A DNA stretch of 64,000 nt, from positions 74,152 to 138,151 of the forward strand of contig NZ_FQXG01000008.1 of the NCBI RefSeq assembly GCF_900129905.1. The letters run 5' to 3'. Shown piece by piece: positions 1 to 64,000 of the stretch; within the stretch, counting starts at the first letter, position 1, and every line of letters starts with the position of its first letter. The translations under genes and the position numbers were made by a program. Source of the stretch: Ferrimonas marina (GTDB lineage Bacteria; Pseudomonadota; Gammaproteobacteria; Enterobacterales; Shewanellaceae). The notes under the pieces are model-generated. The model worked only from the letters and a program-made list of their open reading frames with translations, made no database searches and was not told the DNA's origin.

Positions 1-390
1 GTTGCGGTTGGGGTTGATGGCGGTGGAGATCTCGTTGCCGTTGTAGAGCACCTTGGTCATGTAGCCGGGCAGGCCACGGATGTTCACCTCGTTGGCGACG
101 CCGGTCTCGTCGCGCTGTACCTGTACCCCGGCGACACGCTCGAGGGAGTCGCCGATGTCCGGATCCGGCATCACCCCGATGTCCTCGGCGGCGATCACGT
201 CCACCTGGCCATCGGCGAAGCGTTTGTCGTTCATTGCCTGGCTCAGGCTGGCCCGGGTGCCACTGACGCGGATCACCTCGACGTCCTGGAACTCGCTGTC
301 ATTGGGGGTGTCGTTCGCCTGGGCGGCATGGGGAAGCAGTAGGGCGATGGCCGCTGCTACGGGGGTGAGAGTCAACACGGAATTGCGCAT
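1..390 (-). CDS. TonB-dependent receptor, N-terminal part (runs off window)
   Basis: The reverse strand from 390 stays open to the window edge (130 codons, no stop). It encodes a signal peptide (MRNSVLTLTPVAAAIALL, cleavage near HAAQA-ND), a short segment containing the TonB-box-like stretch VEVIRVSGTRA, and the beginning of a plug domain (DVIAAEDIGVMPDPDIGDSLERV split over residues 60-85, then RDETGVANEVNIRGLPGY). This is the standard start of an outer-membrane TonB-dependent transporter. The conserved IRGLP plug motif is typical of Caulobacter-type receptors for carbohydrates and other organic substrates. An AGG lies 7 nt before the ATG. The substrate cannot be told from this fragment; the barrel lies outside the window. 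Confidence 0.85.
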   Translation of the reverse strand, partial: MRNSVLTLTPVAAAIALLLPHAAQANDTPNDSEFQDVEVIRVSGTRASLSQAMNDKRFADGQVDVIAAEDIGVMPDPDIGDSLERVAGVQVQRDETGVANEVNIRGLPGYMTKVLYNGNEISTAINPNRN

Positions 391-876
391 GTAACAACCT
401 ATTTTATCTTTTTATCAAAGCAGGCCGTGAAGCATTGTGATTGCCAGGCCAGATTGCTTTGTTTTTTTAGTGCACTGCCTAGAAGTTGAATTCACAGAAT
501 TCGAGAGAAATGTAAAACGAACCGTAACCTGGCGCAATCAAGTGTCATTATGGGATCTGGCGCCTGGTAAGTTTTTAAGTCAATGAAAAGACAGGAGTGT
601 TACAGGTAACTGACAGAAAAGGTTAGGAAAAGTACCCAGAGTTATTTGCCGTAATTTTCCCTGCTTTACACTAACTGAAATTGCTTGTGAGACTTTTTTG
701 TTGGTGGCTTTTTATTATTCTGACGAGCCATAGCCGACCTGGAACGTGAATATGTGTGAGGTTCTGTAGAGTGGGGATTATTATATTGCGCGGGTATTTA
801 AAAGGAGTTCTGGGCGGCAACCTGCAGGGATTTTGAGCGATTTGGCAGTGAATTGAGCGAGAACGTGTGAAATGAG
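391..876. other. Intergenic region upstream of the TonB receptor
   Basis: This stretch separates the start of the minus-strand receptor from the terminator of the phosphodiesterase cluster. It is clearly AT-richer than its neighbours and presumably holds the receptor promoter on its left side. I see no convincing coding region, RNA gene or operator. Two GAATTC hexamers lie close together near 490-500. Confidence 0.5.
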
Positions 877-906
877 AAAAAAGCGGGGCGCCCGATTGGG
901 CGCCCC
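877..906 (-). terminator. Rho-independent terminator of the phosphodiesterase cluster
   Basis: A 9-bp perfect stem (885-893 with 898-906, loop GATT) is followed on the minus strand by six T residues. It sits 45 bp past the stop of the last phosphodiesterase gene. Confidence 0.85.
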
Positions 907-951
907 GTTTGCTTGATGCCTGAGTGGTCGTTGCGTTGGATTCAGGTTCGC

Positions 952-2196
952 TTAGCGAGCCAGCAGCGGCGCCAGTGGTGCCAGCTCACCATCGATGGGT
1001 TGTTCGATGGTGAGCCCGAGGATCTCCGCCATCAGCGGGTAGAGGTGGATGTTGTCTGCTTGCTCGATGCGGGCGTGAGGCTCAAAGGCAGGGCCACGGG
1101 CCATCATCAGGGTGTTCATCTGCGGCACCGCCGCCGTCTCATAGCCGTGCATGCCGATGGGGCCAGGACGGGCACCGTCGTAGGTGAGGTAGTGATCGTT
1201 GGTAACGATGATGGCGTCGCCTACGGCGCTGTGGCCTTTGAAACGCAGACGCAGTGGCACGTCATTGCGCTGGAAAGCTTCTACCCCATCAGTGGCGTTG
1301 AACAGCGCGACGATCTGCTCGAGATCGGCGTCGGTGGCGCCGTCCTGCTTGTGGATGTTGTACACCGCTGCGGTGCCGCGGATCAGGAACTTCTCCTTCA
1401 ACTCCGGGTGGTCGCGCAGTACGTCATCCACGTTGTAGCGCGGGTCATCTTCGACATTGGCCATGCCGTGATCCGAGGTGATGATGATGTTGATGTCCAA
1501 ACCCTCTTGCTCGGACAGTTCATCCAGGCGCGCAAACAGCTGGGCCAGGGCGGCATCGACCTTATGCAGGGCGTCGCGGGTCTGTGGCGCGTCCGGACCA
1601 AAGCGGTGGCCGGCGCTGTCGACCTCACTGAAGTAGAGGGTAACCAGCTGTGGGCGCTCGTCCTGTGGCAGGGCAAACCAGTCGACCACCTGGTCTACCC
1701 GGATCTGGAAATCCTCGATGTAGACAAAGGGCTTCCAGTAGCTGGGGCGGTAGCCGGCGATCTCTGCCTCAGAGCCAACCCAGAAGTAGGTGGCGGCCTT
1801 CATGTCCTGGCTTTCCGCCAACGACCATAAGGGCACACCGCCATAGAATCGGCCGTCGTTATCGGTTTTGCCAGGCGAGTAGTACTCCTGCAATTCCGGA
1901 CTGTAAAAGCCGTTGGCGACGATGCCGTGGTGCTCCGGCAGCAGGCCGGTGACCAGGGTTACGTGGTTAGGGAAGGTCAGGGTCGGGTAGGCCGGGGTAA
2001 AGCGTTCAACCATGGCGCTGTCTTTGGCAAACTCGGACAGCATCGGCGGCTGGTGCAGCTCGGTGTAATCGTAGCGGTAGCCATCGATGGAGATCAGCAG
2101 CAGGTGGGGTTGCTTGCTGTCCTCCGAATTGGTGGCACAGCCAGCCAACAGGAGCAGCGAGCTCAGTAGAGAGATCAGTAGAGCGCCCAGGCGCAT
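952..2196 (-). CDS. Lipoprotein nucleotide pyrophosphatase/phosphodiesterase-like (alkaline phosphatase superfamily)
   Basis: This 414-residue protein belongs to the NPP (ENPP) branch of the alkaline phosphatase superfamily, which hydrolyses nucleotide phosphodiesters and pyrophosphates with two metal ions. A lipobox LLLAGC at residues 15-20 marks it as a lipoprotein. Visible active-site elements are the metal aspartate in LISIDGYR, the nucleophile threonine in TLTFPNH, the DSAGH metal site, TSDHGM, and the late histidine in GMHGYE. It has no CxPxR sulfatase motif. It is the third of three tandem paralogs on this strand (4961, 3606, 2196), each ending in a conserved IDGE/D-L-PLLA(R/K) tail. 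Substrate is inferred from family only. Confidence 0.85.
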   Translation of the reverse strand: MRLGALLISLLSSLLLLAGCATNSEDSKQPHLLLISIDGYRYDYTELHQPPMLSEFAKDSAMVERFTPAYPTLTFPNHVTLVTGLLPEHHGIVANGFYSPELQEYYSPGKTDNDGRFYGGVPLWSLAESQDMKAATYFWVGSEAEIAGYRPSYWKPFVYIEDFQIRVDQVVDWFALPQDERPQLVTLYFSEVDSAGHRFGPDAPQTRDALHKVDAALAQLFARLDELSEQEGLDINIIITSDHGMANVEDDPRYNVDDVLRDHPELKEKFLIRGTAAVYNIHKQDGATDADLEQIVALFNATDGVEAFQRNDVPLRLRFKGHSAVGDAIIVTNDHYLTYDGARPGPIGMHGYETAAVPQMNTLMMARGPAFEPHARIEQADNIHLYPLMAEILGLTIEQPIDGELAPLAPLLAR

Positions 2197-2391
2197 AGCG
2201 GTGTTTCCTCAGTGTGGCTGCGTACAGCCTGATGGAGTGAGTGAGCGGCATCGACACCAGCCCGGATTGGCCCAGATTATATCGATAACCGGCCCGGTTT
2301 TATTGGCAGATTGATGAAAAAGGCGCCGAGTCAATCGAGCTCGGAGTGTATTACCAAAGGGGCAACGCGCCGCCGCTGCCCTTTGAACCTT

Positions 2392-3606
2392 TTACTTGGC
2401 CAGCAGTGGCAACAGTACCTGGCGATCACCGTCGATGGGTTGGTGGATGGTCAGCCCCAATGCGTCAGCCAATAGTGGGTAGACGTGCACGTTGTCCGCC
2501 TGGCTTATCCGGGCACCGGATTGAAAGGCCGGGCCTTGGGCCATCAGCAGGGTGTGCATCTGGGGCACCGCCGCTGGCTCGAAGCCGTGATCACCGCGGG
2601 AGCGGATCAAGCTGGGCCCTGTGGTCAGGTAGGCTTCGTTGCTCAGTACGATGGCGTCGCCGATGGCGGTGTGGCCTTTGAAGCGCAGCCGTAACGGGAT
2701 CGCCTCACGGCGGTAGAACTCCAGCTCAGCCTGGTCGGCAAACAGCTGCTCCAGCGCCGCCAGATCCGCCTCCTTATTCTCCCCTTGCAGATAAATCTGG
2801 GTCAAGGGACCAGTGCCCATCAGGCGCAGTCGTTTGGCCAGCGCGGGTTGCTGCGACAGGATACGGTCGATGCGAATCCGCTCGAGCGCGGTGACATCCC
2901 GCATGCCGTGATCGCCGGTGATCACGACATTGATGGGGTAATCCAACTGGCTCAGGCGCTCATGAATCTCGGCGATGGCGGCGTCCACCTTGGCCAGGGC
3001 ATCACCGGTTTGCTTGGCCTCGGGGCCAAAGCGGTGGCCAGCGGTATCCACCTGGTGAAAATAGAGCGAGACAAACTGGGGCCGCTCCGATTCGGGCAGG
3101 GAGAACCAGGCCACCACCTGGTCGATGCGCTTGGCGAAGCGCTCGGTGTGTTGGTAGGGGAACCAGTAATCCGGTTGCAGCCCGGCAATCGGCCCCTCAC
3201 TGCCGGGCCAGAAGTAGCTGGCGGAGCGCATCCCCTGCTGTTTGGCCAAGCCCCACAGCGGCATCCCCTGGTAGAAACGGCCGTCGGTAACGGCGCTGCG
3301 ATCACTCAAGCTGTAGTCTCGGTCCAGCTCCGGGCTGTAGAAGGCGTTGGAGACGATGCCGTGGTTCTCCGGCCGCAGTCCGGTGATCAGGGTCAGGTGG
3401 TTGGGGTAGGTCTTGCTGGGGTAGGCGGGTACCAGCTGTTTGACCAGCGCAGCCTCTTGCTCAAACTGGCTGAGAAAGGGTGGCTGGTGCAAGGCGTTGT
3501 AATCGTGGCGGTAGCCGTCGATGGAGATCAGCAGCAGATGGGGTGGCTGCTCGGCGGTGGCACTGGTCAGCCAGAACAGGGAGAGCAACATCGCGCAGAG
3601 GCGCAT
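2392..3606 (-). CDS. Secreted nucleotide pyrophosphatase/phosphodiesterase-like protein
   Basis: This is the middle paralog of the trio, 404 residues from the ATG at 3606. A TTG 18 nt upstream is possible, but only the ATG has a good ribosome site (GGAG, 6 nt spacing). It differs from its neighbours in having a cleavable signal peptide (LLSLFWLTSATA) with no lipobox, so it is probably soluble in the periplasm or exported while the other two are lipid-anchored. Catalytic motifs are kept: LISIDGYR, the nucleophile in SKTYPNH, DTAGHRFGP, TGDHGM and a late DHGFE. The sequence after its stop (2354-2385) can form a CAAAGGG-type hairpin but has no clear T tract. Confidence 0.84.
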   Translation of the reverse strand: MRLCAMLLSLFWLTSATAEQPPHLLLISIDGYRHDYNALHQPPFLSQFEQEAALVKQLVPAYPSKTYPNHLTLITGLRPENHGIVSNAFYSPELDRDYSLSDRSAVTDGRFYQGMPLWGLAKQQGMRSASYFWPGSEGPIAGLQPDYWFPYQHTERFAKRIDQVVAWFSLPESERPQFVSLYFHQVDTAGHRFGPEAKQTGDALAKVDAAIAEIHERLSQLDYPINVVITGDHGMRDVTALERIRIDRILSQQPALAKRLRLMGTGPLTQIYLQGENKEADLAALEQLFADQAELEFYRREAIPLRLRFKGHTAIGDAIVLSNEAYLTTGPSLIRSRGDHGFEPAAVPQMHTLLMAQGPAFQSGARISQADNVHVYPLLADALGLTIHQPIDGDRQVLLPLLAK

Positions 3607-3716
3607 AACGGACTCCGATAGCAAAATCGATGGCTAAGCCGATAACTAAGTCGGCAACTCACTTGAAAATAAAGCGACCCAGCAGGGCCGCCCTATCAGT
3701 AGTAGCGGGGGAGGGG

Positions 3717-4961
3717 TTACTTAGCCAGCAGCGGCTGGAGTACCTCTTCGTCACCGTCGATCTCGTGCTCGATGGTCAGGCCAAGGATCTGCGCCATCAT
3801 CGGGTAGACATGGATGTTGTCCGCCGCTTCGATGCGTGCACCGGACTCAAAGGCCGGCCCGACACCCATCAGCAAGGTATTCATCTCCGGCACCTCGGCG
3901 GTTTCGAATCCGTGGTTGCCCACCAAGCTGCTGGGCTTCTCGGCGAAGTCCAGGTAGCCGCGGTTGCTGAGGATGATGGCGTCACCGATGGCCACGTGGC
4001 CCTTAAAGCGCAGGCGCATCGGGATATCTTCGCGCTTGTAGATCTCAACGTTAGGGATGTCCTGGAACAGGGCGATCATCTTGTCCAGATCTGCTTGCTT
4101 GTCGTCGCCCTGGGCGTAGATCTGGGTCACCGGGCCGGTACCGATCAGACGCATGCGCTCGGACAGACCCGGCTCCTGGGCCATCACCTCGTCCATGTAG
4201 ACGCGATCCAGCTTTTCCAGATCCAGCATGCCGTGATCCGAGGTGATGATGATGTTGAGATCCAGGTTCTGCTCGTCGGCCACCGCATTGAGGCGCTCCA
4301 CCAGCTGGGACAGGGCGGCATCCACCTTGTGCAGGGCATCGCGGGCCTGCTCGGAGGTGGCACCGTGGTAGTGGCCCTGGCTGTCGACCTCGTGGAAGTA
4401 GAGGGTCATAAACTGGGGACGTTCGTCATCCGGCAGCTGGAACCACTCCACCAACTGGTCGATGCGGATCTGGTAGTCCTCAACGTGGTTGTAGGGCACC
4501 CAGTAGTCCGGGCGGAAGCCGGCGATCTCGGCTTCGCTGCCGGGCCAGAAGTAGGTGGCGGACTTCATTTGCTGGCTGGCGGCCAAAGACCACAGCGGCA
4601 CGCCGTCGTAGAAGTCGCCGTTGGTTACCGCTTCAGCGCGGGACAGGAAGTAGTCCTCGCCCAGGGCCGGGTTGTGGAAACCGTTGGAGACGATGCCATG
4701 GTTCTCCGGCAGCAGGCCGGTGACCAGGGTCAGGTGGTTGGGGAAGGTCTTGGTGGGGTAGCTCGGTGCCATCCGTTCCACCATCGCTGACTGCTGCTCA
4801 AACTGGCTCAGAAACGGCGGCTGGTGCAGCTCGGTGTAATCGTAGCGGTAGCCGTCGATGGAGACCAGCAGCAGGTGTGGCTTGCGGGCCTCGCTGGCCG
4901 GTTCATTGCTGCTGCAGCCGGCCAGAACCGCGGCGAAAATAAGTCCGAAAATCAATCGCAT
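3717..4961 (-). CDS. Lipoprotein nucleotide pyrophosphatase/phosphodiesterase-like protein
   Basis: This is the first gene of the tandem trio, 414 residues. It has a short lipoprotein signal with lipobox AVLAGC (residues 11-16) and a ribosome site AAGGA before the ATG. NPP-family motifs are present: VSIDGYR, the nucleophile threonine in TKTFPNH, DSQGHYHG, TSDHGM and NHGFE. It lies directly downstream of, and on the same strand as, the large Oar-like TonB receptor, but a strong terminator separates them. The family hydrolyses nucleotide and related phosphodiesters; a role in releasing phosphate or nucleosides at the cell surface is inference. Confidence 0.85.
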   Translation of the reverse strand: MRLIFGLIFAAVLAGCSSNEPASEARKPHLLLVSIDGYRYDYTELHQPPFLSQFEQQSAMVERMAPSYPTKTFPNHLTLVTGLLPENHGIVSNGFHNPALGEDYFLSRAEAVTNGDFYDGVPLWSLAASQQMKSATYFWPGSEAEIAGFRPDYWVPYNHVEDYQIRIDQLVEWFQLPDDERPQFMTLYFHEVDSQGHYHGATSEQARDALHKVDAALSQLVERLNAVADEQNLDLNIIITSDHGMLDLEKLDRVYMDEVMAQEPGLSERMRLIGTGPVTQIYAQGDDKQADLDKMIALFQDIPNVEIYKREDIPMRLRFKGHVAIGDAIILSNRGYLDFAEKPSSLVGNHGFETAEVPEMNTLLMGVGPAFESGARIEAADNIHVYPMMAQILGLTIEHEIDGDEEVLQPLLAK

Positions 4962-4980
4962 TGTAATGATTCCTTAATGC

Positions 4981-5007
4981 AAAAAAACCGGCCCTTTCGG
5001 GCCGGTT
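4981..5007 (-). terminator. Rho-independent terminator of the Oar-like receptor gene
   Basis: A 9-bp stem (4986-4994 with 4999-5007, loop TTTC) is followed on the minus strand by a run of seven T residues. It separates the receptor from the phosphodiesterase trio. Confidence 0.9.
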
Positions 5008-5026
5008 GCATTCTATCTGCTCACGC

Positions 5027-8000
5027 TTAGAAGCGGTAGCGAACACCCAGTTTCATTTCCCAGTTGGAAGCGCGCTCGTCAATGGTTTCTACGTCGTAGA
5101 AGTCATTGGCGCGGGTAATCATGATGGTGTCTGCATCCAGGTACTCGTAGTTGTACAGAGAGGTGCTACCAAAGCGGCTGTAAGCGTACTCGCCCCAGTC
5201 ACTGTTCAGCAGGTTCAGTACGTTCTTGATGTCGAAGTACAGTTCTGCTTTGTGACCCGGGATAACGCCAGGGATCTGCTGCAGGAAGCGGAAGTCCATA
5301 CGGTGAGTCCAATCCAGGCTCTGGTCACCCTTAGTCAGCATCTGACCTTGCTTACCCATCAGGCCTTTGTCTTCGATCATATCCCAGAATTTCTGCTCAA
5401 CCCCGTCAGCAAAGACTACGCGGCCAGAGGCAACGTCATCGGCAGACGGAATGTAGGCCAGGTAGTCGGTCTCCAGGTTACGGGAGTCGAAGCCACCTTT
5501 CTGAGACATGGTGTAGCTGTAGTTGTCGCCAGACTTCGCTTCGTAGAACAGGTTGAAGCTGGAGTTGTAGCCAGCAAACAGCTCTACATCGTAGCCCAAG
5601 GTCAGGGTGATACGGTGCGGAATCTCGTATGGGCTGGTGCCCAGGTTGGTGCTGTGACGGTCGAAGTCACTCACGACGTACTGGTAGTTGGAGCTTGCCT
5701 GCGAGGAGCTACCTTGGTTGCCCTCTTCTACGTTCTGGAAGGTGTAGGAGGTGGCAAAGCGCAGGCCGTTGTCGAACTGCTTGCTCAGGGACAGGTTCAG
5801 TACCTGAGAGTAGCCGTCTTCGTCGGCGTTGGTCAGCAGCAGGTCGTAGCGGTTGGTGTTGTAGGGGTCGTCTGCCAGTGCGTCGTAGTGGCGGTACAGG
5901 GTACGACCCATGAAGTCGGTCTGCACGTTGCCGTCAGCGTCGGTAACAGCCTGGCGAGCCAGGTCTACGTACTTAATGTCGTTCTCACGCATGATGTGCA
6001 GGAACTCACCACCGAAGTACCAGTCGTCGCCCATCGCACCCAGGTCCAGGGTGGCATCGAAGCCGACGCTGTAACGCCAGTCAGAGGCCAACTTGAAGTC
6101 ATGGTCCAGCGCGTTCACGTAACCGTCACCCGGCTCCAAGTACTTATGCATGTCATCGGCAAGTGCCAGATCACCCAGCCATTGGCCAGTTCTCGGGTCA
6201 AACATGCCGGCAGGCAGATTGCTCAGGTCGCCGCGCAGCAGGGTATAGCCGTCATTTTGGAAGGAGTTGGACATCCAAACGTTCGGGTAACCACCGGCAA
6301 AGCGGCCAACGCCACCGCGCAGGCTGACGTTGTCGGTCAGCTGGTACTTGGCGCCCACACGCGGCAGCCAGATGTCCTGGCCGTCAAAGGTCGCGGTGTT
6401 GTCGAAACCGTAGCGATCAACGAAGTTCTGGTTGAGCTCCGGACGATCGTTCATGTCGTGACGCTCGTAGCGCAGGCCGAAGGTCAGCTCCAGGTCGTAG
6501 TTCACGTCCCAGGTGTCTTCCACGAACAGGGCAGTGGTGTTCATGTCGAACTCAGCCGCACCGTCGTTGATGTCACCAGAGGCAGTCCCCTGCCATTTGA
6601 ATGCTTCGTAATTGAAGTCACCGCTCTCTCGGAAGAAGTCCAGTTGACGGTTCTCAAAATCGTCGATGCTGGCGAAGGTCCATTGGCCTCGAGAGTCGTT
6701 GGCGTAAAGGTTGAAAATGTGCAGGCGGTTGTGCTGAACACCAAAGGCCAGAGCGTGGTCACCCAGCTGGTAGTCAGCAACGAAACGCAGCTCCAGGTTC
6801 TGGTTGTCCAGCTCGTTGGCGTGGCGGTTACTTTCGGTACCGAATCGGAACTCACCACTTTCGGTTTGAACGTTGATCTGACCCAGGTCGTTTTCGCGCA
6901 GAGAGTTGCTCTCGTTGCGCTGATCCTTGTAGGACACCTTCAGGTCGGTAGACAGGTTGTGAGTCCAGTCGGAGTAAAGGTTAAAGGCGTAGGTGGTCAG
7001 CTCATTGCGGAACTGGTACGCATAGGTGTCGGTCTGGATACGAGCATCGTAAGAGTCGTTACGGGTGTCGTAGCCGTCGGTATGCTGGTAGGTAAAGGAC
7101 GCACGATGGTCGTCGTTGATGTTCCAGTCCAGCTTGGCCAGGATCTTCTCATCCTTGGTGTCGGTGTCGTAGTCCCAGCTTCCGATGTCGTTGATGCCGT
7201 ACACGCGGTTGGCGATGTCACGAATGCGCTCAGCTTCGTCTAGAGAAACGCCGTGGTTCTCACCCGGTCGGTAATCTACGGTGCTCGGCTCATCGAAACG
7301 CTCATAGGAGCCGAAGAAGAACAGACGATCCTTGATCAGCGGCATGCCCAGGGTGGCACCCCAGGTGGTCTCTCTGAACTCTTCTTCGCTGCCGGACAGG
7401 GAATCGGAGCTGTACTCGTAGAACATGGTACCGGATACCTCGTTGGTACCGGATTTGGTTACCGCGTTCACCTGGGCGCCAGAGAAGCCGCCGTAACGAG
7501 CAGAGTAGGGGGTCACGTTCAGGGCCACGGACTCAACAGCGTCGATGGAGATCGGGGAGCGCTGGGTCGGGTAGCCGTTGGAGTTCAGACCAAAGTCATC
7601 ATTCTGCTGTACACCGTCAACCACGAAGCTGTTGAACTTGGGGTTGATACCGGCAACAGACATGGTGCCGCTGGCATCTACGTTCACCATGCCGTTCTGA
7701 CGCAGAACGTCCTTCAGGTCGCGGCTGGTGCCCGGGGCGTTGGCGATGTCGTCTTCACCGAATTCGGAGTTGGAACCACCGGTACGGAACGGCAGGGCGC
7801 TGCCAGTGATGGTGATGCGCTCAACACCTTCGTTGGTTTGCAGCTGGGAGTTGAAACGCAGGGTCTCACCAACGCCGATGTACAGGCCTTCCTGGTACTC
7901 GTCCTGGTAGGTGTCGGAGGACACGATCACCGCGTAGGGGCCACCCACACGCAGGCCACGAGCGTTGAAGTTACCGTTTTCGTTTACGGTGACTTCGGTC

Positions 8001-8185
8001 ACGGTGCCGGTCGGCTGGTGGATGATGGTGATGGCGGCGTCGGTCACGGCTTGGCCGTTCGGACCTACGATGGCACCACGCATGTTGGAGGCGGTTTCAC
8101 TTGCAGCGGCTTGGCCGGCAAGACCCAGAGCAAAGGCAGTCGCCAGAGCCAATTGGCTCGGCTTAAACATCTTCTTGGCGTTCAT
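5027..8185 (-). CDS. Oar-like TonB-dependent receptor with carboxypeptidase-regulatory N-domain
   Basis: This is a 1052-residue outer-membrane transporter. After a signal peptide (cleavage near GQAAA-SE), residues about 35-115 form a carboxypeptidase-regulatory-like beta-sandwich (GAIVGPNGQAVTDAAI, GPYAVIVSS). A plug follows (ITGSALPF, RDLKDVLRQNG, FNSFVVDGVQQND, PYSARYGGFSGAQVNAVTKSG), and the rest is barrel, ending in the expected aromatic residue (LGVRYRF). This architecture is that of Oar-type receptors, some of which take up proteins, peptides or large organics. No Shine-Dalgarno is obvious before the ATG at 8185. The flanking phosphodiesterases and TonB2 operon suggest a shared uptake function, but the ligand is not visible from sequence. 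Confidence 0.9.
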   Translation of the reverse strand: MNAKKMFKPSQLALATAFALGLAGQAAASETASNMRGAIVGPNGQAVTDAAITIIHQPTGTVTEVTVNENGNFNARGLRVGGPYAVIVSSDTYQDEYQEGLYIGVGETLRFNSQLQTNEGVERITITGSALPFRTGGSNSEFGEDDIANAPGTSRDLKDVLRQNGMVNVDASGTMSVAGINPKFNSFVVDGVQQNDDFGLNSNGYPTQRSPISIDAVESVALNVTPYSARYGGFSGAQVNAVTKSGTNEVSGTMFYEYSSDSLSGSEEEFRETTWGATLGMPLIKDRLFFFGSYERFDEPSTVDYRPGENHGVSLDEAERIRDIANRVYGINDIGSWDYDTDTKDEKILAKLDWNINDDHRASFTYQHTDGYDTRNDSYDARIQTDTYAYQFRNELTTYAFNLYSDWTHNLSTDLKVSYKDQRNESNSLRENDLGQINVQTESGEFRFGTESNRHANELDNQNLELRFVADYQLGDHALAFGVQHNRLHIFNLYANDSRGQWTFASIDDFENRQLDFFRESGDFNYEAFKWQGTASGDINDGAAEFDMNTTALFVEDTWDVNYDLELTFGLRYERHDMNDRPELNQNFVDRYGFDNTATFDGQDIWLPRVGAKYQLTDNVSLRGGVGRFAGGYPNVWMSNSFQNDGYTLLRGDLSNLPAGMFDPRTGQWLGDLALADDMHKYLEPGDGYVNALDHDFKLASDWRYSVGFDATLDLGAMGDDWYFGGEFLHIMRENDIKYVDLARQAVTDADGNVQTDFMGRTLYRHYDALADDPYNTNRYDLLLTNADEDGYSQVLNLSLSKQFDNGLRFATSYTFQNVEEGNQGSSSQASSNYQYVVSDFDRHSTNLGTSPYEIPHRITLTLGYDVELFAGYNSSFNLFYEAKSGDNYSYTMSQKGGFDSRNLETDYLAYIPSADDVASGRVVFADGVEQKFWDMIEDKGLMGKQGQMLTKGDQSLDWTHRMDFRFLQQIPGVIPGHKAELYFDIKNVLNLLNSDWGEYAYSRFGSTSLYNYEYLDADTIMITRANDFYDVETIDERASNWEMKLGVRYRF

Positions 8186-8970
8186 AGACAGTAAAAAGAA
8201 TCCGATTGTGTTTTGGATTTATTTTGTGGAAAACCACGCCGTGGCGTGACCCCGAAGAATTTGCGGCGGCATTATTGCAGAAATATTTATTTTGGCTACT
8301 TACGCCAGTTTCGGCCCTTTTATACAGCCAATAAAATCGGTCGAATTTTATTTCGTGGAGGTTGTGTTGGTAACCGCTAGGTGGGCGCTTTGTTAATTAT
8401 TTTGTTGGGTGTTGCTGCGGACCATATAACCGCCTAAAAAGTTCAAATTGGCACTGATGCACTGCCAGGCGGATACAAAATGGCTGGGTTTTCTAGCTGA
8501 ACATGAGCTGAATCGGGGGGTTACGGCAGGAATCCACGAACGGCGCATGTGAAGGCTAACTGCATAAAAACTCAATAAATGAGTGAATATCGCTGTTAGA
8601 TTCTGTTATCTGGTGAGAACGCAGTGTTCTCAAATTAGAACGATGAAAAATTGGTGACGTTTCTGTGTCGACCCAGCATCCCCGCTAGGGATCTCGGCTG
8701 TAAAGGATGCGCCTCACATTTCTGTATTAAACCTTCAGGAATGCCATTCAAATTGTGCTTATGTCTCCAATTTAAGCAAAAAGTGAGATCCAGCGCATAT
8801 TGCTGGAGAAATACACCTACATTCGTCACGATCACTAGTGGTTGTAGCTCGACAAATGAGAACGGGTATCAGAAAATTCGGCCCCGGTTAAAGAGCACTA
8901 ATCCGCCAGTTTTAAAGAAGAGGATTAGTTCCTCTTTCTGTTTCCTACTCACTTGGGTTGTTTAATTACC
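8186..8970. other. 785-bp AT-rich intergenic region between divergent operons
   Basis: This region separates the divergent starts of the Oar-like receptor and the TonB2 operon, so it should hold both promoters. Short open frames here (for example 8393-8575 and 8635-8835 on minus, 8651-8965 on plus) have no ribosome sites and unremarkable translations, and I do not call them. The only structured element I see is the alternative hairpin pair near 8897-8936. Confidence 0.5.
8897..8938 (+). promoter_or_regulatory. Mutually exclusive hairpins ahead of the TonB2 operon (possible attenuator)
   Basis: An 8-bp stem (8897-8904 with 8922-8929) competes with a 7-bp stem (8918-8924 with 8930-8936, loop TTAGT) whose 3' side runs into a pyrimidine-rich tail (TTCTGTTTCC). 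Such overlapping arms are the layout of a terminator/antiterminator switch. The tail is only moderately T-rich and no leader peptide is seen, so the regulatory role is inference. Confidence 0.35.
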
Positions 8971-9732
8971 ATGAAAGCCAAAACTTTCTCCGCCCTGGCC
9001 GCCAGCATCGCGCTGTCGTTCGGCGGCGTTGCGGTGGCCTCAGACGCCATCAGCGAGCTTCAAGATGCCGACAAGCAGATCCACGATGCTGCTGCCCGCA
9101 CTCAGGCAACCATCGACAAGCTGGACGATCAGAACCAGGACCTGCTGGGTGATTACCGTCGCAAAGTAGATGAGACCGAAACTCTGCGTGCCTATAACGA
9201 CCACGTTGCCCGTCTGGTTGAAGATCAAAAGCGCGCCCACGAATCCCTGCGTCAGCAGATCGCCGGCATCCAGGCCACCGCCCAGGGTGTTGTGCCGCTG
9301 ATGTACCGCATGATCGACACCATCGATCAGTTCGTGCAGATCGACGTGCCTTTCCTGGCCGACGAGCGTGCCGACCGTATCCAGCGTCTGCATGACGTGA
9401 TGGACGAGGCCAACACCTCCACCGCTGAGAAGTACCGCCTGATCCTCGAGGCCTACCAGATCGAGAACGAGTACGGCACTCGCATCGGTAGCTACCGTGG
9501 CACCCTGGAGATCGACGGTGAAGAGCTGGTTGTAGATTACTTCTACGCTGGCCGTGTTTCCTTCATGGCGCAATCCCTGGACCAGACCCGCGGTTGGGTA
9601 TGGGACAACGACGCCCGCAATTGGAACGCCATGCAAAGCGGCCAGATGCGCGACCTGTCCAAAGCCATCGCCATGGCAAACCAACAGTCTGCTCCGGACC
9701 TGATCAAACTGCCGATCAAAGTTGCTAAGTGA
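8971..9732 (+). CDS. DUF3450 periplasmic coiled-coil protein of the TonB2 operon
   Basis: This 253-residue exported protein starts at the ATG at 8971; the open frame extends to a TTG at 8953, but the signal peptide (MKAKTFSALAASIALSF, cleavage near VAVAS-DA) begins at the ATG. Residues about 27-105 are a heptad-rich coiled coil (DADKQIHDAA, IDKLDDQNQDL, LVEDQKRAHESLRQQI), followed by a compact C-terminal domain with GRVSFMAQSLD and GWVWDNDARNW typical of DUF3450. In related marine bacteria this family is encoded at the head of ttpC-exbB2-exbD2-tonB2 operons, as here. Its molecular role is not established. The next gene follows after 8 bp. Confidence 0.88.
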   Translation: MKAKTFSALAASIALSFGGVAVASDAISELQDADKQIHDAAARTQATIDKLDDQNQDLLGDYRRKVDETETLRAYNDHVARLVEDQKRAHESLRQQIAGIQATAQGVVPLMYRMIDTIDQFVQIDVPFLADERADRIQRLHDVMDEANTSTAEKYRLILEAYQIENEYGTRIGSYRGTLEIDGEELVVDYFYAGRVSFMAQSLDQTRGWVWDNDARNWNAMQSGQMRDLSKAIAMANQQSAPDLIKLPIKVAK

Positions 9733-9740
9733 GAGAAACG

Positions 9741-11096
9741 ATGAAAAAGCTGATCACTACTGCAGTTCTGGCGGCCTCCTTTGTCCTGCCGGTACACGCT
9801 GATACTGCTGCCAGCGGTCTGACCCTGGACCAGCTGCTGAACAACGTAAAGACTTCCCGCGCTGCGGAAGCCAAGATCAACGCCGAGCGTGAAGCGGCCT
9901 TTACTGCCGTTAACGCCGACCGCAAGGCCCTGGTTAACCAGGCCGAGCGTGAGCACGCCGAAGAGACCACTCGCGGCGAGAACCTGGCCCAGGAGTTCAT
10001 GGAAGGTGAGCGTCTGCTCAACCAACTGGAGAACGACCTGTCCAACGCCGTAGGTAACCTGGGCGAGATGTTCGGTGTGGTACGTCAGGTCTCTGGTGAC
10101 CTGGCCGGTGGCCTGAACATGTCCCTGATCTCTGCCGAGTTCCCGGGTCGTGATGCGGAAATCGCCGCCATCGCTCAAGCCCAGGAACTGCCGACCATCA
10201 CCGAGCTGGAAGAGCTGTGGATCGGTCTGCAAACCGAGATGACTCAGACCGCCAAGGTGTCCGAGTTTACCGCTCCGGTCATCAACGTTGACGGCGAGAC
10301 CGTTGACCAGACCGTAACCCGTGTCGGTGCCTTCAACCTGATGGCCAACGGTAACTACCTGCAATACAACACCGAGACCGGCAAGATCATCGAGCTGGGT
10401 CGTCAGCCGGAAAGCCACAAGGTTGCCACCGTTCGCAACTTCGAAGGCGGCAACAACGGCGACGTGGTTGAGCTGTACGTTGACCCGTCCCGCGGTCCGC
10501 TGCTGGCCATCTACACCCAGAAAGCGACCCTGAGCGAGCACATCGAACACGGTGGTCTGGTGGGTAAGATCATCCTGGTGATGCTGGTTCTGGGCATGCT
10601 GCTGGCACTGTGGCGCCTGGTGGTCTTGTTCATCGAAGGCCGCAAGATCGATGCTCAGATCAAAGACATGGAAAACCCGGGTGACAACGCCCTGGGCCGT
10701 GTGATCAAGGCGTACCACGACAACCGCAACGTGGACAACGAAACCCTGGAGCTGAAGGTCGACGAGGCCATCCTCAAGGAGTCCCCGCGCCTCGAGATGG
10801 GCATCAGCCTGATCAAGGTGATGGCTGCCATCGCCCCGATGCTGGGTCTGCTGGGTACCGTGACCGGTATGATCGCCACCTTCCAGAACATCACCCTGTT
10901 CGGTACCGGTGACCCGAAGATCATGGCCGGCGGTATCTCCATGGCGCTGGTAACCACCGTTCTGGGTCTGGTTGCGGCACTGCCGCTGCTGCTGATGCAC
11001 GCCCTGGTTTCCAGCCGTGCTAAGGCGGTTCAGGAAGTGATCGACGCTCAGTCCACCGGCCTGATCGCTGCTCACGCTGAGAAAGGGAGCAAGTAA
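9741..11096 (+). CDS. ttpC: TtpC-like MotA/TolQ/ExbB protein with long periplasmic coiled-coil domain
   Basis: This 451-residue inner-membrane protein combines a signal peptide (MKKLITTAVLAASFVLPVHA), an acidic coiled-coil periplasmic region (about 25-125), a further periplasmic domain, a transmembrane helix near 272-294 (KIILVMLVLGMLLALWRLVV) and a C-terminal MotA/TolQ/ExbB proton-channel domain with the signature PMLGLLGTVTGMI. This is the architecture of TtpC, the additional component needed by the TonB2 system of vibrios. The ATG at 9741 has GAGAG upstream; the in-frame GTG at 9729 is less likely. It is followed after 2 bp by exbB, indicating tight co-translation. Confidence 0.88.
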   Translation: MKKLITTAVLAASFVLPVHADTAASGLTLDQLLNNVKTSRAAEAKINAEREAAFTAVNADRKALVNQAEREHAEETTRGENLAQEFMEGERLLNQLENDLSNAVGNLGEMFGVVRQVSGDLAGGLNMSLISAEFPGRDAEIAAIAQAQELPTITELEELWIGLQTEMTQTAKVSEFTAPVINVDGETVDQTVTRVGAFNLMANGNYLQYNTETGKIIELGRQPESHKVATVRNFEGGNNGDVVELYVDPSRGPLLAIYTQKATLSEHIEHGGLVGKIILVMLVLGMLLALWRLVVLFIEGRKIDAQIKDMENPGDNALGRVIKAYHDNRNVDNETLELKVDEAILKESPRLEMGISLIKVMAAIAPMLGLLGTVTGMIATFQNITLFGTGDPKIMAGGISMALVTTVLGLVAALPLLLMHALVSSRAKAVQEVIDAQSTGLIAAHAEKGSK

Positions 11097-11098
11097 GT

Positions 11099-11623
11099 AT
11101 GGATTTCCTGATGGTGCTCTTTGAGTCAGTCAGGGATTTCATGGCCACCGGGGGCGATGTCCTCTGGTTGGTTGCCGCGGCCCTGTCCGTGACTTGGATC
11201 CTGATGTTGGAGCGGTTCATCTACTTGCGAACCGCCTACCCAAAATTTCAGGCCCAGCTCATTGAGCAGTGGAACGCGCGCCAGGAGCGTAAATCCTGGA
11301 CCGCGCACCGCGTACGCGAAACCCTGCTGTCTCAGGCCCGTGTCCAGCTGCACGCCCGCACGACCGTCATTGCCGCTTTGGTAGCGATGTGTCCGATGCT
11401 GGGTCTGCTGGGCACCGTAACCGGAATGATCAACGTGTTTGAGGTAATGGCAGTGCATGGCACTGGTAACGCCCGCATGATGGCTTCCGGGATCTCCATG
11501 GCGACCATCCCCACTATGGCGGGAATGGTAGCGGCCCTGTCTGGCGTGTTCTTCAGCGCCCGACTGAATGCCGAGATCAAGATGGCCAACGAGAAACTGA
11601 ACGATCACTTGCCCTTCGACTGA
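11099..11623 (+). CDS. exbB: Biopolymer transport protein ExbB (TonB2 system)
   Basis: This 174-residue protein of the MotA/TolQ/ExbB family assembles with ExbD into the proton-driven motor that energises TonB. It has an N-terminal membrane segment (GDVLWLVAAALSVTWILMLE), a cytoplasmic loop, and the two channel helices including PMLGLLGTVTGMI and ATIPTMAGMVAALSGVFFS. Its length matches ExbB2 proteins, which are shorter than E. coli ExbB. It shares the PMLGLLGTVTG signature with the upstream ttpC product, so the operon encodes two related channel subunits. Confidence 0.93.
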   Translation: MDFLMVLFESVRDFMATGGDVLWLVAAALSVTWILMLERFIYLRTAYPKFQAQLIEQWNARQERKSWTAHRVRETLLSQARVQLHARTTVIAALVAMCPMLGLLGTVTGMINVFEVMAVHGTGNARMMASGISMATIPTMAGMVAALSGVFFSARLNAEIKMANEKLNDHLPFD

Positions 11624-11632
11624 GAGTGAACA

Positions 11633-12037
11633 ATGGCACGTAGAAAGACTGCAACTATCTCTGATGAAGCTCAGGTAGATATGACCCCGATGCTCGACAT
11701 CGTGTTCATCCTGCTGATCTTCTTCATCGTGACCACCTCTTTTGTCAAAGAGGCAGGTATTGACGTAAACCGCCCCGAGGCGACCCAGTCCAGCTCTAAG
11801 CCTGCTGCGAACATCTTCATCGCAGTAACTGAGAACGGCCTGATCTACATGGAAAACCGTGAGGTTGATGTCCAGCGCGTACGTGCAAACGTTGAGCGCA
11901 TGCTGGCCGAGTCTCCGGAAGCCCAGGTGATGATCCAGGCGGACCAGGCAGCCAAACACGGCATCGTCGTGAAGGTGATGGATCAGGTTAAGGCCGCTGG
12001 CATTGACCGGATCTCGGTATCTGCGGAGCAGAAGTAA
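11633..12037 (+). CDS. exbD: Biopolymer transport protein ExbD (TonB2 system)
   Basis: This 134-residue protein has a short cytoplasmic N-terminus, a single transmembrane helix carrying the essential proton-carrying aspartate (DMTPMLDIVFILLIFFIVTT) and a periplasmic domain ending in a conserved helix-strand (AAKHGIVVKVMDQVKAAGI). It partners with ExbB to harness the proton gradient. Its stop codon overlaps the tonB start (TAATG), a sign of translational coupling. Confidence 0.93.
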   Translation: MARRKTATISDEAQVDMTPMLDIVFILLIFFIVTTSFVKEAGIDVNRPEATQSSSKPAANIFIAVTENGLIYMENREVDVQRVRANVERMLAESPEAQVMIQADQAAKHGIVVKVMDQVKAAGIDRISVSAEQK

Positions 12038-12651
12038 TGATAAGAGCACTGATCGCAACCGTACTCGGTCTGACGGTCACGCTGTTCCTCTTTGGCTTTA
12101 TGGCGTATTTGATCAGTGGCGACAGCATGCGGCCTGAGGCTGCACCGGATCTGCCACCGATCGAGATCACCATGGATCGCCAGGACTCCAACGCGCAGCA
12201 GCGTCAGCGAGTCCTGCCGACGCCGCCGGAAGAGCCGGAACAGCCGCCGGAGATCCCGCAGATGGATATGGACATGGACACCAGCTCTGCTGACTCCTTT
12301 GCCCTGAATCTGCCCAGCGCCAACGTGGCAGGCGGTGTGTCCGCCGATCTGGGTGGTCCGGGTGCCTTTGGAGGCAGCGGTGAGGCGATGCCCATCGTTC
12401 GTATCGAACCGCGCTACCCCGCTGATGCCGCTCGTCGCCGCATCGAGGGCTACGTGATCATGGGCTTCACCATCGACGAAGTCGGTGGCGTTACCGACAT
12501 CAAGGTGTTGGAAGCGGAACCGCGCCGGGTGTTTGACCGCGAAGCGGTTCAGGCCCTGAGCCGCTGGAAGTACCGCCCGAAGGTGGAAGATGGTAGCCCG
12601 GTTCGTCAGGCGAACCAGACCGTCCGTCTCGACTTCGAACTGGCCAACTAA
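12037..12651 (+). CDS. tonB: TonB2 energy-transducing protein
   Basis: This 204-residue protein has an N-terminal membrane anchor (residues 3-25), a proline/glutamate-rich spacer (PTPPEEPEQPPEIPQ), and a C-terminal TonB domain (residues about 120-204) with the family motif EPRYPADAARRRIEGYV and a closing RLDFEL strand. TonB contacts the TonB box of outer-membrane receptors and passes on proton-motive energy. The spacer is short, as in TonB2 proteins of vibrios. Two TonB-dependent receptors lie just upstream in this window and are natural clients, though TonB also serves receptors elsewhere. Confidence 0.93.
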   Translation: MIRALIATVLGLTVTLFLFGFMAYLISGDSMRPEAAPDLPPIEITMDRQDSNAQQRQRVLPTPPEEPEQPPEIPQMDMDMDTSSADSFALNLPSANVAGGVSADLGGPGAFGGSGEAMPIVRIEPRYPADAARRRIEGYVIMGFTIDEVGGVTDIKVLEAEPRRVFDREAVQALSRWKYRPKVEDGSPVRQANQTVRLDFELAN

Positions 12652-12666
12652 GCAGGGAGACTGAGC

Positions 12667-13917
12667 ATGAAAATGAAAAAGACCCTGTTGAGCCTGGCTG
12701 CCGCTGCTGCCCTGGTGGGCGCGCCGGTACAGGCATTGGCCAGCGAAGGCCAGTGTGTGGTGCAGGAGCGTGAAGGCCGTGCTGCTTCCGAGCGTGTCGG
12801 TCGTAGCATCCAGCGTGCCTTCGATCTGTACGACGAAGAGAAGGTGGACGAGGCGATCGAAGTCCTGCTGGGCCTGAGCCCGCGCAGCGAGTACGACAAG
12901 GCCTACGTTAACCGCTTCATCGCTAACCTGGCTGCGGCTCAAGAGGAGCGTCAGGAGCTGGCCCAGGAGCGCATCAACGCGGCCCTGGCCGCCAACATCC
13001 TGAGCAACCAGGACCACGGTCAGCTGCTGCGCCTGAAAGGCGACCTGGCAGTTCAGAACGAGCAGTATGAAGTGTCCCTGGCCGCTTTCCAGGAGTGGAT
13101 GGCGTTCACCTGTGACGAGAACGACATGGTCTACCTGCGTATGGCCGTGGCGAGCTCTGAGCTGAAGCAGTTCGATGACGTGATCCGTTACGCCGATGAT
13201 GCCCTGCGCACCAAAGGCGAGCCGGATCGCAACATCTACCTGCTGAAGATGGGTGCCTACTACGAGCAGAAGAAGTTCGCTGAAGCCGCGGGTGAGCTGG
13301 AGCAGTTGCTGGTTCACTTCCCGGACAACGCCAAACTGTGGGTTCAGCTGGCTCAGCTGTACCTGCTGGCCGAGGACAACCAGCGTGCGCTCTACACCCT
13401 GGACATGGCGTTCCGCAATGACCTGCTGGACAGCGGCAGCGAACTGCGCCTGCTGTCTCAGCTGATGCTGCAGCGCGAACTGCCCTACAGCTCTGCGGTT
13501 ATCCAGGAGTTTGCGCTTGAGCGTGAACTGCTGGAGCGGGACGAAGACGTGCTGCGCGGTATCGGCAGCGCCTACTTCCAGGCGCGGGAAACCGCCCTGG
13601 CTATCCAGTACTTTGGTGAGACCGCGGAGCTCAGTGGCCTGAGCCGCGACTACCGTCGTACCGCAAACCTGCTGGTTCAGGAAGAGCGCTTCGACGAAGC
13701 CAAGGTCTACCTGGTGAAGGCACTGGAAGGCAAAGAGCTGGAGAACGAAGGTGCTATCCGCCTGCAGCTGGCCCAGACCCACTTCTTCCTCGACGAATAT
13801 GTTGAAGCGAAGAAGCAGGCCAAGCTAGCGATGAAGGAGGAGCGTCTCAAGAGCAGCGTCGAAGGCTGGCTGTCCTACATCGAGGATGTAGCCAAGCGTC
13901 GCGGCATTGAGATCTGA
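12667..13917 (+). CDS. TPR-repeat periplasmic protein of the TonB2 operon
   Basis: This 416-residue exported protein is the last gene of the operon, 15 bp after tonB, with a good ribosome site (AGGGAG). A signal peptide (MKMKKTLLSLAAAAALVGAP, cleavage near ALA-SE) is followed by repeated helix pairs of tetratricopeptide type (for example GDLAVQNEQYEVSLAAFQEW, MGAYYEQKKFAEAAGELEQL, LYLLAEDNQRALYTLDMAF). TPR proteins at this operon position are known in vibrio and Shewanella TonB2 clusters. They are thought to act as scaffolds in the periplasm, but the partner here is not identifiable. A strong terminator follows directly. Confidence 0.85.
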   Translation: MKMKKTLLSLAAAAALVGAPVQALASEGQCVVQEREGRAASERVGRSIQRAFDLYDEEKVDEAIEVLLGLSPRSEYDKAYVNRFIANLAAAQEERQELAQERINAALAANILSNQDHGQLLRLKGDLAVQNEQYEVSLAAFQEWMAFTCDENDMVYLRMAVASSELKQFDDVIRYADDALRTKGEPDRNIYLLKMGAYYEQKKFAEAAGELEQLLVHFPDNAKLWVQLAQLYLLAEDNQRALYTLDMAFRNDLLDSGSELRLLSQLMLQRELPYSSAVIQEFALERELLERDEDVLRGIGSAYFQARETALAIQYFGETAELSGLSRDYRRTANLLVQEERFDEAKVYLVKALEGKELENEGAIRLQLAQTHFFLDEYVEAKKQAKLAMKEERLKSSVEGWLSYIEDVAKRRGIEI

Positions 13918-13931
13918 TCCCTTTGCATAGA

Positions 13932-13965
13932 AAAACGGCTTCCCAAGGGAAGCCGTTTTTTTTGG
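13932..13965 (+). terminator. Rho-independent terminator of the TonB2 operon
   Basis: A long perfect stem (13932-13944 with 13947-13959) closes over AA and continues into a run of eight T residues on the plus strand, 15 bp after the TPR gene stop. Confidence 0.93.
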
Positions 13966-14052
13966 CTTCGCCGGAATTATCTGTTCTTCCACAGAGGCTA
14001 ATGGCTTCTGTCCCATTTGCTGGCAAAAGCTTTGCCGGGTTGCCGGCAGCAA

Positions 14053-14241
14053 CCAAAGGGGCGTTCCGCCCCCTTGGAACCCCCGCCTGCCTCCGGTCGT
14101 CGCTAACCCTCACTCCCGTGCTCTAAGTCTGCGGCTCTGGCTTGAGTCGACATCCCTGTCTCCGCAAGCCACTCGGGCCATCCTGGCCCTCAACCTGGCT
14201 TTAGAGCACTTCGTTCGAGCGACTCCAAGTCGGCGAAGTGC
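14053..14241 (+). repeat. Structured dispersed repeat, copy 1
   Basis: This is one of two collinear copies flanking the 5'-nucleotidase gene. It starts with a hairpin (14053-14062 with 14068-14077, loop GTTCC). A 9-bp outer stem (14118-14126 with 14201-14209) encloses a 7-bp inner stem (14138-14144 with 14165-14171) with a 20-nt loop beginning AGTCGAC, and a GGGCCA/TGGCCC hairpin (14175-14189). A further hairpin (14220-14224 with 14228-14232) and an 8-bp stem (14206-14213 with 14234-14241) follow; the last competes with the outer stem. Open frames across it are not credible genes. The rest of the 13966-14425 interval shows nothing else. Confidence 0.8.
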
Positions 14242-14425
14242 TGAGGGGGCACGAAGAGTTGTTTCCAATTAGAGGTCGTATGAAGTCCGAGACCTACTTT
14301 AAGCAGAGCCGTTTTTTTTGCCTGACACTGTTGCGCAACTGTTACCAAACCCTTGCTGGTGTGGAGAATTTCGCCTTCTGGCCTCGGTCGGAAGGGGCGA
14401 CTGTGGTACCCTGCGACCGCCCAAA

Positions 14426-16735
14426 ATGATGAACAACGACATGATGAAGCCCAGACACTTTTCCGCCGGGGCCATTGCCCTCACCCTGGCGTTGACCGGG
14501 TGTGGCGAACAGGCCAAACCCGAGTTTCTCAGCCATCGTCCCGCTGAGCCTAAGGCCACTGAAGCAGTGCAAGCCGAGCCGGTAGAGCAGGCCGAGGCGC
14601 AGGCGTCCGCCGAGCCCGAGCCGATGGCTGAAACCATCGAGCCGGAAACGGTTGAGGTCGCTGCAGAGCCGACCGAGCCAGAGGTGAAGGCTGAGCCGAT
14701 CGCCGAGGCAACCGTGGCGGTGCCGACTCAGGCAGATCCGATTCAAGCGGCCCCGGCTCAGGTAGCGCCGATTCAGGCAGCGACCACTGAGCAGTACCCC
14801 GGTGAGGTACGCTTTTCCGAGCCGGCCCAGGCCCATTTCAGCCTGAGTGTCGCCCACATCAACGACACCCACTCCAACTTTGACCCGGTGGCGGGCAGCC
14901 TGAGCAGCGATGCCATCGGCACTGACCCGGTGTACACCCGCTTTGGCGGTCACCCGCGTCTGCTGACCCAGGTCAATGCCATCAAGGCGGCGGCCGAGCA
15001 GCACGACCAGGGCCTGCTGTTCCTGCACGGCGGCGACGCCTGGCAGGGCACCGGCTACTTCAAGCTTAATAACGGCAAGATGAACGCCGACATCCTCAGC
15101 CGTATGGGGCTGGACGCCATGGCGGTGGGCAACCATGAGTTTGACTTGAACAACGCCACCCTGGCGCAGTTCATCGACAACGTGAACTTCCCGATGCTGG
15201 GCGCCAACATGGACGTCAGTGCCGATCCGGATCTGAAGGACAGCAGCAACCTGTTCCCCTACGTGGTGTATGCCTTTGAGGGTAACCAAAAGACCCTGAT
15301 CACTGACACCGATGCGCTGCCTCAGGACAAGCAACTGGTGGCGGTACTGGGTCTGGTACTGGAAGACATGCCCAGCATCTCCCCCCACGTAGGTGAGGTG
15401 ACCTTCTCCGGCGAGATCGAGACCGCACAAGCGGTGGTGGAGGAGATCCAGGCGCTGGGGATCAACACCATTGTCGCCGTGACCCACCTGGGTCTGGCCC
15501 GGGATCAGGCGATCGCCCGCAACGTGGAGGGGATCGATGCCATTGTCGGTGGCCACTCCCACTCCCTGCTGGGGGATTTCTCCAATATCGGTTGGGGCGA
15601 TGGTGGCCAGTATGCCGAGGTGATCACCGGCCCTAATGGCCACCAGACCTGCGTGGTCCAGGCCGGGCAATACGCCCAGGCGGTGGGCCATGCGCAGCTG
15701 GGCTTTGATGAAAACGGCGCCCTGACCCAATGCATCGGTGGCAACACCCTGCTCAGTGACGACCGCTTCTTCGCTGATGGCCAGCACCAGCAAGCCCTGA
15801 CCGGTGAGGCTCTGGATAGCGTCAACGCTTTTGTTGAGGCGGAGCCGAACATCGCTAAGGTGGCCGAGGACGCCGAACTGCGTGCGCACATCGACCAGGC
15901 CTACCGGCCGGAGCTGACCGCCGCCTATGGCGAGATCATCGGTCAGATCCCGGAGAGCCTGGTGCACGAACGCCGTCCCCACGACGGTGGTGTTGACCAG
16001 CACGGCTCCCGCGTCGCCCCGCTGGTGGCAGAGTCTCAACTGTATTTTGCCAACCTGCCGGAAGTGCAGGAGGCCAGCGGCATGACCGTGGACTTTGCCC
16101 TGGTGGGTGCCGGTGGGATCCGCACCAGCCTGGATGAAGGGGTCTACTACGAGGGTTCGGCCTCGATGGAACTGTTGCCGTTCTCCAACTACCTGTCGAT
16201 CCTCAAGGTGCCGGGCTCGGCCATCATCGAGATGATCGAGAACACCGTTACCAAATCCCTGGCGGATGATGCCCACAAGGGCAAGTTCCCCTATGGCGGC
16301 GGCCTGCGTTACCACTTCGTTGAGACCAGCGCCCAAGTTGAGGGTGAGCTGGTGAGTGTCGAGGTACGTCGCGAGGGTCAATATGAGGCAAAGTGGGAAG
16401 CGCTGGATCCCCGTGCTCACTACACCATCGTTACCACCAACTACAACGCCAACGGCAACGACGACTGGGATGCTCTGTTCCGGGCGCAGTCCCAATGGGT
16501 GGAGCGGATGGACATCGCCTTCCTCAATGATCAGGTCAAGGCCTACCCGGTAAGCAAGGTGGTGCGTCAGGGTGACGGCTATGCGGCGGTGTACCCCAAT
16601 GGTCAGCCCCAGTGTGAGCTGGTGGAGATCCGCTGCAGCTCCGATGCCCAGGCCTTTATTGAGTACATCCGCCAGGTGCACCCGACGGTGACCGAGCTTT
16701 CAACCCCGGCGGTGACGCTGGAGCTTAATCGCTAA
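14426..16735 (+). CDS. 5'-nucleotidase family lipoprotein (UshA/NadN-like)
   Basis: This is a metal-dependent 5'-nucleotidase of about 769 residues. Four in-frame ATGs (14426, 14429, 14441, 14444) precede a lipoprotein signal with lipobox LTGC; none has a clear ribosome site. A long Glu/Pro/Ala-rich linker (about residues 30-135, repeated AEP and QAAP units) tethers the enzyme. The metallophosphatase domain follows with HINDTHSNF, GGDAWQGTGYF, VGNHEFDLNN and GGHSHSLLG, then the C-terminal substrate domain with VGAGGIRTSLDEG and PFSNYL. Relatives cleave AMP, UDP-sugars or NAD. It stands alone between two copies of the structured repeat, and would complement the phosphodiesterases upstream. Confidence 0.88.
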   Translation: MMNNDMMKPRHFSAGAIALTLALTGCGEQAKPEFLSHRPAEPKATEAVQAEPVEQAEAQASAEPEPMAETIEPETVEVAAEPTEPEVKAEPIAEATVAVPTQADPIQAAPAQVAPIQAATTEQYPGEVRFSEPAQAHFSLSVAHINDTHSNFDPVAGSLSSDAIGTDPVYTRFGGHPRLLTQVNAIKAAAEQHDQGLLFLHGGDAWQGTGYFKLNNGKMNADILSRMGLDAMAVGNHEFDLNNATLAQFIDNVNFPMLGANMDVSADPDLKDSSNLFPYVVYAFEGNQKTLITDTDALPQDKQLVAVLGLVLEDMPSISPHVGEVTFSGEIETAQAVVEEIQALGINTIVAVTHLGLARDQAIARNVEGIDAIVGGHSHSLLGDFSNIGWGDGGQYAEVITGPNGHQTCVVQAGQYAQAVGHAQLGFDENGALTQCIGGNTLLSDDRFFADGQHQQALTGEALDSVNAFVEAEPNIAKVAEDAELRAHIDQAYRPELTAAYGEIIGQIPESLVHERRPHDGGVDQHGSRVAPLVAESQLYFANLPEVQEASGMTVDFALVGAGGIRTSLDEGVYYEGSASMELLPFSNYLSILKVPGSAIIEMIENTVTKSLADDAHKGKFPYGGGLRYHFVETSAQVEGELVSVEVRREGQYEAKWEALDPRAHYTIVTTNYNANGNDDWDALFRAQSQWVERMDIAFLNDQVKAYPVSKVVRQGDGYAAVYPNGQPQCELVEIRCSSDAQAFIEYIRQVHPTVTELSTPAVTLELNR

Positions 16736-16755
16736 GGCAACAAAGACTAAACAAA

Positions 16756-16784
16756 AGGCCCGCAGATGCGGGTCTTTCTTTTTT
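16756..16784 (+). terminator. Rho-independent terminator of the 5'-nucleotidase gene
   Basis: The stem 16756-16764 with 16767-16775 (one G-U pair) is followed by TTTCTTTTTT. Confidence 0.85.
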
Positions 16785-16865
16785 CTCGGTTTTATTCGAG
16801 TTTGATTGTTATCAATTAATCTAAATACGGTTTTTTCCTGAACTTTGTCGCGTTGGCGACGGCAA

Positions 16866-17047
16866 CCAAAGGGGCTAATCGCCCCCTTGGAACCCCCGTT
16901 GCCTCCTATCGGTGCTGATTCCTCGCTCTAGCGGTATCGACTAGCGGCACAGACCAGAGTCGACGTCCCTGTCTCCGCTGGTCATTCGGGCCTTCCTGGC
17001 CCTCAGCCTTGCCGATACCGCTCACGCTCGGGCACCTCAAAGTCGGC
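16866..17047 (+). repeat. Structured dispersed repeat, copy 2
   Basis: This copy is collinear with copy 1, without indels in the aligned core. Its 5' hairpin (16866-16875 with 16881-16890) has identical arms but a different loop (TAATC). The outer stem (16930-16939 with 17013-17022, 10 bp) and inner stem (16952-16957 with 16978-16983, 6 bp) differ in sequence from copy 1 on both arms yet remain complementary. The 20-nt loop differs by one base, and the GGGCC/GGCCC hairpin (16988-17002) and an AAGTCGGC block near 17040-17047 are kept. It lies between the 5'-nucleotidase terminator and the PP-loop ATPase gene. Confidence 0.8.
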
Positions 17048-17211
17048 TTAAGAGCCGGGTCATCACCCTCAACGGGGTCTCCCCAATCTCTATTCTTTGG
17101 CCGCTTAGCTTCCGGCTAATGCTGCAAGATACTTACCACTCGTTGCTTGCCTTTGCTGCTCAGGCCGGTAGGCTCATGGCCATCTTTTGTGGGCGTGAAC
17201 AAGGCGTTAGC

Positions 17212-17889
17212 GTGACTCAACTTCTGAAAACCTGGCTGTCCTGGAGCAGTGGCAAGGACAGCGCCTGGGCGCTGCATCAGCTTAAGCGCGATCCCAATGT
17301 GGAGCTGCTGGGGCTGTTTACCACGGTGAACCGCAGTGCCGAGCGGGTGGCGATCCATGGCGTGCGTGAGGCCCTGCTGCAGGCTCAGGCAAACAGCTTG
17401 GGATTGCCGCTGGTGGTGATTGACCTGCCGTTCCCTTGCAGTAACGAGGACTACCAAGCCTGCATGGCGCACTTTCATCAGCAGGCGTGCGATGCCGGTA
17501 TCCAGGCACTGGCCTTTGGCGATCTCTTCCTTGAGGATGTGCGGGACTATCGCTTGAAGACCCTGGAGGGCACCGGCCTGACGCCGCTGTTCCCGCTGTG
17601 GGGCCTGGATACCGCCAAGCTGGCCCAGACCATGGTGCAACAGGGTCTCAAGGCCACCATCGCCTGCGTGCAAAGCGACAAGCTGGAGGCCCAGTGGTTG
17701 GGGCGGGCGTTTGACCAGACGCTACTGGATACCCTGCCGGAGGGGATTGATCCCTGCGGAGAGTTTGGTGAGTTTCACACCTTTGCCTGGGATGGGCCGG
17801 ATTTCAGCTATCCCATTGCGGTAACGCTGGGGGAGCAGGTGCAGCGCGAGGGCGCCCGCTTTATCGATCTGCTTCCGGCCGAGGAGTAA
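17212..17889 (+). CDS. PP-loop adenine nucleotide alpha-hydrolase / Dph6-like ATP-binding protein
   Basis: This 225-residue protein has the PP-loop pyrophosphatase motif SWSSGKDSAWAL close to its N-terminus and belongs to the ATP-binding family that includes diphthamide synthetase Dph6. Further family signatures are AFGDLFLEDVRDYR and DPCGEFGEFHTF. Members activate a substrate by adenylation; the bacterial substrate is unknown, since bacteria lack diphthamide. I place the start at GTG 17212, which has AAGG at 7 nt and puts the PP-loop near the N-terminus as in relatives. The frame extends upstream to 17119 (another ATG at 17176). A bidirectional terminator follows. Confidence 0.78.
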   Translation: MTQLLKTWLSWSSGKDSAWALHQLKRDPNVELLGLFTTVNRSAERVAIHGVREALLQAQANSLGLPLVVIDLPFPCSNEDYQACMAHFHQQACDAGIQALAFGDLFLEDVRDYRLKTLEGTGLTPLFPLWGLDTAKLAQTMVQQGLKATIACVQSDKLEAQWLGRAFDQTLLDTLPEGIDPCGEFGEFHTFAWDGPDFSYPIAVTLGEQVQREGARFIDLLPAEE

Positions 17890-17899
17890 CCCGGGAACA

Positions 17900-17940
17900 A
17901 AAACGCCCACCGCTGTTGCCAGATTCGGTGGGCGTTTTGT
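17900..17940. terminator. Bidirectional terminator between convergent genes
   Basis: A 13-bp stem (17900-17912 with 17926-17938) is flanked by A and T runs, serving the plus-strand ATPase and the minus-strand prepilin gene. Confidence 0.88.
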
Positions 17941-17952
17941 TGAGACCGTTGT

Positions 17953-18486
17953 TTAGCAGCCGTCTGTCTTAACGTAATGGTTGGGGGTGCCGCCCCAGCT
18001 GCGCGGGTGCTGGTAGAGGATGCGGCAGTTGCCGTCGCGGATGTTGCCGTTACCCAGGGTGTCGAAGCCAATGTAGGCCTGGTGACTCTCAACGGTGAAG
18101 CCGTAATCGCCGGCGTTGCGGTCATGAACGTAATGCAGCTTGCCGCCCACATCCAGGTCCAGCGCCATATCCAGGTTGTCGTTATCCAGCCAGCCGTACA
18201 CCAGGCGGATATCCCCTTCGTCAATGACGCCGTTGTTGTTCATGTCGATGTAGTGATGCTTGTCGTCACCGGCATCCAGCACCCCGTTGGGCAGCTTCAT
18301 CTTCACGTCCGCCATCTGGCTGCCGTGCTTGAGCGCGCCCATCGCCTGGTCCAGCTTGGCGATGCGGGCTTCGGTGCTGAGGTTGATAAAGCGGGGCAGG
18401 GCGGCGGCGGCCAGGATGCCAAGAATGACGATCACCACCACCAGTTCAATCAGGGTAAATCCTTGCTTACTTTTTTTGAGTTCCAT
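17953..18486 (-). CDS. Type IV prepilin-like protein (MshA-like) with EF-hand-like loop
   Basis: This 177-residue protein has a class III prepilin leader (MELKKSKQG) cleaved before F, followed by the hydrophobic assembly helix FTLIELVVVIVILGIL and the ALPRFINL segment typical of MSHA-type pilins. The globular domain contains DMNNNGVIDEGD (near residues 80-91), which matches the spacing of a calcium-binding EF-hand/dockerin-type loop, and two cysteines near the end (GNCRI, DGC) that could form a pilin disulfide. No pilus assembly genes are nearby, so it would depend on machinery encoded elsewhere. The calcium site is inference from the loop pattern. Confidence 0.82.
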   Translation of the reverse strand: MELKKSKQGFTLIELVVVIVILGILAAAALPRFINLSTEARIAKLDQAMGALKHGSQMADVKMKLPNGVLDAGDDKHHYIDMNNNGVIDEGDIRLVYGWLDNDNLDMALDLDVGGKLHYVHDRNAGDYGFTVESHQAYIGFDTLGNGNIRDGNCRILYQHPRSWGGTPNHYVKTDGC

Positions 18487-18634
18487 CTCTAAAACAATGC
18501 CTTATGCTAGTTTGTAGTCATCTGACCAAAATCTGTAATGCCATACCAGTAGACGGATGTGTCAGACTGACAGAGTGTGATCGGGCTCACGATGAACCCG
18601 GTACAACCATCAGAGGGACAATCGAGAGCGAACG

Positions 18635-18901
18635 ATGCGGGCGATGATCTGGGTAATAGCGTGGTGCTTGATGCTGCTGGGGGGCGTGTTGGTCTTCACC
18701 CCGCTGCCGGTGGGTGCGCTATTGATTACCCTCAGCCTGGCGATGATGCTGGGGGTCAGTCCGCGACTGCAGAACCGATTGCAGATTTGGCGCACCAATC
18801 ACGGCCCGCTGGATAACCTGATGCACAAACTGGAGCGTTTGTGCGAGCCTCGCTGGCAGGGGATGCATCAGAACCTGGTCAAGACCCGGCCACGCCGTTG
18901 A
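18635..18901 (+). CDS. Small inner-membrane protein, unknown function
   Basis: This 88-residue protein starts at an ATG preceded by GAGAG. Two hydrophobic segments (MIWVIAWCLMLLGGVLVF and VGALLITLSLAMMLGV) flank a TPLP turn, followed by a basic cytoplasmic tail. The layout resembles small PGPGW/DUF454-type membrane proteins, but I cannot assign the family firmly. It is divergent from the prepilin gene across a 148-bp gap that probably holds both promoters, and convergent with the outer-membrane barrel gene. Confidence 0.6.
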   Translation: MRAMIWVIAWCLMLLGGVLVFTPLPVGALLITLSLAMMLGVSPRLQNRLQIWRTNHGPLDNLMHKLERLCEPRWQGMHQNLVKTRPRR

Positions 18902-18923
18902 GGGTCGGCTTCTGCTTCCTACG

Positions 18924-20129
18924 CTAGAAACTCCACTTCACTTGGGCAAACAGCAGGGTCGATGGCGTATCGCCAAACAGACTGTCGCCACTGCCATCGA
19001 AGCGCTGCAACACCCCCAGCAACTGCCAATCGTTTGCCAGTGAATAGCTGCCGTTGAGACCAATAAAGTAGGAGCCATCGTCGTAGCCGGTGGCGCTCAT
19101 GGTCAGGCGGCTCAGCGCCGTGGGCTCAAAGCCCAGCTCACCATAGCCGCTCCAGCGGGTGAAGCTGAGGGTACGGGCGGTGAGTGGCAGGTTTAAGAAC
19201 GCCAGGGCGCTGTCCGGGTCCTGGGGGTGGGAGATGTAAAGCAGCGCCGCCCGTCCCAGCCAATTGCGGCGTCCGCCAAAGCTGTAATCGCTCTCAAGAC
19301 TCGCCACCGTCGCATCCTCCAGTGGCTGGCCATCCCATTCGCTCTCGGTGGTGTGAAAATGGGTTATCTCTCCCCGCAGGCCAGCACCACGCAGGTCACC
19401 GGCAAAGCCCAGCCCCACCACGTTATCCAGTCCCGATTTGCCGAGGATCAACTGGCCGTCCCAGCCGCGATGGTTGAATAGGTAGCGCCCGGCGTAGCTG
19501 GTCAGCGCGCTGTCGTCGTCCGGGTTATAGACCAGGTCCAGCTGGGAGGCGAAACCCAGCTTGCGGGTTACTCGCACCGCGTCGCTGCCGGGGCGCTCCT
19601 CGTAGTCGAAGTCGTAGATGGAGTAGCTGTTGAAGATGTCGTTGGGGTTGAACACCGTGGTCATGCCCCAGTTGATGCGAAAGCGGCCGCCGCGCAATTG
19701 CCAATCGACGTTGTGCCAATCCAGGTAGAGCCGGTCAAAGCTGGTGGTGCCCACCACGCCGCGCTTGTCCAGCCAGTTGGTGGTGAGGTCCCAGTAGCCC
19801 GGATCGAAGCCCACCAGATCGCCGTAGCCCGGCAACTCCGCCGTGTCACCAAACAGCAGGCGGTTACGCATGCCGGCGTTGAAACGCAGGTTGCCGTCGA
19901 AGCGGTACTCGAAGTTGAAGCGCTGGTGCACCAGGTGATCCAGCGCGTTGTCGCCGCTGTCCGGCAGGGCGGCGCTGGCCATGTACTTGACGTAGCCGTT
20001 GAGATCCCAGGCCTTCTCCGGGGTTAGCCCCGGGATCTGCGCCAGCGCCGGCCAGGCCACTAGGGCTGTACTGAGGGCCGTACTGAGAGCGATTGTGCGC
20101 CAGCGGGTGGCGCTGCAGCGGCCTGTCAT
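18924..20129 (-). CDS. Outer-membrane beta-barrel protein of the Lol-like ABC operon
   Basis: This 401-residue exported protein has a signal peptide ending near WPALAQ and many alternating beta strands with aromatic girdles, ending in the canonical C-terminal phenylalanine (FAQVKWSF). Visible features include RFNFEYRFDGNLRF, LYLDWHNVDWQLRGGRF, INWGMTTVFNPND and GYGELGFEP. The start at 20129 overlaps the ATPase stop in an ATGA arrangement, so it is translationally coupled to the ABC transporter; upstream in-frame starts (to 20156) would lie inside that gene. Similar barrels co-occur with LolA-like proteins, but its exact family and cargo are not recognisable. It is the last gene of a TetR-headed operon. 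Confidence 0.75.
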   Translation of the reverse strand: MTGRCSATRWRTIALSTALSTALVAWPALAQIPGLTPEKAWDLNGYVKYMASAALPDSGDNALDHLVHQRFNFEYRFDGNLRFNAGMRNRLLFGDTAELPGYGDLVGFDPGYWDLTTNWLDKRGVVGTTSFDRLYLDWHNVDWQLRGGRFRINWGMTTVFNPNDIFNSYSIYDFDYEERPGSDAVRVTRKLGFASQLDLVYNPDDDSALTSYAGRYLFNHRGWDGQLILGKSGLDNVVGLGFAGDLRGAGLRGEITHFHTTESEWDGQPLEDATVASLESDYSFGGRRNWLGRAALLYISHPQDPDSALAFLNLPLTARTLSFTRWSGYGELGFEPTALSRLTMSATGYDDGSYFIGLNGSYSLANDWQLLGVLQRFDGSGDSLFGDTPSTLLFAQVKWSF

Positions 20130-20830
20130 CCGGCCACCGACTCCGGCTGTTGGCACTGGTCCTGGGTCAATTGGCCATCCTCGAATACGATCACCCGTCG
20201 TGCCCGTTTGATCACCCGCGGGTCATGGGTGGAGAAGATGAAAGTGGTGCCCTCGGTTTCGTTGAGCTGCTGCATGATGTCCAGCAGCTCAGCGGTGCTC
20301 TGGGCGTCCAGGTTGGCGGTAGGCTCGTCTGCCATCACGAAACGGGGCCGTGGGGCCAGGGCCCGGGCTACCGCGACCCGCTGCTGCTGGCCGCCGGAGA
20401 GCTTGGCCGGCACCTTGTGCAGGTGATCCGCCAGTCCCACCTGAGTGAGCAGTTGCTCCGCCCGCTGGCGGCACTCCTGGGCCGGTCGGCCCTGCAGCTG
20501 CATCACAAACTCAACGTTCTCCAGCGCAGTCAATACCGGCAGCAGGCTGTAGTCCTGGAAGATGAAGCCGATATGGTCGCGGCGAAAGCCGATCATCGCC
20601 TTTTGCGACAACGCCTTCAGCGACTGACCATCGATGGTGACATCGCCGCCGCTGGGCTCATCGATGCCGCCGAGCATGTTCAGCAGGGTGGTTTTGCCCG
20701 AGCCCGAGGGTCCCATCACGGCGACAAACTCGCCCTGCTCGATGGTGAGATCCAGCGGTTTGACCGCCTGCACCGGGAAGTCGGTGTCGGCGTTGTAGGT
20801 CTTGCTCAAGGTGTGGGTTTGAATGGTCAT
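20126..20830 (-). CDS. LolD/MacB-type ABC transporter ATP-binding protein
   Basis: This 234-residue nucleotide-binding subunit has Walker A GPSGSGKTTLLN, Q-loop (IGFIFQDYSLLP), signature LSGGQQQRVAVARAL, and Walker B FVMADEPTANLD. The family powers FtsX-type permeases that do not translocate substrates through the membrane but extract lipoproteins or drive periplasmic work. It lies 12 bp after two FtsX-type permease genes and overlaps the barrel gene, so these form one transporter. Confidence 0.9.
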   Translation of the reverse strand: MTIQTHTLSKTYNADTDFPVQAVKPLDLTIEQGEFVAVMGPSGSGKTTLLNMLGGIDEPSGGDVTIDGQSLKALSQKAMIGFRRDHIGFIFQDYSLLPVLTALENVEFVMQLQGRPAQECRQRAEQLLTQVGLADHLHKVPAKLSGGQQQRVAVARALAPRPRFVMADEPTANLDAQSTAELLDIMQQLNETEGTTFIFSTHDPRVIKRARRVIVFEDGQLTQDQCQQPESVAG

Positions 20831-20842
20831 AGCGGGTCCAGG

Positions 20843-22090
20843 TCAGTGTTTTTCCGCCATCGCCTCGGCGGGGCGCTTGCGCAGGATCTGTCGGGCAGGG
20901 TAGAGCGCAGCCAACAGGCTGGCCGCCACTACAGTGAGGAAGATCAGGCCATACTCCTGGCCGGTCACCACGGGGTAGAACAGGGTATCGGCCCCGAAGG
21001 CACCCAAGCCATCTGCCATGCCCCCTAGGGAGATGCCGGTGCGCTGCAGAATCTGCATCAGGCCTAAGCCGGCCAGCACCCCCAGCAGGCCACCGCAGAT
21101 CCCAAGCCAGGCGGACTCCAGCAGGATCAGCGCGAACACCTTGTGTTTCTGCATCCCCACCGCCATCAACACGCCGAACTCACGGGTGCGCTCGAACACC
21201 GACATCAGCATGATGTTGATGATGCCAAAGCCCATGGCAACCACGTAGATGCCGATGATGATGGCGTTGCTTATCCCCATCTGGCCCAGTATTGAGGCCA
21301 GCATCGGCTGGATCTCCTGCCAGTCGCGGACGCGATTCTGCGGCGCGCTGGCCGCTTGCAGCGCCTGCTTGACCCGAAGCACCGGCTCAATGGCCTGGTA
21401 ATCGGTCTCGGTTAGGCGGATGGCCAGCTCGTGACTGCCGTCCAGGCCGGCCAAAGCGGTCAGGTCGCTTTTACGAACGAACAGGTTGCCGTCATCGAAG
21501 GCGGTAGAAGGGGTCTGGAAGATCCCCCGAACCCGGAAGGCGGCACCGGCCACGTCCCCTTGGCCGTCGGTGAAGGTGAGCACCACCTTGGAGCCCAGCT
21601 TGAGGCGCAGGCGGTCAGCGGTCTTTTGCGATACCAGCACCGGGTTGCGGCCCTGGTCGTCCAGCCACTGGCCCTCGATGACCGCGTCGGCAATGGGGGT
21701 GACCGCCGCTTCCTCGGCAGGCTGCACCCCGTTGATGCGGATCCCCCGGGTGGCGCGGGCGGAGGCCACCATCCCCTCGGCGACAAAGCGTTCGCTCCAG
21801 GCGGCCACCTGCGGCAGCGCAGCCAGCTCATCCAGCAGCGCTTGGGGATCGATCAGGCGATCCTGGATGTCCGGGTTGTCCAGGTAGCGCTGGTTGTGCA
21901 CCTGCAGCTGACTGGTCTGCCAGGCGATGGCGTTCTGGATCATGTTGCCGTAGAGGCCGGCGATGAAGCCGATCATCGCCACCACGCCAATCAGGCCAAA
22001 CACCACGGCGCCGAGCATGATGCTGGTGCGCAGCTTGTTGCGCCACAGGTTGCGCCAGGCCAGGGTGAGCAGTTGGGTGCTAGCGCGCAT
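20843..22090 (-). CDS. FtsX/MacB-type ABC permease (second of pair)
   Basis: This 415-residue permease starts at ATG 22090 with GGAGG at 5 nt; a frame extension to 22111 is unlikely. It has an N-terminal membrane helix after WRNLWRNKLRTS, a large periplasmic MacB-type domain (about 50-270), and three C-terminal helices including the conserved ERTREFGVLMAVGM motif of FtsX-domain proteins. Its start overlaps the end of the preceding permease by 11 nt. Together they form a LolC/LolE-like heterodimer. Confidence 0.88.
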   Translation of the reverse strand: MRASTQLLTLAWRNLWRNKLRTSIMLGAVVFGLIGVVAMIGFIAGLYGNMIQNAIAWQTSQLQVHNQRYLDNPDIQDRLIDPQALLDELAALPQVAAWSERFVAEGMVASARATRGIRINGVQPAEEAAVTPIADAVIEGQWLDDQGRNPVLVSQKTADRLRLKLGSKVVLTFTDGQGDVAGAAFRVRGIFQTPSTAFDDGNLFVRKSDLTALAGLDGSHELAIRLTETDYQAIEPVLRVKQALQAASAPQNRVRDWQEIQPMLASILGQMGISNAIIIGIYVVAMGFGIINIMLMSVFERTREFGVLMAVGMQKHKVFALILLESAWLGICGGLLGVLAGLGLMQILQRTGISLGGMADGLGAFGADTLFYPVVTGQEYGLIFLTVVAASLLAALYPARQILRKRPAEAMAEKH

Positions 22091-23306
22091 GGGCACCTCC
22101 CTTGAGGGCACTGACCAGCTCCAGCCGATGGATGCGCCACAGCGGATAGAGTAGGCACAGCGCCAGCAACGCCAGGACGATGCCGATCTGGTCGAGGAAC
22201 AGGCCTGGGTCCACCAGCGCCGGCAGGATGGGATCCCAGCCCAGCTCCAGCATCATCTGGGCGGCGTCGCCGGTCATCTGAATTGGGTTGTGCGCCAGGT
22301 AAAGCAGTACTGGCGTGGCCAGCAGCAGCCCCATCGCAACCCCCAGGGCAGCGATGAACAATGACTCGATCATCACCAGCGCCAACAGGCGGCCGCGTAG
22401 CATGCCGGTGGCCAGCATCACGGCGAACTCCCGCTGGCGCTCCAGGGTCATCATCAGCAGGGTGGCAAATAGGCCAAAGCCCACCACGCCATAGAGCAGG
22501 TACATCATGAACAGGCCGCCGGCCTTATCCATCAGGATCTGTTGGGCCATCTCCGGGGCCAGGTCCTGCCAGTCTCGCACCGCCTGGTCCGGGTAGAGGG
22601 CTTTGAGCTGCTGCTCGGTATCGGACAGCTGCGCCAGGGTGTGGGTGTGCAGCACCCAGGCGCTTATCAGATCGCCGGTGCTGTAGAGCTGCTGGGCCAG
22701 GGGTAGGGGCAGGTAGACCAGCTGGTTGTCCAGTCCGGGCACGGGGAAGCGCAGCAGCCCCTTGATGCGATACAGTCCGGCGGCGGTTTGGCCGCGGTAG
22801 CCCTGACCGTAGAGCACGATCTCATCGCCGATGGCCAGCTCAAGGAACTGGGCCAGGCCTTCGCCCACCAGCACCTGATTGTCGTCATCCTCAAGGAACT
22901 CGCCGGCCACCAGCTTCTCACCCAGCTTGGCGTAGTCATTCTCCAGGCTGGGAACGCCGGCCATCACCAGGGCGCCCTTGGAGCGCTGCTCTCCGGCGGC
23001 CAGAGCAAAGGATTCCAGCCGGGGCAGCAGATGGCTGACGCTGGGCAGGGCACGGGCCGGGGCGATAAAGTCAGCGCTCTTCGGCACCAGGTCATCGATC
23101 CCTTGGCTCTCCTGGTATTCGGGGTGCTGGATCTGTACCAGACCCGTGGCAAAGCGGGCGGCATTGTCGATGTTGTTGCTGTAGGTGCCCTCCTGCAGGC
23201 TGCGCATAAACAGCGACAGCGCTAACGCCAGCGCCAGGGCCGCGGCGGTCAGCAGGGTGCGTCGTTTTTGGCGCCACAGGTTACGCCAGGCCAATCTAAT
23301 CAACAT
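22080..23306 (-). CDS. FtsX/MacB-type ABC permease (first of pair)
   Basis: This 408-residue permease has the same topology as its partner: an N-terminal helix after WRNLWRQKRRTLL, a periplasmic domain, and three C-terminal helices with LERQREFAVMLATGM. It is separated from the upstream LolA-like gene by 214 bp that contain the heptamer array, unlike the rest of the operon, where spacing is near zero. No strong ribosome site is seen before the ATG. It may have its own promoter or depend on read-through across the array. Confidence 0.87.
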   Translation of the reverse strand: MLIRLAWRNLWRQKRRTLLTAAALALALALSLFMRSLQEGTYSNNIDNAARFATGLVQIQHPEYQESQGIDDLVPKSADFIAPARALPSVSHLLPRLESFALAAGEQRSKGALVMAGVPSLENDYAKLGEKLVAGEFLEDDDNQVLVGEGLAQFLELAIGDEIVLYGQGYRGQTAAGLYRIKGLLRFPVPGLDNQLVYLPLPLAQQLYSTGDLISAWVLHTHTLAQLSDTEQQLKALYPDQAVRDWQDLAPEMAQQILMDKAGGLFMMYLLYGVVGFGLFATLLMMTLERQREFAVMLATGMLRGRLLALVMIESLFIAALGVAMGLLLATPVLLYLAHNPIQMTGDAAQMMLELGWDPILPALVDPGLFLDQIGIVLALLALCLLYPLWRIHRLELVSALKGGAHAR

Positions 23307-23383
23307 AGGTTCTGTGTATCTCCCGCTCTTTGGGAAAGTCCTTTGCTCTGGGCTGGTGTTCCGGTTTTGCTTTCACACTAGGA

Positions 23384-23523
23384 GCACCTAGCACCTAGCA
23401 CCTAGCACCTAGCACCTAGCACCTAGCACCTAGCACCTAGCACCTAGCACCTAGCACCTAGCACCTGGCACCTGGCACCTGGCACCTGGCACCTAGCACC
23501 TAGCACCTAGCACCTGGCACCTA
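23384..23523. repeat. Heptamer tandem array, 20 units of GCACCTA/GCACCTG
   Basis: Twenty uninterrupted 7-bp units fill 23384-23523. On the plus strand the order is 11 units ending in A, 4 ending in G, 3 ending in A, 1 ending in G and 1 ending in A. On the transcribed minus strand the unit reads TAGGTGC, and the first unit supplies the TAG stop codon of the LolA-like gene. Unit length and near-perfect identity are typical of slippage-prone simple repeats. It sits in the only long gap of the Lol-like operon. Confidence 0.97.
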
Positions 23524-24324
23524 GTCTCTCAGTGTCTTCATCTGGCTTTGCGAGAAGAAGGCCTCGTCAATGGCAAAATCGAACTGGGCGGCGTGGGTGA
23601 TCATCTCGGTCTTCTGACCCGGTTTGTCCGCCGGGATCATCTCCATCCTGGTGGCCAGGGCCCGGCCGCCCATCTGCTGCACCTCGAAGGTGTTGAGGGT
23701 GTTCACCAGCTCATCAAACTCGTCGTAGAACTCCACCTTGCGCTGCAGATGGGTCTGCTTGGAGATCCACAGCCGCACCTTGCTCCACACCACCGGGGCG
23801 TCGGGCTTGGCGACGGCGTCGATGACGTAGCTGAGATCGCCGTCGAACACCTCCTCGCCCACCAGGCTATGGTGGTAGTCCACTACGATGGAGGACTGGT
23901 TGATCAGGTCATCATTGGTGAAGTCCGAGCCCATCCAGGACTGACCCAGCATGGAGGGGGCGATCTTGATCACCCGCTCGATCCCCGGCAGCCAGTTCCA
24001 CATCTCCCGTTGGCGCTTGAGCGAGGCGCTGCCCTTATCCCGGGCTGGCGCGGTGACCAATACCAGGGAGAGATCCTGGCCCTTGGTCCAGCTCTTCATG
24101 CTCATGGAGCGGGTCCAGTCCGGCCGGATGATGTTCATGGTCAGCTCGGTGTAGCTGGCATCCCCGCGCATCTGCTGATCAGACAGGCGGACGATCTCGC
24201 TGGCGTCGGTTTGGGTTGCGGGCTGGTTCTCAGTATCCGCCTCTGGTGTGGCGCTGGCTGGCAGGGCAAAACCGCCGATCAGCAGGGCCAGAAGGGCGGC
24301 GCGAAGCTGGGGTAACAGGGTCAT
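23521..24324 (-). CDS. LolA-fold outer-membrane lipoprotein-sorting-like protein
   Basis: This 267-residue periplasmic protein starts at ATG 24324 (GGAG at 6 nt) with a signal peptide (LLALLIGGFALPASA). The mature part matches the LolA-like sorting family: DQQMRGDASYTELTMNI, SWTKGQDLSLVLVTAP, a MWNWLPGIERVIKI segment, and GSDFTNDDL. Such proteins have an open beta-sheet with a hydrophobic cavity that carries lipids or lipoproteins across the periplasm. It follows the TetR gene after 10 bp and precedes two FtsX permeases. Its stop codon is part of the heptamer array. Confidence 0.85.
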   Translation of the reverse strand: MTLLPQLRAALLALLIGGFALPASATPEADTENQPATQTDASEIVRLSDQQMRGDASYTELTMNIIRPDWTRSMSMKSWTKGQDLSLVLVTAPARDKGSASLKRQREMWNWLPGIERVIKIAPSMLGQSWMGSDFTNDDLINQSSIVVDYHHSLVGEEVFDGDLSYVIDAVAKPDAPVVWSKVRLWISKQTHLQRKVEFYDEFDELVNTLNTFEVQQMGGRALATRMEMIPADKPGQKTEMITHAAQFDFAIDEAFFSQSQMKTLRD

Positions 24325-24334
24325 GGGGTTCTCC

Positions 24335-25018
24335 TTACTCGAACCAGGCGGCAATCAAAGCGGGATCGGCCAGCGGCAGGCTGCCTGCTGGGGCGGCCAG
24401 GGTTCGCTCCAGCGCTTGCTGGCTGGCGGCCAGCAGTTGGCAACAGGCCTCCACCGGCTCGGGGGCCGAATCCGGTGCCAGCAGGATCTCGGTGATGCGC
24501 TCGCCCTGGGCGGCGAGCAGGGCAAACAGCAGCTCGGCAGTGGCCTCGGGCTGTTCGATATCAAACACCCCCTCCCGGGCGCCCTGGGCCAGCAGCTGAG
24601 CATAGAGCGGAACTGCTAATCGCCGGGTTTTCTCGGTCAGGGTTAGCCGCAGCTTGAGGTTGCTGCCCTGGTGCATCGCCCTGGCCTGCAGCAGCAGGGC
24701 GTCCTTGTGTTCCAGCTTCCAGCGGTTGGACTGGCTCATCAGCGCGCGCCACTTCTCCAGCGCAGGCAGGGCCGGATCGTCGATCAGTCCCTGGATATGC
24801 GGGGCGAAGCTGGTCAGCATCCGGTCTGTCAGCGCCTCCAGCACCGCCTGCTTGGAGTCAAAGTGATGGTAGAAGGCCCCTTTTGACAGGCCGACCGCCT
24901 TGAGCAGATCGTTGACCGAGGTGCTGTCGTAGCCTTGCTGCATAAACAGCTGCTCGGCGGCATCGAGGAACTCCTCTCGGCGCTGCTCACTGGGTTTGTT
25001 GGTACGGACGCGGGTCAT
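24335..25018 (-). CDS. TetR family transcriptional regulator of the Lol-like operon
   Basis: This 227-residue regulator has an N-terminal TetR helix-turn-helix (REEFLDAAEQLFMQQGYDST, VNDLLKAVGLSKGAFYHHF, residues about 14-58) and a variable ligand-binding C-terminal domain (residues 80-220). It is the first gene of the operon, and a palindrome typical of TetR operators lies 37 bp upstream, so autoregulation is likely. The ribosome site GGAGG is strong. The inducer is unknown; given the LolA-like and transporter genes, a lipid or membrane-stress signal is a guess. Confidence 0.9.
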   Translation of the reverse strand: MTRVRTNKPSEQRREEFLDAAEQLFMQQGYDSTSVNDLLKAVGLSKGAFYHHFDSKQAVLEALTDRMLTSFAPHIQGLIDDPALPALEKWRALMSQSNRWKLEHKDALLLQARAMHQGSNLKLRLTLTEKTRRLAVPLYAQLLAQGAREGVFDIEQPEATAELLFALLAAQGERITEILLAPDSAPEPVEACCQLLAASQQALERTLAAPAGSLPLADPALIAAWFE

Positions 25019-25054
25019 CTCACCCTCCGGTGTCCTTGTTGATAATTTAAATAT

Positions 25055-25067
25055 ACCGACCGTCGGT
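25055..25067. promoter_or_regulatory. Probable TetR-family operator
   Basis: A perfect 6-bp inverted repeat ACCGAC-C-GTCGGT lies upstream of the TetR gene next to an AT-rich block (TTTAAATATA). It also lies upstream of the divergent radical SAM gene at 25319, so both genes could be affected. Binding is inferred from position and from the symmetry typical of TetR-family operators. Confidence 0.65.
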
Positions 25068-25318
25068 CTGTTTCGCCATAAGCGGCAGAGAGGATTGGTG
25101 TGAAAAGGCGATCGGTCGCACGAATGGGGCTACTAACCCGACTGGGTAAATCCCTGCAAAGCCCGTTGCGCCAGGCAGGGGCGCTGACTATGGTGAGCCG
25201 GCACCCGCTTTCACCCCTTTGCGGCTCCCGGACATCAAAAAGTGTGAAGCTGAACCGGCCAGCCCCAGTGAAAGCCAATACACTGCGCCCATCCCTGAAC
25301 AGCGAGCGGACCCCAGTC

Positions 25319-26578
25319 ATGAAGAAACCCTTTCACCTGATGGCCAAGCCCACCAGCTTTGAGTGCAACCTGGATTGCGACTACTGCTTCTATCTGGAGA
25401 AAGAGCGTTTCTTTAAAGCGGGCAAGCCGCGGCAGAAGGCGCAAAAGCCCTTTGTCGGCATGAGCGACGAGGTGCTGCGCGCCTACGTAAAGAACTACAT
25501 CGCCGCCAACGAGATGCTGGAGAGCATCGAGTTTGCCTGGCAGGGCGGCGAGCCCACCATGGCGGGCATCGATTTCTTTAAGCGGGCGCTGCAGTACCAG
25601 CAGAAGTTCGCCAACGGCAAAACCATCACCAACGCACTGCAGACCAACGGCTTGTTGCTCAATGATGAGTGGTGCGAGTTCCTGGCCAAGAACCAGTTCC
25701 TGGTGGGCCTCTCCATCGATGGGCCGGAAGCGATGCACGACCACTACCGGGTCACCAACGCCGGCAAGGGCACCTTTGCTCGCATCATGAAGTCGGTGGA
25801 GTGCATGCAGAAGCACGGGGTGCAGTTCAACACCCTCACCACCTTGAACGACCGCAACATTGAGCATCCGCTGGAGGTGTACAACTTCCTCAAGGGGATC
25901 GGCTCCCAGTTCATGCAGTTCATCCCCATCGTCGAGCAGGTCCAGGTGGAGGTGGAGAACCCCATGCTGATCGTGCCGCAGCTGGAATCAAAGAAGCAGC
26001 TCACCCCCTTCTCCGCCGATGGCGACAAGTTCGGCCGCTTTATGGTGGCGATCTTCGATGAGTGGGTGCGCAAGGACGTGGGCCGGATCTTCGTGCAGGC
26101 GTTCGATAACGCCCTGGCGGCCTGGTACGGCGAGGAGCCGCCGCTGTGTATTCACCGCAAGGAGTGTGGTCAGTCCCTGGTGATTGAGCGCAACGGCGAT
26201 GTGTTCAGCTGCGACCACTACGTCTACCCCGAGTACCGCCTGGGTAACGTGTTGGATGACAAGCTGCCCAAGCTGGTGGAGTCGAAGAAGCAGCAGAAGT
26301 TTGGCCAGCACAAGGCCTGGGTGGGGCAGAAGTGCGCCAACTGCGATTGGCGTTTTGCCTGTAACGGCGGTTGTCCTAAGCACCGCATCCACCCCAACCC
26401 GGACGGCTCGATGCAGAACCATCTGTGCGCCGGCTACCAACGGATGTTCGCCCACTTTGACCCCTACATGAAGTACATGGCCAACGAGCTGCTGGCCCAG
26501 CGCCCGCCGGCCACGGTGATGTACGTGGCGGACCAGATCGCCACCCGGGTCAAGGCCAGCCAGCCGGTCTGCGATTAA
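25319..26578 (+). CDS. Anaerobic sulfatase-maturating-type radical SAM/SPASM enzyme
   Basis: This 419-residue protein has the radical SAM cluster motif CNLDCDYC near residue 15 and a C-terminal SPASM region with cysteine sets (CIHRKECG, SCDHY, CANCDWRFACNGGCPKH, CAGY) that bind two further 4Fe-4S clusters. This matches anSME enzymes, which oxidise a Cys or Ser in type I sulfatases to formylglycine. I start at ATG 25319; upstream in-frame codons to 25100 encode an atypical arginine-rich extension. No sulfatase gene with a CxPxR or SxPxR motif is in this window, so its client must be elsewhere. A strong terminator follows. Confidence 0.88.
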   Translation: MKKPFHLMAKPTSFECNLDCDYCFYLEKERFFKAGKPRQKAQKPFVGMSDEVLRAYVKNYIAANEMLESIEFAWQGGEPTMAGIDFFKRALQYQQKFANGKTITNALQTNGLLLNDEWCEFLAKNQFLVGLSIDGPEAMHDHYRVTNAGKGTFARIMKSVECMQKHGVQFNTLTTLNDRNIEHPLEVYNFLKGIGSQFMQFIPIVEQVQVEVENPMLIVPQLESKKQLTPFSADGDKFGRFMVAIFDEWVRKDVGRIFVQAFDNALAAWYGEEPPLCIHRKECGQSLVIERNGDVFSCDHYVYPEYRLGNVLDDKLPKLVESKKQQKFGQHKAWVGQKCANCDWRFACNGGCPKHRIHPNPDGSMQNHLCAGYQRMFAHFDPYMKYMANELLAQRPPATVMYVADQIATRVKASQPVCD

Positions 26579-26594
26579 GCCCAACCCCAAAGGT

Positions 26595-26620
26595 AAGCGC
26601 CCACTTCGGTGGGCGCTTTT
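26595..26620 (+). terminator. Rho-independent terminator after the radical SAM gene
   Basis: A 10-bp stem (26595-26604 with 26609-26618) with the stable TTCG tetraloop is followed by TTCGTTT. It lies between convergent genes, but only the plus direction has a T-rich tail. Confidence 0.82.
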
Positions 26621-26650
26621 CGTTTGATGTATGGGGTTCGCTACCTTGCC

Positions 26651-29470
26651 TCAAGCGCTGGGTCGGGTGCACTCCTCGACCAGGTAAGCCAGGTGGCGGT
26701 AGCTGATGCCGCTGTGGCGGGTCAGGCCCACCTCGCACATGCGGTTGGCGTAGTAGCCCTCATCCACCTTCTCCGGCAGCTGCTCCTTGAGGTGGCGCAG
26801 CGCACTGGCGTTGATCTCCGGCTTGTACAACCCCTTCTCGCCGGCGAAGCCACAACAGTGGATCCCCGCCGGTCGCACCACATCCTCGGCAAAGGCGCGG
26901 GTGATCGCCTCCAGCTTGTCGTTGACCCCCATATGGCTGGCGGTACAACCCAGGTGCAGGGCGACCTGGCCCTTCTTCTGCACCGGTGGCAGTTTGTCCA
27001 GCAGCTCGTCATGGATGAACTCCACCGCGTCGAGCATGGTGTAGTTAACCCCGGCATCCTGCAGGGTGCGCTTGGTGCAGGAGAGGGCATCGACGATCAC
27101 CGGGTACTTGCCGCCCTCGGTCAGGATCTCCAGCGCGTCGATCATCTCCCGGCGCTTGGCGTCGGCGTTTTTGTAATCCCCCTTGGACTCCCACATTTGG
27201 CCACAGCACAGGCTGCGGGTGTTGTCCGGCACCCGTACCTGGTAGCCGGCGCGCTCCAGCAGGGTAGTCATCACCTCGGGCAGGGTACGGTGATCCGGAT
27301 CCTTGGGGGTGGCGCCGAAGGTGCGGCCACCGCAGGCGGCGAAGTAGACCACGGTGGGCCGGTCTTCATTGAACTGCACCGGCTTGGGCAGGGTACCGCC
27401 TTTGGGGAAGTCCGGATCCCAGTAGGGCACCTCGCTGCTGATCTTCTGCCCCAGCGACATGATGGCGCCGGTAACGGTGCTGCCGGTGAACTTGTGCATG
27501 CCACTGAGCACATTGAAGCCGGTGCTCAGTACGCTGTTGACGCTGCCGTAGTGGTCGGCCTGGAAGTCCAGTACCCGCTGGGCGGTGGAGGTCAGCTGGG
27601 TGCTGCGCAGTTTGCGCACCAGCATGCCCATGTTGTTGTCCACCGGGCAGGCGATGGTGCACAGCTGGCAGGCGACGCAGGTGTCGATGACGTCGTACTG
27701 GGCCGCCTCGCGCATTTTGGCTGCTTCCGCTTGCTCGCCAGCCTGCTCCAGCCGGGCGATTTCGCGCAAGGTGGTGATGCGGTGACGTGGCGACATGTTC
27801 AGCGCCGAGGTGGGGCAGGTCTTCTCGCAGAAGCCGCACTCGATACAGCGATCCACCCAGTCATCCACCACCGCCGATTCCTTGATGCGCTGGATGTGCA
27901 CCTCGGCATCGTCATTGATCAGCACCCCCGGATTGAGCAGCCCTTCCGGGTCAAACAGCGCCTTGATCGCCTTCATCAGTCCGTAGGCCTGCTCACCCCA
28001 CTCCATCTCCACGAAGGGGGCCACGGCACGGCCGGTGCCATGCTCTGCCTTCATGGAACCGTCGTACTTGTTGATTACCAGCTCCGCCACCGCCTGCATA
28101 AAGCGGTCGAACTGCTCTACGTCGCTCTTGCGCCGGAACTGCGGGGTGATGATGAAGTGGAAGTTGCCGTCCAGGGCGTGGCCGTAGATCACCCCCTCGG
28201 GGTAGCCGTGCTCGAGGAACAAGGCGGAGAGATCGGCGGCGGCGTTGGCCAGATCCTCCACCCGAAAGGCCACGTCCTCGATGATCACCGAGGTGCCCTT
28301 AGGCCGTTCCCCACCGATGATGGGGAACAAGCCGGAGCGCATCGCCCAGTAGCGGCCGAACACGGCGGGGTCTGAGCTGAACTCGATGGGCCGCTCGGTC
28401 TGGATGTGGGCGATCGCCTCCGTGACCTGGCGGGTGTAGTCGTTGAGGGTGTCCGGATCGTTGGCCCGGCTTTCGATCAGCAATATAGCCGCCCCCTCGG
28501 GCAGTTCACTGAGCCACTCGGGCATGCCCGGCTTGCCGGTGACCGCCTTGATGGAAGCCCAGTCCAGAAGTTCGGCCGCGGCCACCGCGTCGGTTTTCAG
28601 CGGCGGAATGGCGGAGGCGGCGTCCACCATATTGAAGAACACCGCCATGGCGGAAGCCTTGAAGCGGGCCTCTTCCACCGTCCGGTAGGTGACCTCCTCG
28701 ACAAAGGCCAGGGTGCCCTCGGAGCCCACCACCAGGTGGTTGATGATGTCGAAGGGCTGTTGGAAATCCACCAGGGCATTAAGGCTGTAGCCGGTGGTGT
28801 TCTTGATGGAGAACTTGTGGCGGATGCGCTGGCTCAGGGCCTCGTCGGCCTGGGTCTCTTTGGCCAGCTGCGTCAGGGTATCCAGCAGCTTGGGGTGGGT
28901 TTGGGCAAAGGCGGCCTTCGAGTTCTCGTCGCCGGTGTCCAGGTAGCTGCCATCGGCAAACAGCAGCTTGGCGCTGTCGATGGTCTGGTAGCTGTTCTGG
29001 GCGGTGCCGCAACACATGCCGGAGGCGTTGTTGTTGACGATGCCCCCCACCATGCAGGAGGCGAGGGTGGCGGGATCCGGTCCGATCTTGCGATCCAGCG
29101 GCTTGAGCTTGGCGTTGGCATCGGCGCCGATCACTGCGGCACCTAGGGCAATCTTGCTGTGATCCTCGCTGATCTCCAGCTTGCGAAAGCCGTCGTAGCC
29201 GAGCATCACCAGGATGCCGTCCCCCACCGCCTGGCCTGACAGGCTGGTACCGGCGGCGCGGAAGGTGACCGGGGCCTGGAACTGTCGGGCGACCGCCAGG
29301 GTTTTCTCCACCTCTTCGACCTGGTTAACCCGCACCACCAGCTCTGGCACGATGCGAAAATAACTGCCATCGGTGGACCAGGCAAAGCGTCGAACCGGAT
29401 CGTCGGTGACGGCGTGTTCCCCCAGTTGGGCCTGGAGGGCTTGATGAACGGCTTGGTAATCAATGCTCAC
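26651..29470 (-). CDS. D-lactate dehydrogenase, FAD/4Fe-4S type (Dld-II-like)
   Basis: This protein of about 939 residues fuses a PCMH-type FAD-binding domain (PVTFRAAGTSLSGQAVGDG, VGSEGTLAFVEE) and FAD-oxidase C-terminal domain to a ferredoxin-like domain (CIECGFCEKTCP, CVACQLCTIACP) and a CCG-type heterodisulfide-reductase-like domain (SLCCGQMWE, HCCGFAGEKG). This is the architecture of respiratory D-lactate dehydrogenase of Shewanella. I choose GTG 29470, which gives the family-typical start (SIDYQAV); the frame opens at GTG 29530. It is not next to a lactate permease here. Confidence 0.85.
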   Translation of the reverse strand: MSIDYQAVHQALQAQLGEHAVTDDPVRRFAWSTDGSYFRIVPELVVRVNQVEEVEKTLAVARQFQAPVTFRAAGTSLSGQAVGDGILVMLGYDGFRKLEISEDHSKIALGAAVIGADANAKLKPLDRKIGPDPATLASCMVGGIVNNNASGMCCGTAQNSYQTIDSAKLLFADGSYLDTGDENSKAAFAQTHPKLLDTLTQLAKETQADEALSQRIRHKFSIKNTTGYSLNALVDFQQPFDIINHLVVGSEGTLAFVEEVTYRTVEEARFKASAMAVFFNMVDAASAIPPLKTDAVAAAELLDWASIKAVTGKPGMPEWLSELPEGAAILLIESRANDPDTLNDYTRQVTEAIAHIQTERPIEFSSDPAVFGRYWAMRSGLFPIIGGERPKGTSVIIEDVAFRVEDLANAAADLSALFLEHGYPEGVIYGHALDGNFHFIITPQFRRKSDVEQFDRFMQAVAELVINKYDGSMKAEHGTGRAVAPFVEMEWGEQAYGLMKAIKALFDPEGLLNPGVLINDDAEVHIQRIKESAVVDDWVDRCIECGFCEKTCPTSALNMSPRHRITTLREIARLEQAGEQAEAAKMREAAQYDVIDTCVACQLCTIACPVDNNMGMLVRKLRSTQLTSTAQRVLDFQADHYGSVNSVLSTGFNVLSGMHKFTGSTVTGAIMSLGQKISSEVPYWDPDFPKGGTLPKPVQFNEDRPTVVYFAACGGRTFGATPKDPDHRTLPEVMTTLLERAGYQVRVPDNTRSLCCGQMWESKGDYKNADAKRREMIDALEILTEGGKYPVIVDALSCTKRTLQDAGVNYTMLDAVEFIHDELLDKLPPVQKKGQVALHLGCTASHMGVNDKLEAITRAFAEDVVRPAGIHCCGFAGEKGLYKPEINASALRHLKEQLPEKVDEGYYANRMCEVGLTRHSGISYRHLAYLVEECTRPSA

Positions 29471-29658
29471 TTCGGATACCCCAATGTTGCTGCTCACAGG
29501 GGCAAACCCTATTGGCTGTATCAGGTTCACCCAATATGACCTTAGTCGAGCATGAGTGAAGCGGTGTAACTGGGCCAGCAGGGCTTATGTCAGGATTGCC
29601 GCGGGTCATGAGGGGAATCGGACTATAGTGGGAACAGACTTCCGTTGAGGCGACGGGT

Positions 29659-30120
29659 ATGAGCAGCTTGGTTTACGGTGGTTTTTGGTTGCGGGTGGCG
29701 GCGGCGTTGATCGACTCGGTGCTGATGTTGATCCTGCTCTCCCCGCTGGTGAGACTGATCTACGTGGATGAACAATGGGTCGGGGCACCGCCCCATTTCA
29801 GCTTCGCCGAGTTGCTGCTCAACTACCTGCTGCCGGCCCTGGTGGTGATTGTGTTCTGGATTGCCAAGTCAGCCACACCGGGCAAGATGGCGCTCAAGCT
29901 CACCATTGTCGACGCCAACACCGGCGGCAAGCCCAGCACCAAGCAGTTTATCGTCCGCTACCTGGGCTACTACGTTTCCACCATTCCCCTCTGTCTGGGC
30001 CTGTTGTGGGTCGCCTTTGATGAGCGCAAACAGGGCTGGCATGACAAGCTCTCCGGCACCCTGGTGGTGCGTAATACCGCACCTAATACCGTTGAGTTTG
30101 AGCAGCAACCGCCTGACTGA
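29659..30120 (+). CDS. RDD family membrane protein
   Basis: This 153-residue protein has the RDD-domain pattern: R-x3-A-x2-IDS in the first helix (FWLRVAAALIDSVLML), a second membrane segment (LLLNYLLPALVVIVFWIA), the TPGKMALKL turn, and a third segment (YYVSTIPLCLGLLWVAF) with a closing DKLSGTLVV. RDD proteins are small inner-membrane proteins, some of which act in Na+/H+ exchange; the function here is unknown. It is divergent from the lactate dehydrogenase gene. Confidence 0.85.
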   Translation: MSSLVYGGFWLRVAAALIDSVLMLILLSPLVRLIYVDEQWVGAPPHFSFAELLLNYLLPALVVIVFWIAKSATPGKMALKLTIVDANTGGKPSTKQFIVRYLGYYVSTIPLCLGLLWVAFDERKQGWHDKLSGTLVVRNTAPNTVEFEQQPPD

Positions 30121-30150
30121 ACCCGCCCTTAGGGCTTCCGCCCACGGGGA

Positions 30151-30465
30151 TTAGAGGCACTCGATGGTGAGGTATTCCTTGCGGCCCAAGGTGATGTAGT
30201 AAAGCGGGGAGATCAGCAGGTCGAACAACCAGCCATTACCCATGGCATTCTTTATCACCAACTTCTGCGAAGTGAGCGCCTCGATGGCCACAGGCGGGCT
30301 TTCGCACCAGTCGATGCGTGCTTGTAGCTGCCGGGCGTCGGCCGGGATGGTCAGGTTGATTTCGGTGTCCGCCTTGAGCTGGGCCACCACCTTACCGTCG
30401 ATCAGGATCTGGTAGCTGCGAAAGCTGTCTTGCAGCTGGCTGGGTCGTGAGATCTGAACGTCCAT
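30151..30465 (-). CDS. Hypothetical protein, 104 residues
   Basis: The likely start is ATG 30465, with GGAG about 10 nt upstream; the open frame reaches further, to 30618, but without support. The protein looks like a small beta-rich domain (SYQILIDGKVVAQLKADTEI, LVIKNAMGNGW) with a hydrophobic C-terminal stretch (LFDLLISPLYYITLG). I do not recognise the family. It is in a minus-strand run of three small genes (31039, 30779, 30465). Confidence 0.55.
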   Translation of the reverse strand: MDVQISRPSQLQDSFRSYQILIDGKVVAQLKADTEINLTIPADARQLQARIDWCESPPVAIEALTSQKLVIKNAMGNGWLFDLLISPLYYITLGRKEYLTIECL

Positions 30466-30551
30466 GCAGTTGTCTCTCCGTTGGGCCCGCGAAAGCGGGG
30501 CTATGTCTCTGTTTGTGTGAACTCCACGCCTGAGAAAGCGAACCTCGCGAC

Positions 30552-30779
30552 TTAATGGTTGCAGGCGCAGCCGATCTGGCCGTTGCTGTTGCGCCACTGC
30601 TCGTATTGGCCGCTGCATTGGACACGAACCGTGTCACAACGTGGATTGCCGTAGCCGACATCGGATTGACTGGCGCCGGATAACACCCCGCTGACCAATT
30701 CATTGAACAGGAACTCCAGGTTATCCGAACTGGCACAACCGCTAAGGAGCAGGGTGGTGCAGAGCAGCAGGCAGCGCAT
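30552..30779 (-). CDS. Small cysteine-rich lipoprotein, unknown function
   Basis: This 75-residue lipoprotein has a strong ribosome site (CAGGAGG) and a lipobox LLSGC at residues 11-15. The mature part carries four more cysteines (NPRCDTVRVQC, GQIGCAC), enough for two disulfides. No family is recognised. The open frame extends upstream in an implausible arginine-rich reading, which I reject because of the ribosome site and lipobox. Confidence 0.7.
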   Translation of the reverse strand: MRCLLLCTTLLLSGCASSDNLEFLFNELVSGVLSGASQSDVGYGNPRCDTVRVQCSGQYEQWRNSNGQIGCACNH

Positions 30780-30847
30780 TAAACCTCCTGAAACCTGCTC
30801 GACGAACCGTGACTTGGCATCGGCTCGCCGCGGTTGGGTTGATGGGG

Positions 30848-31039
30848 TTATTTGACCTTGAGCAGGCCCACCAATACGGCGATGGCGCCGCCGACCATGC
30901 CGGCATAGGCCTCCACCGGGGTGTCGCCGCTGATAGCACGGGTAACCTGGGCGCTGGCGGAGTCGTAGACACCGTAGCCCCAATACGCCAAAGCCACCCC
31001 GACCACGATCAGGACAATACCCAAGATTTTGCTGTTCAT
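30848..31039 (-). CDS. DUF3185 family small membrane protein
   Basis: This 63-residue protein has an N-terminal hydrophobic helix (ILGIVLIVVGVALAYWGY), a polar linker, and a second helix (AYAGMVGGAIAVLVGLL). The pattern GIVLIVVGVxLxYxGY and the spacing match the DUF3185 family of two-helix inner-membrane proteins. No function is known. Confidence 0.78.
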   Translation of the reverse strand: MNSKILGIVLIVVGVALAYWGYGVYDSASAQVTRAISGDTPVEAYAGMVGGAIAVLVGLLKVK

Positions 31040-31275
31040 TCCTACTCCTTGGTAACGCGCCGCAGGGCGTTTGTTTCAACCTGCCCCAAGTGAGGGCAGG
31101 GCGTGCGGCTACACTGATTCTGAGCCAGGGAGGAACCCGGATTCAAGCGTTGGAGAGCCGGTTGGACAGCAATGCGCTTCACTTTGTTTTCCATGGCGAA
31201 AATCACTGGCTTGTTAAGCTTCGCTGGCGTAATTGACTCAGTGGAGGCGACCCGAAATGGCGCAGGGAGGAACGA

Positions 31276-31731
31276 ATGACGGCACTGAAGACGCGCCCCA
31301 ATGCGTGCCCGGTTCAGCATTACCTGGCGGGCATTACCGATAATACCCGGCGTCTGGATGGCGAGGCGCTGGTTACCTTGTTTGCCCGGGTGACGGGGTA
31401 TCGGCCGGTGATGTGGGGTGACAGCATCGTTGGCTTTGGCCAGTACCACTATCGGAACAGCGCCGGTGAGTTCTCCTGGTTGATGACCGGGTTCTCGGTG
31501 CGCAGTCGCAACCTGACCCTCTACGTGATGCAGGGCTTCGAGGGCTTAGAGACTGAACTGGCTCGGCTGGGCAAGTTGCGCCACGCCAAGTCCTGTCTTT
31601 ACCTGCCACGGCTGGCGAGTGTGGATGTGCAGATGCTGGAGGGCTTCCTCGAGGTGGTAGTGGCGGACATGCGCCGGCGTTATCCCTGCAGCGAGGTGGA
31701 TCTATCAAGCCTGGTGGATGACGCCGATTAG
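31276..31731 (+). CDS. DUF1801 domain protein
   Basis: This 151-residue soluble protein matches the DUF1801/YdhG-like fold: RPVMWGDSIVGFGQYHYR, FSVRSRNLTLYVM and a lysine pair in LGKLRHAKSCLYLPRL. Members are small proteins of unknown function found across bacteria. An AGGAACG lies just before the ATG. It is monocistronic, ending in a strong bidirectional terminator. Confidence 0.82.
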   Translation: MTALKTRPNACPVQHYLAGITDNTRRLDGEALVTLFARVTGYRPVMWGDSIVGFGQYHYRNSAGEFSWLMTGFSVRSRNLTLYVMQGFEGLETELARLGKLRHAKSCLYLPRLASVDVQMLEGFLEVVVADMRRRYPCSEVDLSSLVDDAD

Positions 31732-31760
31732 CGCTTCGTTCCCCGCGGGAGGGCAAACAA

Positions 31761-31790
31761 AAACACACCGCCGAGGCGGTGTGTTTGCGT
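31761..31790. terminator. Bidirectional terminator between convergent genes
   Basis: A 12-bp perfect stem (31761-31772 with 31775-31786) has A-rich and T-rich flanks on both sides. Confidence 0.88.
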
Positions 31791-31813
31791 TTCATGGCTG
31801 AGAAAGCGTGGGC

Positions 31814-32392
31814 TTACTCAGGGCAGGTCAGCACCCGCTCTTTGTCACCCAGTACGATCGGGTCCGGGCAGTAGGGCATGTGCATCATCGCGGTGATCTC
31901 AGCGCCGTTGGCGTCGAAGAAGGTCACCGGGGACAGCTTGTAGAAGCTGATGTTGATCCAGTTGCCGGCGCCTTCCTTGTTGCGCAGCACGAAGTCACCG
32001 CCTTTGGTGTTCATGATGGACCAGCCCAGCATGATGCCGCGCTTGTTCTTGTTGTTGGTCAGCTCGATGACGGCCGCGGCGTTGTTCTCGATGTTGTTGA
32101 ACTGCACCAGCGGCAGGGCGTTGTTGAGATCCTTGTCCTCATTGCGACCCACCACCTTGAAGGTCGGCGCCCGCGGGCCCTGGCCGTCACGGGTGTTGGA
32201 GACGGTGAGCACCGCTTCCATCTTGTTGTCACCGTGGAGGATCAGACCACCGTCGTCGGCAGCGCTCCAGCCGACGTTGAGAAAGTTACCGTTGTCATCG
32301 GCGTCGGGGAATAGCACGGTCCCCTGAAGTGCGATGGCACTGGTAGATACAGCGGCGACGAAACCGGCAGCAAACAGAAATCCCTTTTTCAT
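31814..32392 (-). CDS. Hypothetical secreted protein, 192 residues
   Basis: The start is ATG 32392, preceded by AAGGA; the frame reaches upstream to 32491 without support. A signal peptide (MKKGFLFAAGFVAAVSTSAIA) precedes a mature domain with GTVLFPDADDNGNFLNVGWS, DADDNGN (a short Asp/Asn-rich turn), and two cysteines near the C-terminus (MPYCPDP, LTCPE) that could pair. I do not recognise the family. It appears monocistronic and shares a terminator with the DUF1801 gene. Confidence 0.7.
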   Translation of the reverse strand: MKKGFLFAAGFVAAVSTSAIALQGTVLFPDADDNGNFLNVGWSAADDGGLILHGDNKMEAVLTVSNTRDGQGPRAPTFKVVGRNEDKDLNNALPLVQFNNIENNAAAVIELTNNKNKRGIMLGWSIMNTKGGDFVLRNKEGAGNWINISFYKLSPVTFFDANGAEITAMMHMPYCPDPIVLGDKERVLTCPE

Positions 32393-32612
32393 GATGTTTC
32401 CTTTTGGTTGGTACGCAACCCGGCGGTCTTCGTGAGATCCGTGGCTTTCCGTCCTGGCCTCGCAACCAGTTTGGCGGGTTAGTCCTTTCACTCCCCATGT
32501 TAAAAAAGGCCTAGCTCGCGGTAATCGCCCAAAGGTATGAAATTTAAACTAATTCTTCATACTTTGGGGTGAGGTAACTCGCAGGTGACTGGGTATGAAC
32601 AGGAGATTAGGG

Positions 32613-33284
32613 ATGATGGCATGGCTCCGACAAGCACGGCTGCAAAGGCGATCGCCTCGACAGTGGGCGCTGATGAGGCGCAATCTGTCGGCAGGGCTGC
32701 TGATGCTGGCCGGGGCACTGATGCTGTCGGGCTGTGGTGGCCCCAGCCTGCCGCCGGTGCCGCAAAACGGGGTGATCCTGGCCTTTGGTGACAGCCTCAC
32801 CGCCGGGGTGGGGGCCTCGACAGGGCAGAGCTACCCGGAGGTGCTGGCCAGCCTGTCCGGCCGGGTGGTGATCAACGCCGGGATCTCCGGTGAAGAGACC
32901 GCCCAGGGGCGACAGCGGCTGCCGCAAGCCCTTCAGGAGCATCAGCCGGATCTGCTGATCCTGATGGAGGGGGGCAACGATATTCTGCGCAACCGCTCCA
33001 AGACCGAGCTTAAGGCCAACCTGGCGGCAATGATCGAGCAGGCCCAAGGGCAAGGGGTGCCGGTGATGCTGGTGGGGGTGCCGGAAAGGGCGCTGTTCTC
33101 TGACAGTGCCCCGCTTTATGGCGAGCTGGCGGAGCAGTACCAGTTGGTGTTTGAGCCCAAACTACTGCGAAGCTTGTTGGGGCAGCCGGCGCTCAAGTCG
33201 GACCCCATCCACTTCAATGCAGGCGGCTACCAGGCGTTGGCAGAAGGGCTTTATCAGCGGCTGGTCGACGCCGGCGCGCTGTAA
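32613..33284 (+). CDS. GDSL-family esterase/lysophospholipase lipoprotein (TesA-like)
   Basis: This 223-residue SGNH hydrolase has block I FGDSLTAGVGA with the catalytic serine, the block II glycine in NAGISGEE, block III GGNDILRN and block V DPIHFNAGGY with the catalytic Asp and His. A lipobox LMLSGC places it as a lipoprotein, unlike soluble TesA. The start ATG 32613 has AGGAG at 7 nt; ATG 32595 is an alternative. TesA-like enzymes hydrolyse acyl esters and thioesters. It is monocistronic. Confidence 0.85.
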   Translation: MMAWLRQARLQRRSPRQWALMRRNLSAGLLMLAGALMLSGCGGPSLPPVPQNGVILAFGDSLTAGVGASTGQSYPEVLASLSGRVVINAGISGEETAQGRQRLPQALQEHQPDLLILMEGGNDILRNRSKTELKANLAAMIEQAQGQGVPVMLVGVPERALFSDSAPLYGELAEQYQLVFEPKLLRSLLGQPALKSDPIHFNAGGYQALAEGLYQRLVDAGAL

Positions 33285-33334
33285 GGGCTATTCAGGGGCT
33301 TTCGAGAGGCTATCTAAGCACCTTCTAAGCACAA

Positions 33335-33362
33335 AAAAAGCCGGGCATAGGCCCGGCTTTTT
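33335..33362. terminator. Bidirectional terminator between convergent genes
   Basis: A 12-bp stem (33335-33346 with 33351-33362, loop ATAG) has A and T runs, serving the esterase gene and the BCCT transporter. Confidence 0.9.
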
Positions 33363-33383
33363 GCTTCTTGGAATAACCCTGAT

Positions 33384-35360
33384 TTATTCGCGAACCACGT
33401 GGAGGAAGTGCAGGTGCTTCTCGTACTGGTCGAGGATGTCACCCAGCACCTGCTCCCGGCTCCAGCCCATGATGTCGTAGTCCTGGCCACCTTCGCGCAG
33501 GTGCACCTCGGCCCGATAGTAGTGGCTGGCCTCGTCGGTTTCATCGGTATCGCTGAGCTGGAAGGCAGGGCGTTGATAATCCACCACCCGCACCTCGTAC
33601 TCAAAGTCGATCTCAGTACCCAGAACCACCTCGAAGCGCACCCGTGCCCGCTCAGGTTGAGGGTGGATATCCACCTGAACCCCCTGCTTGCGCAGCTCCT
33701 CGGCCACCTCTTCCATCACCGGAGAGACGGTGCCATCGATAAAGCGTTCCACCTCGTCGCGACGTGGCAGCAGCATCATGGTCTTAACTCGTTGCTGCCA
33801 GGGCACCGGATCCCGCGCCACCCGGGGAGCCAGGTTGGCGCTTTGCTGGCTCTCCTTTTTGTGCAGATCCATCCGCAGTGCCTGCAGCAGGCCGTAGCTG
33901 GCCACCAACAGGATCACCGCAAACGGCATGGCGCTGGCGATGGTGGCGGTTTGCAGTGCCGCCAGGCCGCCGGCCAGCAGCAGTACGATGGCCACCGCAG
34001 CCATCAGCCCAGCCCAGTAGATCCGTTGCCATACCGGGGAGTCGGTGCGGCCACCGGAGGCCAGCATATCCACCACCAGGGAGCCGGAGTCGGCGGAAGT
34101 GACGAAGAACACCACGATCATCAGCATGGCCACGAAGGAGAGCACGCTGGAGAGCGGGAAGCCTTCCAGGAAGTGGAACAGCGCCAGCGAGGCATCGGCA
34201 CTGATCACCTGACCCAGCGCCATCTGCCCCTGGTTGAGCACCAGATCGATGGCGGAGTTACCAAACACCGTCATCCAGGCCAGGGTAAAGCCGGCGGGAA
34301 CAAACAAAACACCGGTGACGAACTGACGGATGGTGCGGCCGCGGGAGATACGGGCGATAAACAGGCCGACGAAGGGCGACCAGGACAGCCACCAGCCCCA
34401 GTAGAGCAGGGTCCAGCCACCGAGCCACTCTTTCGGATCGTAGGCATAGAGATTGAAGGTTTTGGAGACAATCTCCGACAGGTAGGCCCCGGTGTTCTGC
34501 ACGAACATCTGCAGCAGCAGTACGGTGGGACCCAGCAGGATCACCATGGTCATCAGCAGCAGCGCCAACACCAGGTTGAGCTCGGACAGGCGTCGTACAC
34601 CCCGGTCCAGGCCGGTGACCACCGAGATGGCGGCCAGCGCCATGATGCCAAGGATCAGCCCCACCTGCACCGAGGTGGCAACCTCGATGCCAAACAGGTG
34701 GGACAGGCCACTGTTGATCTGCAGCACGCCGTAGCCCAGCGAGGTGGCGACACCAAACACCGTGCCGAGGATGGCAAAGATGTCCACCGCGTGGCCGATA
34801 GGGCCGTAGATGCGATCGCCAATCAGCGGGTAGAGGGCACTGCGCAGGGTCAGCGGCAGGCCGTGACGGTAGGCGAAGAAGGCCAGGATCAGGGCGACGA
34901 TGGCGTAGATCGCCCAGGCGTGCAGACCCCAATGGAAGAAGGTCAGCTTCATTGCTTCCTGGGCGGCCTCGATGGTGGCAGCGTCACCTTCCGGCGGGGC
35001 CATAAAGTGCATCACAGGTTCTGCCACGCCAAAGAACATCAGGCCGATGCCCATGCCGGCGGAGAACAGCATGGCAAACCAGGAGCCGTAGCTGTAGGTG
35101 GGCTCAGCGTGATCCGGCCCCAGCTTGATCTCGCCAAAGCGGGACAGGCCCAGGTAGGCAACAAAGACCAGGATCAGGGCGACCACGGAGACATAGAACC
35201 AGCTGGCGTTATCGAACAGCCAGGCCTGGAGCAGTGCCACCTGTTCGCCAAAAGGCCCGGGGAACAGGGCGGCCAAAGCCACCAGGACAAAGATAAGGGA
35301 GCTGGCACCCCAGAAAACGGGCCCCAGCTGACGTTTGGGAGTAGAGATGATCGCCTCCAA
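33384..35360 (-). CDS. BCCT family betaine/choline transporter, BetT type (copy 1)
   Basis: This 658-residue transporter has the glycine-rich GMGIG segment of Na+ or H+-coupled BCCT carriers (SAGMGIGLMFFG) and the signature WTLLYWGWWLSWSPFVGLFIARISRGRT. A cytoplasmic C-terminal domain of about 150 residues, ending EVHLREGGQDYDIMGW and YEKHLHFLHVV, is characteristic of BetT-type proteins. No ATG is available at the right place: the start is TTG 35360, with AAGGAG at 7 nt, and the alternative TTG 35417 lies inside the upstream terminator. It is the downstream member of a tandem pair. Confidence 0.88.
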   Translation of the reverse strand: MEAIISTPKRQLGPVFWGASSLIFVLVALAALFPGPFGEQVALLQAWLFDNASWFYVSVVALILVFVAYLGLSRFGEIKLGPDHAEPTYSYGSWFAMLFSAGMGIGLMFFGVAEPVMHFMAPPEGDAATIEAAQEAMKLTFFHWGLHAWAIYAIVALILAFFAYRHGLPLTLRSALYPLIGDRIYGPIGHAVDIFAILGTVFGVATSLGYGVLQINSGLSHLFGIEVATSVQVGLILGIMALAAISVVTGLDRGVRRLSELNLVLALLLMTMVILLGPTVLLLQMFVQNTGAYLSEIVSKTFNLYAYDPKEWLGGWTLLYWGWWLSWSPFVGLFIARISRGRTIRQFVTGVLFVPAGFTLAWMTVFGNSAIDLVLNQGQMALGQVISADASLALFHFLEGFPLSSVLSFVAMLMIVVFFVTSADSGSLVVDMLASGGRTDSPVWQRIYWAGLMAAVAIVLLLAGGLAALQTATIASAMPFAVILLVASYGLLQALRMDLHKKESQQSANLAPRVARDPVPWQQRVKTMMLLPRRDEVERFIDGTVSPVMEEVAEELRKQGVQVDIHPQPERARVRFEVVLGTEIDFEYEVRVVDYQRPAFQLSDTDETDEASHYYRAEVHLREGGQDYDIMGWSREQVLGDILDQYEKHLHFLHVVRE

Positions 35361-35415
35361 ATTGGCGCTCCTTGATGTTGTTTTTGTTTCCCTTGGCGGA
35401 TGGATTCGCCGCCAC

Positions 35416-35445
35416 AAAAAAGCCCCCGGCTGGCCGGGGGCTTTT
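35416..35445 (-). terminator. Rho-independent terminator between the two BCCT genes
   Basis: A 13-bp GC-rich stem (35418-35430 with 35433-35445) runs into a T tract on the minus strand, so the two BCCT genes can be transcribed separately. Confidence 0.87.
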
Positions 35446-35460
35446 GCTGTTGCTTAGGTC

Positions 35461-37446
35461 TTATTCGCGTACCACGTGGAGGAAGTGCAGGTGCTTCTCG
35501 TACTGGTCGAGGATGTCACCCAGAACCTGGTCACGGGTCCAGCCCATGATGTCGTAGTCCTGGCCACCTTCACGCAGGTGCACCTCGGCACGGAAGTACT
35601 TGGCTTCCTCTTCGTCCGCTTCCTCTTCGGTCATGACGAAGGCGGGACGCAGGTAGGCACGGGCACGAACCTCGTATTCGAAGTCGATCTCCTCACCCAG
35701 GTGGACCTCAAAGCGAACGCGGTTGCGTTCTTCGTCGCTGGCCACCACCACATTGACCTGCTGCTTGCGCAGCTCTTCGGCCACGGTTTCCATCGCCGGC
35801 TCCACCACCTCATCGATAAAGCGGTTGACGTGAGAACGACGGGGGAACTGCATCATGGTGCGCAGGCGCTTGTCCCAGGAGACTGGGTTGCGGGTTACCC
35901 GCGGCGCCAGGTTGGCCAGCAGCTGGCTGTCCTTCTTCTGCAGGTCAACCTGCAGCGCCTTGTACAGGCCGTAGGAAGCGGCCATCAGCACGATGGAGAA
36001 GGGCAGGGCACTGGCGATGGTCACCGTCTGCAGGGCAGACAGGCCGCCGGCCAGCAGCAGTACGATGGCAACAATGCCCAGCAGCGAGGTCCAGAAGATC
36101 CGCTGCCACACCGGGGTGTGATCGGTGCCGCCGGAGGCCAGCATATCCACCACCATGGAGCCGGAGTCGGCGGAGGTGACAAAGAACACCACGATCATCA
36201 GCATCGCCAGCAGCGACAGGATGCTGGAGAGCGGGTACTGCTCGAGGAACACAAACAGCGCCAGCGCCGAATCCTGACTGATGATGTCGCCGATCACCGG
36301 GATATCCTGATGGAGGATAAGATCGATGGCGGAGTTACCGAACACCGTCATCCAGGCCAGGGTGAAGCCGGCCGGAACAAACAGTACGCCCAGTACAAAC
36401 TGGCGGATGGTACGGCCACGCGAGATGCGGGCGATGAACATGCCAACAAAGGGTGACCAGGACAGCCACCAGCCCCAGTAGAACAGGGTCCAGCCACCGA
36501 GCCAGTCGGTGGGGTCATAGGCGTACAGGTTGAATGTCTTGGAGACGATCTCTGACAGGTAGGAGCCGGTGTTCTGCACAAAGGCCTGCAGCAACAGCAC
36601 GGTGGGGCCCAGCAGCAGGATCAGGGTCATCATCCCCACCGCCAGGATCAGGTTGAGCTCCGACAGACGACGGATCCCCTTCTCCAGGCCACTGACCACA
36701 GACACGGTGGCCAGGGCGGTGATGATCAGGATGATGGTGACCTGGGAGCCGGTGGTGTTGGGGATGCCAAACAGGTGGCTCAGGCCGGCATTCACCTGGG
36801 CAACGCCAAAGCCCAGCGAGGTGGCCACACCGAACACGGTGCCCAGCACGGCGAAGATGTCCACCGCGTGGCCGATGGGGCCATAGATACGATCGCCAAT
36901 CAGCGGATAGAGCGCGCTGCGCAGGGTCAGCGGCAGGCCATGACGGTAGGCGAAGAAGGCCAGGATCAGCGCCACGATGGCGTAGATGGCCCAGGCGTGC
37001 AGACCCCAGTGGAAGAAGGTGATCTTCATCGCCTCCTGGGCAGCCTGGACGGTGCCGGGATCGCCCACCGGCGGATCCAGGAAGTGCATCACCGGCTCGG
37101 CCACACCGAAGAACATCAGACCGATGCCCATGCCGGCGGAGAACAGCATGGCGAACCAGGATTTGTTATTGAATTGCGGCTCGGCGTGGTCCGGCCCCAG
37201 CTTGATGTCGCCGAAACGGGACAGGCCCAGGAAGGAAACAAACAACAGGATCAGGGCAACGGCCAGGACGTAGAACCAGCCAGCGTTGGCAATCACAGCG
37301 GCCTGGATGGCGCTGAAGTGGCCGGCGGCTTGCTCTGGCATGATGGCGGCGTAGGCCACCAGCACCATGATCAGGGCTGCGGCGCCACCAAAGACGGGTG
37401 GATTGATCTTACTTTCAAATTTGAGCTTCTGCGGCTCATCGGACAT
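35461..37446 (-). CDS. BCCT family betaine/choline transporter, BetT type (copy 2)
   Basis: This 661-residue paralog of the downstream gene starts at an ATG with AGGGAGG. It has the same GMGIG segment, the signature WTLFYWGWWLSWSPFVGMFIARISRGRT, and the BetT-like C-terminal domain, here with an extra acidic stretch (TEEEADEEEAKYF). Protein identity to copy 1 is highest in the membrane core and last 30 residues, where the DNA is also near-identical, pointing to tandem duplication with possible gene conversion. It has a long leader of about 240 nt. BCCT carriers import osmoprotectants; no bet catabolic gene is nearby. Confidence 0.9.
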   Translation of the reverse strand: MSDEPQKLKFESKINPPVFGGAAALIMVLVAYAAIMPEQAAGHFSAIQAAVIANAGWFYVLAVALILLFVSFLGLSRFGDIKLGPDHAEPQFNNKSWFAMLFSAGMGIGLMFFGVAEPVMHFLDPPVGDPGTVQAAQEAMKITFFHWGLHAWAIYAIVALILAFFAYRHGLPLTLRSALYPLIGDRIYGPIGHAVDIFAVLGTVFGVATSLGFGVAQVNAGLSHLFGIPNTTGSQVTIILIITALATVSVVSGLEKGIRRLSELNLILAVGMMTLILLLGPTVLLLQAFVQNTGSYLSEIVSKTFNLYAYDPTDWLGGWTLFYWGWWLSWSPFVGMFIARISRGRTIRQFVLGVLFVPAGFTLAWMTVFGNSAIDLILHQDIPVIGDIISQDSALALFVFLEQYPLSSILSLLAMLMIVVFFVTSADSGSMVVDMLASGGTDHTPVWQRIFWTSLLGIVAIVLLLAGGLSALQTVTIASALPFSIVLMAASYGLYKALQVDLQKKDSQLLANLAPRVTRNPVSWDKRLRTMMQFPRRSHVNRFIDEVVEPAMETVAEELRKQQVNVVVASDEERNRVRFEVHLGEEIDFEYEVRARAYLRPAFVMTEEEADEEEAKYFRAEVHLREGGQDYDIMGWTRDQVLGDILDQYEKHLHFLHVVRE

Positions 37447-37657
37447 GAGTCCTCCCTACTGAAATCATTCGATTTCGGGTTTTACGGCGCGAACACGTTG
37501 CCGTTTGGGAGGGATCGCGAAAACGCGATGGTCGCGGGGACGGGTAGGAGGACACAGTCCTGCCTTAGCCAAAGCCACAAGCCTGCCAAAACGGCAACGG
37601 CGCATTGTAGGCAACCCGGACTGAGGTATGCACTCAGAGCGGTTCGCTAAGACAGTA

Positions 37658-37716
37658 TTGGCCAAAGTTGGCCAAAAGACCCGCACACTATAGAGAATTT
37701 ATTTTCAATAAACCAA
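37658..37716 (-). promoter_or_regulatory. Candidate promoter and paired TTGGCCAA operator of the BCCT gene
   Basis: On the minus strand, TTGGTT (37711-37716) and TATAGT (37687-37692) are spaced by 18 nt as a -35/-10 pair. Just downstream, two TTGGCCAA palindromes (37668-37675 and 37658-37665) lie exactly 10 bp apart, one helical turn. The remaining leader to 37447 has small hairpins (for example ATCGCG-TTTT-CGCGAT) but no riboswitch I can name. Confidence 0.4.
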
Positions 37717-37759
37717 TCGCTTGTGAACCGATGTATCCAACCTTGATAAAATTGCTGGC

Positions 37760-38431
37760 TTATTCGACCGCGATTGCCGGTTTTGCCAGCGTTGACTCAG
37801 ATTGCAGCAGCGACTGGATCAACAGCCACTGTGCGGCGTAGTAGCTCAGCCAGATGCCGCTCAGCCCCCATGGGCTGGGCCAGATAAAGGTGTCGATGGC
37901 GATCCAGCTGTCGGAAACAAGAAACAGCATTGCGCCAAAAATGACCGATCGGTCCCGGGCACCGTGCATCACCGTCATCACCATGGCGGTAAGCAGCGCG
38001 GCATAGATGGCCATGGGCCAGAACATATGACCCTGGGGCGTATCGAACAAGAACGGCGAGATAAGCCAGATGAACGCCGCCGTACCCAGCGGTAGCGTCC
38101 AGGCCAAAAAGGCAAACTCTCCCTCCGGCCGCTGGGCAAACAAACGGATGTAGGCCAGTTGGGTGATGGCGAAGGCACAGAGTCCCGGCAGCAGGTGGGT
38201 GTGATGGCCCAGATCGAGAATGATGTCGCCGCAGGCGGCAAAAGCCAGCGCCAGCATCGCCAGACGACGGGGTTGCCCCTGCAACTGGCGGGCACAGAGG
38301 GCCAACAGCAGCAGGATGGGGGCGGCCTTGAGCAGGCCGCTACCGATAAAGGGACGCATTGGCGCCACGGCGATGTAGCCGAGCGCCGGGGCCCAATAGA
38401 GCAGGGCCAGGGCTTTGGGGTAATAGGACAT
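37760..38431 (-). CDS. YhhN family membrane protein (lysoplasmalogenase-like)
   Basis: This 223-residue integral membrane protein has about eight hydrophobic segments and conserved YhhN motifs: ACGDIILDL (acidic residues in a membrane helix) and FLVSDSWIAID. The family includes mammalian TMEM86 lysoplasmalogenases, which cleave the vinyl ether of lysoplasmalogens; bacterial roles are largely untested. The start ATG 38431 has GGAGG at 6 nt. It begins 33 bp after the acyl-CoA ligase stop on the same strand, so the two may be co-transcribed. Confidence 0.82.
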   Translation of the reverse strand: MSYYPKALALLYWAPALGYIAVAPMRPFIGSGLLKAAPILLLLALCARQLQGQPRRLAMLALAFAACGDIILDLGHHTHLLPGLCAFAITQLAYIRLFAQRPEGEFAFLAWTLPLGTAAFIWLISPFLFDTPQGHMFWPMAIYAALLTAMVMTVMHGARDRSVIFGAMLFLVSDSWIAIDTFIWPSPWGLSGIWLSYYAAQWLLIQSLLQSESTLAKPAIAVE

Positions 38432-38464
38432 CCTTGTCCTCCGGTTGGGATTGGTAAACAACCG

Positions 38465-40042
38465 CTAGCCGCGCAACTCCCTGCGCAGCACCTTGCCCAC
38501 GGTCGACTTGGGCAGTGCTTCCACCTTAACAAAGCGACGCGGCTGCTTGTAGCCGGTTAAGCGCTCTTTGCAGAAAGCCTTAAGTTGGGCCACGTCCAAT
38601 TCGGCCTCGCTGACCACATAGGCCACCACTGTTTCGCCGGTGCGCTTGTCGGGCTCGCCCACCACCGCTGCCTCCAGCACGCCGGGGGCCTGGGTCAGGA
38701 TCTCCTCCACCTCGTTGGGATACACGTTGAAGCCGGAGACGATGATCATGTCCTTCTTGCGGTCAACGATGGTGACAAAGCCGTCCCGGTCCAGGGTGGC
38801 GATGTCGCCGGTCTTGAGCCAGCCCTCGGCATCCAGCACATTGGCGGTCTCCTCCGGCATCTGCCAGTAGCCCTGCATCACCTGGGGGCCGCGCACGCAC
38901 AGCTCGCCCTCCTCGCCGCCGGCCACGGTGTCGCCTTTGTCGTTGATCACCTTAAGCTCGGTGTCGATAAGCCCGGTGCCGATCGTGCCCAGCCGTTCCT
39001 GACCTATGGGGTTGAGGCAAACCACCGGCGAGGTTTCTGACAGGCCGTAGCCCTCGGAGACGGTGCAACCGGTGGTGTGCTGCCACAGGTTAGCGGCGGT
39101 GCTGGTCAGGGCGGTGCCGCCGGAGATGGTGAGCTTGAGGCTGGAGAGATCCAGCTGGCGGAACGCCTCCAGGCGGCATAAGCCGATGAACAGGGTATTA
39201 AGGCCGGCCATGCCGGTGACCTTGAATGGCCTTATCTGCTCAACAAAGGCGGGCAGGTCACGGGGGTTGGGGATCAGCACATTGAGGCTGCCGCGGGCAA
39301 AGAAGGTCACCAGGTTCACGGTAAAGGCGTAGATGTGGTAAAGCGGCAGCGGCACCACGAACACCTCTTCGCCTTTGCGGCAGGTGTCCCCCAACCGCGC
39401 CAACACCTGGCGGGCGTTGCCCAGCAGGTTGGCGTGGGTCAGCATCGCGCCCTTAGCTACCCCGGTGGTGCCACCGGTGTACTGCAGGCTGGCCAGGCTG
39501 TCCGGGCCCAATACCGGCGGGTGAAACGGCAGATCGGCGCCATCGGTCAGCAGCGTCATCATCGACAGGGCACCGGGGATGCTGCCGGCGGCCGGGGTGC
39601 TCTGGTGAAAGTCCAGCGCGGTGGTGGTGATCACCCACTGGATCTCGGTCTGATCGAGGATGCTGGCGGCACGGTCGGCCAGGTCACTGAGGATCACCAG
39701 CGCCTTGGCTCCGCTATCGCGCCACTGGTGCGCCATCTCCCGGCCGGTGTAGAGGGGGTTGGTGTTCACTAACACCAGGCCGGCCCGCAGCGCACCAAAG
39801 GCGGCGATGGGAAACTGCAGCAGGTTAGGCAGGCATACGGCGATGCGATCACCCGGCTGCAGCTCGGTGTGCTGCTGCAGGTAGGCGGCAAAAGCGCGGG
39901 TGTAACGTTCTACCTCGGTGAAGCTCAGGGTGTAACCCAGGGCGCTGAAGGCGGGCTTGTCACCGTACTGTTCGCAGGTGTCGGTGATCATCCGGGCCAG
40001 CTCGGTGGCGGCGGTCAGTTCCACCGGGTGGTCATAGCTCAT
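38465..40042 (-). CDS. Long-chain fatty-acid-CoA ligase (FadD-type)
   Basis: This 525-residue AMP-forming enzyme activates fatty acids to acyl-CoA via an acyl-adenylate. It has the P-loop-like YTGGTTGVAKGAML, the A5 motif GYGLSETSP, the A7/A8 region GWLKTGDIATLDRDGFVTIVDRKKDMI, and the catalytic lysine in PKSTVGKVLRREL. The start ATG 40042 has GAGG at 8 nt; the frame extends further to 40132 without support. It is slightly shorter than E. coli FadD. A YhhN protein gene follows, so a lipid-related pair is plausible. Confidence 0.88.
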   Translation of the reverse strand: MSYDHPVELTAATELARMITDTCEQYGDKPAFSALGYTLSFTEVERYTRAFAAYLQQHTELQPGDRIAVCLPNLLQFPIAAFGALRAGLVLVNTNPLYTGREMAHQWRDSGAKALVILSDLADRAASILDQTEIQWVITTTALDFHQSTPAAGSIPGALSMMTLLTDGADLPFHPPVLGPDSLASLQYTGGTTGVAKGAMLTHANLLGNARQVLARLGDTCRKGEEVFVVPLPLYHIYAFTVNLVTFFARGSLNVLIPNPRDLPAFVEQIRPFKVTGMAGLNTLFIGLCRLEAFRQLDLSSLKLTISGGTALTSTAANLWQHTTGCTVSEGYGLSETSPVVCLNPIGQERLGTIGTGLIDTELKVINDKGDTVAGGEEGELCVRGPQVMQGYWQMPEETANVLDAEGWLKTGDIATLDRDGFVTIVDRKKDMIIVSGFNVYPNEVEEILTQAPGVLEAAVVGEPDKRTGETVVAYVVSEAELDVAQLKAFCKERLTGYKQPRRFVKVEALPKSTVGKVLRRELRG

Positions 40043-40257
40043 CGTTGGGTCCTCGTTTCCCTCGTTGGAGTTCCAGCATAGTGGCAGAACGAACTGCCTT
40101 CGAGTGGCGGGCTTTAGTGATGTGTGTTGCAAAATTGGTGTTGGGTTGTGATTTATTGTCGCCGGGCGTCGGGCTGGGCAGTTGAATCAGGTACAATCCC
40201 GCGCCAATAACAAAAACGACATCTCTGTTGACCTGTACCCTGCGGAAGCCTGAATCG

Positions 40258-42000
40258 ATGAAATCCGATCTGACTATCTCTCAAGAAGCCCAGCTGCAAC
40301 CCATCGCGACCATCGCGGATGCGGCTGGGATCGCCGCCGAAGAGCTGATCCCCTACGGTGACGCCAAGGCCAAGGTGAAGTTTTCCCTGCTCAAGCGCCT
40401 GGATAACGCCAAGCGCGGCAAGCTGGTGCTGGTCACCGCCATCACCCCGACCCCGTTTGGTGAAGGCAAAACCGTCACCACCATTGGCCTGTCCCAAGGC
40501 CTGAAGACCATCGGTCAGAACGTGATGGCCTGTATCCGTCAGCCCTCCATGGGCCCGGTGTTTGGCGTTAAGGGTGGTGCTGCCGGTGGTGGCTACAGCC
40601 AGGTAGCACCGATGGAGGAGCTGAACCTGCACCTCACCGGTGACATCCACGCGGTGTCTGCGGCCCACAACCTGGCCGCGGCGGCCATCGATGCCCGCCT
40701 GTTCCACGAACAGAAGCAGGGCGACAACTTCGAAGCCAAGACCGGCATGGCCAACCTGCAGATCGATCCCAAGCGCATCGTCTGGGGCCGCGTGGTGGAC
40801 ATGAACGACCGCACCCTGCGTCGCGTGACCATCGGCATCAACCGCGAAGGCTCTACCGCCAACGGTATCGAGCGTGAAAGCGGCTTCGACATCACTGCCG
40901 CCTCCGAGCTGATGGCGATCCTGGCGCTGTCCAAGGATCTGAAAGACCTGCGTCAGCGCGTCGGCCGTTGTGTGCTGGCCTACAGCATCGATGGTAAGCC
41001 GGTTACCGCCGAAGACATCGGCGTGGCGGGCGCCATGGCCGCCATCCTGCGCGATGCGGCTCAGCCGACCCTGATGCAGACCTTGGAAGGGGTACCGACC
41101 CTGGTGCACGCTGGTCCCTTTGCCAACATCGCCCACGGCAACTCCTCCATCATCGCCGACCGCATGGCCCTGCGCCTGGCGGACGTGGTGGTGACCGAAG
41201 GTGGCTTCGGCTCCGACATGGGCTTTGAGAAGGCCTGTAATATCAAGGCCCGCGCCGCCGACAAGACCCCGGACGCGGCCGTGGTAGTCGCCACCCTGCG
41301 TGGCCTCAAGGCCAACTCCGGCAAGTACGACCTGCGCCCAGGCCAGGCCTTGCCGGAGGCGATCTTTGCCCCGGACACCGAAGCCTTGGAAGCCGGCTTT
41401 GCCAACCTCCAATGGCACATCGAGAACGTGAAGCGCTACGGCATCCCGGCGGTCGTGGCGATCAACCGCTTCCCCCAGGATACCGATGAAGAACTGAACT
41501 GGCTGCGTGACCAGGTAGCGGCACTGGGTGCAGAGGTCGCGATCTCCGAGGCGTTCGGCAAAGGCGGCGAAGGCGCTGCTGAGCTGGCCGAGAAAGTGAT
41601 GAGTGCGCTGCAAACCCCTGCGGATTTCCAGTTCCTCTACGACGTGGAGCAGGGCATCGAGGCCAAGCTGACCCAGATCGCCCGCGACGGCTACAGCGGT
41701 GACGGCATCGAGCTGTCTGACGATGCCCGCGCCGAGATGGAGAAGCTGGAAGCCCTGGGCTTTGGCAACCTGCCGGTGTGCATGGCAAAGAGCCCGGCTT
41801 CTATCAGCCACGACCCGGCGCTGAAAGGCGCCCCCAGCGGCTTTACCGTACCGGTACGTGGCCTGCGTCTGTGCGCCGGTGCTGGCTTCATCTATGCCCT
41901 GACCGGCAACGTGATGACCATGCCGGGCCTGTCCGATAAGCCGGGCTACCTGAGCATCGACATCGACGAAGACGGCAACATCACCGGCATCGACGAGTAA
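40258..42000 (+). CDS. fhs: Formate-tetrahydrofolate ligase
   Basis: This 580-residue enzyme makes 10-formyl-THF from formate, THF and ATP. The P-loop-like ATP site [18 protein letters not shown] is near residue 65, followed by [44 protein letters not shown] and HGNSSIIAD, all hallmarks of the family. I start at ATG 40258, giving the usual [14 protein letters not shown] start. It is monocistronic with a very strong terminator and feeds one-carbon units to purine and methionine synthesis. Confidence 0.95.
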
Positions 42001-42017
42001 CTCTTTGCCCTGATGAC

Positions 42018-42054
42018 AAAGGCGCCGGCTGCGTAAGCAGCCGGCGCCTTTTTT
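42018..42054 (+). terminator. Rho-independent terminator of fhs
   Basis: A 15-bp stem (42018-42032 with 42037-42051, loop GTAA) is followed by T residues. Confidence 0.93.
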
Positions 42055-42276
42055 GTACCTGGTCAACCACACCTGACTTTGGGGAGGGCTGGCTGCATTT
42101 GGTGATTGCAGTGCCTCTCAGGCAGTTCGATTCCCACTCTGAATCCAACTTCTCTGTTCCACCAAGAGAACGACACAGCATCTCACCTAAGTCGTTGATT
42201 GAGCGAGATTCGGTTGTTAGCGTGGCCTCACATCGGTCTGAGTAATCATTTCAAAGTTTATAGTAAGGAGGTAGCG

Positions 42277-42939
42277 TTGTTGGATTTCTTCACTTGCTTG
42301 TGGAGCCACATTAATAGTTGGAACTGGTCTGGAGTTACACAGAGCGTAACTGGTATTGCAACACTGATTATCGCATGGATGGCTCTAAACTCATGGAGAA
42401 AGCAGCATAAAGCTCAGAAAGTAACAGGCTTGTTCGACGAGCTAACGGATTCAATACATGAACTTGTGCAGGCGCTCGGTGGTCCCATTCAGCAGCTCCA
42501 GTTTATCCGTATAAGTATTGATAGTTGCAAGTATGATATCAATCTAGACAAGTCGCTGCCCCACCCAGAAGAGATTTGTTATATAAAAAAAGAGGGCCAA
42601 GAGTCAGCGGCCAGACTTAATGTACAACTTAAGGAATGCGCTCAACCTGCACACAAAATACGCTCTTTACTCGTAAAGGCGCAAGTTTATGACATTAAGA
42701 GCTTTGAAAATTGCAGTAAGTACTGCGAATGCATAGTTTGGCAATATGATAGATTGCAAGTAGTTTACTCCATTCTTGCAAGTGATAACCTAAATTGGAA
42801 TCACCCTAAAGCAATTGATTTCGTAGATCATCTGAAAAATATAACACCGGAAGATATAAGTGCTCATCTAAAGGAAAATCAAATAGAGTACATAAAGTTT
42901 GTCAAAGGCATCTATAAGAAGGAATTTGATAGTGCCTAA
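42277..42939 (+). CDS. Unknown single-pass membrane protein in AT-rich segment
   Basis: This 220-residue protein starts at TTG 42277, 5 nt after a perfect GGAGG (AAGGAGG); the frame reaches a TTG at 42199 without a ribosome site. A transmembrane helix near residues 20-40 (VTQSVTGIATLIIAWMAL) is followed by a basic stretch and a long cytoplasmic helical domain with several cysteines. I recognise no family. Base composition and codon use are much more AT-rich than in the neighbouring fhs gene, suggesting acquisition. A GC-poor short gap with a GCGCACTTCGTGCGC hairpin follows. Confidence 0.7.
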   Translation: MLDFFTCLWSHINSWNWSGVTQSVTGIATLIIAWMALNSWRKQHKAQKVTGLFDELTDSIHELVQALGGPIQQLQFIRISIDSCKYDINLDKSLPHPEEICYIKKEGQESAARLNVQLKECAQPAHKIRSLLVKAQVYDIKSFENCSKYCECIVWQYDRLQVVYSILASDNLNWNHPKAIDFVDHLKNITPEDISAHLKENQIEYIKFVKGIYKKEFDSA

Positions 42940-43023
42940 CAAGTCCAATCAGGAATGCGCACTTCGTGCGCGGGATCTCGCTACACTCGGCTCCTTTTGG
43001 GGCTTTAGTCGCTTGGAGAATTA

Positions 43024-43575
43024 ATGGATATTTACAAAAATAAAAAAAAGCAGATTAGAGAGTTAACTGAAAAATGTAAGTCTAAACAAGGTGAGTACCT
43101 ACCTTCACATCATGGCTCTGGCAGTTGGGCTACTACTTATTCGACGGAGTTTATAGATAGTGCTAGTGAACTCTACCTTGTTTTTCAGAGCTTGGATATA
43201 GGAGACCCACTGTATCTATTGGCTAAACAGTTTCGCTCAGCTGGTATCCGTTCTTGTCGAGGATCGGAGTTTACGATTGATCGAGCCGTGTATCTATACA
43301 CCTCACATTTGAGCCACCGTTTGTCGGTTCTAGAAAGTAAATCTAAGGTAAAGTTAGTTAAATCTAAAGTTTCTTGTCCATATTGTGAAAAGAAAGTGGT
43401 AGATCTTACACAGCACATCAGTCAATCACATCCTGACAAGTGGGATGCGTATTACGACAAAAATGACATAAAGTTAAAAGGAAAAGTTCGGTGTGGGTCT
43501 TGTGGTTGTTTCCTTAAATCTTTATCTGGTCACATGGAAAAATGCCCAAGAACGCTGCAAAATAGCAGCAGGTAA
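43024..43575 (+). CDS. Unknown protein with paired zinc-binding motifs
   Basis: This 183-residue protein has a ribosome site GGAG at 6 nt. The N-terminal half is helical and charged. The C-terminal half carries two knuckle-like motifs: CPYCEKKVVDLTQHISQSH (a C2H2-like arrangement) and CGSCGCFLKSLSGHMEKC (C2-H-C). They resemble zinc-finger domains of DNA- or protein-binding proteins. No family is recognised. It lies in the AT-rich segment and is preceded by an imperfect palindromic spacer. Confidence 0.68.
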   Translation: MDIYKNKKKQIRELTEKCKSKQGEYLPSHHGSGSWATTYSTEFIDSASELYLVFQSLDIGDPLYLLAKQFRSAGIRSCRGSEFTIDRAVYLYTSHLSHRLSVLESKSKVKLVKSKVSCPYCEKKVVDLTQHISQSHPDKWDAYYDKNDIKLKGKVRCGSCGCFLKSLSGHMEKCPRTLQNSSR

Positions 43576-43709
43576 AATGTTTGATGTGTACTTTCAACCT
43601 TGTGATTATTAGTGCGGTTTTAGTTTGGTTATTAAGATAGTCTGTTTGTGTGAGGCTCAATGGGTCAGAGTGATCGAAAACCGAAGGCTAGTAATCAAAG
43701 ATATATCCC

Positions 43710-44171
43710 ATGAATGACGACAATATAGTTAAGGTTTGGCGGCTAAGTGCAGGTGAAGAAGCCATCGCGCTGGCGGCGGTTGAGAAACTCATTCCGGAAG
43801 GTGAGCGTGAAGGATGCGTCCCGACTATTGGCCACTTACAAGAGCTTCTTGCTAGCCAGACAAACATCGTTATCGTTGCGACAGCCAATGCTGTGCCTAT
43901 CGGTTTTTTGAGCGCATACGTTATGCCCAGACTCGATAGGGACGAAAAGATGGCTTACTTCTATGAGATCGAGGTTTGCCCGCAGTTTCGCAGGCAAGGT
44001 ATTGCTACTGCCATGGTCAACGAACTGAAGCATTGTTTGCGCAGTCAGGGCGTCTCGAGCCTTTGGGTTGGCACAGAGTCCAATAACACGCCGGCTTTGT
44101 CGCTGTACCAATCTACCGGGGCGGTGCGTGAGCCGGAGTTAATCCACGAGCTTTGGTATAACAACATTTAG
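43710..44171 (+). CDS. GNAT acetyltransferase, similar to AAC(3)-I
   Basis: This 153-residue protein has the GNAT fold with the acetyl-CoA loop RRQGIATAMVNELK. It resembles the aminoglycoside 3-N-acetyltransferase I family along its length: a SAYVMPRLDRDEKMAYFYEIEV stretch (given here as the pattern AYVMPR...FYEIEV), the acetyl-CoA motif, and the terminal PALSLYQSTGAV. AAC(3)-I enzymes are usually carried on mobile elements. I judge this a distant relative; real resistance activity is uncertain. No ribosome site is obvious. It sits in the AT-rich segment. Confidence 0.75.
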   Translation: MNDDNIVKVWRLSAGEEAIALAAVEKLIPEGEREGCVPTIGHLQELLASQTNIVIVATANAVPIGFLSAYVMPRLDRDEKMAYFYEIEVCPQFRRQGIATAMVNELKHCLRSQGVSSLWVGTESNNTPALSLYQSTGAVREPELIHELWYNNI

Positions 44172-44244
44172 CTTGAAGGTCAGCGAGGACAATCCTCGTG
44201 AGCACAATCTGAGTTGGGCTAATGCTTGGGTGTATGGAGAGGTA

Positions 44245-44691
44245 ATGAGCACAGTATTTACGCAAATCATCAATCGAGAGCTGCCAGGCAGAATTGTCTA
44301 TGAAGATGATGATGCTTTTTGCATTCTGCCCCGTGGGCACTTCGTGAACCCTGGGCATATGCTGGTGATCCCCAAAGCAGAGGTGGATTACATCTTTGAC
44401 CTGGATGACGAGACGTATCATCAGCTATGGGCTTTATCCAAGAAGCTGGCTGGCCCTCTGAAAGCGCTCACCGGTGCCAATCGCATTGGTATCGCTGTGG
44501 AAGGGTTTTCGGTGCCCCATGTGCATATCCACTTGTGTCCGCTCTACGACGAGGCGGATCTCAGTCCTCATCGAAATGAGCCATGGAGCGAGCAGGATAG
44601 GGATGAATTCGTTGAAACGTTCATTGCCAAGCTCTCGGAGAGTGCCGTCACCCAGATAATGGCGAGTGGCGTAACTGGCGTTGCAAAGTAA
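44245..44691 (+). CDS. HIT family hydrolase
   Basis: This 148-residue histidine-triad protein has the motif HVHIHL, with the preceding GFSVP and a conserved N-terminal CILPRGHFVNPGHMLVIPK. HIT proteins hydrolyse nucleotide phosphoramidates or dinucleotides. The start ATG 44245 has GGAGAGG; the frame extends to TTG 44173 without support. A hairpin (CGAGGA-CAA-TCCTCG) lies in the gap after the acetyltransferase gene. It is the last gene of the AT-rich segment. Confidence 0.88.
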   Translation: MSTVFTQIINRELPGRIVYEDDDAFCILPRGHFVNPGHMLVIPKAEVDYIFDLDDETYHQLWALSKKLAGPLKALTGANRIGIAVEGFSVPHVHIHLCPLYDEADLSPHRNEPWSEQDRDEFVETFIAKLSESAVTQIMASGVTGVAK

Positions 44692-44825
44692 CTCAGAATT
44701 ACCCATCTGTTACGCTTTAATATTAATTGGTTAAACAGATACCTTATTCAGGATTTTTGCGGTAAAGCTGCTTTCTTAATCGTCATGGCCTTCTTACTCT
44801 GAGCCTCTCTTAATAGGAAGGATCC

Positions 44826-46145
44826 ATGATGAAAAAGATCGCCCTCACCGTGTCATTGGCCTTACTGGCCGGTTGCAGCAGCAGTAAAGACGATAAACCC
44901 GACGCGGATGACGCACTGAGTCTTCTCGCCTTTGACCCGGCTCGCCAATGCTATGCCGCCGTGACCGAGCTGGAGATCTGGCGCCACAACGACCAAGGGG
45001 CCTTGCTCGGAACCCTCGGTATCGATCCCCAGGGTCAGGTCGACTTGAGCGGCTTGGCCAGCAGCGATTACCTCACCGTTTACGATCCCTTTGAGTCAGA
45101 GCCTCGTGCCCATATGCTGTTCAGCTTCGCCCGCAGCATGATCGATGGGTCGCAGGTGTGGCTTATGGATAGCCAGGAGAGCAATGATCCCAGCGCCCAC
45201 CTAGGTGATTGCATTGAGTCGCTGCCCACTCTCGATTGGCACCCCTACAGTATTGATAATGCCGATGAGTACCGCGCTATCGCCCGAGATAGCCTGCGTA
45301 CACGGCAGGTGGTGGACGGTGAAAGCCAATCCAGCGGCTTGAACGAACTGAGCTTTGATCTGGGCCCTGTCCTGTTCCTGGGCAGACGAGAAGGCTTTAG
45401 CAGCTACCAGGACTTTGCCGTGCTGCGTGACGGCGACGACACCGCCTTCCAGTTGGATGGGACGCTTGAGCAGGTCAGCCTGCATCATAACTACGGCTAT
45501 GCACTCGATGCCATCCCCGGCCGAGTCCTGGTCGATGGCTGGCTGATGGACATTGATACCGGCTACTACCAAAGCGGTGATCATATCCTGCTGGATCTGC
45601 TGCCCACCTCGGCGGCTGACCAGCATATCGAGTTCGATGTGGCCGACAGCCATCCGAGCATCGCTAACGGCAGCTACTTTATCGCCGGCAGCCTGGCCAG
45701 AAACGATGAGCTGAGCTTCACCCTTCCTGATATCGATACCGACACGATCAACGAAATGGAGTGGACAGAGCAGGGGCTGAGCTACCAGGCGGCGGGCTTT
45801 GATCACCAGTACGTGTTCTCCGTGCAGATGATGCTGAATCTGAGCCAGTTCAGCACCACCACCCACGCAGTCATCGGCAAGCCGCAGGGGGGATGGCTGC
45901 CCCACTTTGAACTGCCTGAGGATCTGGGGGGACTGCCCGCGATCTCCGCAGTGCACTTGATGCAGACCGAGCTTTCCATGTTCCTGCCTGCGTCTGAAGG
46001 CCTGGAGGGTCTGCTGCGCTGGGGCGATGCTGAAAGCCTCAGCTATGGTGCAACGCTCTACCATCTGGATATGGATATCGACGCTTCATCGGTGCAGAAC
46101 CGCACTGAGCTGGCCACGCCATTTGGCCACAAAGTAAAGCTCTAA
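44826..46145 (+). CDS. Orphan lipoprotein, 439 residues
   Basis: This lipoprotein has a good ribosome site (AGGAAGG) and lipobox LLAGC at residues 13-17, followed by a serine- and aspartate-rich linker. The mature protein is acidic and seems beta-rich (YAAVTELEIWRHNDQGALLG, GRVLVDGWLMDIDTG). Two cysteines (Cys42-region QCYAA and GDCIES) could pair. No family is recognised. It is monocistronic and closed by a strong terminator. Base composition is again like the core genome, so it probably marks the end of the acquired segment. Confidence 0.75.
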   Translation: MMKKIALTVSLALLAGCSSSKDDKPDADDALSLLAFDPARQCYAAVTELEIWRHNDQGALLGTLGIDPQGQVDLSGLASSDYLTVYDPFESEPRAHMLFSFARSMIDGSQVWLMDSQESNDPSAHLGDCIESLPTLDWHPYSIDNADEYRAIARDSLRTRQVVDGESQSSGLNELSFDLGPVLFLGRREGFSSYQDFAVLRDGDDTAFQLDGTLEQVSLHHNYGYALDAIPGRVLVDGWLMDIDTGYYQSGDHILLDLLPTSAADQHIEFDVADSHPSIANGSYFIAGSLARNDELSFTLPDIDTDTINEMEWTEQGLSYQAAGFDHQYVFSVQMMLNLSQFSTTTHAVIGKPQGGWLPHFELPEDLGGLPAISAVHLMQTELSMFLPASEGLEGLLRWGDAESLSYGATLYHLDMDIDASSVQNRTELATPFGHKVKL

Positions 46146-46154
46146 CCCTGAACG

Positions 46155-46180
46155 AAGGCGCCCCACTGGGCGCCTTTTTC
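46155..46180 (+). terminator. Rho-independent terminator of the orphan lipoprotein gene
   Basis: A 9-bp stem (46155-46163 with 46168-46176, loop CACT) is followed by a T tract. Confidence 0.9.
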
Positions 46181-46349
46181 TTACCACGGGTCTGTCCCAG
46201 TTCCCGCGCTCCCCGAGCCGAACTGAGCCAGGTTCAAGGGGGCAGAGTGGTTGAAGGTCGTGATGACGCCTTTGGCGACGAAAGATGACATGCGAACTTG
46301 GTCTCTTCCGATGAAGGTAGGGCTTACTGGTGTAGACGAATGAAGATAA

Positions 46350-46811
46350 ATGCCTATTAGATTGGAAAGAGTTGCCCTTAGTGATGAGCGATATATCTCC
46401 TTATGTGAGTCGTGCCTTCGAGAGTTGCGGGACACCTACACGCCAACGAAGCGGGCACTGCAGGCAAGGGCAGTGGAAAGTAGCAGCCTTGAGCTGTTTG
46501 CCTTGATACAAGAGAACAAAATCGTAGCGGCGGTCAGCGTAAAGAGAGATAGAACCTCCCTACATCTTTCCGCTTTGTACGTGTCATGCAGCCATAGGGG
46601 GCGAGGATTGGCTCGTTTACTTCTCTCACAAGTCTCTGCTGCGTTCTCAGGTGCAAAAGAGATGTCGGTTTGGTGCGTTGAAGAGACAGGGAATGTTGAT
46701 GTATTCAGAGCACTTGGCTTTTCCTTGGTGAGAAAAGAGAAATCAGCCTTTCTAGCCTTGACGGATGGTCGCCCAGCTACTGAGGTGCAGTTGTCCCGAA
46801 TGCTTGATTAG
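46350..46811 (+). CDS. GNAT family N-acetyltransferase
   Basis: This 153-residue protein shows the GNAT beta-4/alpha-3 region LHLSALYVSCSHRGRGLARLLL (pattern ALYVS...RGRGLARLLL) with the acetyl-CoA pyrophosphate-binding loop, and a late strand VFRALGFSLV. The substrate is unknown. The gene is more AT-rich than the flanking lipoprotein gene and has only a weak ribosome site (TGAAGA), so it may also be acquired. It is unrelated in detail to the AAC(3)-I-like protein at 43710. Confidence 0.8.
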   Translation: MPIRLERVALSDERYISLCESCLRELRDTYTPTKRALQARAVESSSLELFALIQENKIVAAVSVKRDRTSLHLSALYVSCSHRGRGLARLLLSQVSAAFSGAKEMSVWCVEETGNVDVFRALGFSLVRKEKSAFLALTDGRPATEVQLSRMLD

Positions 46812-46972
46812 TCGGGCGAGCCTGGAGCCATTGATAGGACAATGAAGGCGAGCACTTTCATGCCAATCCATCTTTCCCATGCCAACCGCGGTGTCCTTGC
46901 TTCACCGGCAGTTGGCCAAGGGTCATTGCTTTTCATCGTGTCTCTCCAAGCAATCAGAGCCGTAATCCAGGC

Positions 46973-47266
46973 TTATTCACCGCGCTGTTGGCGCAGAGCT
47001 TGGTGCTGGTCTTGGAGCTTGGCTTCTTTGCTTTGCTTGGCCAGTACCGGGTAATCGGTCACGGTCACACGACCAAAAACCTGTTGCGCTGAGGCCAGTG
47101 CGTCCTGACGTGCTTCCTCGGCGATAGTCTGGCTGACCTGGGCAAAGCCTTGCTGCAGGGAGCGGTCGATCGCTTCGTTGAGGGAGATGGTCTGGCCTGC
47201 CTGGGCGGTGCCGGTCAGGGACAGAGCAACAACAGAAACAGATACCAGAGTCTTCAGCGCAGTCAT
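46973..47266 (-). CDS. Small exported protein, duplicated family (copy A)
   Basis: This 97-residue protein has a signal peptide (LVSVSVVALSLTGTAQA, cleavage before GQTIS) and a mature helical domain: SLNEAIDRSLQQGFAQVSQ, a conserved FGRVTVTD block, and a charged glutamine-rich tail. The paralog at 48471-48752 is near-identical in the signal peptide and first helix and diverges toward the C-terminus. I recognise no known family. The conserved TTGACCA-N6-TGGTCAA palindrome about 160 bp upstream suggests common regulation. Function is unknown; a periplasmic stress role is only a guess. Confidence 0.78.
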   Translation of the reverse strand: MTALKTLVSVSVVALSLTGTAQAGQTISLNEAIDRSLQQGFAQVSQTIAEEARQDALASAQQVFGRVTVTDYPVLAKQSKEAKLQDQHQALRQQRGE

Positions 47267-47424
47267 GGGATTTACCTTATGTGATTGAGTGACACTGTCT
47301 GTGATTACAAGCGGCGTGCCAATGTTTGAAATTTAATCAATGTGATGATTTTGTTGGATATTTTTAAACCGGATTGGGCGGGTGAGAATCCCGATATGGG
47401 GAGTAATCGGGGGCAATAGCAGAA

Positions 47425-47444
47425 TTGACCATAAGGTTGGTCAA
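47425..47444. promoter_or_regulatory. Palindromic operator candidate, copy A
   Basis: A perfect 7-bp inverted repeat TTGACCA-TAAGGT-TGGTCAA lies upstream of the small exported protein gene. The arms are identical in copy B while the 6-nt spacer differs, the pattern expected for a bound dyad. The regulator is unknown. Confidence 0.6.
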
Positions 47445-47628
47445 ATCCACCAGTGATACTGATGTTGAGAGGAAACTGGAGATGATCTGCTTGGCTTTGC
47501 TCGCCTATTTGTTTGAGGGTGCTTTTCGGCGCTAATGACAGTTGGAGCTGGCAGAAAGCAGATGGCTGATCTCGAGAGCCGCAGTGCTCGTTTAACTCTG
47601 ACGTGGACCAACCAGCGGGTACGCTTCC

Positions 47629-47877
47629 ATGGCCATAACACTGCAACAGCTCAAACACAGCCCTGACATCGATAGGGTGATGATCCACTCACTGGAGTGC
47701 GCCTTGTACAGCGCCTCGGTGGAGATCAACGGACAGACCCATGCTATTTACAGCCAAGACGATGAGGTACTGACCACCCGCAGTCTGGTGTTGATGCGCC
47801 AGGCCTTGGCGGATGTGCCGGCGGGCAAGGTCCATCTGAATGAACACAACGCTTACGACGAGATGGTTGGGCTATAG
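47629..47877 (+). CDS. DUF6482-like small protein
   Basis: This 82-residue protein starts at ATG 47629. The motif HSLECALYSASVEINGQTHAI and the closing LVLMRQALADVP match the short DUF6482 family of unknown function. It is soluble, acidic, and divergent from the small exported protein gene; the gap between them contains the operator-like palindrome. No ribosome site is evident. Confidence 0.6.
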   Translation: MAITLQQLKHSPDIDRVMIHSLECALYSASVEINGQTHAIYSQDDEVLTTRSLVLMRQALADVPAGKVHLNEHNAYDEMVGL

Positions 47878-47901
47878 CGAGGTCGGCCTCTGCTGAAAGA
47901 A

Positions 47902-47924
47902 AAGGGCTCCCGATGGGAGCCCTT
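47902..47924 (+). terminator. Probable terminator of the DUF6482-like gene
   Basis: A 10-bp stem (47902-47911 with 47915-47924, loop GAT). The tail is only weakly T-rich. Nearly the same stem recurs at 49585-49608. Confidence 0.7.
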
Positions 47925-48140
47925 GTCGTTCCGGCTCTCTCATGGGGTACGGGAAGGCATGGCACGGCTTAACGGCAGCTAAGCCGATCATTGGCTATCG
48001 GTAGGTAAGAAGGCGAAGGCCTCTAGACAAGGCTGATCGATAAACCTCACAGGCAAGGCTCATAGAAAAGGCTTGGAGTAAAAGCCCATAGATAGACGTC
48101 TTTTCGAGGCGGCTTTACGGAATCGCAGCCAGTTAGAAAG

Positions 48141-48213
48141 CAGTCTGTTCGAAATAGCAGACTGTTCGAAACAGCAGTCTGTTCGAAATAGCAGGTTGTT
48201 CGAAACAGCAGAC
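48141..48213. repeat. 17-bp tandem repeat, four units plus a partial
   Basis: Units at 48141-48157, 48158-48174, 48175-48191 and 48192-48208 follow CAG(T/A/G)(C/T)TGTTCGAAA(T/C)AG, with a 5-nt partial after. Units 1 and 3 are identical and units 2 and 4 nearly so, giving a 34-bp higher-order period. Each unit centres on the palindrome TTCGAA within a CTGTTCGAAACAG quasi-dyad. Confidence 0.92.
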
Positions 48214-48470
48214 AAGTGGAGCTAGGGATCAGTGGCTGGGTCTGGTGTGAAGAAAGGGCCCAACCGTCGCCAGGGTGTTTGGGTTGTCGTCAGATCTCGT
48301 GAACGAACTGGCTGGGTAGGAGAATGCTCTGCAATACCCCCGTTTCTTGGCGAGCCGGGGCCAGCCTTGACTAACCGAGGCCAACCGCGGTGTCTGTGTG
48401 CACCGCCGGTCGGCCTAGGGTTATTGCCTTTCATCGCGTCTCTCCAAGCTATTGGAGCCGTAATCCAGGA

Positions 48471-48752
48471 TTATTTCTCGCGCTGTTCGCGCAGCTCTTC
48501 TTGCTTGGCTTCTTCGGTTTGCTTGGCCAGTACCGGAGAGTCGGTGACGGTCACGCGACCAAAGAAACGTTGGGCGGTGGACAGGGCTTCCTGACGTGCT
48601 TCCTCAACGATGTTCTGGCTAACCTGGGCGAAGCCACGTTGCAGAGAGCGGTCGATCGCTTCGGTGAGGGAGATGGTCTGGCCTGCTTGGGCGGTGCCAG
48701 TCAGGGACAGAGCAACAACAGAAACAGATACCAGAGTCTTCAGCGCAGTCAT
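48471..48752 (-). CDS. Small exported protein, duplicated family (copy B)
   Basis: This 93-residue protein has the same signal peptide as copy A (identical first 28 residues) and a mature domain with SLTEAIDRSLQRGFAQVSQ and FGRVTVTDSPVLAKQ. The C-terminal tail is more acidic (EEAKQEELREQREK) than the basic, glutamine-rich tail of copy A, so the paralogs may have diverged in partner or charge. Function is unknown. It shares the upstream palindrome and leader with copy A. Confidence 0.78.
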   Translation of the reverse strand: MTALKTLVSVSVVALSLTGTAQAGQTISLTEAIDRSLQRGFAQVSQNIVEEARQEALSTAQRFFGRVTVTDSPVLAKQTEEAKQEELREQREK

Positions 48753-49185
48753 GGGATATACCTTGTGTGATTGAATGACACTGTAGCTATTACAAGCGGC
48801 GTGCCAATGTTTAAAAAATAATCAAATTATTGATTTTGTTAGGTAATTTTAAGGCGGGCTGGAAGGGGGAGATTGCCGATATGGGGAGGAAGTTGGGGCA
48901 ATAGTCGAATTGACCACTGGGTTGGTCAAAACCGCTACCGAATGCAATGTTGACTGGATTTAGCCGGTGCGGGTCATCTTTACGCCACTGTGCTTGGCGA
49001 GTTTAAGCCGGGTTTGAGCCGGGTTTAAGCCGGGGTTATGGCCGGCGCGAGCTCTCGCTTACGCCACCGTTTGCGCCCTCGTGGAGAGAAGCAATTCAGC
49101 GTGGATTCATGGGGTTAGTGCCACACTGAGACAATCCTATTTGTTATATCGTTTCGAAAGCGCTTTGTGAGTGGAGGCTGATACC
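48753..49185. other. Upstream region of copy B and gap to the next gene
   Basis: Up to 48958 this is the copy B leader and operator. The rest to 49185 contains a repeated AGCCGGGTTT word (near 49000-49035) and no supported gene. Confidence 0.5.
48910..48929. promoter_or_regulatory. Palindromic operator candidate, copy B
   Basis: TTGACCA-CTGGGT-TGGTCAA, the same arms and spacer length as at 47425-47444. Its conservation against diverged surroundings supports a regulatory role. Confidence 0.6.
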
Positions 49186-49569
49186 GTGCCCGAAAGACCG
49201 AAGAGGCGACTCAAGCCACACCTGGGTTTGATACTGATGCTACTGCTCGCAGTGGTGATGATCCCCGTGTTGGCCTGGAATGGGGTGCTCAGTCCGGATG
49301 AGCAGATCGCTACCTGGTTTCAACGCAGTGGCTCTTTGGTGGTGCTCTGCGCTGCCTTGATCGAATACATCCTGTTTAAGATCAGCCTGTCGAATACGCC
49401 CGCCAGTGGTGACGCTGAGCCGACGGGATATCAGCGCAAAGCCTCGCCGTTGTACCTGAGGGTGATACACGGCATTAAGTACCTGGCTGCAGGTGTGGCG
49501 ATCATTGGCACGGTTATCTGGGGCTATGGAGATCTGATTTACAGCCACATTACCGCCATCGGCCACTAG
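49186..49569 (+). CDS. Small membrane protein, unknown function
   Basis: This 127-residue protein starts at GTG 49186, 8 nt after GGAGG; GTG 49171 is an alternative but lies on the ribosome site itself. Three hydrophobic segments are visible (GLILMLLLAVVMIPVLAW, SGSLVVLCAALIEYILF, YLAAGVAIIGTVIWGYG). The loop between the second and third is polar and basic. No family is recognised. It is convergent with the GH16 gene. Confidence 0.68.
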   Translation: MPERPKRRLKPHLGLILMLLLAVVMIPVLAWNGVLSPDEQIATWFQRSGSLVVLCAALIEYILFKISLSNTPASGDAEPTGYQRKASPLYLRVIHGIKYLAAGVAIIGTVIWGYGDLIYSHITAIGH

Positions 49570-49584
49570 GCTATTGCTGCGAAC

Positions 49585-49609
49585 AAAGGGCTCCCGAGGG
49601 AGCCCTTTT
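49585..49609. terminator. Bidirectional terminator between convergent genes
   Basis: An 11-bp stem (49585-49595 with 49598-49608) has A and T flanks. It is closely similar to the hairpin at 47902-47924. Confidence 0.83.
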
Positions 49610-49661
49610 CTATGCGGCTATCTTATTGTGCTACTTCAATGGGCTAGCCCAATGAGCTATC

Positions 49662-50531
49662 TCAGTGAATGGGGGAGCTGGGTCGGTCAGCCTGGTTCGG
49701 GTTCTGATAGACCCGCACATAGTCTACCTGCATCTGCGCCGGGAACTCGGTGGCGTCATCCGGCGCGCCGGGCCAGTTGCCCCCCACCGCCAGGTTCAGT
49801 AGCAGGTGGAAGCGCTGGTCAAAGGGCGCGGGGTAGGGGCCATTGCCGGAGTGCCACTGGGTCTGAGTTTGATACAGCACATCATCAACATACCAGCGGA
49901 TCTCCCCCGGCTGCCAATCCACCCGGTAGACATGGAACTGCTCCACCACCGAGTCAGGCGGTGAGTACTCTTTTCCGGTGTACTGATTCTCAGGCCAGGA
50001 ACCACCGTAGTGCAGGGTGCCGTGCACCGCATTACCACCGGCGGCGGTGAGGTTGACCGCCTCCATGATGTCGATCTCGCCACTGGCGGCCCAGCCACCG
50101 TATTGCTCGTCGGTGGGCAGCATCCAGAAGGCGGGCCACAGGCCCTGACCGGCGGGCAGTTTGATGCGCGCCTCGATACGGCCATAGCGAAAATCCGCTT
50201 TGTTAAGCGAGCGGATCCGTCCCGAGGTGTAGGGCACATCCGGCTCATCGCTGGGCAAGGCGGTGATGGTCAGCAGGCCGTCTGCAACGGTGACGTTGTC
50301 GGCGCGATAGTGCTGTAGCTCGTTATTGCCCCAGCCGCACAGGTTGATGTCACAACCGTCACCCAGTTGATAAGACCACTTGCTCTCATCCAGTGTGCTG
50401 CCTTCAAACTCTTCCGACCAAACCAGGCGATAGTCTGCGGCCAAAGCGGCTGGGCCGGCCAGCACGCTGAGCAGAGCAGCCAGCCCCACCCCTGTTTTCC
50501 CTTTGAGCAATCTCATCTCTCCCTTGCGCAT
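49662..50531 (-). CDS. Glycoside hydrolase family 16 (laminarinase/beta-glucanase-like)
   Basis: This 289-residue secreted enzyme has a signal peptide (GLAALLSVLAGPAALA) and a single GH16 domain. The catalytic signature GEIDIMEAV (E-x-D-x-x-E) is intact, with substrate-site elements WGNNELQHY, GRIEARIKLPAGQGLWPAFWMLP and HGTLHYGG. This set is typical of bacterial endo-beta-1,3-glucanases (laminarinases), which depolymerise algal storage glucan. ATG 50531 is preferred; ATG 50516 has its purine-rich site too close. A terminator is shared with the plus-strand neighbour. No binding module is present. Confidence 0.88.
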   Translation of the reverse strand: MRKGEMRLLKGKTGVGLAALLSVLAGPAALAADYRLVWSEEFEGSTLDESKWSYQLGDGCDINLCGWGNNELQHYRADNVTVADGLLTITALPSDEPDVPYTSGRIRSLNKADFRYGRIEARIKLPAGQGLWPAFWMLPTDEQYGGWAASGEIDIMEAVNLTAAGGNAVHGTLHYGGSWPENQYTGKEYSPPDSVVEQFHVYRVDWQPGEIRWYVDDVLYQTQTQWHSGNGPYPAPFDQRFHLLLNLAVGGNWPGAPDDATEFPAQMQVDYVRVYQNPNQADRPSSPIH

Positions 50532-51117
50532 CCTGCGGCTTCTCTTTTCTAACCTCTCGGTTATCGGCTTGCCTTGCAACCCCGGCGATGGCGATGCGCG
50601 CATTGATCCGCGCTCGCTGGCTAATAATCACACAACCTACTGCTTGGTATGAGTAATTTCGGTAGTGACTTTCAAAAAAGGCAGTGAGTTCTGTTCATAC
50701 CATGGCGGGAGGCCGTGGCGGATTCTCCTCCTTACCTTCGCTTTTCTGGCAGTAAGGCTCACCAACTGGTGCGTTCAGCGATCCCGCCATAGACTGAGGG
50801 TTGCATCAATGTTGCCGGTTTTGCGAAATGGTTAATTTATTGCGTGTTATGGTGTGATCCTGCTCTCGCTTCTGAAGCCATAAACGCCAAAATTTTTGCT
50901 TCAAAGAAGTAAAAAAGTTACTGATAAATGGTAAATAAAGCTCACGCCTGCCGGTTCAAAAGTTGTCCGTCAAGCGATGGGGTTTGATTTCGATCTAATT
51001 ATCGAGCGATACGATGTGTTTATAGTGGGGCGGCTTGGGTCAGATTGACCCACTGCGCTGAGGGTGCTTCTCAGAAGCCCGTCGATGGAAACGCTCAAAC
51101 AAGGTTGTGTGATACGG
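50532..51117. other. Divergent intergenic region upstream of GH16 gene and nqrA
   Basis: Nearly 590 bp without a supported gene, AT-rich in its right half. The right end carries the palindrome and -10-like element listed separately. I see no riboswitch-like fold I can name. Confidence 0.5.
51021..51052 (+). promoter_or_regulatory. Candidate -10 element and operator upstream of nqrA
   Basis: TATAGT (51021-51026) is followed 9 nt later by a perfect dyad TGGGTCA-GAT-TGACCCA (51036-51052), which would cover the transcript start. A clear -35 hexamer is lacking. The dyad could be an operator or an RNA hairpin. Confidence 0.45.
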
Positions 51118-52458
51118 ATGATAAAAGTGACCAAGGGGTTGGACCTGCCGATACAGGGCAAGCCCGATGCTCGCATCGATGGCCACCGCCCGGCAAAGCG
51201 GGTGGCGGTATTGGGCGAAGAGCACAAGGGCATGAAGCCCACGATGCTGGTGGAGGAGGGCGACCGTGTCCGCAAGGGCCAACCGCTGTTCGCCGATAAG
51301 AAGACCCCAGGGGTGGTGCATACGGCACCGGCTGCCGGGGTGGTGGAAGCAATCCACCGCGGTGACCGCCGGGTACTGCAGTCGGTGGTGATCGCCGTTG
51401 AGGGCGAGCAAGACTGCACGCTGCCGTTGCCTGAAACCCTCGACCGGGCCAGCCTACAGCAGCTGCTGCTGGACTCAGGCCTCTGGACCGCCCTGCGCAC
51501 CCGCCCCTTCTCCCGCGTTCCCGCCCCGGATAGCCAACCGGTGGCCCTGTTCGTCAACGCCATGGACACCCAGCCGCTGGCGGCGGATCCGGACCTGGTG
51601 ATCAGCGAGCAGATGGATGCCTTCCGGCACGGACTGGAAGCGCTGACCCTGCTCACCGACGGCAAGGTGCACCTGTGTCACGACAACCGCGGCCGCTTCA
51701 AGGGGCGCCTGCTGGAACAGCCCATCACCGGGGTGGACTCCCACCAGTTTGTCGGGCCCCATCCGGCGGGGCTGGTCGGCACCCACATCCATGCCCTGTC
51801 CCCGGTTAGCCTGAGCAAAACGGTCTGGCACATCGGATACCAGGATGTCATCGCCATCGGTAAGCTGGTGCAAACCGGTGAGCTCTACACCGACCGGGTG
51901 ATCGCCCTGACCGGCCCGCAAGTAGCTCAGCCCCGCTTGCTGCGCACCCAGTTGGGGGCCGATGTGCATTCCATCACTGATGGTGAACTGAAAGAGGGCA
52001 ACAACCGCATCGTGTCCGGCTCTATCCTGTCCGGCCACAACGCCCACGGCCCCCATGGCTTTCTTGGCCGTTTCCACAACCAGGTAACCGTCCTGCAGGA
52101 GGGCTACAACCACCGCAGCTTTGGCTGGATTGGTCAGGGCCGCAAACGCTTCTCCCTGTACCGCTCTATCACCACGCTATTGGCTCGCCCTAAGCAGTTT
52201 CCCATGACCACTGACTCCGGTGGCATCAACCGACCCATCATCGCCTACGGGCGCTTCGATGATCTCAGCCCGCTGGATCTGGAGCCGGCCCTGCTGTTGC
52301 GGGACCTGGTGGCCCGGGATACCGATGAGGCGCAACTGCTTGGTGCGCTGGAGCTGGACGAGGAGGATGTGGCGCTGTTCACCTTCGCCTGTCCCGGCAA
52401 GTACGACTACGGCGCTGAGCTGCGTGTCTGTCTTGACCTGATTGAGAAGGAGGGCTGA
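51118..52458 (+). CDS. nqrA: Na+-translocating NADH:quinone reductase subunit A
   Basis: This 446-residue cytoplasmic subunit has the characteristic start IKVTKGLDLPIQGKPD, the KPTMLVEEGDRVRKGQPLF lipoyl-like segment (pattern PTMLV..GD.V..GQ.LF), HVHTAPAAGVV-type loop (here VVHTAPAAGVVEAI), VGTHIHAL and ITDGELKEGNNRIVSGS. NqrA is the quinone-binding peripheral subunit of the NQR complex. ATG 51118 gives the usual N-terminus; upstream codons to 51064 are unsupported. It heads a six-gene operon with gaps of 2-27 bp or overlaps. Confidence 0.93.
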   Translation: MIKVTKGLDLPIQGKPDARIDGHRPAKRVAVLGEEHKGMKPTMLVEEGDRVRKGQPLFADKKTPGVVHTAPAAGVVEAIHRGDRRVLQSVVIAVEGEQDCTLPLPETLDRASLQQLLLDSGLWTALRTRPFSRVPAPDSQPVALFVNAMDTQPLAADPDLVISEQMDAFRHGLEALTLLTDGKVHLCHDNRGRFKGRLLEQPITGVDSHQFVGPHPAGLVGTHIHALSPVSLSKTVWHIGYQDVIAIGKLVQTGELYTDRVIALTGPQVAQPRLLRTQLGADVHSITDGELKEGNNRIVSGSILSGHNAHGPHGFLGRFHNQVTVLQEGYNHRSFGWIGQGRKRFSLYRSITTLLARPKQFPMTTDSGGINRPIIAYGRFDDLSPLDLEPALLLRDLVARDTDEAQLLGALELDEEDVALFTFACPGKYDYGAELRVCLDLIEKEG

Positions 52459-52460
52459 GG

Positions 52461-53627
52461 ATGCTGTTTCGAACCCTGATGGCCGATCTCAAGGTCTTGT
52501 TACTGGCGGATGGCCAGCGAACCCGGGGCAGTGTTGCGGTCCGGGATCTGATGGACGTGAAGCGCAGCCAGTCGATGATCTGGCTCTGCCTGATGCCCAT
52601 TTTGTTATTTGGCATGGTGATCCAGGGCTGGCACGCCCACCTCGACCTGGCGGAGGGCCATACCACCCCCGACGTCTGGCAGCTGGCGCTGTTTAACGGC
52701 ATCAGCGGTGGCCTGACCGCCGATTCCGGTTTCTTTGCCTGGCTGTTCTACGGCGCCAGCTTTGTCTTCCCTATCTTCTTTGTCGCCTTCTTCGTCGGCC
52801 TGGTGTGGGACATGATCTTCTCCCGCCTGCGCAAGGAGACGGTGCAGGAAGGGCACCTGGTGGTGGCCATCCTGTTTGCCCTGATGCTGCCGGTGACGAT
52901 TCCGCTGTGGCTGGTGGCCATCGGCATGAGCTTCGCCGTGGTGGTGGGCAAGCAGATCTTCGGTGGCCTGGGCTACAACCTGCTCAACCCGGCGCTGGTT
53001 GGCCTGGCCTTCCTCACCTTTGCCTACCCCACCGTGATGAGCGGTGATGGCATCTACTGGGCGGTGGAGGGGGCCAAATCTCCCATCACCCTGCAGGCGC
53101 TGGACAGCAAGGGCGCCTTTGAAGGGGTGACCTGGTACAGCGTGTTTGGCGACGCCCGATGGTGGGATGCTTTCTTCGGGCTGGACTCCGGTGCCATCGG
53201 CGAGACCAGTACCCTGCTTATCCTGATCTGCGGTGGCATGCTGCTGCTGTGCCGCCTGGCGGACTGGCGCATCGTGCTGGCCGTATTGATTGGCATGATT
53301 GCCACCGCGACCATGTTCAACCTTATCGGCGACGATAAGAACGTGCTCTACCAGATGCCCTGGACCTGGCACCTGGTCACCGGCGGCTTCGCCCTGGGGA
53401 TGATGTTTCTGGCAACCGATCCCACCACCGCGCCCTACACCCGCAAAGCCAAGTGGGCCTATGGCGTGTTGATTGGCTTTATGGTGGTGATGATCCGGGT
53501 GGTGAACCCCGAGCACGTCGAGGGGATCATGCTGGCCATCCTGTTTGCCAACCTCTGGTCGCCCCTGCTGGATTACTTCGTGGCTCGCGCCAACATCAAA
53601 CGGAGGCAAGCCCGTAATGCGCTATAA
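52461..53627 (+). CDS. nqrB: NQR subunit B, lacking the usual FMN-attachment motif
   Basis: This 388-residue membrane subunit is clearly NqrB: VRDLMDVKRSQSMIWLCLMP, NGISGGLTADSGFFAW, KQIFGGLGYNLLNPALVGLAF and MRIVV-type segment (here MIRVVNPEHVEGIMLAILFANLWSPLLDYF in part). Vibrio NqrB carries FMN on a threonine in a DGFSGATAL motif; the aligned site here (residues 203-210) reads EGAKSPIT, so SGAT is missing. The N-terminus is also shorter than that of Vibrio NqrB (about 412). The rest of the membrane core looks intact. It may lack covalent FMN or use a different residue. Confidence 0.9.
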   Translation: MLFRTLMADLKVLLLADGQRTRGSVAVRDLMDVKRSQSMIWLCLMPILLFGMVIQGWHAHLDLAEGHTTPDVWQLALFNGISGGLTADSGFFAWLFYGASFVFPIFFVAFFVGLVWDMIFSRLRKETVQEGHLVVAILFALMLPVTIPLWLVAIGMSFAVVVGKQIFGGLGYNLLNPALVGLAFLTFAYPTVMSGDGIYWAVEGAKSPITLQALDSKGAFEGVTWYSVFGDARWWDAFFGLDSGAIGETSTLLILICGGMLLLCRLADWRIVLAVLIGMIATATMFNLIGDDKNVLYQMPWTWHLVTGGFALGMMFLATDPTTAPYTRKAKWAYGVLIGFMVVMIRVVNPEHVEGIMLAILFANLWSPLLDYFVARANIKRRQARNAL

Positions 53628-54390
53628 CAAGGATTCAGTGCAGGGCACCTTCCTGTTCATCGCCTGTCTCTGCATCTTCTGCTCGTTGATGATCACCGGC
53701 ACAGCCGCCGGCCTCAAGGAGCGCGCCAAGGCGAAAGAGTTGGCGCTGATGAAGCACTCGGTATTGATGGCCGCCGGCTTTGGTGATCACCGGGGCGGCG
53801 ACATCGACGCCCTGTTTGAGCGTCAGATCCGTCCGCAGATTGTCGAGCTGGACAGCGGCGAGCTGAACGACCAGATCGACCCTCTCACCTTCGACCCCAA
53901 CATGGCCGCCGCCAACCCGGAAACCTCCAGCAAGCCGAAGAAGGACAGCGCCCGCATCGGTCGCCGCGCCGATCAGGGGCGGGCCTTCACCATCCTGGAT
54001 GAGTCCGGCCAGTTCGATGGCGTGGTGGTGCCGTTCCATGGCAAGGGACTGTGGTCCGTCATCTACGGCTACATCGCGCTGGAGGCGGACCTCACCACCA
54101 TCCGTGGGCTTTACGTTTATGAGCACGGCGAAACCCCGGGGATCGGCGATTTCCTCGATGACCCGGCCTGGCAGGGTCAGTGGCACGGCAAGAAGCTGTT
54201 CAATGACGACGGCAAGGCGGCGATCAAGGTGGTGCGCGGCGGTGCCCAGCCCGATGACCCCTTCGGCGTCGATGGGATCAGCGGTGCCACTATGAGTGGC
54301 CGTGGCGTTGAGCGTGCGGTGCAGTTTTGGGTTGGTGATGAAGGCTTCGATGCCTACCTCCAGCACCTGGCCGGCATGAACAAGGGATAA
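53617..54390 (+). CDS. nqrC: NQR subunit C
   Basis: This 257-residue subunit has one N-terminal membrane helix ([23 protein letters not shown]) and a periplasmic FMN-binding domain. The flavinylation motif [10 protein letters not shown] is intact, with the threonine at residue 225, the same number as in Vibrio cholerae NqrC. The start at 53617 overlaps the nqrB end by 11 nt. Other family segments are [15 protein letters not shown] and [14 protein letters not shown] attachment needs an ApbE transferase, which is not in this window. Confidence 0.93.
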
Positions 54391-54400
54391 GGAAGACAAG

Positions 54401-55024
54401 ATGAGTAGTCAAAACCCCTCGGCCAACGAGGTCCTACGCACCCCCATCTTCGCCAACAACCCGGTGGCGATGCAGATGCTGGGTGTCTGTTCTGCCCTGG
54501 CGGTAAGCAACGCCATGATCAACGCCGTGGTGATGACCGCTGCGGTGACCTTCGTGCTGATCTTCTCCAACCTGATCATCTCGCTTATCCGCAATCTCAT
54601 TCCCAACAGCGTGCGGATCATCGCCCAGATGACGGTGATCGCCAGTTTGGTGATCGTGGTGGATATGGTGCTGCAGGACATCGCACCGGAGATCGCCCGC
54701 CAGTTGTCGGTGTTTGTTGGTCTTATCATCACCAACTGCATTGTGATGGGGCGCGCCGAGGCGTTCGCCATGAAGAGCCCGCCGATGCTGGCGGTGATCG
54801 ATGGCCTGGGCAATGCCCTGGGCTATGGCGTGATCCTCTGCTCGGTGGCCTTCGTCCGCGAGCTGTTCGGCGCCGGCACCCTGTTCGGGGTGGAGATTTT
54901 CAAGACCCAGGCCAACGACGGCTGGTACCTGGCCAACGAACTGTTCCTGCTGCCCCCCAGCGCCTTCTTCCTGATCGGTTTTCTGATCTGGGGGATCAAC
55001 GCAGTGCAGAAACGTAAGGGATAA
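54401..55024 (+). CDS. nqrD: NQR subunit D
   Basis: This 207-residue integral membrane subunit has six hydrophobic segments and the conserved [13 protein letters not shown] and [17 protein letters not shown] segments. It shares a fold with NqrE (and RnfA/E) and binds, with NqrE, the intramembrane iron-sulfur cluster through conserved cysteines, visible here in GVCSALAV and TNCIVMGR. It begins 10 bp after nqrC with a purine-rich ribosome site. Confidence 0.94.
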
Positions 55025-55026
55025 CG

Positions 55027-55635
55027 ATGGAATACTATCTGACGCTGTTTATTCAGGCGGTCTTTATCGACAACATGGCACTCTCCTTTTTCCTGGGGAT
55101 GTGCACCTTCCTGGCGGTATCGAAAAAGGTCTCGACCGCCATTGGACTCGGGATCGCCGTGGTCGTGGTGATGACCCTGGCGGTACCGCTGAATCAGCTG
55201 ATCTACACCTATGTGCTCAAGCCCGGTGCCCTGGCCTGGGCCGGCCAGCCCCAGCTGGATTTGAGCTACCTGCAGCTGATCACCTTTATCGGGGTGATTG
55301 CCGCCATGGTGCAGATCCTCGAGATGGTGCTGGATCGCTTCCTGCCCACCCTCTACAGCGCGCTGGGGATCTTCCTGCCGCTGCTGACCGTGAACTGCGC
55401 CATCTTCGGTGGCGTCATCTTCATGGCCAACCGGGATTATGGCCTGGTGGACTCTGCGGTGTTTGCCGCGGGTTCCGGCGTAGGCTGGGCCCTGGCCATC
55501 GCCTTGCTGGCGGGGATGCGGGAACGGATGAAGTTCCACAACATCCCCGAAGGCCTGCAGGGCATTGGCATCACCTTTATAACCACCGGATTGATGGCAC
55601 TGGGCTTTATGTCCTTCGCTGGCATCACCCTGTAA
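55027..55635 (+). CDS. nqrE: NQR subunit E
   Basis: This 202-residue membrane subunit has the typical start [20 protein letters not shown] with [11 protein letters not shown], and [15 protein letters not shown], the cysteine-bearing motifs that pair with NqrD around the intramembrane cluster. It starts 2 bp after nqrD. Further family segments are [21 protein letters not shown] and [19 protein letters not shown]. Confidence 0.94.
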
Positions 55636-55662
55636 CAACGATAACGGCGTAAGGAAGAGTCG

Positions 55663-56883
55663 ATGGAAATCATTATCGGCGTCGGGATGTTTACCTTCAT
55701 CGTCTGCCTGCTGGTGGCGGTGATCCTGGTGGCTAAGAGTCAGCTGGTGCCCAGCGGCGACGTCACCATTAGCATCAACGGCGATCCCGACAAGGGCTTT
55801 ACCACTTCACCCGGCGATAAGCTGCTGGGGGCCCTCGCGGGGCAAGGGGTGTTTATCTCCTCCGCCTGTGGCGGCGGCGGCACCTGCGGCCAGTGCCGCT
55901 GTAAGGTGCACAGCGGTGGCGGTGACATCCTGCCCACCGAGCTGGATCTGATCACCAAAAAAGAGGCCAAGGAGGGGATGCGCCTGGCCTGTCAGGTGGC
56001 GGTTCGCCAGGACATGGAGATTGAGCTGGACGAGGAGGTGTTCGGGGTTAAGAAGTGGGAGTGCGAGGTGCTCTCCAACGACAACCAGGCCACCTTCATC
56101 AAGGAGCTGGTGCTGAAGATCCCGGAAGGGGAAGAGGTGCCGTTTAAGGCGGGTGGCTATATCCAGATCGAGGCACCGCCGCACCACGTGCTCTATAAGG
56201 ATTTCGATATCGGTCCGGAGTACCGTGACGACTGGGAAAAGTTCGGCCTGTTCAAGCTCGAGTCCGAGGTGAAGCAAGAGGTCATCCGCGCCTACTCCAT
56301 GGCCAGCTACCCCGAGGAGAAGGGGCTGATCATGCTCAATGTGCGGATCGCTACCCCACCGCCGGGCAGCGGTGCCCCCACCGGCCAGATGTCCTCTTTC
56401 ATCTTCAGCCTCAAGCCCGGCGACAAGGTGATCATCTCCGGCCCCTTCGGTGAGTTCTTTGCCAAGGACACCGACGCCGAGATGGTGTTTATCGGCGGTG
56501 GTGCCGGTATGGCGCCGATGCGCAGCCACATCTTTGACCAGCTCAAGCGGCTCAACTCCAAGCGCAAGATCAGCTTCTGGTACGGCGCCCGCTCCAAGCG
56601 CGAGGTGTTCTACCAGAAGGACTTTGATGACCTGGCGGCGGAGAAGGACAACTTCCAGTGGCATGTGGCCCTGTCGGAGCCACTGCCGGAGGACAACTGG
56701 GAGGGCTACACCGGCTTTATCCATAACGTGCTGTACGAGCACTACCTCAAGAGCCACAAGGCCCCGGAGGATTGCGAGTACTACATGTGCGGGCCGCCGA
56801 TCATGAACGCCTCGGTGATCAACATGCTCAAGGAGATGGGGGTCGAGGACGAGAACATCCTGCTGGATGACTTCGGCGGCTAA
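55663..56883 (+). CDS. nqrF: NQR subunit F
   Basis: This 406-residue NADH-oxidising subunit has an N-terminal helix, a 2Fe-2S ferredoxin domain with cysteines in [14 protein letters not shown] and the distant RLACQV, then an FAD domain (RAYSMASYP) and NADH domain ([27 protein letters not shown]). Length and order match Vibrio NqrF (408). The six-gene set is complete, but nqrM and apbE, often found directly downstream, are absent: a terminator and convergent kinase gene follow. Confidence 0.95.
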
Positions 56884-56907
56884 GGCCGACATCAGAGCTA
56901 ACCAACA

Positions 56908-56936
56908 AAACAGGGCGCCAACGGCGCCCTGTTTGT
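56908..56936. terminator. Bidirectional terminator between nqrF and the kinase gene
   Basis: A 12-bp stem (56908-56919 with 56923-56934, loop AAC) with A and T flanks on both strands. Confidence 0.88.
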
Positions 56937-56940
56937 TCTA

Positions 56941-58311
56941 TTAAGACTCGGTGTGGGTCTCGGCCTGTGGCACCGGGCTCGGTTGATGGAGCGGTTGCGG
57001 CAAGGTGAGTTGCACCTGCAGACCGCCGCTGTCGCGGTTTTGCAGCTGGATCTGACCGCCGTGGGCCTCGGCGATCTCGCGGCACAGGGCCAGGCCAAGG
57101 CCGGTGCCCTGGTGCTTGGTGGAGTAGAAGGGCAGCAGAGCCTGCTCCAAGGTGGCGGGACTCATGCCAGTGCCGCCGTCGCACAGGGTCAACTGCACCC
57201 GCTCTCCATGGCCTGTAACCGCCAGTTGGATCGCTTCGGCGTCACTGCCGCTTTCGTGGGCGTTCTTCAACAGGTTGACCATTACCCGCTCTAATTGGGG
57301 CAGGTCAAAGTAGCCAGGCTCGGAGGGCAGGGTACCTTGCAGCGTGAAGGGGTATTGCTGCTGCAGGCTATCGATGAACTGGCGCCAGCAAACGGGCTGG
57401 GGGCGCGGATTCGGCAGCTTAGCGAAGGTGGCGTAGCCCTGGATAAACTGGTTGAGGCTGTTGCAGCGCTCCTCGATGGTGTTAAACACCCGCTGCAAGC
57501 GGGGATCGGCATCTTCACTGAGCAACACCCGGCCGCTATGGCTCATGGAGCGGATCGGCGCCAGGCTGTTGTTGAGCTCATGGCTGATGACTCGGATCAC
57601 CTTCTTCCAGGCCGCAGCCTCCTGCCGAGCCAGTTCGCGGGTGAGCTGACGTGCCAGGATCAAGCGATGGCGCCGGTTGTGCAGCAGGAACTGCCCCTGC
57701 ACCAGGTGATAGGTCTCGGTGTGTTTGGGCTCCAGCTCCAGGCTGTAAAGACCGTCCTGTTCGGCACAAAACAGGGCTGCCACCGAGTCGGGCTGGTGAG
57801 CCAGCAGGGATTCAAGTTCGCATCCGGCCAGCGGTTCCTGGCCATTCGGGGCAAGGAAGCGCTCGGCATCGCGATTGGCCAAGACGATACGGCCATCGTC
57901 ATCCACCAGCAGCACCAGCATGGCGCTGTTCTGGATCACCTTATCGAGGATCAGCTCTCGTTGGTGCAGGGTGTAGCGCTCCTGGCGCAGTTTCACCACC
58001 ATGGCGTTGTGGCGGCGGATCAGCGAGCGGATCTCCGGCGAGCCCCGCTCCGGCAAGGTTGTGCTGAAGTCCTTGTCCGCCAGGTTCATTACCCCGGCCT
58101 CCAGTGAGGCCAGTCCCAGCCGGTGGCCTTTAGCAAGGGCAAAGCAGAGCCACAACAGCGGCAGCAGCAGCAGTAAGAACTGGGCGATGAACTGGCCCCA
58201 AACGGGCAGCGCTAGCAGATCGTCGAGCAAGGGCTGCAGGAGCAAGGCCAAACCGGTGGCCAGGGCGGCGCAGGTGACGGCCAGCAGGATCAGCAGTCGG
58301 TTCAGGCTCAC
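56941..58311 (-). CDS. Sensor histidine kinase (NtrY-like) of the exporter operon
   Basis: This 456-residue membrane kinase has two N-terminal hydrophobic helices with only a short periplasmic loop between (about residues 5-60), a HAMP-like linker, a PAS domain (ILDKVIQNSAMLVLLVDDDGRIVLAN in part), the H-box VISHELNNSLAPIRSM, N-box VMVNLLKNAHESGS and G-boxes LCDGGTGMS and GTGLGLALCREIAEAHGG. It starts at GTG 58311, overlapping the response regulator stop in a GTGA arrangement. The small periplasmic part suggests it senses a membrane or cytoplasmic cue, or its neighbouring transporter. Confidence 0.92.
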   Translation of the reverse strand: MSLNRLLILLAVTCAALATGLALLLQPLLDDLLALPVWGQFIAQFLLLLLPLLWLCFALAKGHRLGLASLEAGVMNLADKDFSTTLPERGSPEIRSLIRRHNAMVVKLRQERYTLHQRELILDKVIQNSAMLVLLVDDDGRIVLANRDAERFLAPNGQEPLAGCELESLLAHQPDSVAALFCAEQDGLYSLELEPKHTETYHLVQGQFLLHNRRHRLILARQLTRELARQEAAAWKKVIRVISHELNNSLAPIRSMSHSGRVLLSEDADPRLQRVFNTIEERCNSLNQFIQGYATFAKLPNPRPQPVCWRQFIDSLQQQYPFTLQGTLPSEPGYFDLPQLERVMVNLLKNAHESGSDAEAIQLAVTGHGERVQLTLCDGGTGMSPATLEQALLPFYSTKHQGTGLGLALCREIAEAHGGQIQLQNRDSGGLQVQLTLPQPLHQPSPVPQAETHTES

Positions 58312-59648
58312 CGCACCATCTCCAGTTTCTCCATGCGCCGGTAGAGCTGCTGGCGGGATACCCCGAGGGTTCGGGCTGCCCGGGCCATCACGCCACCGTG
58401 CCGGGCCAGGGCGGCGGTGATGCTGTCCTGGTCCAGCTCCGACGGTAAGCGCGGTGCCACCGTGGTGTCACTCAACGCCAGATCCGCCTTGCGGATCCGT
58501 TGTTGCTGGCAGAGCAGGGCGGCACGGTCGATGGCGTTTTTCAGCTCGCGCACGTTGCCGGGCCAGGTGTGCCCCAGCAACGCCTTACGGGCATCGTCAC
58601 ATAGCTCAGCCCTGCCGTTAAGGAAGTGCTCCGCCAGAGGCAGGATCTCCTCAGGACGCTCGTTGAGCGGCGGCAGTGCCAGTTGCACCACATTGAGCCG
58701 GTAGTAGAGATCCTCGCGGAAACGCCCTGCGGCGATCTCCGCAGGGAGATCGGCGTTGGTGGCACTGATCACCCGCACCGAAACCTTGCGGGTTTGATGG
58801 CTGCCCAGGCGTTCAAACTCGCCGGTTTGCAGCACCCTCAGCAATTTAATCTGACCGGACAACGGCAGATTGCCCATCTCATCCAGAAACAGGGTGCCAC
58901 CATCGGCGGCTTCGAAGCGGCCGATGCGAACCTTGTTGGCGCCCGTGTAAGCGCCCGCTTCGGCACCAAACAGTTCCGCCTCCATCAGCTCCGGCGGCAG
59001 GGCACCCACGTTGACCTTGATGAAGGGTTTGTCTCTCAGCGGGGAGTTGGCCTGGACGATCTCGGCAATCTTCTCCTTGCCGGCGCCATTGGGGCCGGTG
59101 ATCAGCACCGGCAACTCCGAGGGGGCCACCCGGGTGGCGGTTGCCAGCAGCTGGGTCATCGCTGGGCTGGTAAACAGGGTGCCGCACAGATCAAAGCGGG
59201 CCAGTTGGTCTTGTTGGGCTTGCTGTTGGTATTGGCGTGCCCGTTCGGCTCGGCGCAGTTGGCCCAACTCCAGCAGGTTGTTGACGGTCAGGCGCAGCTT
59301 GGCGTCGTCCCAGGGCTTGCCCAGGTAGTCCGCCGCGCCGGACTTGACCAGTTCCACCGCCATCGCCAGGTCGGTCCAGGCGGTCAGCAGGATGATGGGC
59401 AGATCGGGCTGCTTGGCGCGCAGGGCATGGAAAAGTGCCCGGCCCTCCTCGCCGGAGGTGGTATCGGCAGTGAAGTTCATGTCCTGGACTACCAGGGCGA
59501 TCTCGTGCTGCTCCAGTGTCGCAAGGGCATCCTCTGGGGTCAGGCAGCAATGGCAGTGGTGGCCATCAAGTTCTAACAACAGCGAGAGCGCTTCGCTGAT
59601 GGCGGGGTTGTCATCGACGATCAGGATAGTGGGCATCATGGTTTTCAT
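58308..59648 (-). CDS. Sigma-54-dependent response regulator (NtrC family)
   Basis: This 446-residue regulator has a receiver domain (LIVDDNPAISEAL; phospho-acceptor in LVVQDMNF, conserved lysine in YLGKPWDD), an AAA+ domain with Walker A GPNGAGKEKIA, the sigma-54-contact loop GAYTGA, Walker B GTLFLDEMGNLP, the arginine-finger region FREDLYYRLNV, and a Fis-type HTH (ITAALARHGGVMARAARTLGVSRQQLYRRM in part). The Walker A is slightly atypical (GPNGAG in place of GETGTG). It would activate sigma-54 promoters, perhaps of its own operon. It is followed by the kinase. Confidence 0.93.
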   Translation of the reverse strand: MKTMMPTILIVDDNPAISEALSLLLELDGHHCHCCLTPEDALATLEQHEIALVVQDMNFTADTTSGEEGRALFHALRAKQPDLPIILLTAWTDLAMAVELVKSGAADYLGKPWDDAKLRLTVNNLLELGQLRRAERARQYQQQAQQDQLARFDLCGTLFTSPAMTQLLATATRVAPSELPVLITGPNGAGKEKIAEIVQANSPLRDKPFIKVNVGALPPELMEAELFGAEAGAYTGANKVRIGRFEAADGGTLFLDEMGNLPLSGQIKLLRVLQTGEFERLGSHQTRKVSVRVISATNADLPAEIAAGRFREDLYYRLNVVQLALPPLNERPEEILPLAEHFLNGRAELCDDARKALLGHTWPGNVRELKNAIDRAALLCQQQRIRKADLALSDTTVAPRLPSELDQDSITAALARHGGVMARAARTLGVSRQQLYRRMEKLEMVR

Positions 59649-59674
59649 TCTTTTTTCTTTCAGGATACCGGACT

Positions 59675-59701
59675 GTCGGCGGGGATCTATCCGCCGCCGA
59701 C
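59675..59701 (-). other. Intercistronic hairpin between permease and regulator genes
   Basis: An 8-bp GC-rich stem (59675-59682 with 59694-59701) lies in the 62-bp gap. There is no T tract next to it, so it looks more like an mRNA-stability or partial-termination hairpin than a full terminator. Confidence 0.5.
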
Positions 59702-59710
59702 TTGACCAGG

Positions 59711-60910
59711 CTATGCACTTCGGGTAGCCAAGGCGGGACTGATCTGTGCGGCCCGCAGGGCAGGTACCAGGGTGGCCCCCTGACAGAGCAACAGCAGACC
59801 CGCCATGGTGCTTGCCAGCGGTGTCAGTGGCAGGCGGCCGATCTCGAATACCCCCATCAGTGCCTGGTTTAGCGCCAATGCGGCCATGGCACCCAGAGTG
59901 ACCCCCGCCAGGGCGATCATCAGGTTCTCCAGCAGAAAATGGCGCACGATAGCCCCCCGGCTGCAGCCTAGGGCACGCCGGATACCGATCTGCTTGCGTC
60001 GCTGAACCAGGGTGTAGTTCACCTGGCCAACCACACCGACCAGGGTTACTCCCAGCAATAGGACACTGAGCAGGGTCAGCAAACGGGCCATGGCGTTGTC
60101 ATTGCGATAGGCGTCCTGGCGCACCTCCGCCATCGAGCGAAAGCCGCTAACGACACGATAGGGCTCCAGTGCTAACAAGGTGTCTTCCACTTGCGCCATG
60201 ACGGAATCCAGCTGTCCCGGCTCGACCCGAACCATAAACCGGTTCAGCATGGTGAGGGACTCGATGGGATAGATGGCGGTGTGGTAGAGATTCCGGCTGC
60301 GGACGCTCTGACTTTGCATACGCTGATAGATCCCGATCACCTCCGCCGCATCGTTTCCGATGTAGACCTGCTTGCCCAAGGCGCTCTCTTCTCCAAACAG
60401 CTGTTTGGCGGCGTCGGCGCTGAGTATCACCTGACTTGGTTCCCTGTTGCTTTTGGTAGCAGTGACTTCCGCTTCGTTGAACCAGCGCCCTTCCAGCAAG
60501 GTAAGGCCAAGGGTGCTGGCCAGCTGGATTGGCCCCTGGAAGTAGGACACGCCCTGGATCTCCTCGGGGGCATTGGGTTGGCGGGCCATACCGGTTTGCG
60601 AGCCGCTCTGGCTCAAGGGAACCTGGCTGATGGAGCTGGCATCAATGACGCCGGGCAGGGCCCGCAGGGCCGCCTCATCCAGGCGGCGCTGCTGCTCCAG
60701 CGGCGCATCAGGGTTTAGCTCACGCAAGTTAAAGGTGAACAGTTCAGATTCCGGCAGACCACTGTCACGCTGCATCAGCGCCAGCCGCTCGTCGATCATG
60801 TGCATGGCATTGGCGATGATGGCCAGGGTCAGCACCAGTTGCAGCAGGATGAGGAGCGGGCTGGCCTTGCTGCGCAGCAGGGCACTGAAAATGGGGCGAA
60901 GCTCGAACAT
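59711..60910 (-). CDS. MacB-type ABC permease (second of pair)
   Basis: This 399-residue permease has an N-terminal helix (PLLILLQLVLTLAIIANAM), a periplasmic MacB-type domain (about 45-270), and three C-terminal helices with the FtsX-domain motif RRKQIGIRRALGCSRGAI. The start ATG 60910 has AAGGAG at 6 nt and lies 11 bp before (upstream end of) the preceding permease stop; the frame extends to 60964 without support. It is similar in layout to, but different in sequence from, the other permease, as in peptide or macrolide exporters with heterodimeric permeases. Confidence 0.87.
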   Translation of the reverse strand: MFELRPIFSALLRSKASPLLILLQLVLTLAIIANAMHMIDERLALMQRDSGLPESELFTFNLRELNPDAPLEQQRRLDEAALRALPGVIDASSISQVPLSQSGSQTGMARQPNAPEEIQGVSYFQGPIQLASTLGLTLLEGRWFNEAEVTATKSNREPSQVILSADAAKQLFGEESALGKQVYIGNDAAEVIGIYQRMQSQSVRSRNLYHTAIYPIESLTMLNRFMVRVEPGQLDSVMAQVEDTLLALEPYRVVSGFRSMAEVRQDAYRNDNAMARLLTLLSVLLLGVTLVGVVGQVNYTLVQRRKQIGIRRALGCSRGAIVRHFLLENLMIALAGVTLGAMAALALNQALMGVFEIGRLPLTPLASTMAGLLLLCQGATLVPALRAAQISPALATRSA

Positions 60911-60920
60911 GACTGGCTCC

Positions 60921-62234
60921 TTATTGGCTCTTGAGATAACGGGCAGGGGAGATCCGGCCAACACGCCAGGCGGGCCAGAGTCCGGCCAGCAAGGTGGCGA
61001 TGAGTGAGAGTGCCAGCAGCACTGCCAGCACCGGCAGGTTCATTTGGGCTAACTGGTCATAACCGGCATAGAGTCGGCGTACCAGTGCCAGCCCGACCAG
61101 CGACAGCAAGCTGCCCAGCAGGCCGCCACCCAAACCCAGAATGGCGACCTCACAGAGGTGTTGCAGCAGCAACTGACCCCGGCTGGCGCCCAGCGCCCGA
61201 CGAACTCCGCTGTGAGGGGCCTGGCGCAAGAACTTGGCCAGCAACAGCCCGGTGGTATTGGCCAGGCAGACCAGCAGGAACAGCAGCGAGAGCACCAGCA
61301 GCAGGCGGTTGCTGTCACTGACCACATTGTTGTATTCCAGCCACTCACTGACCGGTTTGAGACCCGCGATGGCATCGGGATTAGGGTACCGGCCCATCGC
61401 TTGCTGCTGCGCAATGTAACCCTGCAGTTGCGTCAGGTAGGCGTTGTATTGATCCGGGCCCTCCAGCTCGACCCAAAACTGCAGCCATTGAATCTCTGAG
61501 GCCAACCAGTCGGCGTAGCTGTTGATCGTCTCCGGCCACCAGCCCTGACTGTTGCCCCAAGTGGGCAGCTCCAGCTCGGGGATCAAGCTGAATGGGATAA
61601 AAAGCTGCTCACCGTCGTGAAAGGCGCCGTTGTTCAGGTCGTAAAACAGCGGCTGGGGGCGAAATGGCGCGATGATGCCGGTGACGGTGAAGAGCACACC
61701 GTCTGCCTCAAAGGACTTACCCACGTTGTCGCCGCCACCAAATAAGCGTTCATTGAGCGCCGTGTCGATCACCGCCATCGCCTCGGCATTGTCGTCGGCC
61801 GATGAGGACCAGGGCCCACCATGAACGAATACCGGCTCGAACATGGCAAAGAAGTCGCGGCCGGTGGCCCGGGCCATTTGGCTAAAGGGCAGCAGATCGG
61901 GATCCGGATTCTGTATCGTCAGCCCGGTGCGCAGCATCGCTGCCTGACGCAGTGGCCCGCCCTGACGCAGCAGGTTGTTGGCGTCCTGATAGGTCAGCTG
62001 AATCGGCAGCCCATCAGCTAAGAAGCCCTTCCAATCCGCCGGCGGCGTTTGCAGTTGCAGGCTGTAGAGGCGGTCATCCTTATGGGCCATGGGGTTGTGG
62101 CTCATCGCTTGATGAATCGCCAGGTTGGTGCCCGTGGTGGCGACGCCCAAGGCGATGGCCAGCATCATCAGGACGCTGAGCATCGGGCTGTGTTTCAGGC
62201 TTTTGGCCCCGAGACGAAGGTAGTAACTCAGCAT
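60921..62234 (-). CDS. MacB-type ABC permease (first of pair)
   Basis: This 437-residue permease has an N-terminal helix (MLSVLMMLAIALGVATTG), a large periplasmic domain with a tryptophan-rich section (QGWWPETINSYADWLASEIQW in part) and three C-terminal helices, with FLRQAPHSGVRRALGASRGQLL as the coupling region. Its start lies inside the end of the ATPase gene (7-nt overlap), so the two are co-translated. Confidence 0.87.
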   Translation of the reverse strand: MLSYYLRLGAKSLKHSPMLSVLMMLAIALGVATTGTNLAIHQAMSHNPMAHKDDRLYSLQLQTPPADWKGFLADGLPIQLTYQDANNLLRQGGPLRQAAMLRTGLTIQNPDPDLLPFSQMARATGRDFFAMFEPVFVHGGPWSSSADDNAEAMAVIDTALNERLFGGGDNVGKSFEADGVLFTVTGIIAPFRPQPLFYDLNNGAFHDGEQLFIPFSLIPELELPTWGNSQGWWPETINSYADWLASEIQWLQFWVELEGPDQYNAYLTQLQGYIAQQQAMGRYPNPDAIAGLKPVSEWLEYNNVVSDSNRLLLVLSLLFLLVCLANTTGLLLAKFLRQAPHSGVRRALGASRGQLLLQHLCEVAILGLGGGLLGSLLSLVGLALVRRLYAGYDQLAQMNLPVLAVLLALSLIATLLAGLWPAWRVGRISPARYLKSQ

Positions 62235-62956
62235 GCGACCGCTCCTTCAGGCAGCAGAGAGCCTTGGCTTTCCATGGGGCGACCTGCCATGGCCAGATCA
62301 CAGACCTGGCCATCGACGATGTGGATGTTGCGCCCGGTCTGAGCGGCTTGTTCGGGATCGTGGGTCACCATCACGATGGTGGTGCCAGCGGCATTGATCT
62401 CTTTGAGCAGGGTCATCACCTGGCGAGCCATCAACGAGTCCAGGTTGCCGGTGGGCTCATCCGCCAGCAGCAGGCGAGGGCTACCAGCCAGGGCCCGGGC
62501 AATGGCGACCCGCTGCTGCTGACCGCCGGACAGTTGCGACGGCAGGTGCTTCATTCGTGCGGAAAGCCCTACCTGCTCCAGTGCCTGCTCGATGCGGCGC
62601 TTGCGCTCCTTGGCATTGAAACCGCGATAGCGCAGTGGCACATCGACGTTATCGAACAGGTTGAGATCCGGCAGCAGGTTGTAGCCTTGAAAGATAAAGC
62701 CGATCTTCTCGTTGCGCAGGCGGGAGCGGGCACGGTCGTTGAGCCCACTGATCTCTTCACCATCCAGGTAGTAGTGGCCACCGCTGGGGCTTTCCAGCAG
62801 TCCGGCAACGTTGAGGAAGGTGGTTTTACCGGAGCCGGAGGGGCCAGTCACGGCCACGAATTCGCCTTCGCTCACATTGAGATTAAAGTCGCGCAGGGCG
62901 TGGGTTTCGATAAGCTCGGTGCGAAACACCTGAGAGATATTGTCCATTTTCAACAT
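62228..62956 (-). CDS. MacB/LolD-type ABC transporter ATP-binding protein
   Basis: This 242-residue ATPase has Walker A GPSGSGKTTFLN, Q-loop IGFIFQGYNLLP, signature LSGGQQQRVAIARAL and Walker B LLLADEPTGNLD. It is the motor for the two adjacent permeases and sits 14 bp after the membrane-fusion adaptor. It is more like MacB/SalX-type exporters than the LolD-like protein at 20126, which is in a different operon. Confidence 0.92.
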   Translation of the reverse strand: MLKMDNISQVFRTELIETHALRDFNLNVSEGEFVAVTGPSGSGKTTFLNVAGLLESPSGGHYYLDGEEISGLNDRARSRLRNEKIGFIFQGYNLLPDLNLFDNVDVPLRYRGFNAKERKRRIEQALEQVGLSARMKHLPSQLSGGQQQRVAIARALAGSPRLLLADEPTGNLDSLMARQVMTLLKEINAAGTTIVMVTHDPEQAAQTGRNIHIVDGQVCDLAMAGRPMESQGSLLPEGAVAC

Positions 62957-62970
62957 GGTTAGCGTCCTTG

Positions 62971-64000
62971 TTATTTGATCAGAACGTCGCTGCTGCCCGG
63001 CAGCAGGTCGAGTTCAGTGAGAATAAAGCGATCGCCCGGCTCTGCACCGGCGAGGATTTGGATATGGGTCAGGCTGGAGGCCCCCAATTGCAGTGGCACC
63101 TTTTGAGCGAGGTTACCGTCGACCTTCATGCCGTAGCGGCCCTGGTAGGCCTTGATAAAGGGGCCACGGCGAAGCATCAGCACGTCTTCCAGATACTCGA
63201 GCTGGATGCGGGCATTGAGGCGTTGGTTTTGCCGCAGCTTCAGTGGGGCTTGTGCCGTGTTTGGGTCAAAACGCACCCGCACCGCAACCTGATTGGCGAT
63301 GATCTCCGGTGAGATCCCGGCGATCTGACCGGCCAGGGTGCGGCCGGAAATCTCCAGCGCCACCGGTAGGCCCAGTGCTAACTCCCCGCCGTAGCTTTCC
63401 GGTACTTCCAGCTCTGCCTGGTATTCGGTGAGGCTGACCACCGACATCAGTGGCTGGCTGTCGGCAATCTGTTCCCGGTCTTCCACCAGGGTGTTACCGA
63501 CCAGGCCTGCCAAGGGGGAGCGCAGCTGCAGGGCTTCAACACGACGCTGTAGCTCGGCAACCTGCAGCTGTTGGCGGCGCAGTTCCACCTCAGCGGTGCG
63601 CTGCTCGAACTTGAGGGTGTCCTGGGCCAGCGCCATCTCACGCTCGGCATGATCAAAGGCGATGCGGGCGCTGGCGAACTCATCCTGGGCCTGCTGATGG
63701 TCGATGTCGCTGATCAGATCCTTGTCCGCAGCCTTGTCTGCGCGGCGCTTTTCTCTTTCGGCCGCCACCAGGGTCACCCTGGCGTGGTCCAGTCGTTGCT
63801 TCAGTTCCAATTCTGAGCGGCGGGCCTGCAGCACCCGCCGTTGCAAGTCCAGCTCCATGCTGTCGTACAGTGCCTGCTGTTGGGACAGCTCGGCGCTCAG
63901 TTCCGGACTGTCGATCTGGGCCAGTAATTGGTTCAGTTCGACCACCTCGCCCGCCTGCACCATAAGTTCAATGCGGCCACTGGCGGTGCTGTAGAGCACC
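62971..64000 (-). CDS. Periplasmic adaptor (HlyD/MacA family), C-terminal part
   Basis: The frame is open to the window edge; at least 343 codons are present. It shows the family order: a half lipoyl motif (GRIELMVQAGEVVELNQLLAQID in part), a long alpha-hairpin coiled coil (about 40-170 of the visible part), the second half lipoyl motif LRSPLAGLVGNTLVEDREQI, then the barrel and membrane-proximal domains. In MacAB-type pumps this adaptor links the ABC permease to an outer-membrane channel. Its N-terminus, with any membrane anchor, lies outside the window. Confidence 0.87.
   Translation of the reverse strand, partial: VLYSTASGRIELMVQAGEVVELNQLLAQIDSPELSAELSQQQALYDSMELDLQRRVLQARRSELELKQRLDHARVTLVAAEREKRRADKAADKDLISDIDHQQAQDEFASARIAFDHAEREMALAQDTLKFEQRTAEVELRRQQLQVAELQRRVEALQLRSPLAGLVGNTLVEDREQIADSQPLMSVVSLTEYQAELEVPESYGGELALGLPVALEISGRTLAGQIAGISPEIIANQVAVRVRFDPNTAQAPLKLRQNQRLNARIQLEYLEDVLMLRRGPFIKAYQGRYGMKVDGNLAQKVPLQLGASSLTHIQILAGAEPGDRFILTELDLLPGSSDVLIK

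Follow-up and report, generated by a model that had tools for sequence, protein, structure and literature searches.

TwoAYGGAY RNA (Rfam RF01731, clan CL00106) is a computer-predicted motif for which, in the accessible part of the source, binding of CsrA is put forward as a testable hypothesis (PMC4333381). The CsrA site is given as RUACARGGAUGU with an ANGGAN hexaloop, and bridging across 10–63 nt is described in the portion of the source at hand (PMC7652899). In the accessible, mostly non-subscription literature, TwoAYGGAY RNAs were not found described as mobile, dispersed or high-copy terminator repeats. Decoy RNAs of the CsrB/CsrC and RsmX/Y/Z types likewise present GGA in hairpin loops at CsrA-dimer spacing, a feature that they share with the repeat dealt with here. 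Unlike these RNAs, the repeat carries two sites in each of its many dispersed copies and lacks a recognizable promoter, and matches to the CsrB model lie at other genome loci.

The window, i.e., the whole stretch of 64,000 nucleotides from Ferrimonas marina that was analyzed, contains two copies of this structured repeat, which a preliminary description had placed at positions 14053–14241 and 16866–17047 and which were both confirmed in the sequence. The pattern CCAAAGGGGC-N(2-8)-GCCCC occurs at exactly two sites in the window (14053 and 16866) and was absent from 100 shuffles. The alignment of the two copies is near-gapless, with just a few 1-nt gaps, so that the absence of indels claimed earlier is a slight overstatement. 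In agreement with the same description, a conserved stretch of 20 nt differs by a single base between the copies, while the outer and the inner stem as well as the GGGCC hairpin are complementary in both, with changes on both arms. According to covariance models, the RNA cores reside on the minus strand at 14089–14236 (copy 1; 138.0 bits, E 1.2e-30) and 16901–17049 (copy 2; 148.7 bits, E 3.5e-33), the scores being those of model R2, which was trained on copies from the genus of F. marina alone and includes both copies in its training set.

In copy 1, the core contains a closing stem (14099–14223, minus strand) in which GUCGC (14219–14223) pairs with GCGAC (14099–14103) and which exhibits GC/TA/AT covariation (helix 2). 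It encloses two hairpins assigned by pair and loop counts, GGGCC-AGGAU-GGCCC at 14175–14189 (hairpin 1, RNA strand) and, at 14139–14170, hairpin 2, consisting of a GGCUUG stem, a CGGA/GACU internal loop and the short hairpin GAC-AGGGAU-GUC. The latter region had been described as a plain AGTCGAC loop, a reading that does not hold for the minus strand, where the internal loop and the short hairpin are formed instead. Two further hairpins follow on the 3' side, CCAAGGGGGC...GCCCCUUUGG at 14053–14077 (alignment, motif count) and UUGCUGCCGGCAACCCGGCAAAG at 14030–14052, the latter containing pairs (-17/-6 and -14/-9) that rank among the top covarying ones. As judged from sequence and fold, the corresponding hairpins of copy 2, also on the minus strand, are GGGCC-AGGAA-GGCCC at 16988–17002 and, at 16952–16983, a GACCAG stem with a CGGA/GACU internal loop and GAC-AGGGAC-GUC, and alignment and motif count place its two 3' hairpins at 16844–16890.

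The proposal that selection acts on a fold is strongly supported by covariation across copies. Pair counts for 83 distinct copies from eight genomes were compared with those for shuffled and for slid partners, and covariation exceeded both controls: 94.2% of the cells were paired vs. 74.9% after shuffling and 26.9–37.6% after sliding, and 457 cells had changed on both sides, compared with 128 after shuffling and no more than 84 after sliding. Such changes on both sides were seen at 28 of the 32 pairs. The RNA core, some 150 nt in length, is kept by structure across the genus. With regard to the strand, copy 1 by itself barely discriminates (z -3.0 vs. -2.6), while the minus strand has the lower folding energy in all of 30 copies and wobble pairs are asymmetric, with G-U exceeding A-C by 63:27 and 37:10. 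The fold on the plus strand, which had been the strand considered originally, is disfavored by both energy and wobble counts. Of the two options that had been offered, RNA or extruded DNA, the former is favored and the latter disfavored, because minus-strand energy, the excess of G-U over A-C and the A-N-GGA-N loops all point to RNA.

Within this core lie two hairpins whose loops read A-N-GGA-N (or AGGAN), and the stem that carries one of them is interrupted by an internal loop (CGGA/GACU in the window copies). Both GGA hairpins are kept in 77 of 84 copies from the genus, the stems varying and the A and GGA being mostly constant, and in 33 of the 35 matches outside the genus. Their spacing amounts to 26–28 nt in 81/84 genus copies, which falls inside the CsrA bridging range of 10–63 nt given in the part of the source seen (PMC7652899), and to 28–30 nt in all 35 matches from other genera. 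For the loop of hairpin 2, entropies over A-N-G-G-A-N are 0.09, 1.35, 0, 0, 0.09 and 1.48 bits, with values of up to 1.9 bits in the stem; this conservation is somewhat inflated since the copies were collected with models that already contained GGA. Hairpin 1 exhibits the full six-base ANGGA form in just 27/84 copies, most F. marina copies carrying the shorter AGGAU. At the level of sequence, the A-N-GGA-N loops match the published CsrA/RsmA site. A gene for CsrA is present in all 14 genomes of the genus. Matches to a CsrB-type model, which in this genus stay below the cut-off, occur at other loci in 11/11 genomes tested, so another decoy may exist.

No family could be named for the repeat in the preliminary description. 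Judged by model comparison, its RNA can now be assigned as a divergent relative of TwoAYGGAY RNA. Both have two adjacent A-N-GGA-N-like hairpins in the same order and on the same strand, with model positions 43–114 aligning, whereas the genus copies form a high-copy repeat and possess additional outer stems and 3' hairpins that are conserved. The TwoAYGGAY model yields 22.5 bits in the window and 25.2 bits for the best match in the genome, so that none of the three matches in the genome surpasses the curated cut-off of 43 bits, which places the genus copies on a divergent branch. At 16 loci from relatives, the same model gave no match at E 0.5. The link is provided by R2, which matched 30 of 345 genomes and eight of 108 genera (the genus of F. 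marina counted), and in three other genera these matches are TwoAYGGAY RNAs above the cut-off. TwoAYGGAY exceeded the cut-off in four of seven loci scanned afterwards and then in nine of 20 (two places being common to both sets), and nine of the 11 TwoAYGGAY matches in the 20-locus scan coincide with R2 matches. Rfam at curated cut-offs gave no match at either window element; the case illustrates how a branch may escape a curated model when its stems diverge while loops and outer frame persist. GGA modules on the plus strand, nested within some copies, were rejected as further candidates, as they gave no TwoAYGGAY match in Rfam at E 1 in eight loci.

In the F. marina genome the repeat is dispersed, with 51 model matches (E 0.1; some of them overlapping or split) and 44 pieces detected by BLAST. 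Further copies, which the preliminary description had called for in related genomes, are indeed present: models matched in eight of 14 genomes of the genus, to which Ferrimonas balearica belongs, and among 58 genomes of the family the repeat was found in eight, every one from this genus. Copies from different genomes share as little as 42% identity. Sampled copies from each of the genomes G002, G006, G009, G010 and G013 form one or two groups, from which we conclude that the element multiplied inside lineages. The genomes richest in copies are those of F. marina, G009, G010, G006 and G013. Plasmid and phage records searched with copy 1 gave no match.

Copy 1 is contained in a short element of 347 bp (13964–14310, minus strand) with the ends GGCTTCGCC... 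and ...CAGAGCC, to which related ends occur in other F. marina copies. It is flanked by direct repeats GCCGTTTTTTTTG (13952–13964 on the left and 14308–14320 on the right, from the printed sequence and the direct-repeat test) that are 13 nt long when read from the sequence and 11 nt in the automatic test. The left one is the T tract belonging to the terminator of the preceding gene. This is a two-way terminator-like hairpin after a TPR gene (13931–13963; A tract, stem 13936–13955, T tract) that a consensus scan did not list and that could also end the minus-strand RNA of copy 1. Terminator scans placed the terminator of the 5'-nucleotidase gene at 16754–16777, terminator-like on the minus strand as well (16772–16759), and each copy indeed lies about 90 nt past a terminator hairpin, as reported before. 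Across the F. marina genome, a terminator hairpin is found on the 3' side of the RNA in 29/33 copies and on the 5' side in 7/33; in G006 the arrangement is reversed, with the terminator on the 5' side.

As an automatic search for element ends proved noisy for most copies, a test for direct repeats of at least 8 nt was applied. Such repeats were detected in 13/33 F. marina copies, seven at the element ends and six away from them (mismatched pairs 123/1056), and in 6/9 copies of G013 (mismatched pairs 24/72), four of the nine at the ends and a fifth (L134) with an altered end; given the figure for mismatched pairs, A-tract repeats alone are weak evidence in G013. While clean end repeats pertain to a minority of copies, some copies have ISL3-type ends, their direct repeats falling within the A/T tract of an intrinsic terminator, and in the F. 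marina genome most of these share one orientation. In their ends (GGTTCTTCGC.../...GCGATGAACC in G013 and related ones in some F. marina copies), A/T-rich direct repeats and right-end terminator they resemble ISL3-type miniature elements, as judged against complete ISL3 elements in a sister genome, whose ends are similar and whose target repeat is ATAAAAAA; in two of three complete copies examined, a terminator hairpin lies past the right end. What sets the repeat apart from such elements is its conserved RNA together with the lack of a transposase; other ends (GGCTCTGTCC) are found in one F. marina subtype, and an element with palindromic ends likewise harbors this RNA. ISL3 transposase had no match in the F. 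marina genome; ISL3 matches were obtained in six of the 14 genus genomes, G002 being the only one of these six that also has the RNA.

In our interpretation, short non-autonomous elements carry a TwoAYGGAY-related RNA, which in the window is read from the minus strand, and their approximately 50 copies together probably constitute a CsrA decoy. Each copy would be such an element bearing one structured RNA, which, once transcribed, would be bound by CsrA via both loops, with one dimer bridging them, and would take its 3' end from the terminator beside which the element landed. About 50 copies with two CsrA-type loops each may thus amount to a decoy that is spread over the genome and in which the copies act jointly. 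Alternatively, inserted copies may serve as 3' ends of neighboring transcripts, CsrA acting on those messages instead of being soaked up. This action in cis, which we regard as rather unlikely, would agree with the promoter searches: mean best scores for sigma-70 promoters over 49 copies were 5.15 (RNA strand) and 5.11 (opposite strand), compared with 5.78 after shuffling, and scans beside the two window copies found none, such that an element-borne sigma-70-like promoter has no support, a result that weighs against the decoy. It would also fit the copies with a terminator hairpin on the 5' side and the co-directional 5' gene in 18/33 copies (by a crude choice of ORFs), but this latter proportion is about chance level and the 5' gene is divergent at both window copies.

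The missing promoter would also fit a fold acting as DNA, the hairpins of one strand being extruded or exposed for transposition or replication in a REP-like manner and without RNA function. High copy number, placement at terminators predominantly one way round, direct repeats at the ends of some copies and pair changes that mostly replace one Watson-Crick pair by another, G-U steps being few, are compatible with this. We nevertheless consider it improbable, as energy and wobble asymmetry point to one strand as RNA, the A-N-GGA-N loops stay constant while stems change, which a use as DNA hairpins does not predict, and the same core also resides in a differently ended element (G006, G003 and L128 of G013). 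Even less probable is a selfish function in which the RNA aids spread or tolerance of the element, e.g., by placing a transposase provided in trans under the control of CsrA. The multiplication within lineages seen in the five grouped genomes and the occurrence of ISL3 in the genus speak for it, whereas the copy-richest genomes are devoid of ISL3 matches and eight ISL3 loci lack the RNA core, apart from a single match at chance level (12.7 bits, E 0.13).

The preferred reading, a dispersed CsrA decoy, raises the possibility that a mobile element titrates a global regulator. It is conceivable, albeit doubtful at present, that TwoAYGGAY-class RNAs in general are widespread mobile CsrA decoys that land at terminators, borrow them as 3' ends and set the level of free CsrA by their copy number; a selfish repeat would then tune a global regulator. 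Irrespective of this, a TwoAYGGAY relative with some 50 copies at terminators offers a genus with many natural variants for testing the predicted CsrA binding.

As to the surroundings of the two copies, flanking of the 5'-nucleotidase gene, emphasized in the preliminary description, looks incidental because copies are dispersed next to many genes. In the ORF list of the window, with which overlapping coding was checked, a frame of 88 aa (13847–14113) extends over 25 bases of the copy 1 core, and copy 2 is free of frames of 80 aa or more. The lone match of the curated Rfam scan of the window is a c-di-GMP riboswitch, located away from both elements.

With regard to the two structured elements of the window, which begin at 14053 (copy 1) and 16866 (copy 2), re-examination of the sequence found both as the preliminary description had them, and the hunt for further copies was successful, BLAST with copy 1 returning 44 pieces in the same genome. 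R1, a covariance model of the RNA core trained on 30 of 40 own copies (the 10 insertion-bearing ones were left out), gave 51 matches there at E 0.1, including overlapping or split ones. At E 0.001, with at most 53 candidates scored in each genome, R1 matches occurred in 8 of 58 genomes of the family, all within the genus of the window (8/14): 50 in the own genome, 38 in G009, 21 in G010, 13 in G006, 11 in G013, 9 in G003, 6 in G002 and 3 in G004. Two weak BLAST pieces in G001 were unconfirmed by R1. In a tree of copies, 27 own sequences fell into 11 groups, those of G002 and G006 into one group each and those of G009, G010 and G013 into two each, while G003 and G004 copies remained ungrouped. 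In G002, three copies are arrayed in tandem with a 258-bp period (L155, 1022-1685) at a distance of about 380 bases from the gene for RNase P RNA, and in G009 two element subtypes stand in opposite orientations a few hundred bases apart (L142, L147, L148).

The preliminary description had proposed selection on a fold, and this is borne out. Among 30 own copies, changes on both sides were seen at 17 of 32 predicted pairs; in A2, an alignment of 84 matches from 66 loci in eight genomes from which insertion copies and some near-identical ones were left out, at 28 of 32. Paired cells in A2 amounted to 94.2% vs. 74.9% in shuffled and 26.9-37.6% in slid controls, and compensatory cells to 457 vs. 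128 and at most 84, respectively, counts that are biased towards the fold as A2 was fitted to the structure; helix 4 paired in just 57.6% of cells. The reading on the plus strand had to be corrected: the minus strand gave the more stable fold in 30/30 own copies (copy 1 alone: z -3.0 minus, -2.6 plus), and an excess of G-U over A-C on this strand (63:27 in A2, 37:10 among the 35 matches outside the genus, the counts stemming from related and hence not independent copies) likewise favors it. In several copies (L034, L037, L039, L049, L051, L053) a repeat module of about 80 nt (GCGCAGTCCCTGCTTC...) interrupts the RNA core.

On the RNA strand, the core carries two adjacent hairpins, GGGCC-AGGAU-GGCCC (hairpin 1) and GAC-AGGGAU-GUC (hairpin 2), the latter on top of a CGGA/GACU internal loop with which it explains the 20 conserved nucleotides noted earlier. 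According to a review (PMC7652899), the selected CsrA site is RUACARGGAUGU, with an ANGGAN hexaloop, and CsrA bridges sites separated by 10-63 nt. Hairpin 1 was present in 79 of 84 genus copies (full ANGGA in 27/84), hairpin 2 in 82 and both in 77, as well as in 33 of 35 matches of other genera; the GGA triplets were 26-28 nt apart in 81/84 copies. GGA conservation is somewhat inflated because copies were collected by GGA-containing models; this bias fails to account for the variation at the N positions or the changes in the stems. In sister species stems have diverged and loops read, e.g., AGGGAA, ATGGAT, AAGGAT or AGGGAG.

The structured repeat, left without a family name earlier, matched TwoAYGGAY RNA (Rfam RF01731) on the minus strand of the window with 22.5 bits vs. 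a cut-off of 43, which was unreached in the own genome (best match 25.2 bits). Of 345 genomes of the order, spanning 108 genera, 30 genomes in 8 genera matched R2, a covariance model built from A2, at E 0.01 (own genome and genus counted, 9 candidates scored in each genome). Chance would be expected to yield about three genomes at this threshold, and 27 reach E 0.001 or lower. TwoAYGGAY exceeded its cut-off in four of seven fetched loci and then in nine of 20 (maximum 73.3 bits), all from genera g2, g15 and g57, while tested loci of g38 (30.0 to 41.4 bits) and g18 stayed below; a g38 locus matched an Aeromonas caviae record at 92% and a g57 locus Pantoea records at about 71%. The sub-cut-off own scores and the results in other genera therefore identify the element as a divergent TwoAYGGAY relative, outside strict membership under Rfam's rule. 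Some own copies also contain nested plus-strand modules with hairpins such as GTGCAGGGATGCAC, located beside the element in L031, L033, L036, L039, L041, L052, L053 and L055. The sequence TGCANGGATGCA occurs 13 times in the own genome (reversed control 0), and Rfam returned no TwoAYGGAY match for eight loci tested, six of those just listed among them.

The RNA core probably resides in a short non-autonomous element. Around copy 1 it spans 13964-14310 (347 bp) and is flanked by 13-nt repeats GCCGTTTTTTTTG; direct repeats of at least 8 nt were found at the ends of 7/33 own copies (copy 1, L025, L028, L029, L048, L056, L078). Most G013 copies have the ends GGTTCTTCGCGGAT.../...GCGATGAACC, and complete copies of the insertion-sequence family ISL3 (1292 bp) end in GGTTCTTCGCACATTAGCGGG.../...GCGATGAACC. 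In two complete ISL3 copies of G011 the target repeat is ATAAAAAA, and a terminator hairpin follows past the right end; a copy in G012 (L158) has the repeat TTTTTTAT and is without such a hairpin in the displayed flank. The RNA core was absent from all eight ISL3 loci examined. In G006, the RNA lies within a different element with boundaries CCACCTCCTATGGAGGTGG and CCACCTGCTATGCAGGTGG and the host terminator on its 5' side.

In a survey of 33 own copies out of the 51 matches, a terminator-like hairpin lay 40-230 nt 3' of the RNA in 29, each time preceded by an A tract, and 40-330 nt 5' of it in seven; A and T tracts are both present in 20. The next gene 3' of the RNA is convergent in 26/33, a count resting on a crude longest-ORF choice that is wrong in places, e.g., at copy 1. 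A minus-strand transcript that would terminate at the captured terminator and present two suitably spaced loops to CsrA is a plausible mechanism, and for TwoAYGGAY itself CsrA binding was predicted from the motif (PMC4333381). Two observations count against such a mechanism: no promoter for a minus-strand RNA was visible in the copies scanned, those of the window included, and CsrB-model matches occurred at other loci in 11/11 genomes tested, the cut-off being passed in three, all outside the genus (own best 29.2 bits vs. 71). The strongest rival is action in cis, with CsrA acting upon transcripts that read into a copy.

Two further RNAs exceeded their cut-offs, a c-di-GMP-I riboswitch at 32411-32485 on the minus strand of the window (47.2 bits, cut-off 35) and a purine riboswitch at 151-250 on the plus strand of locus L034 (66.5 bits, cut-off 37).
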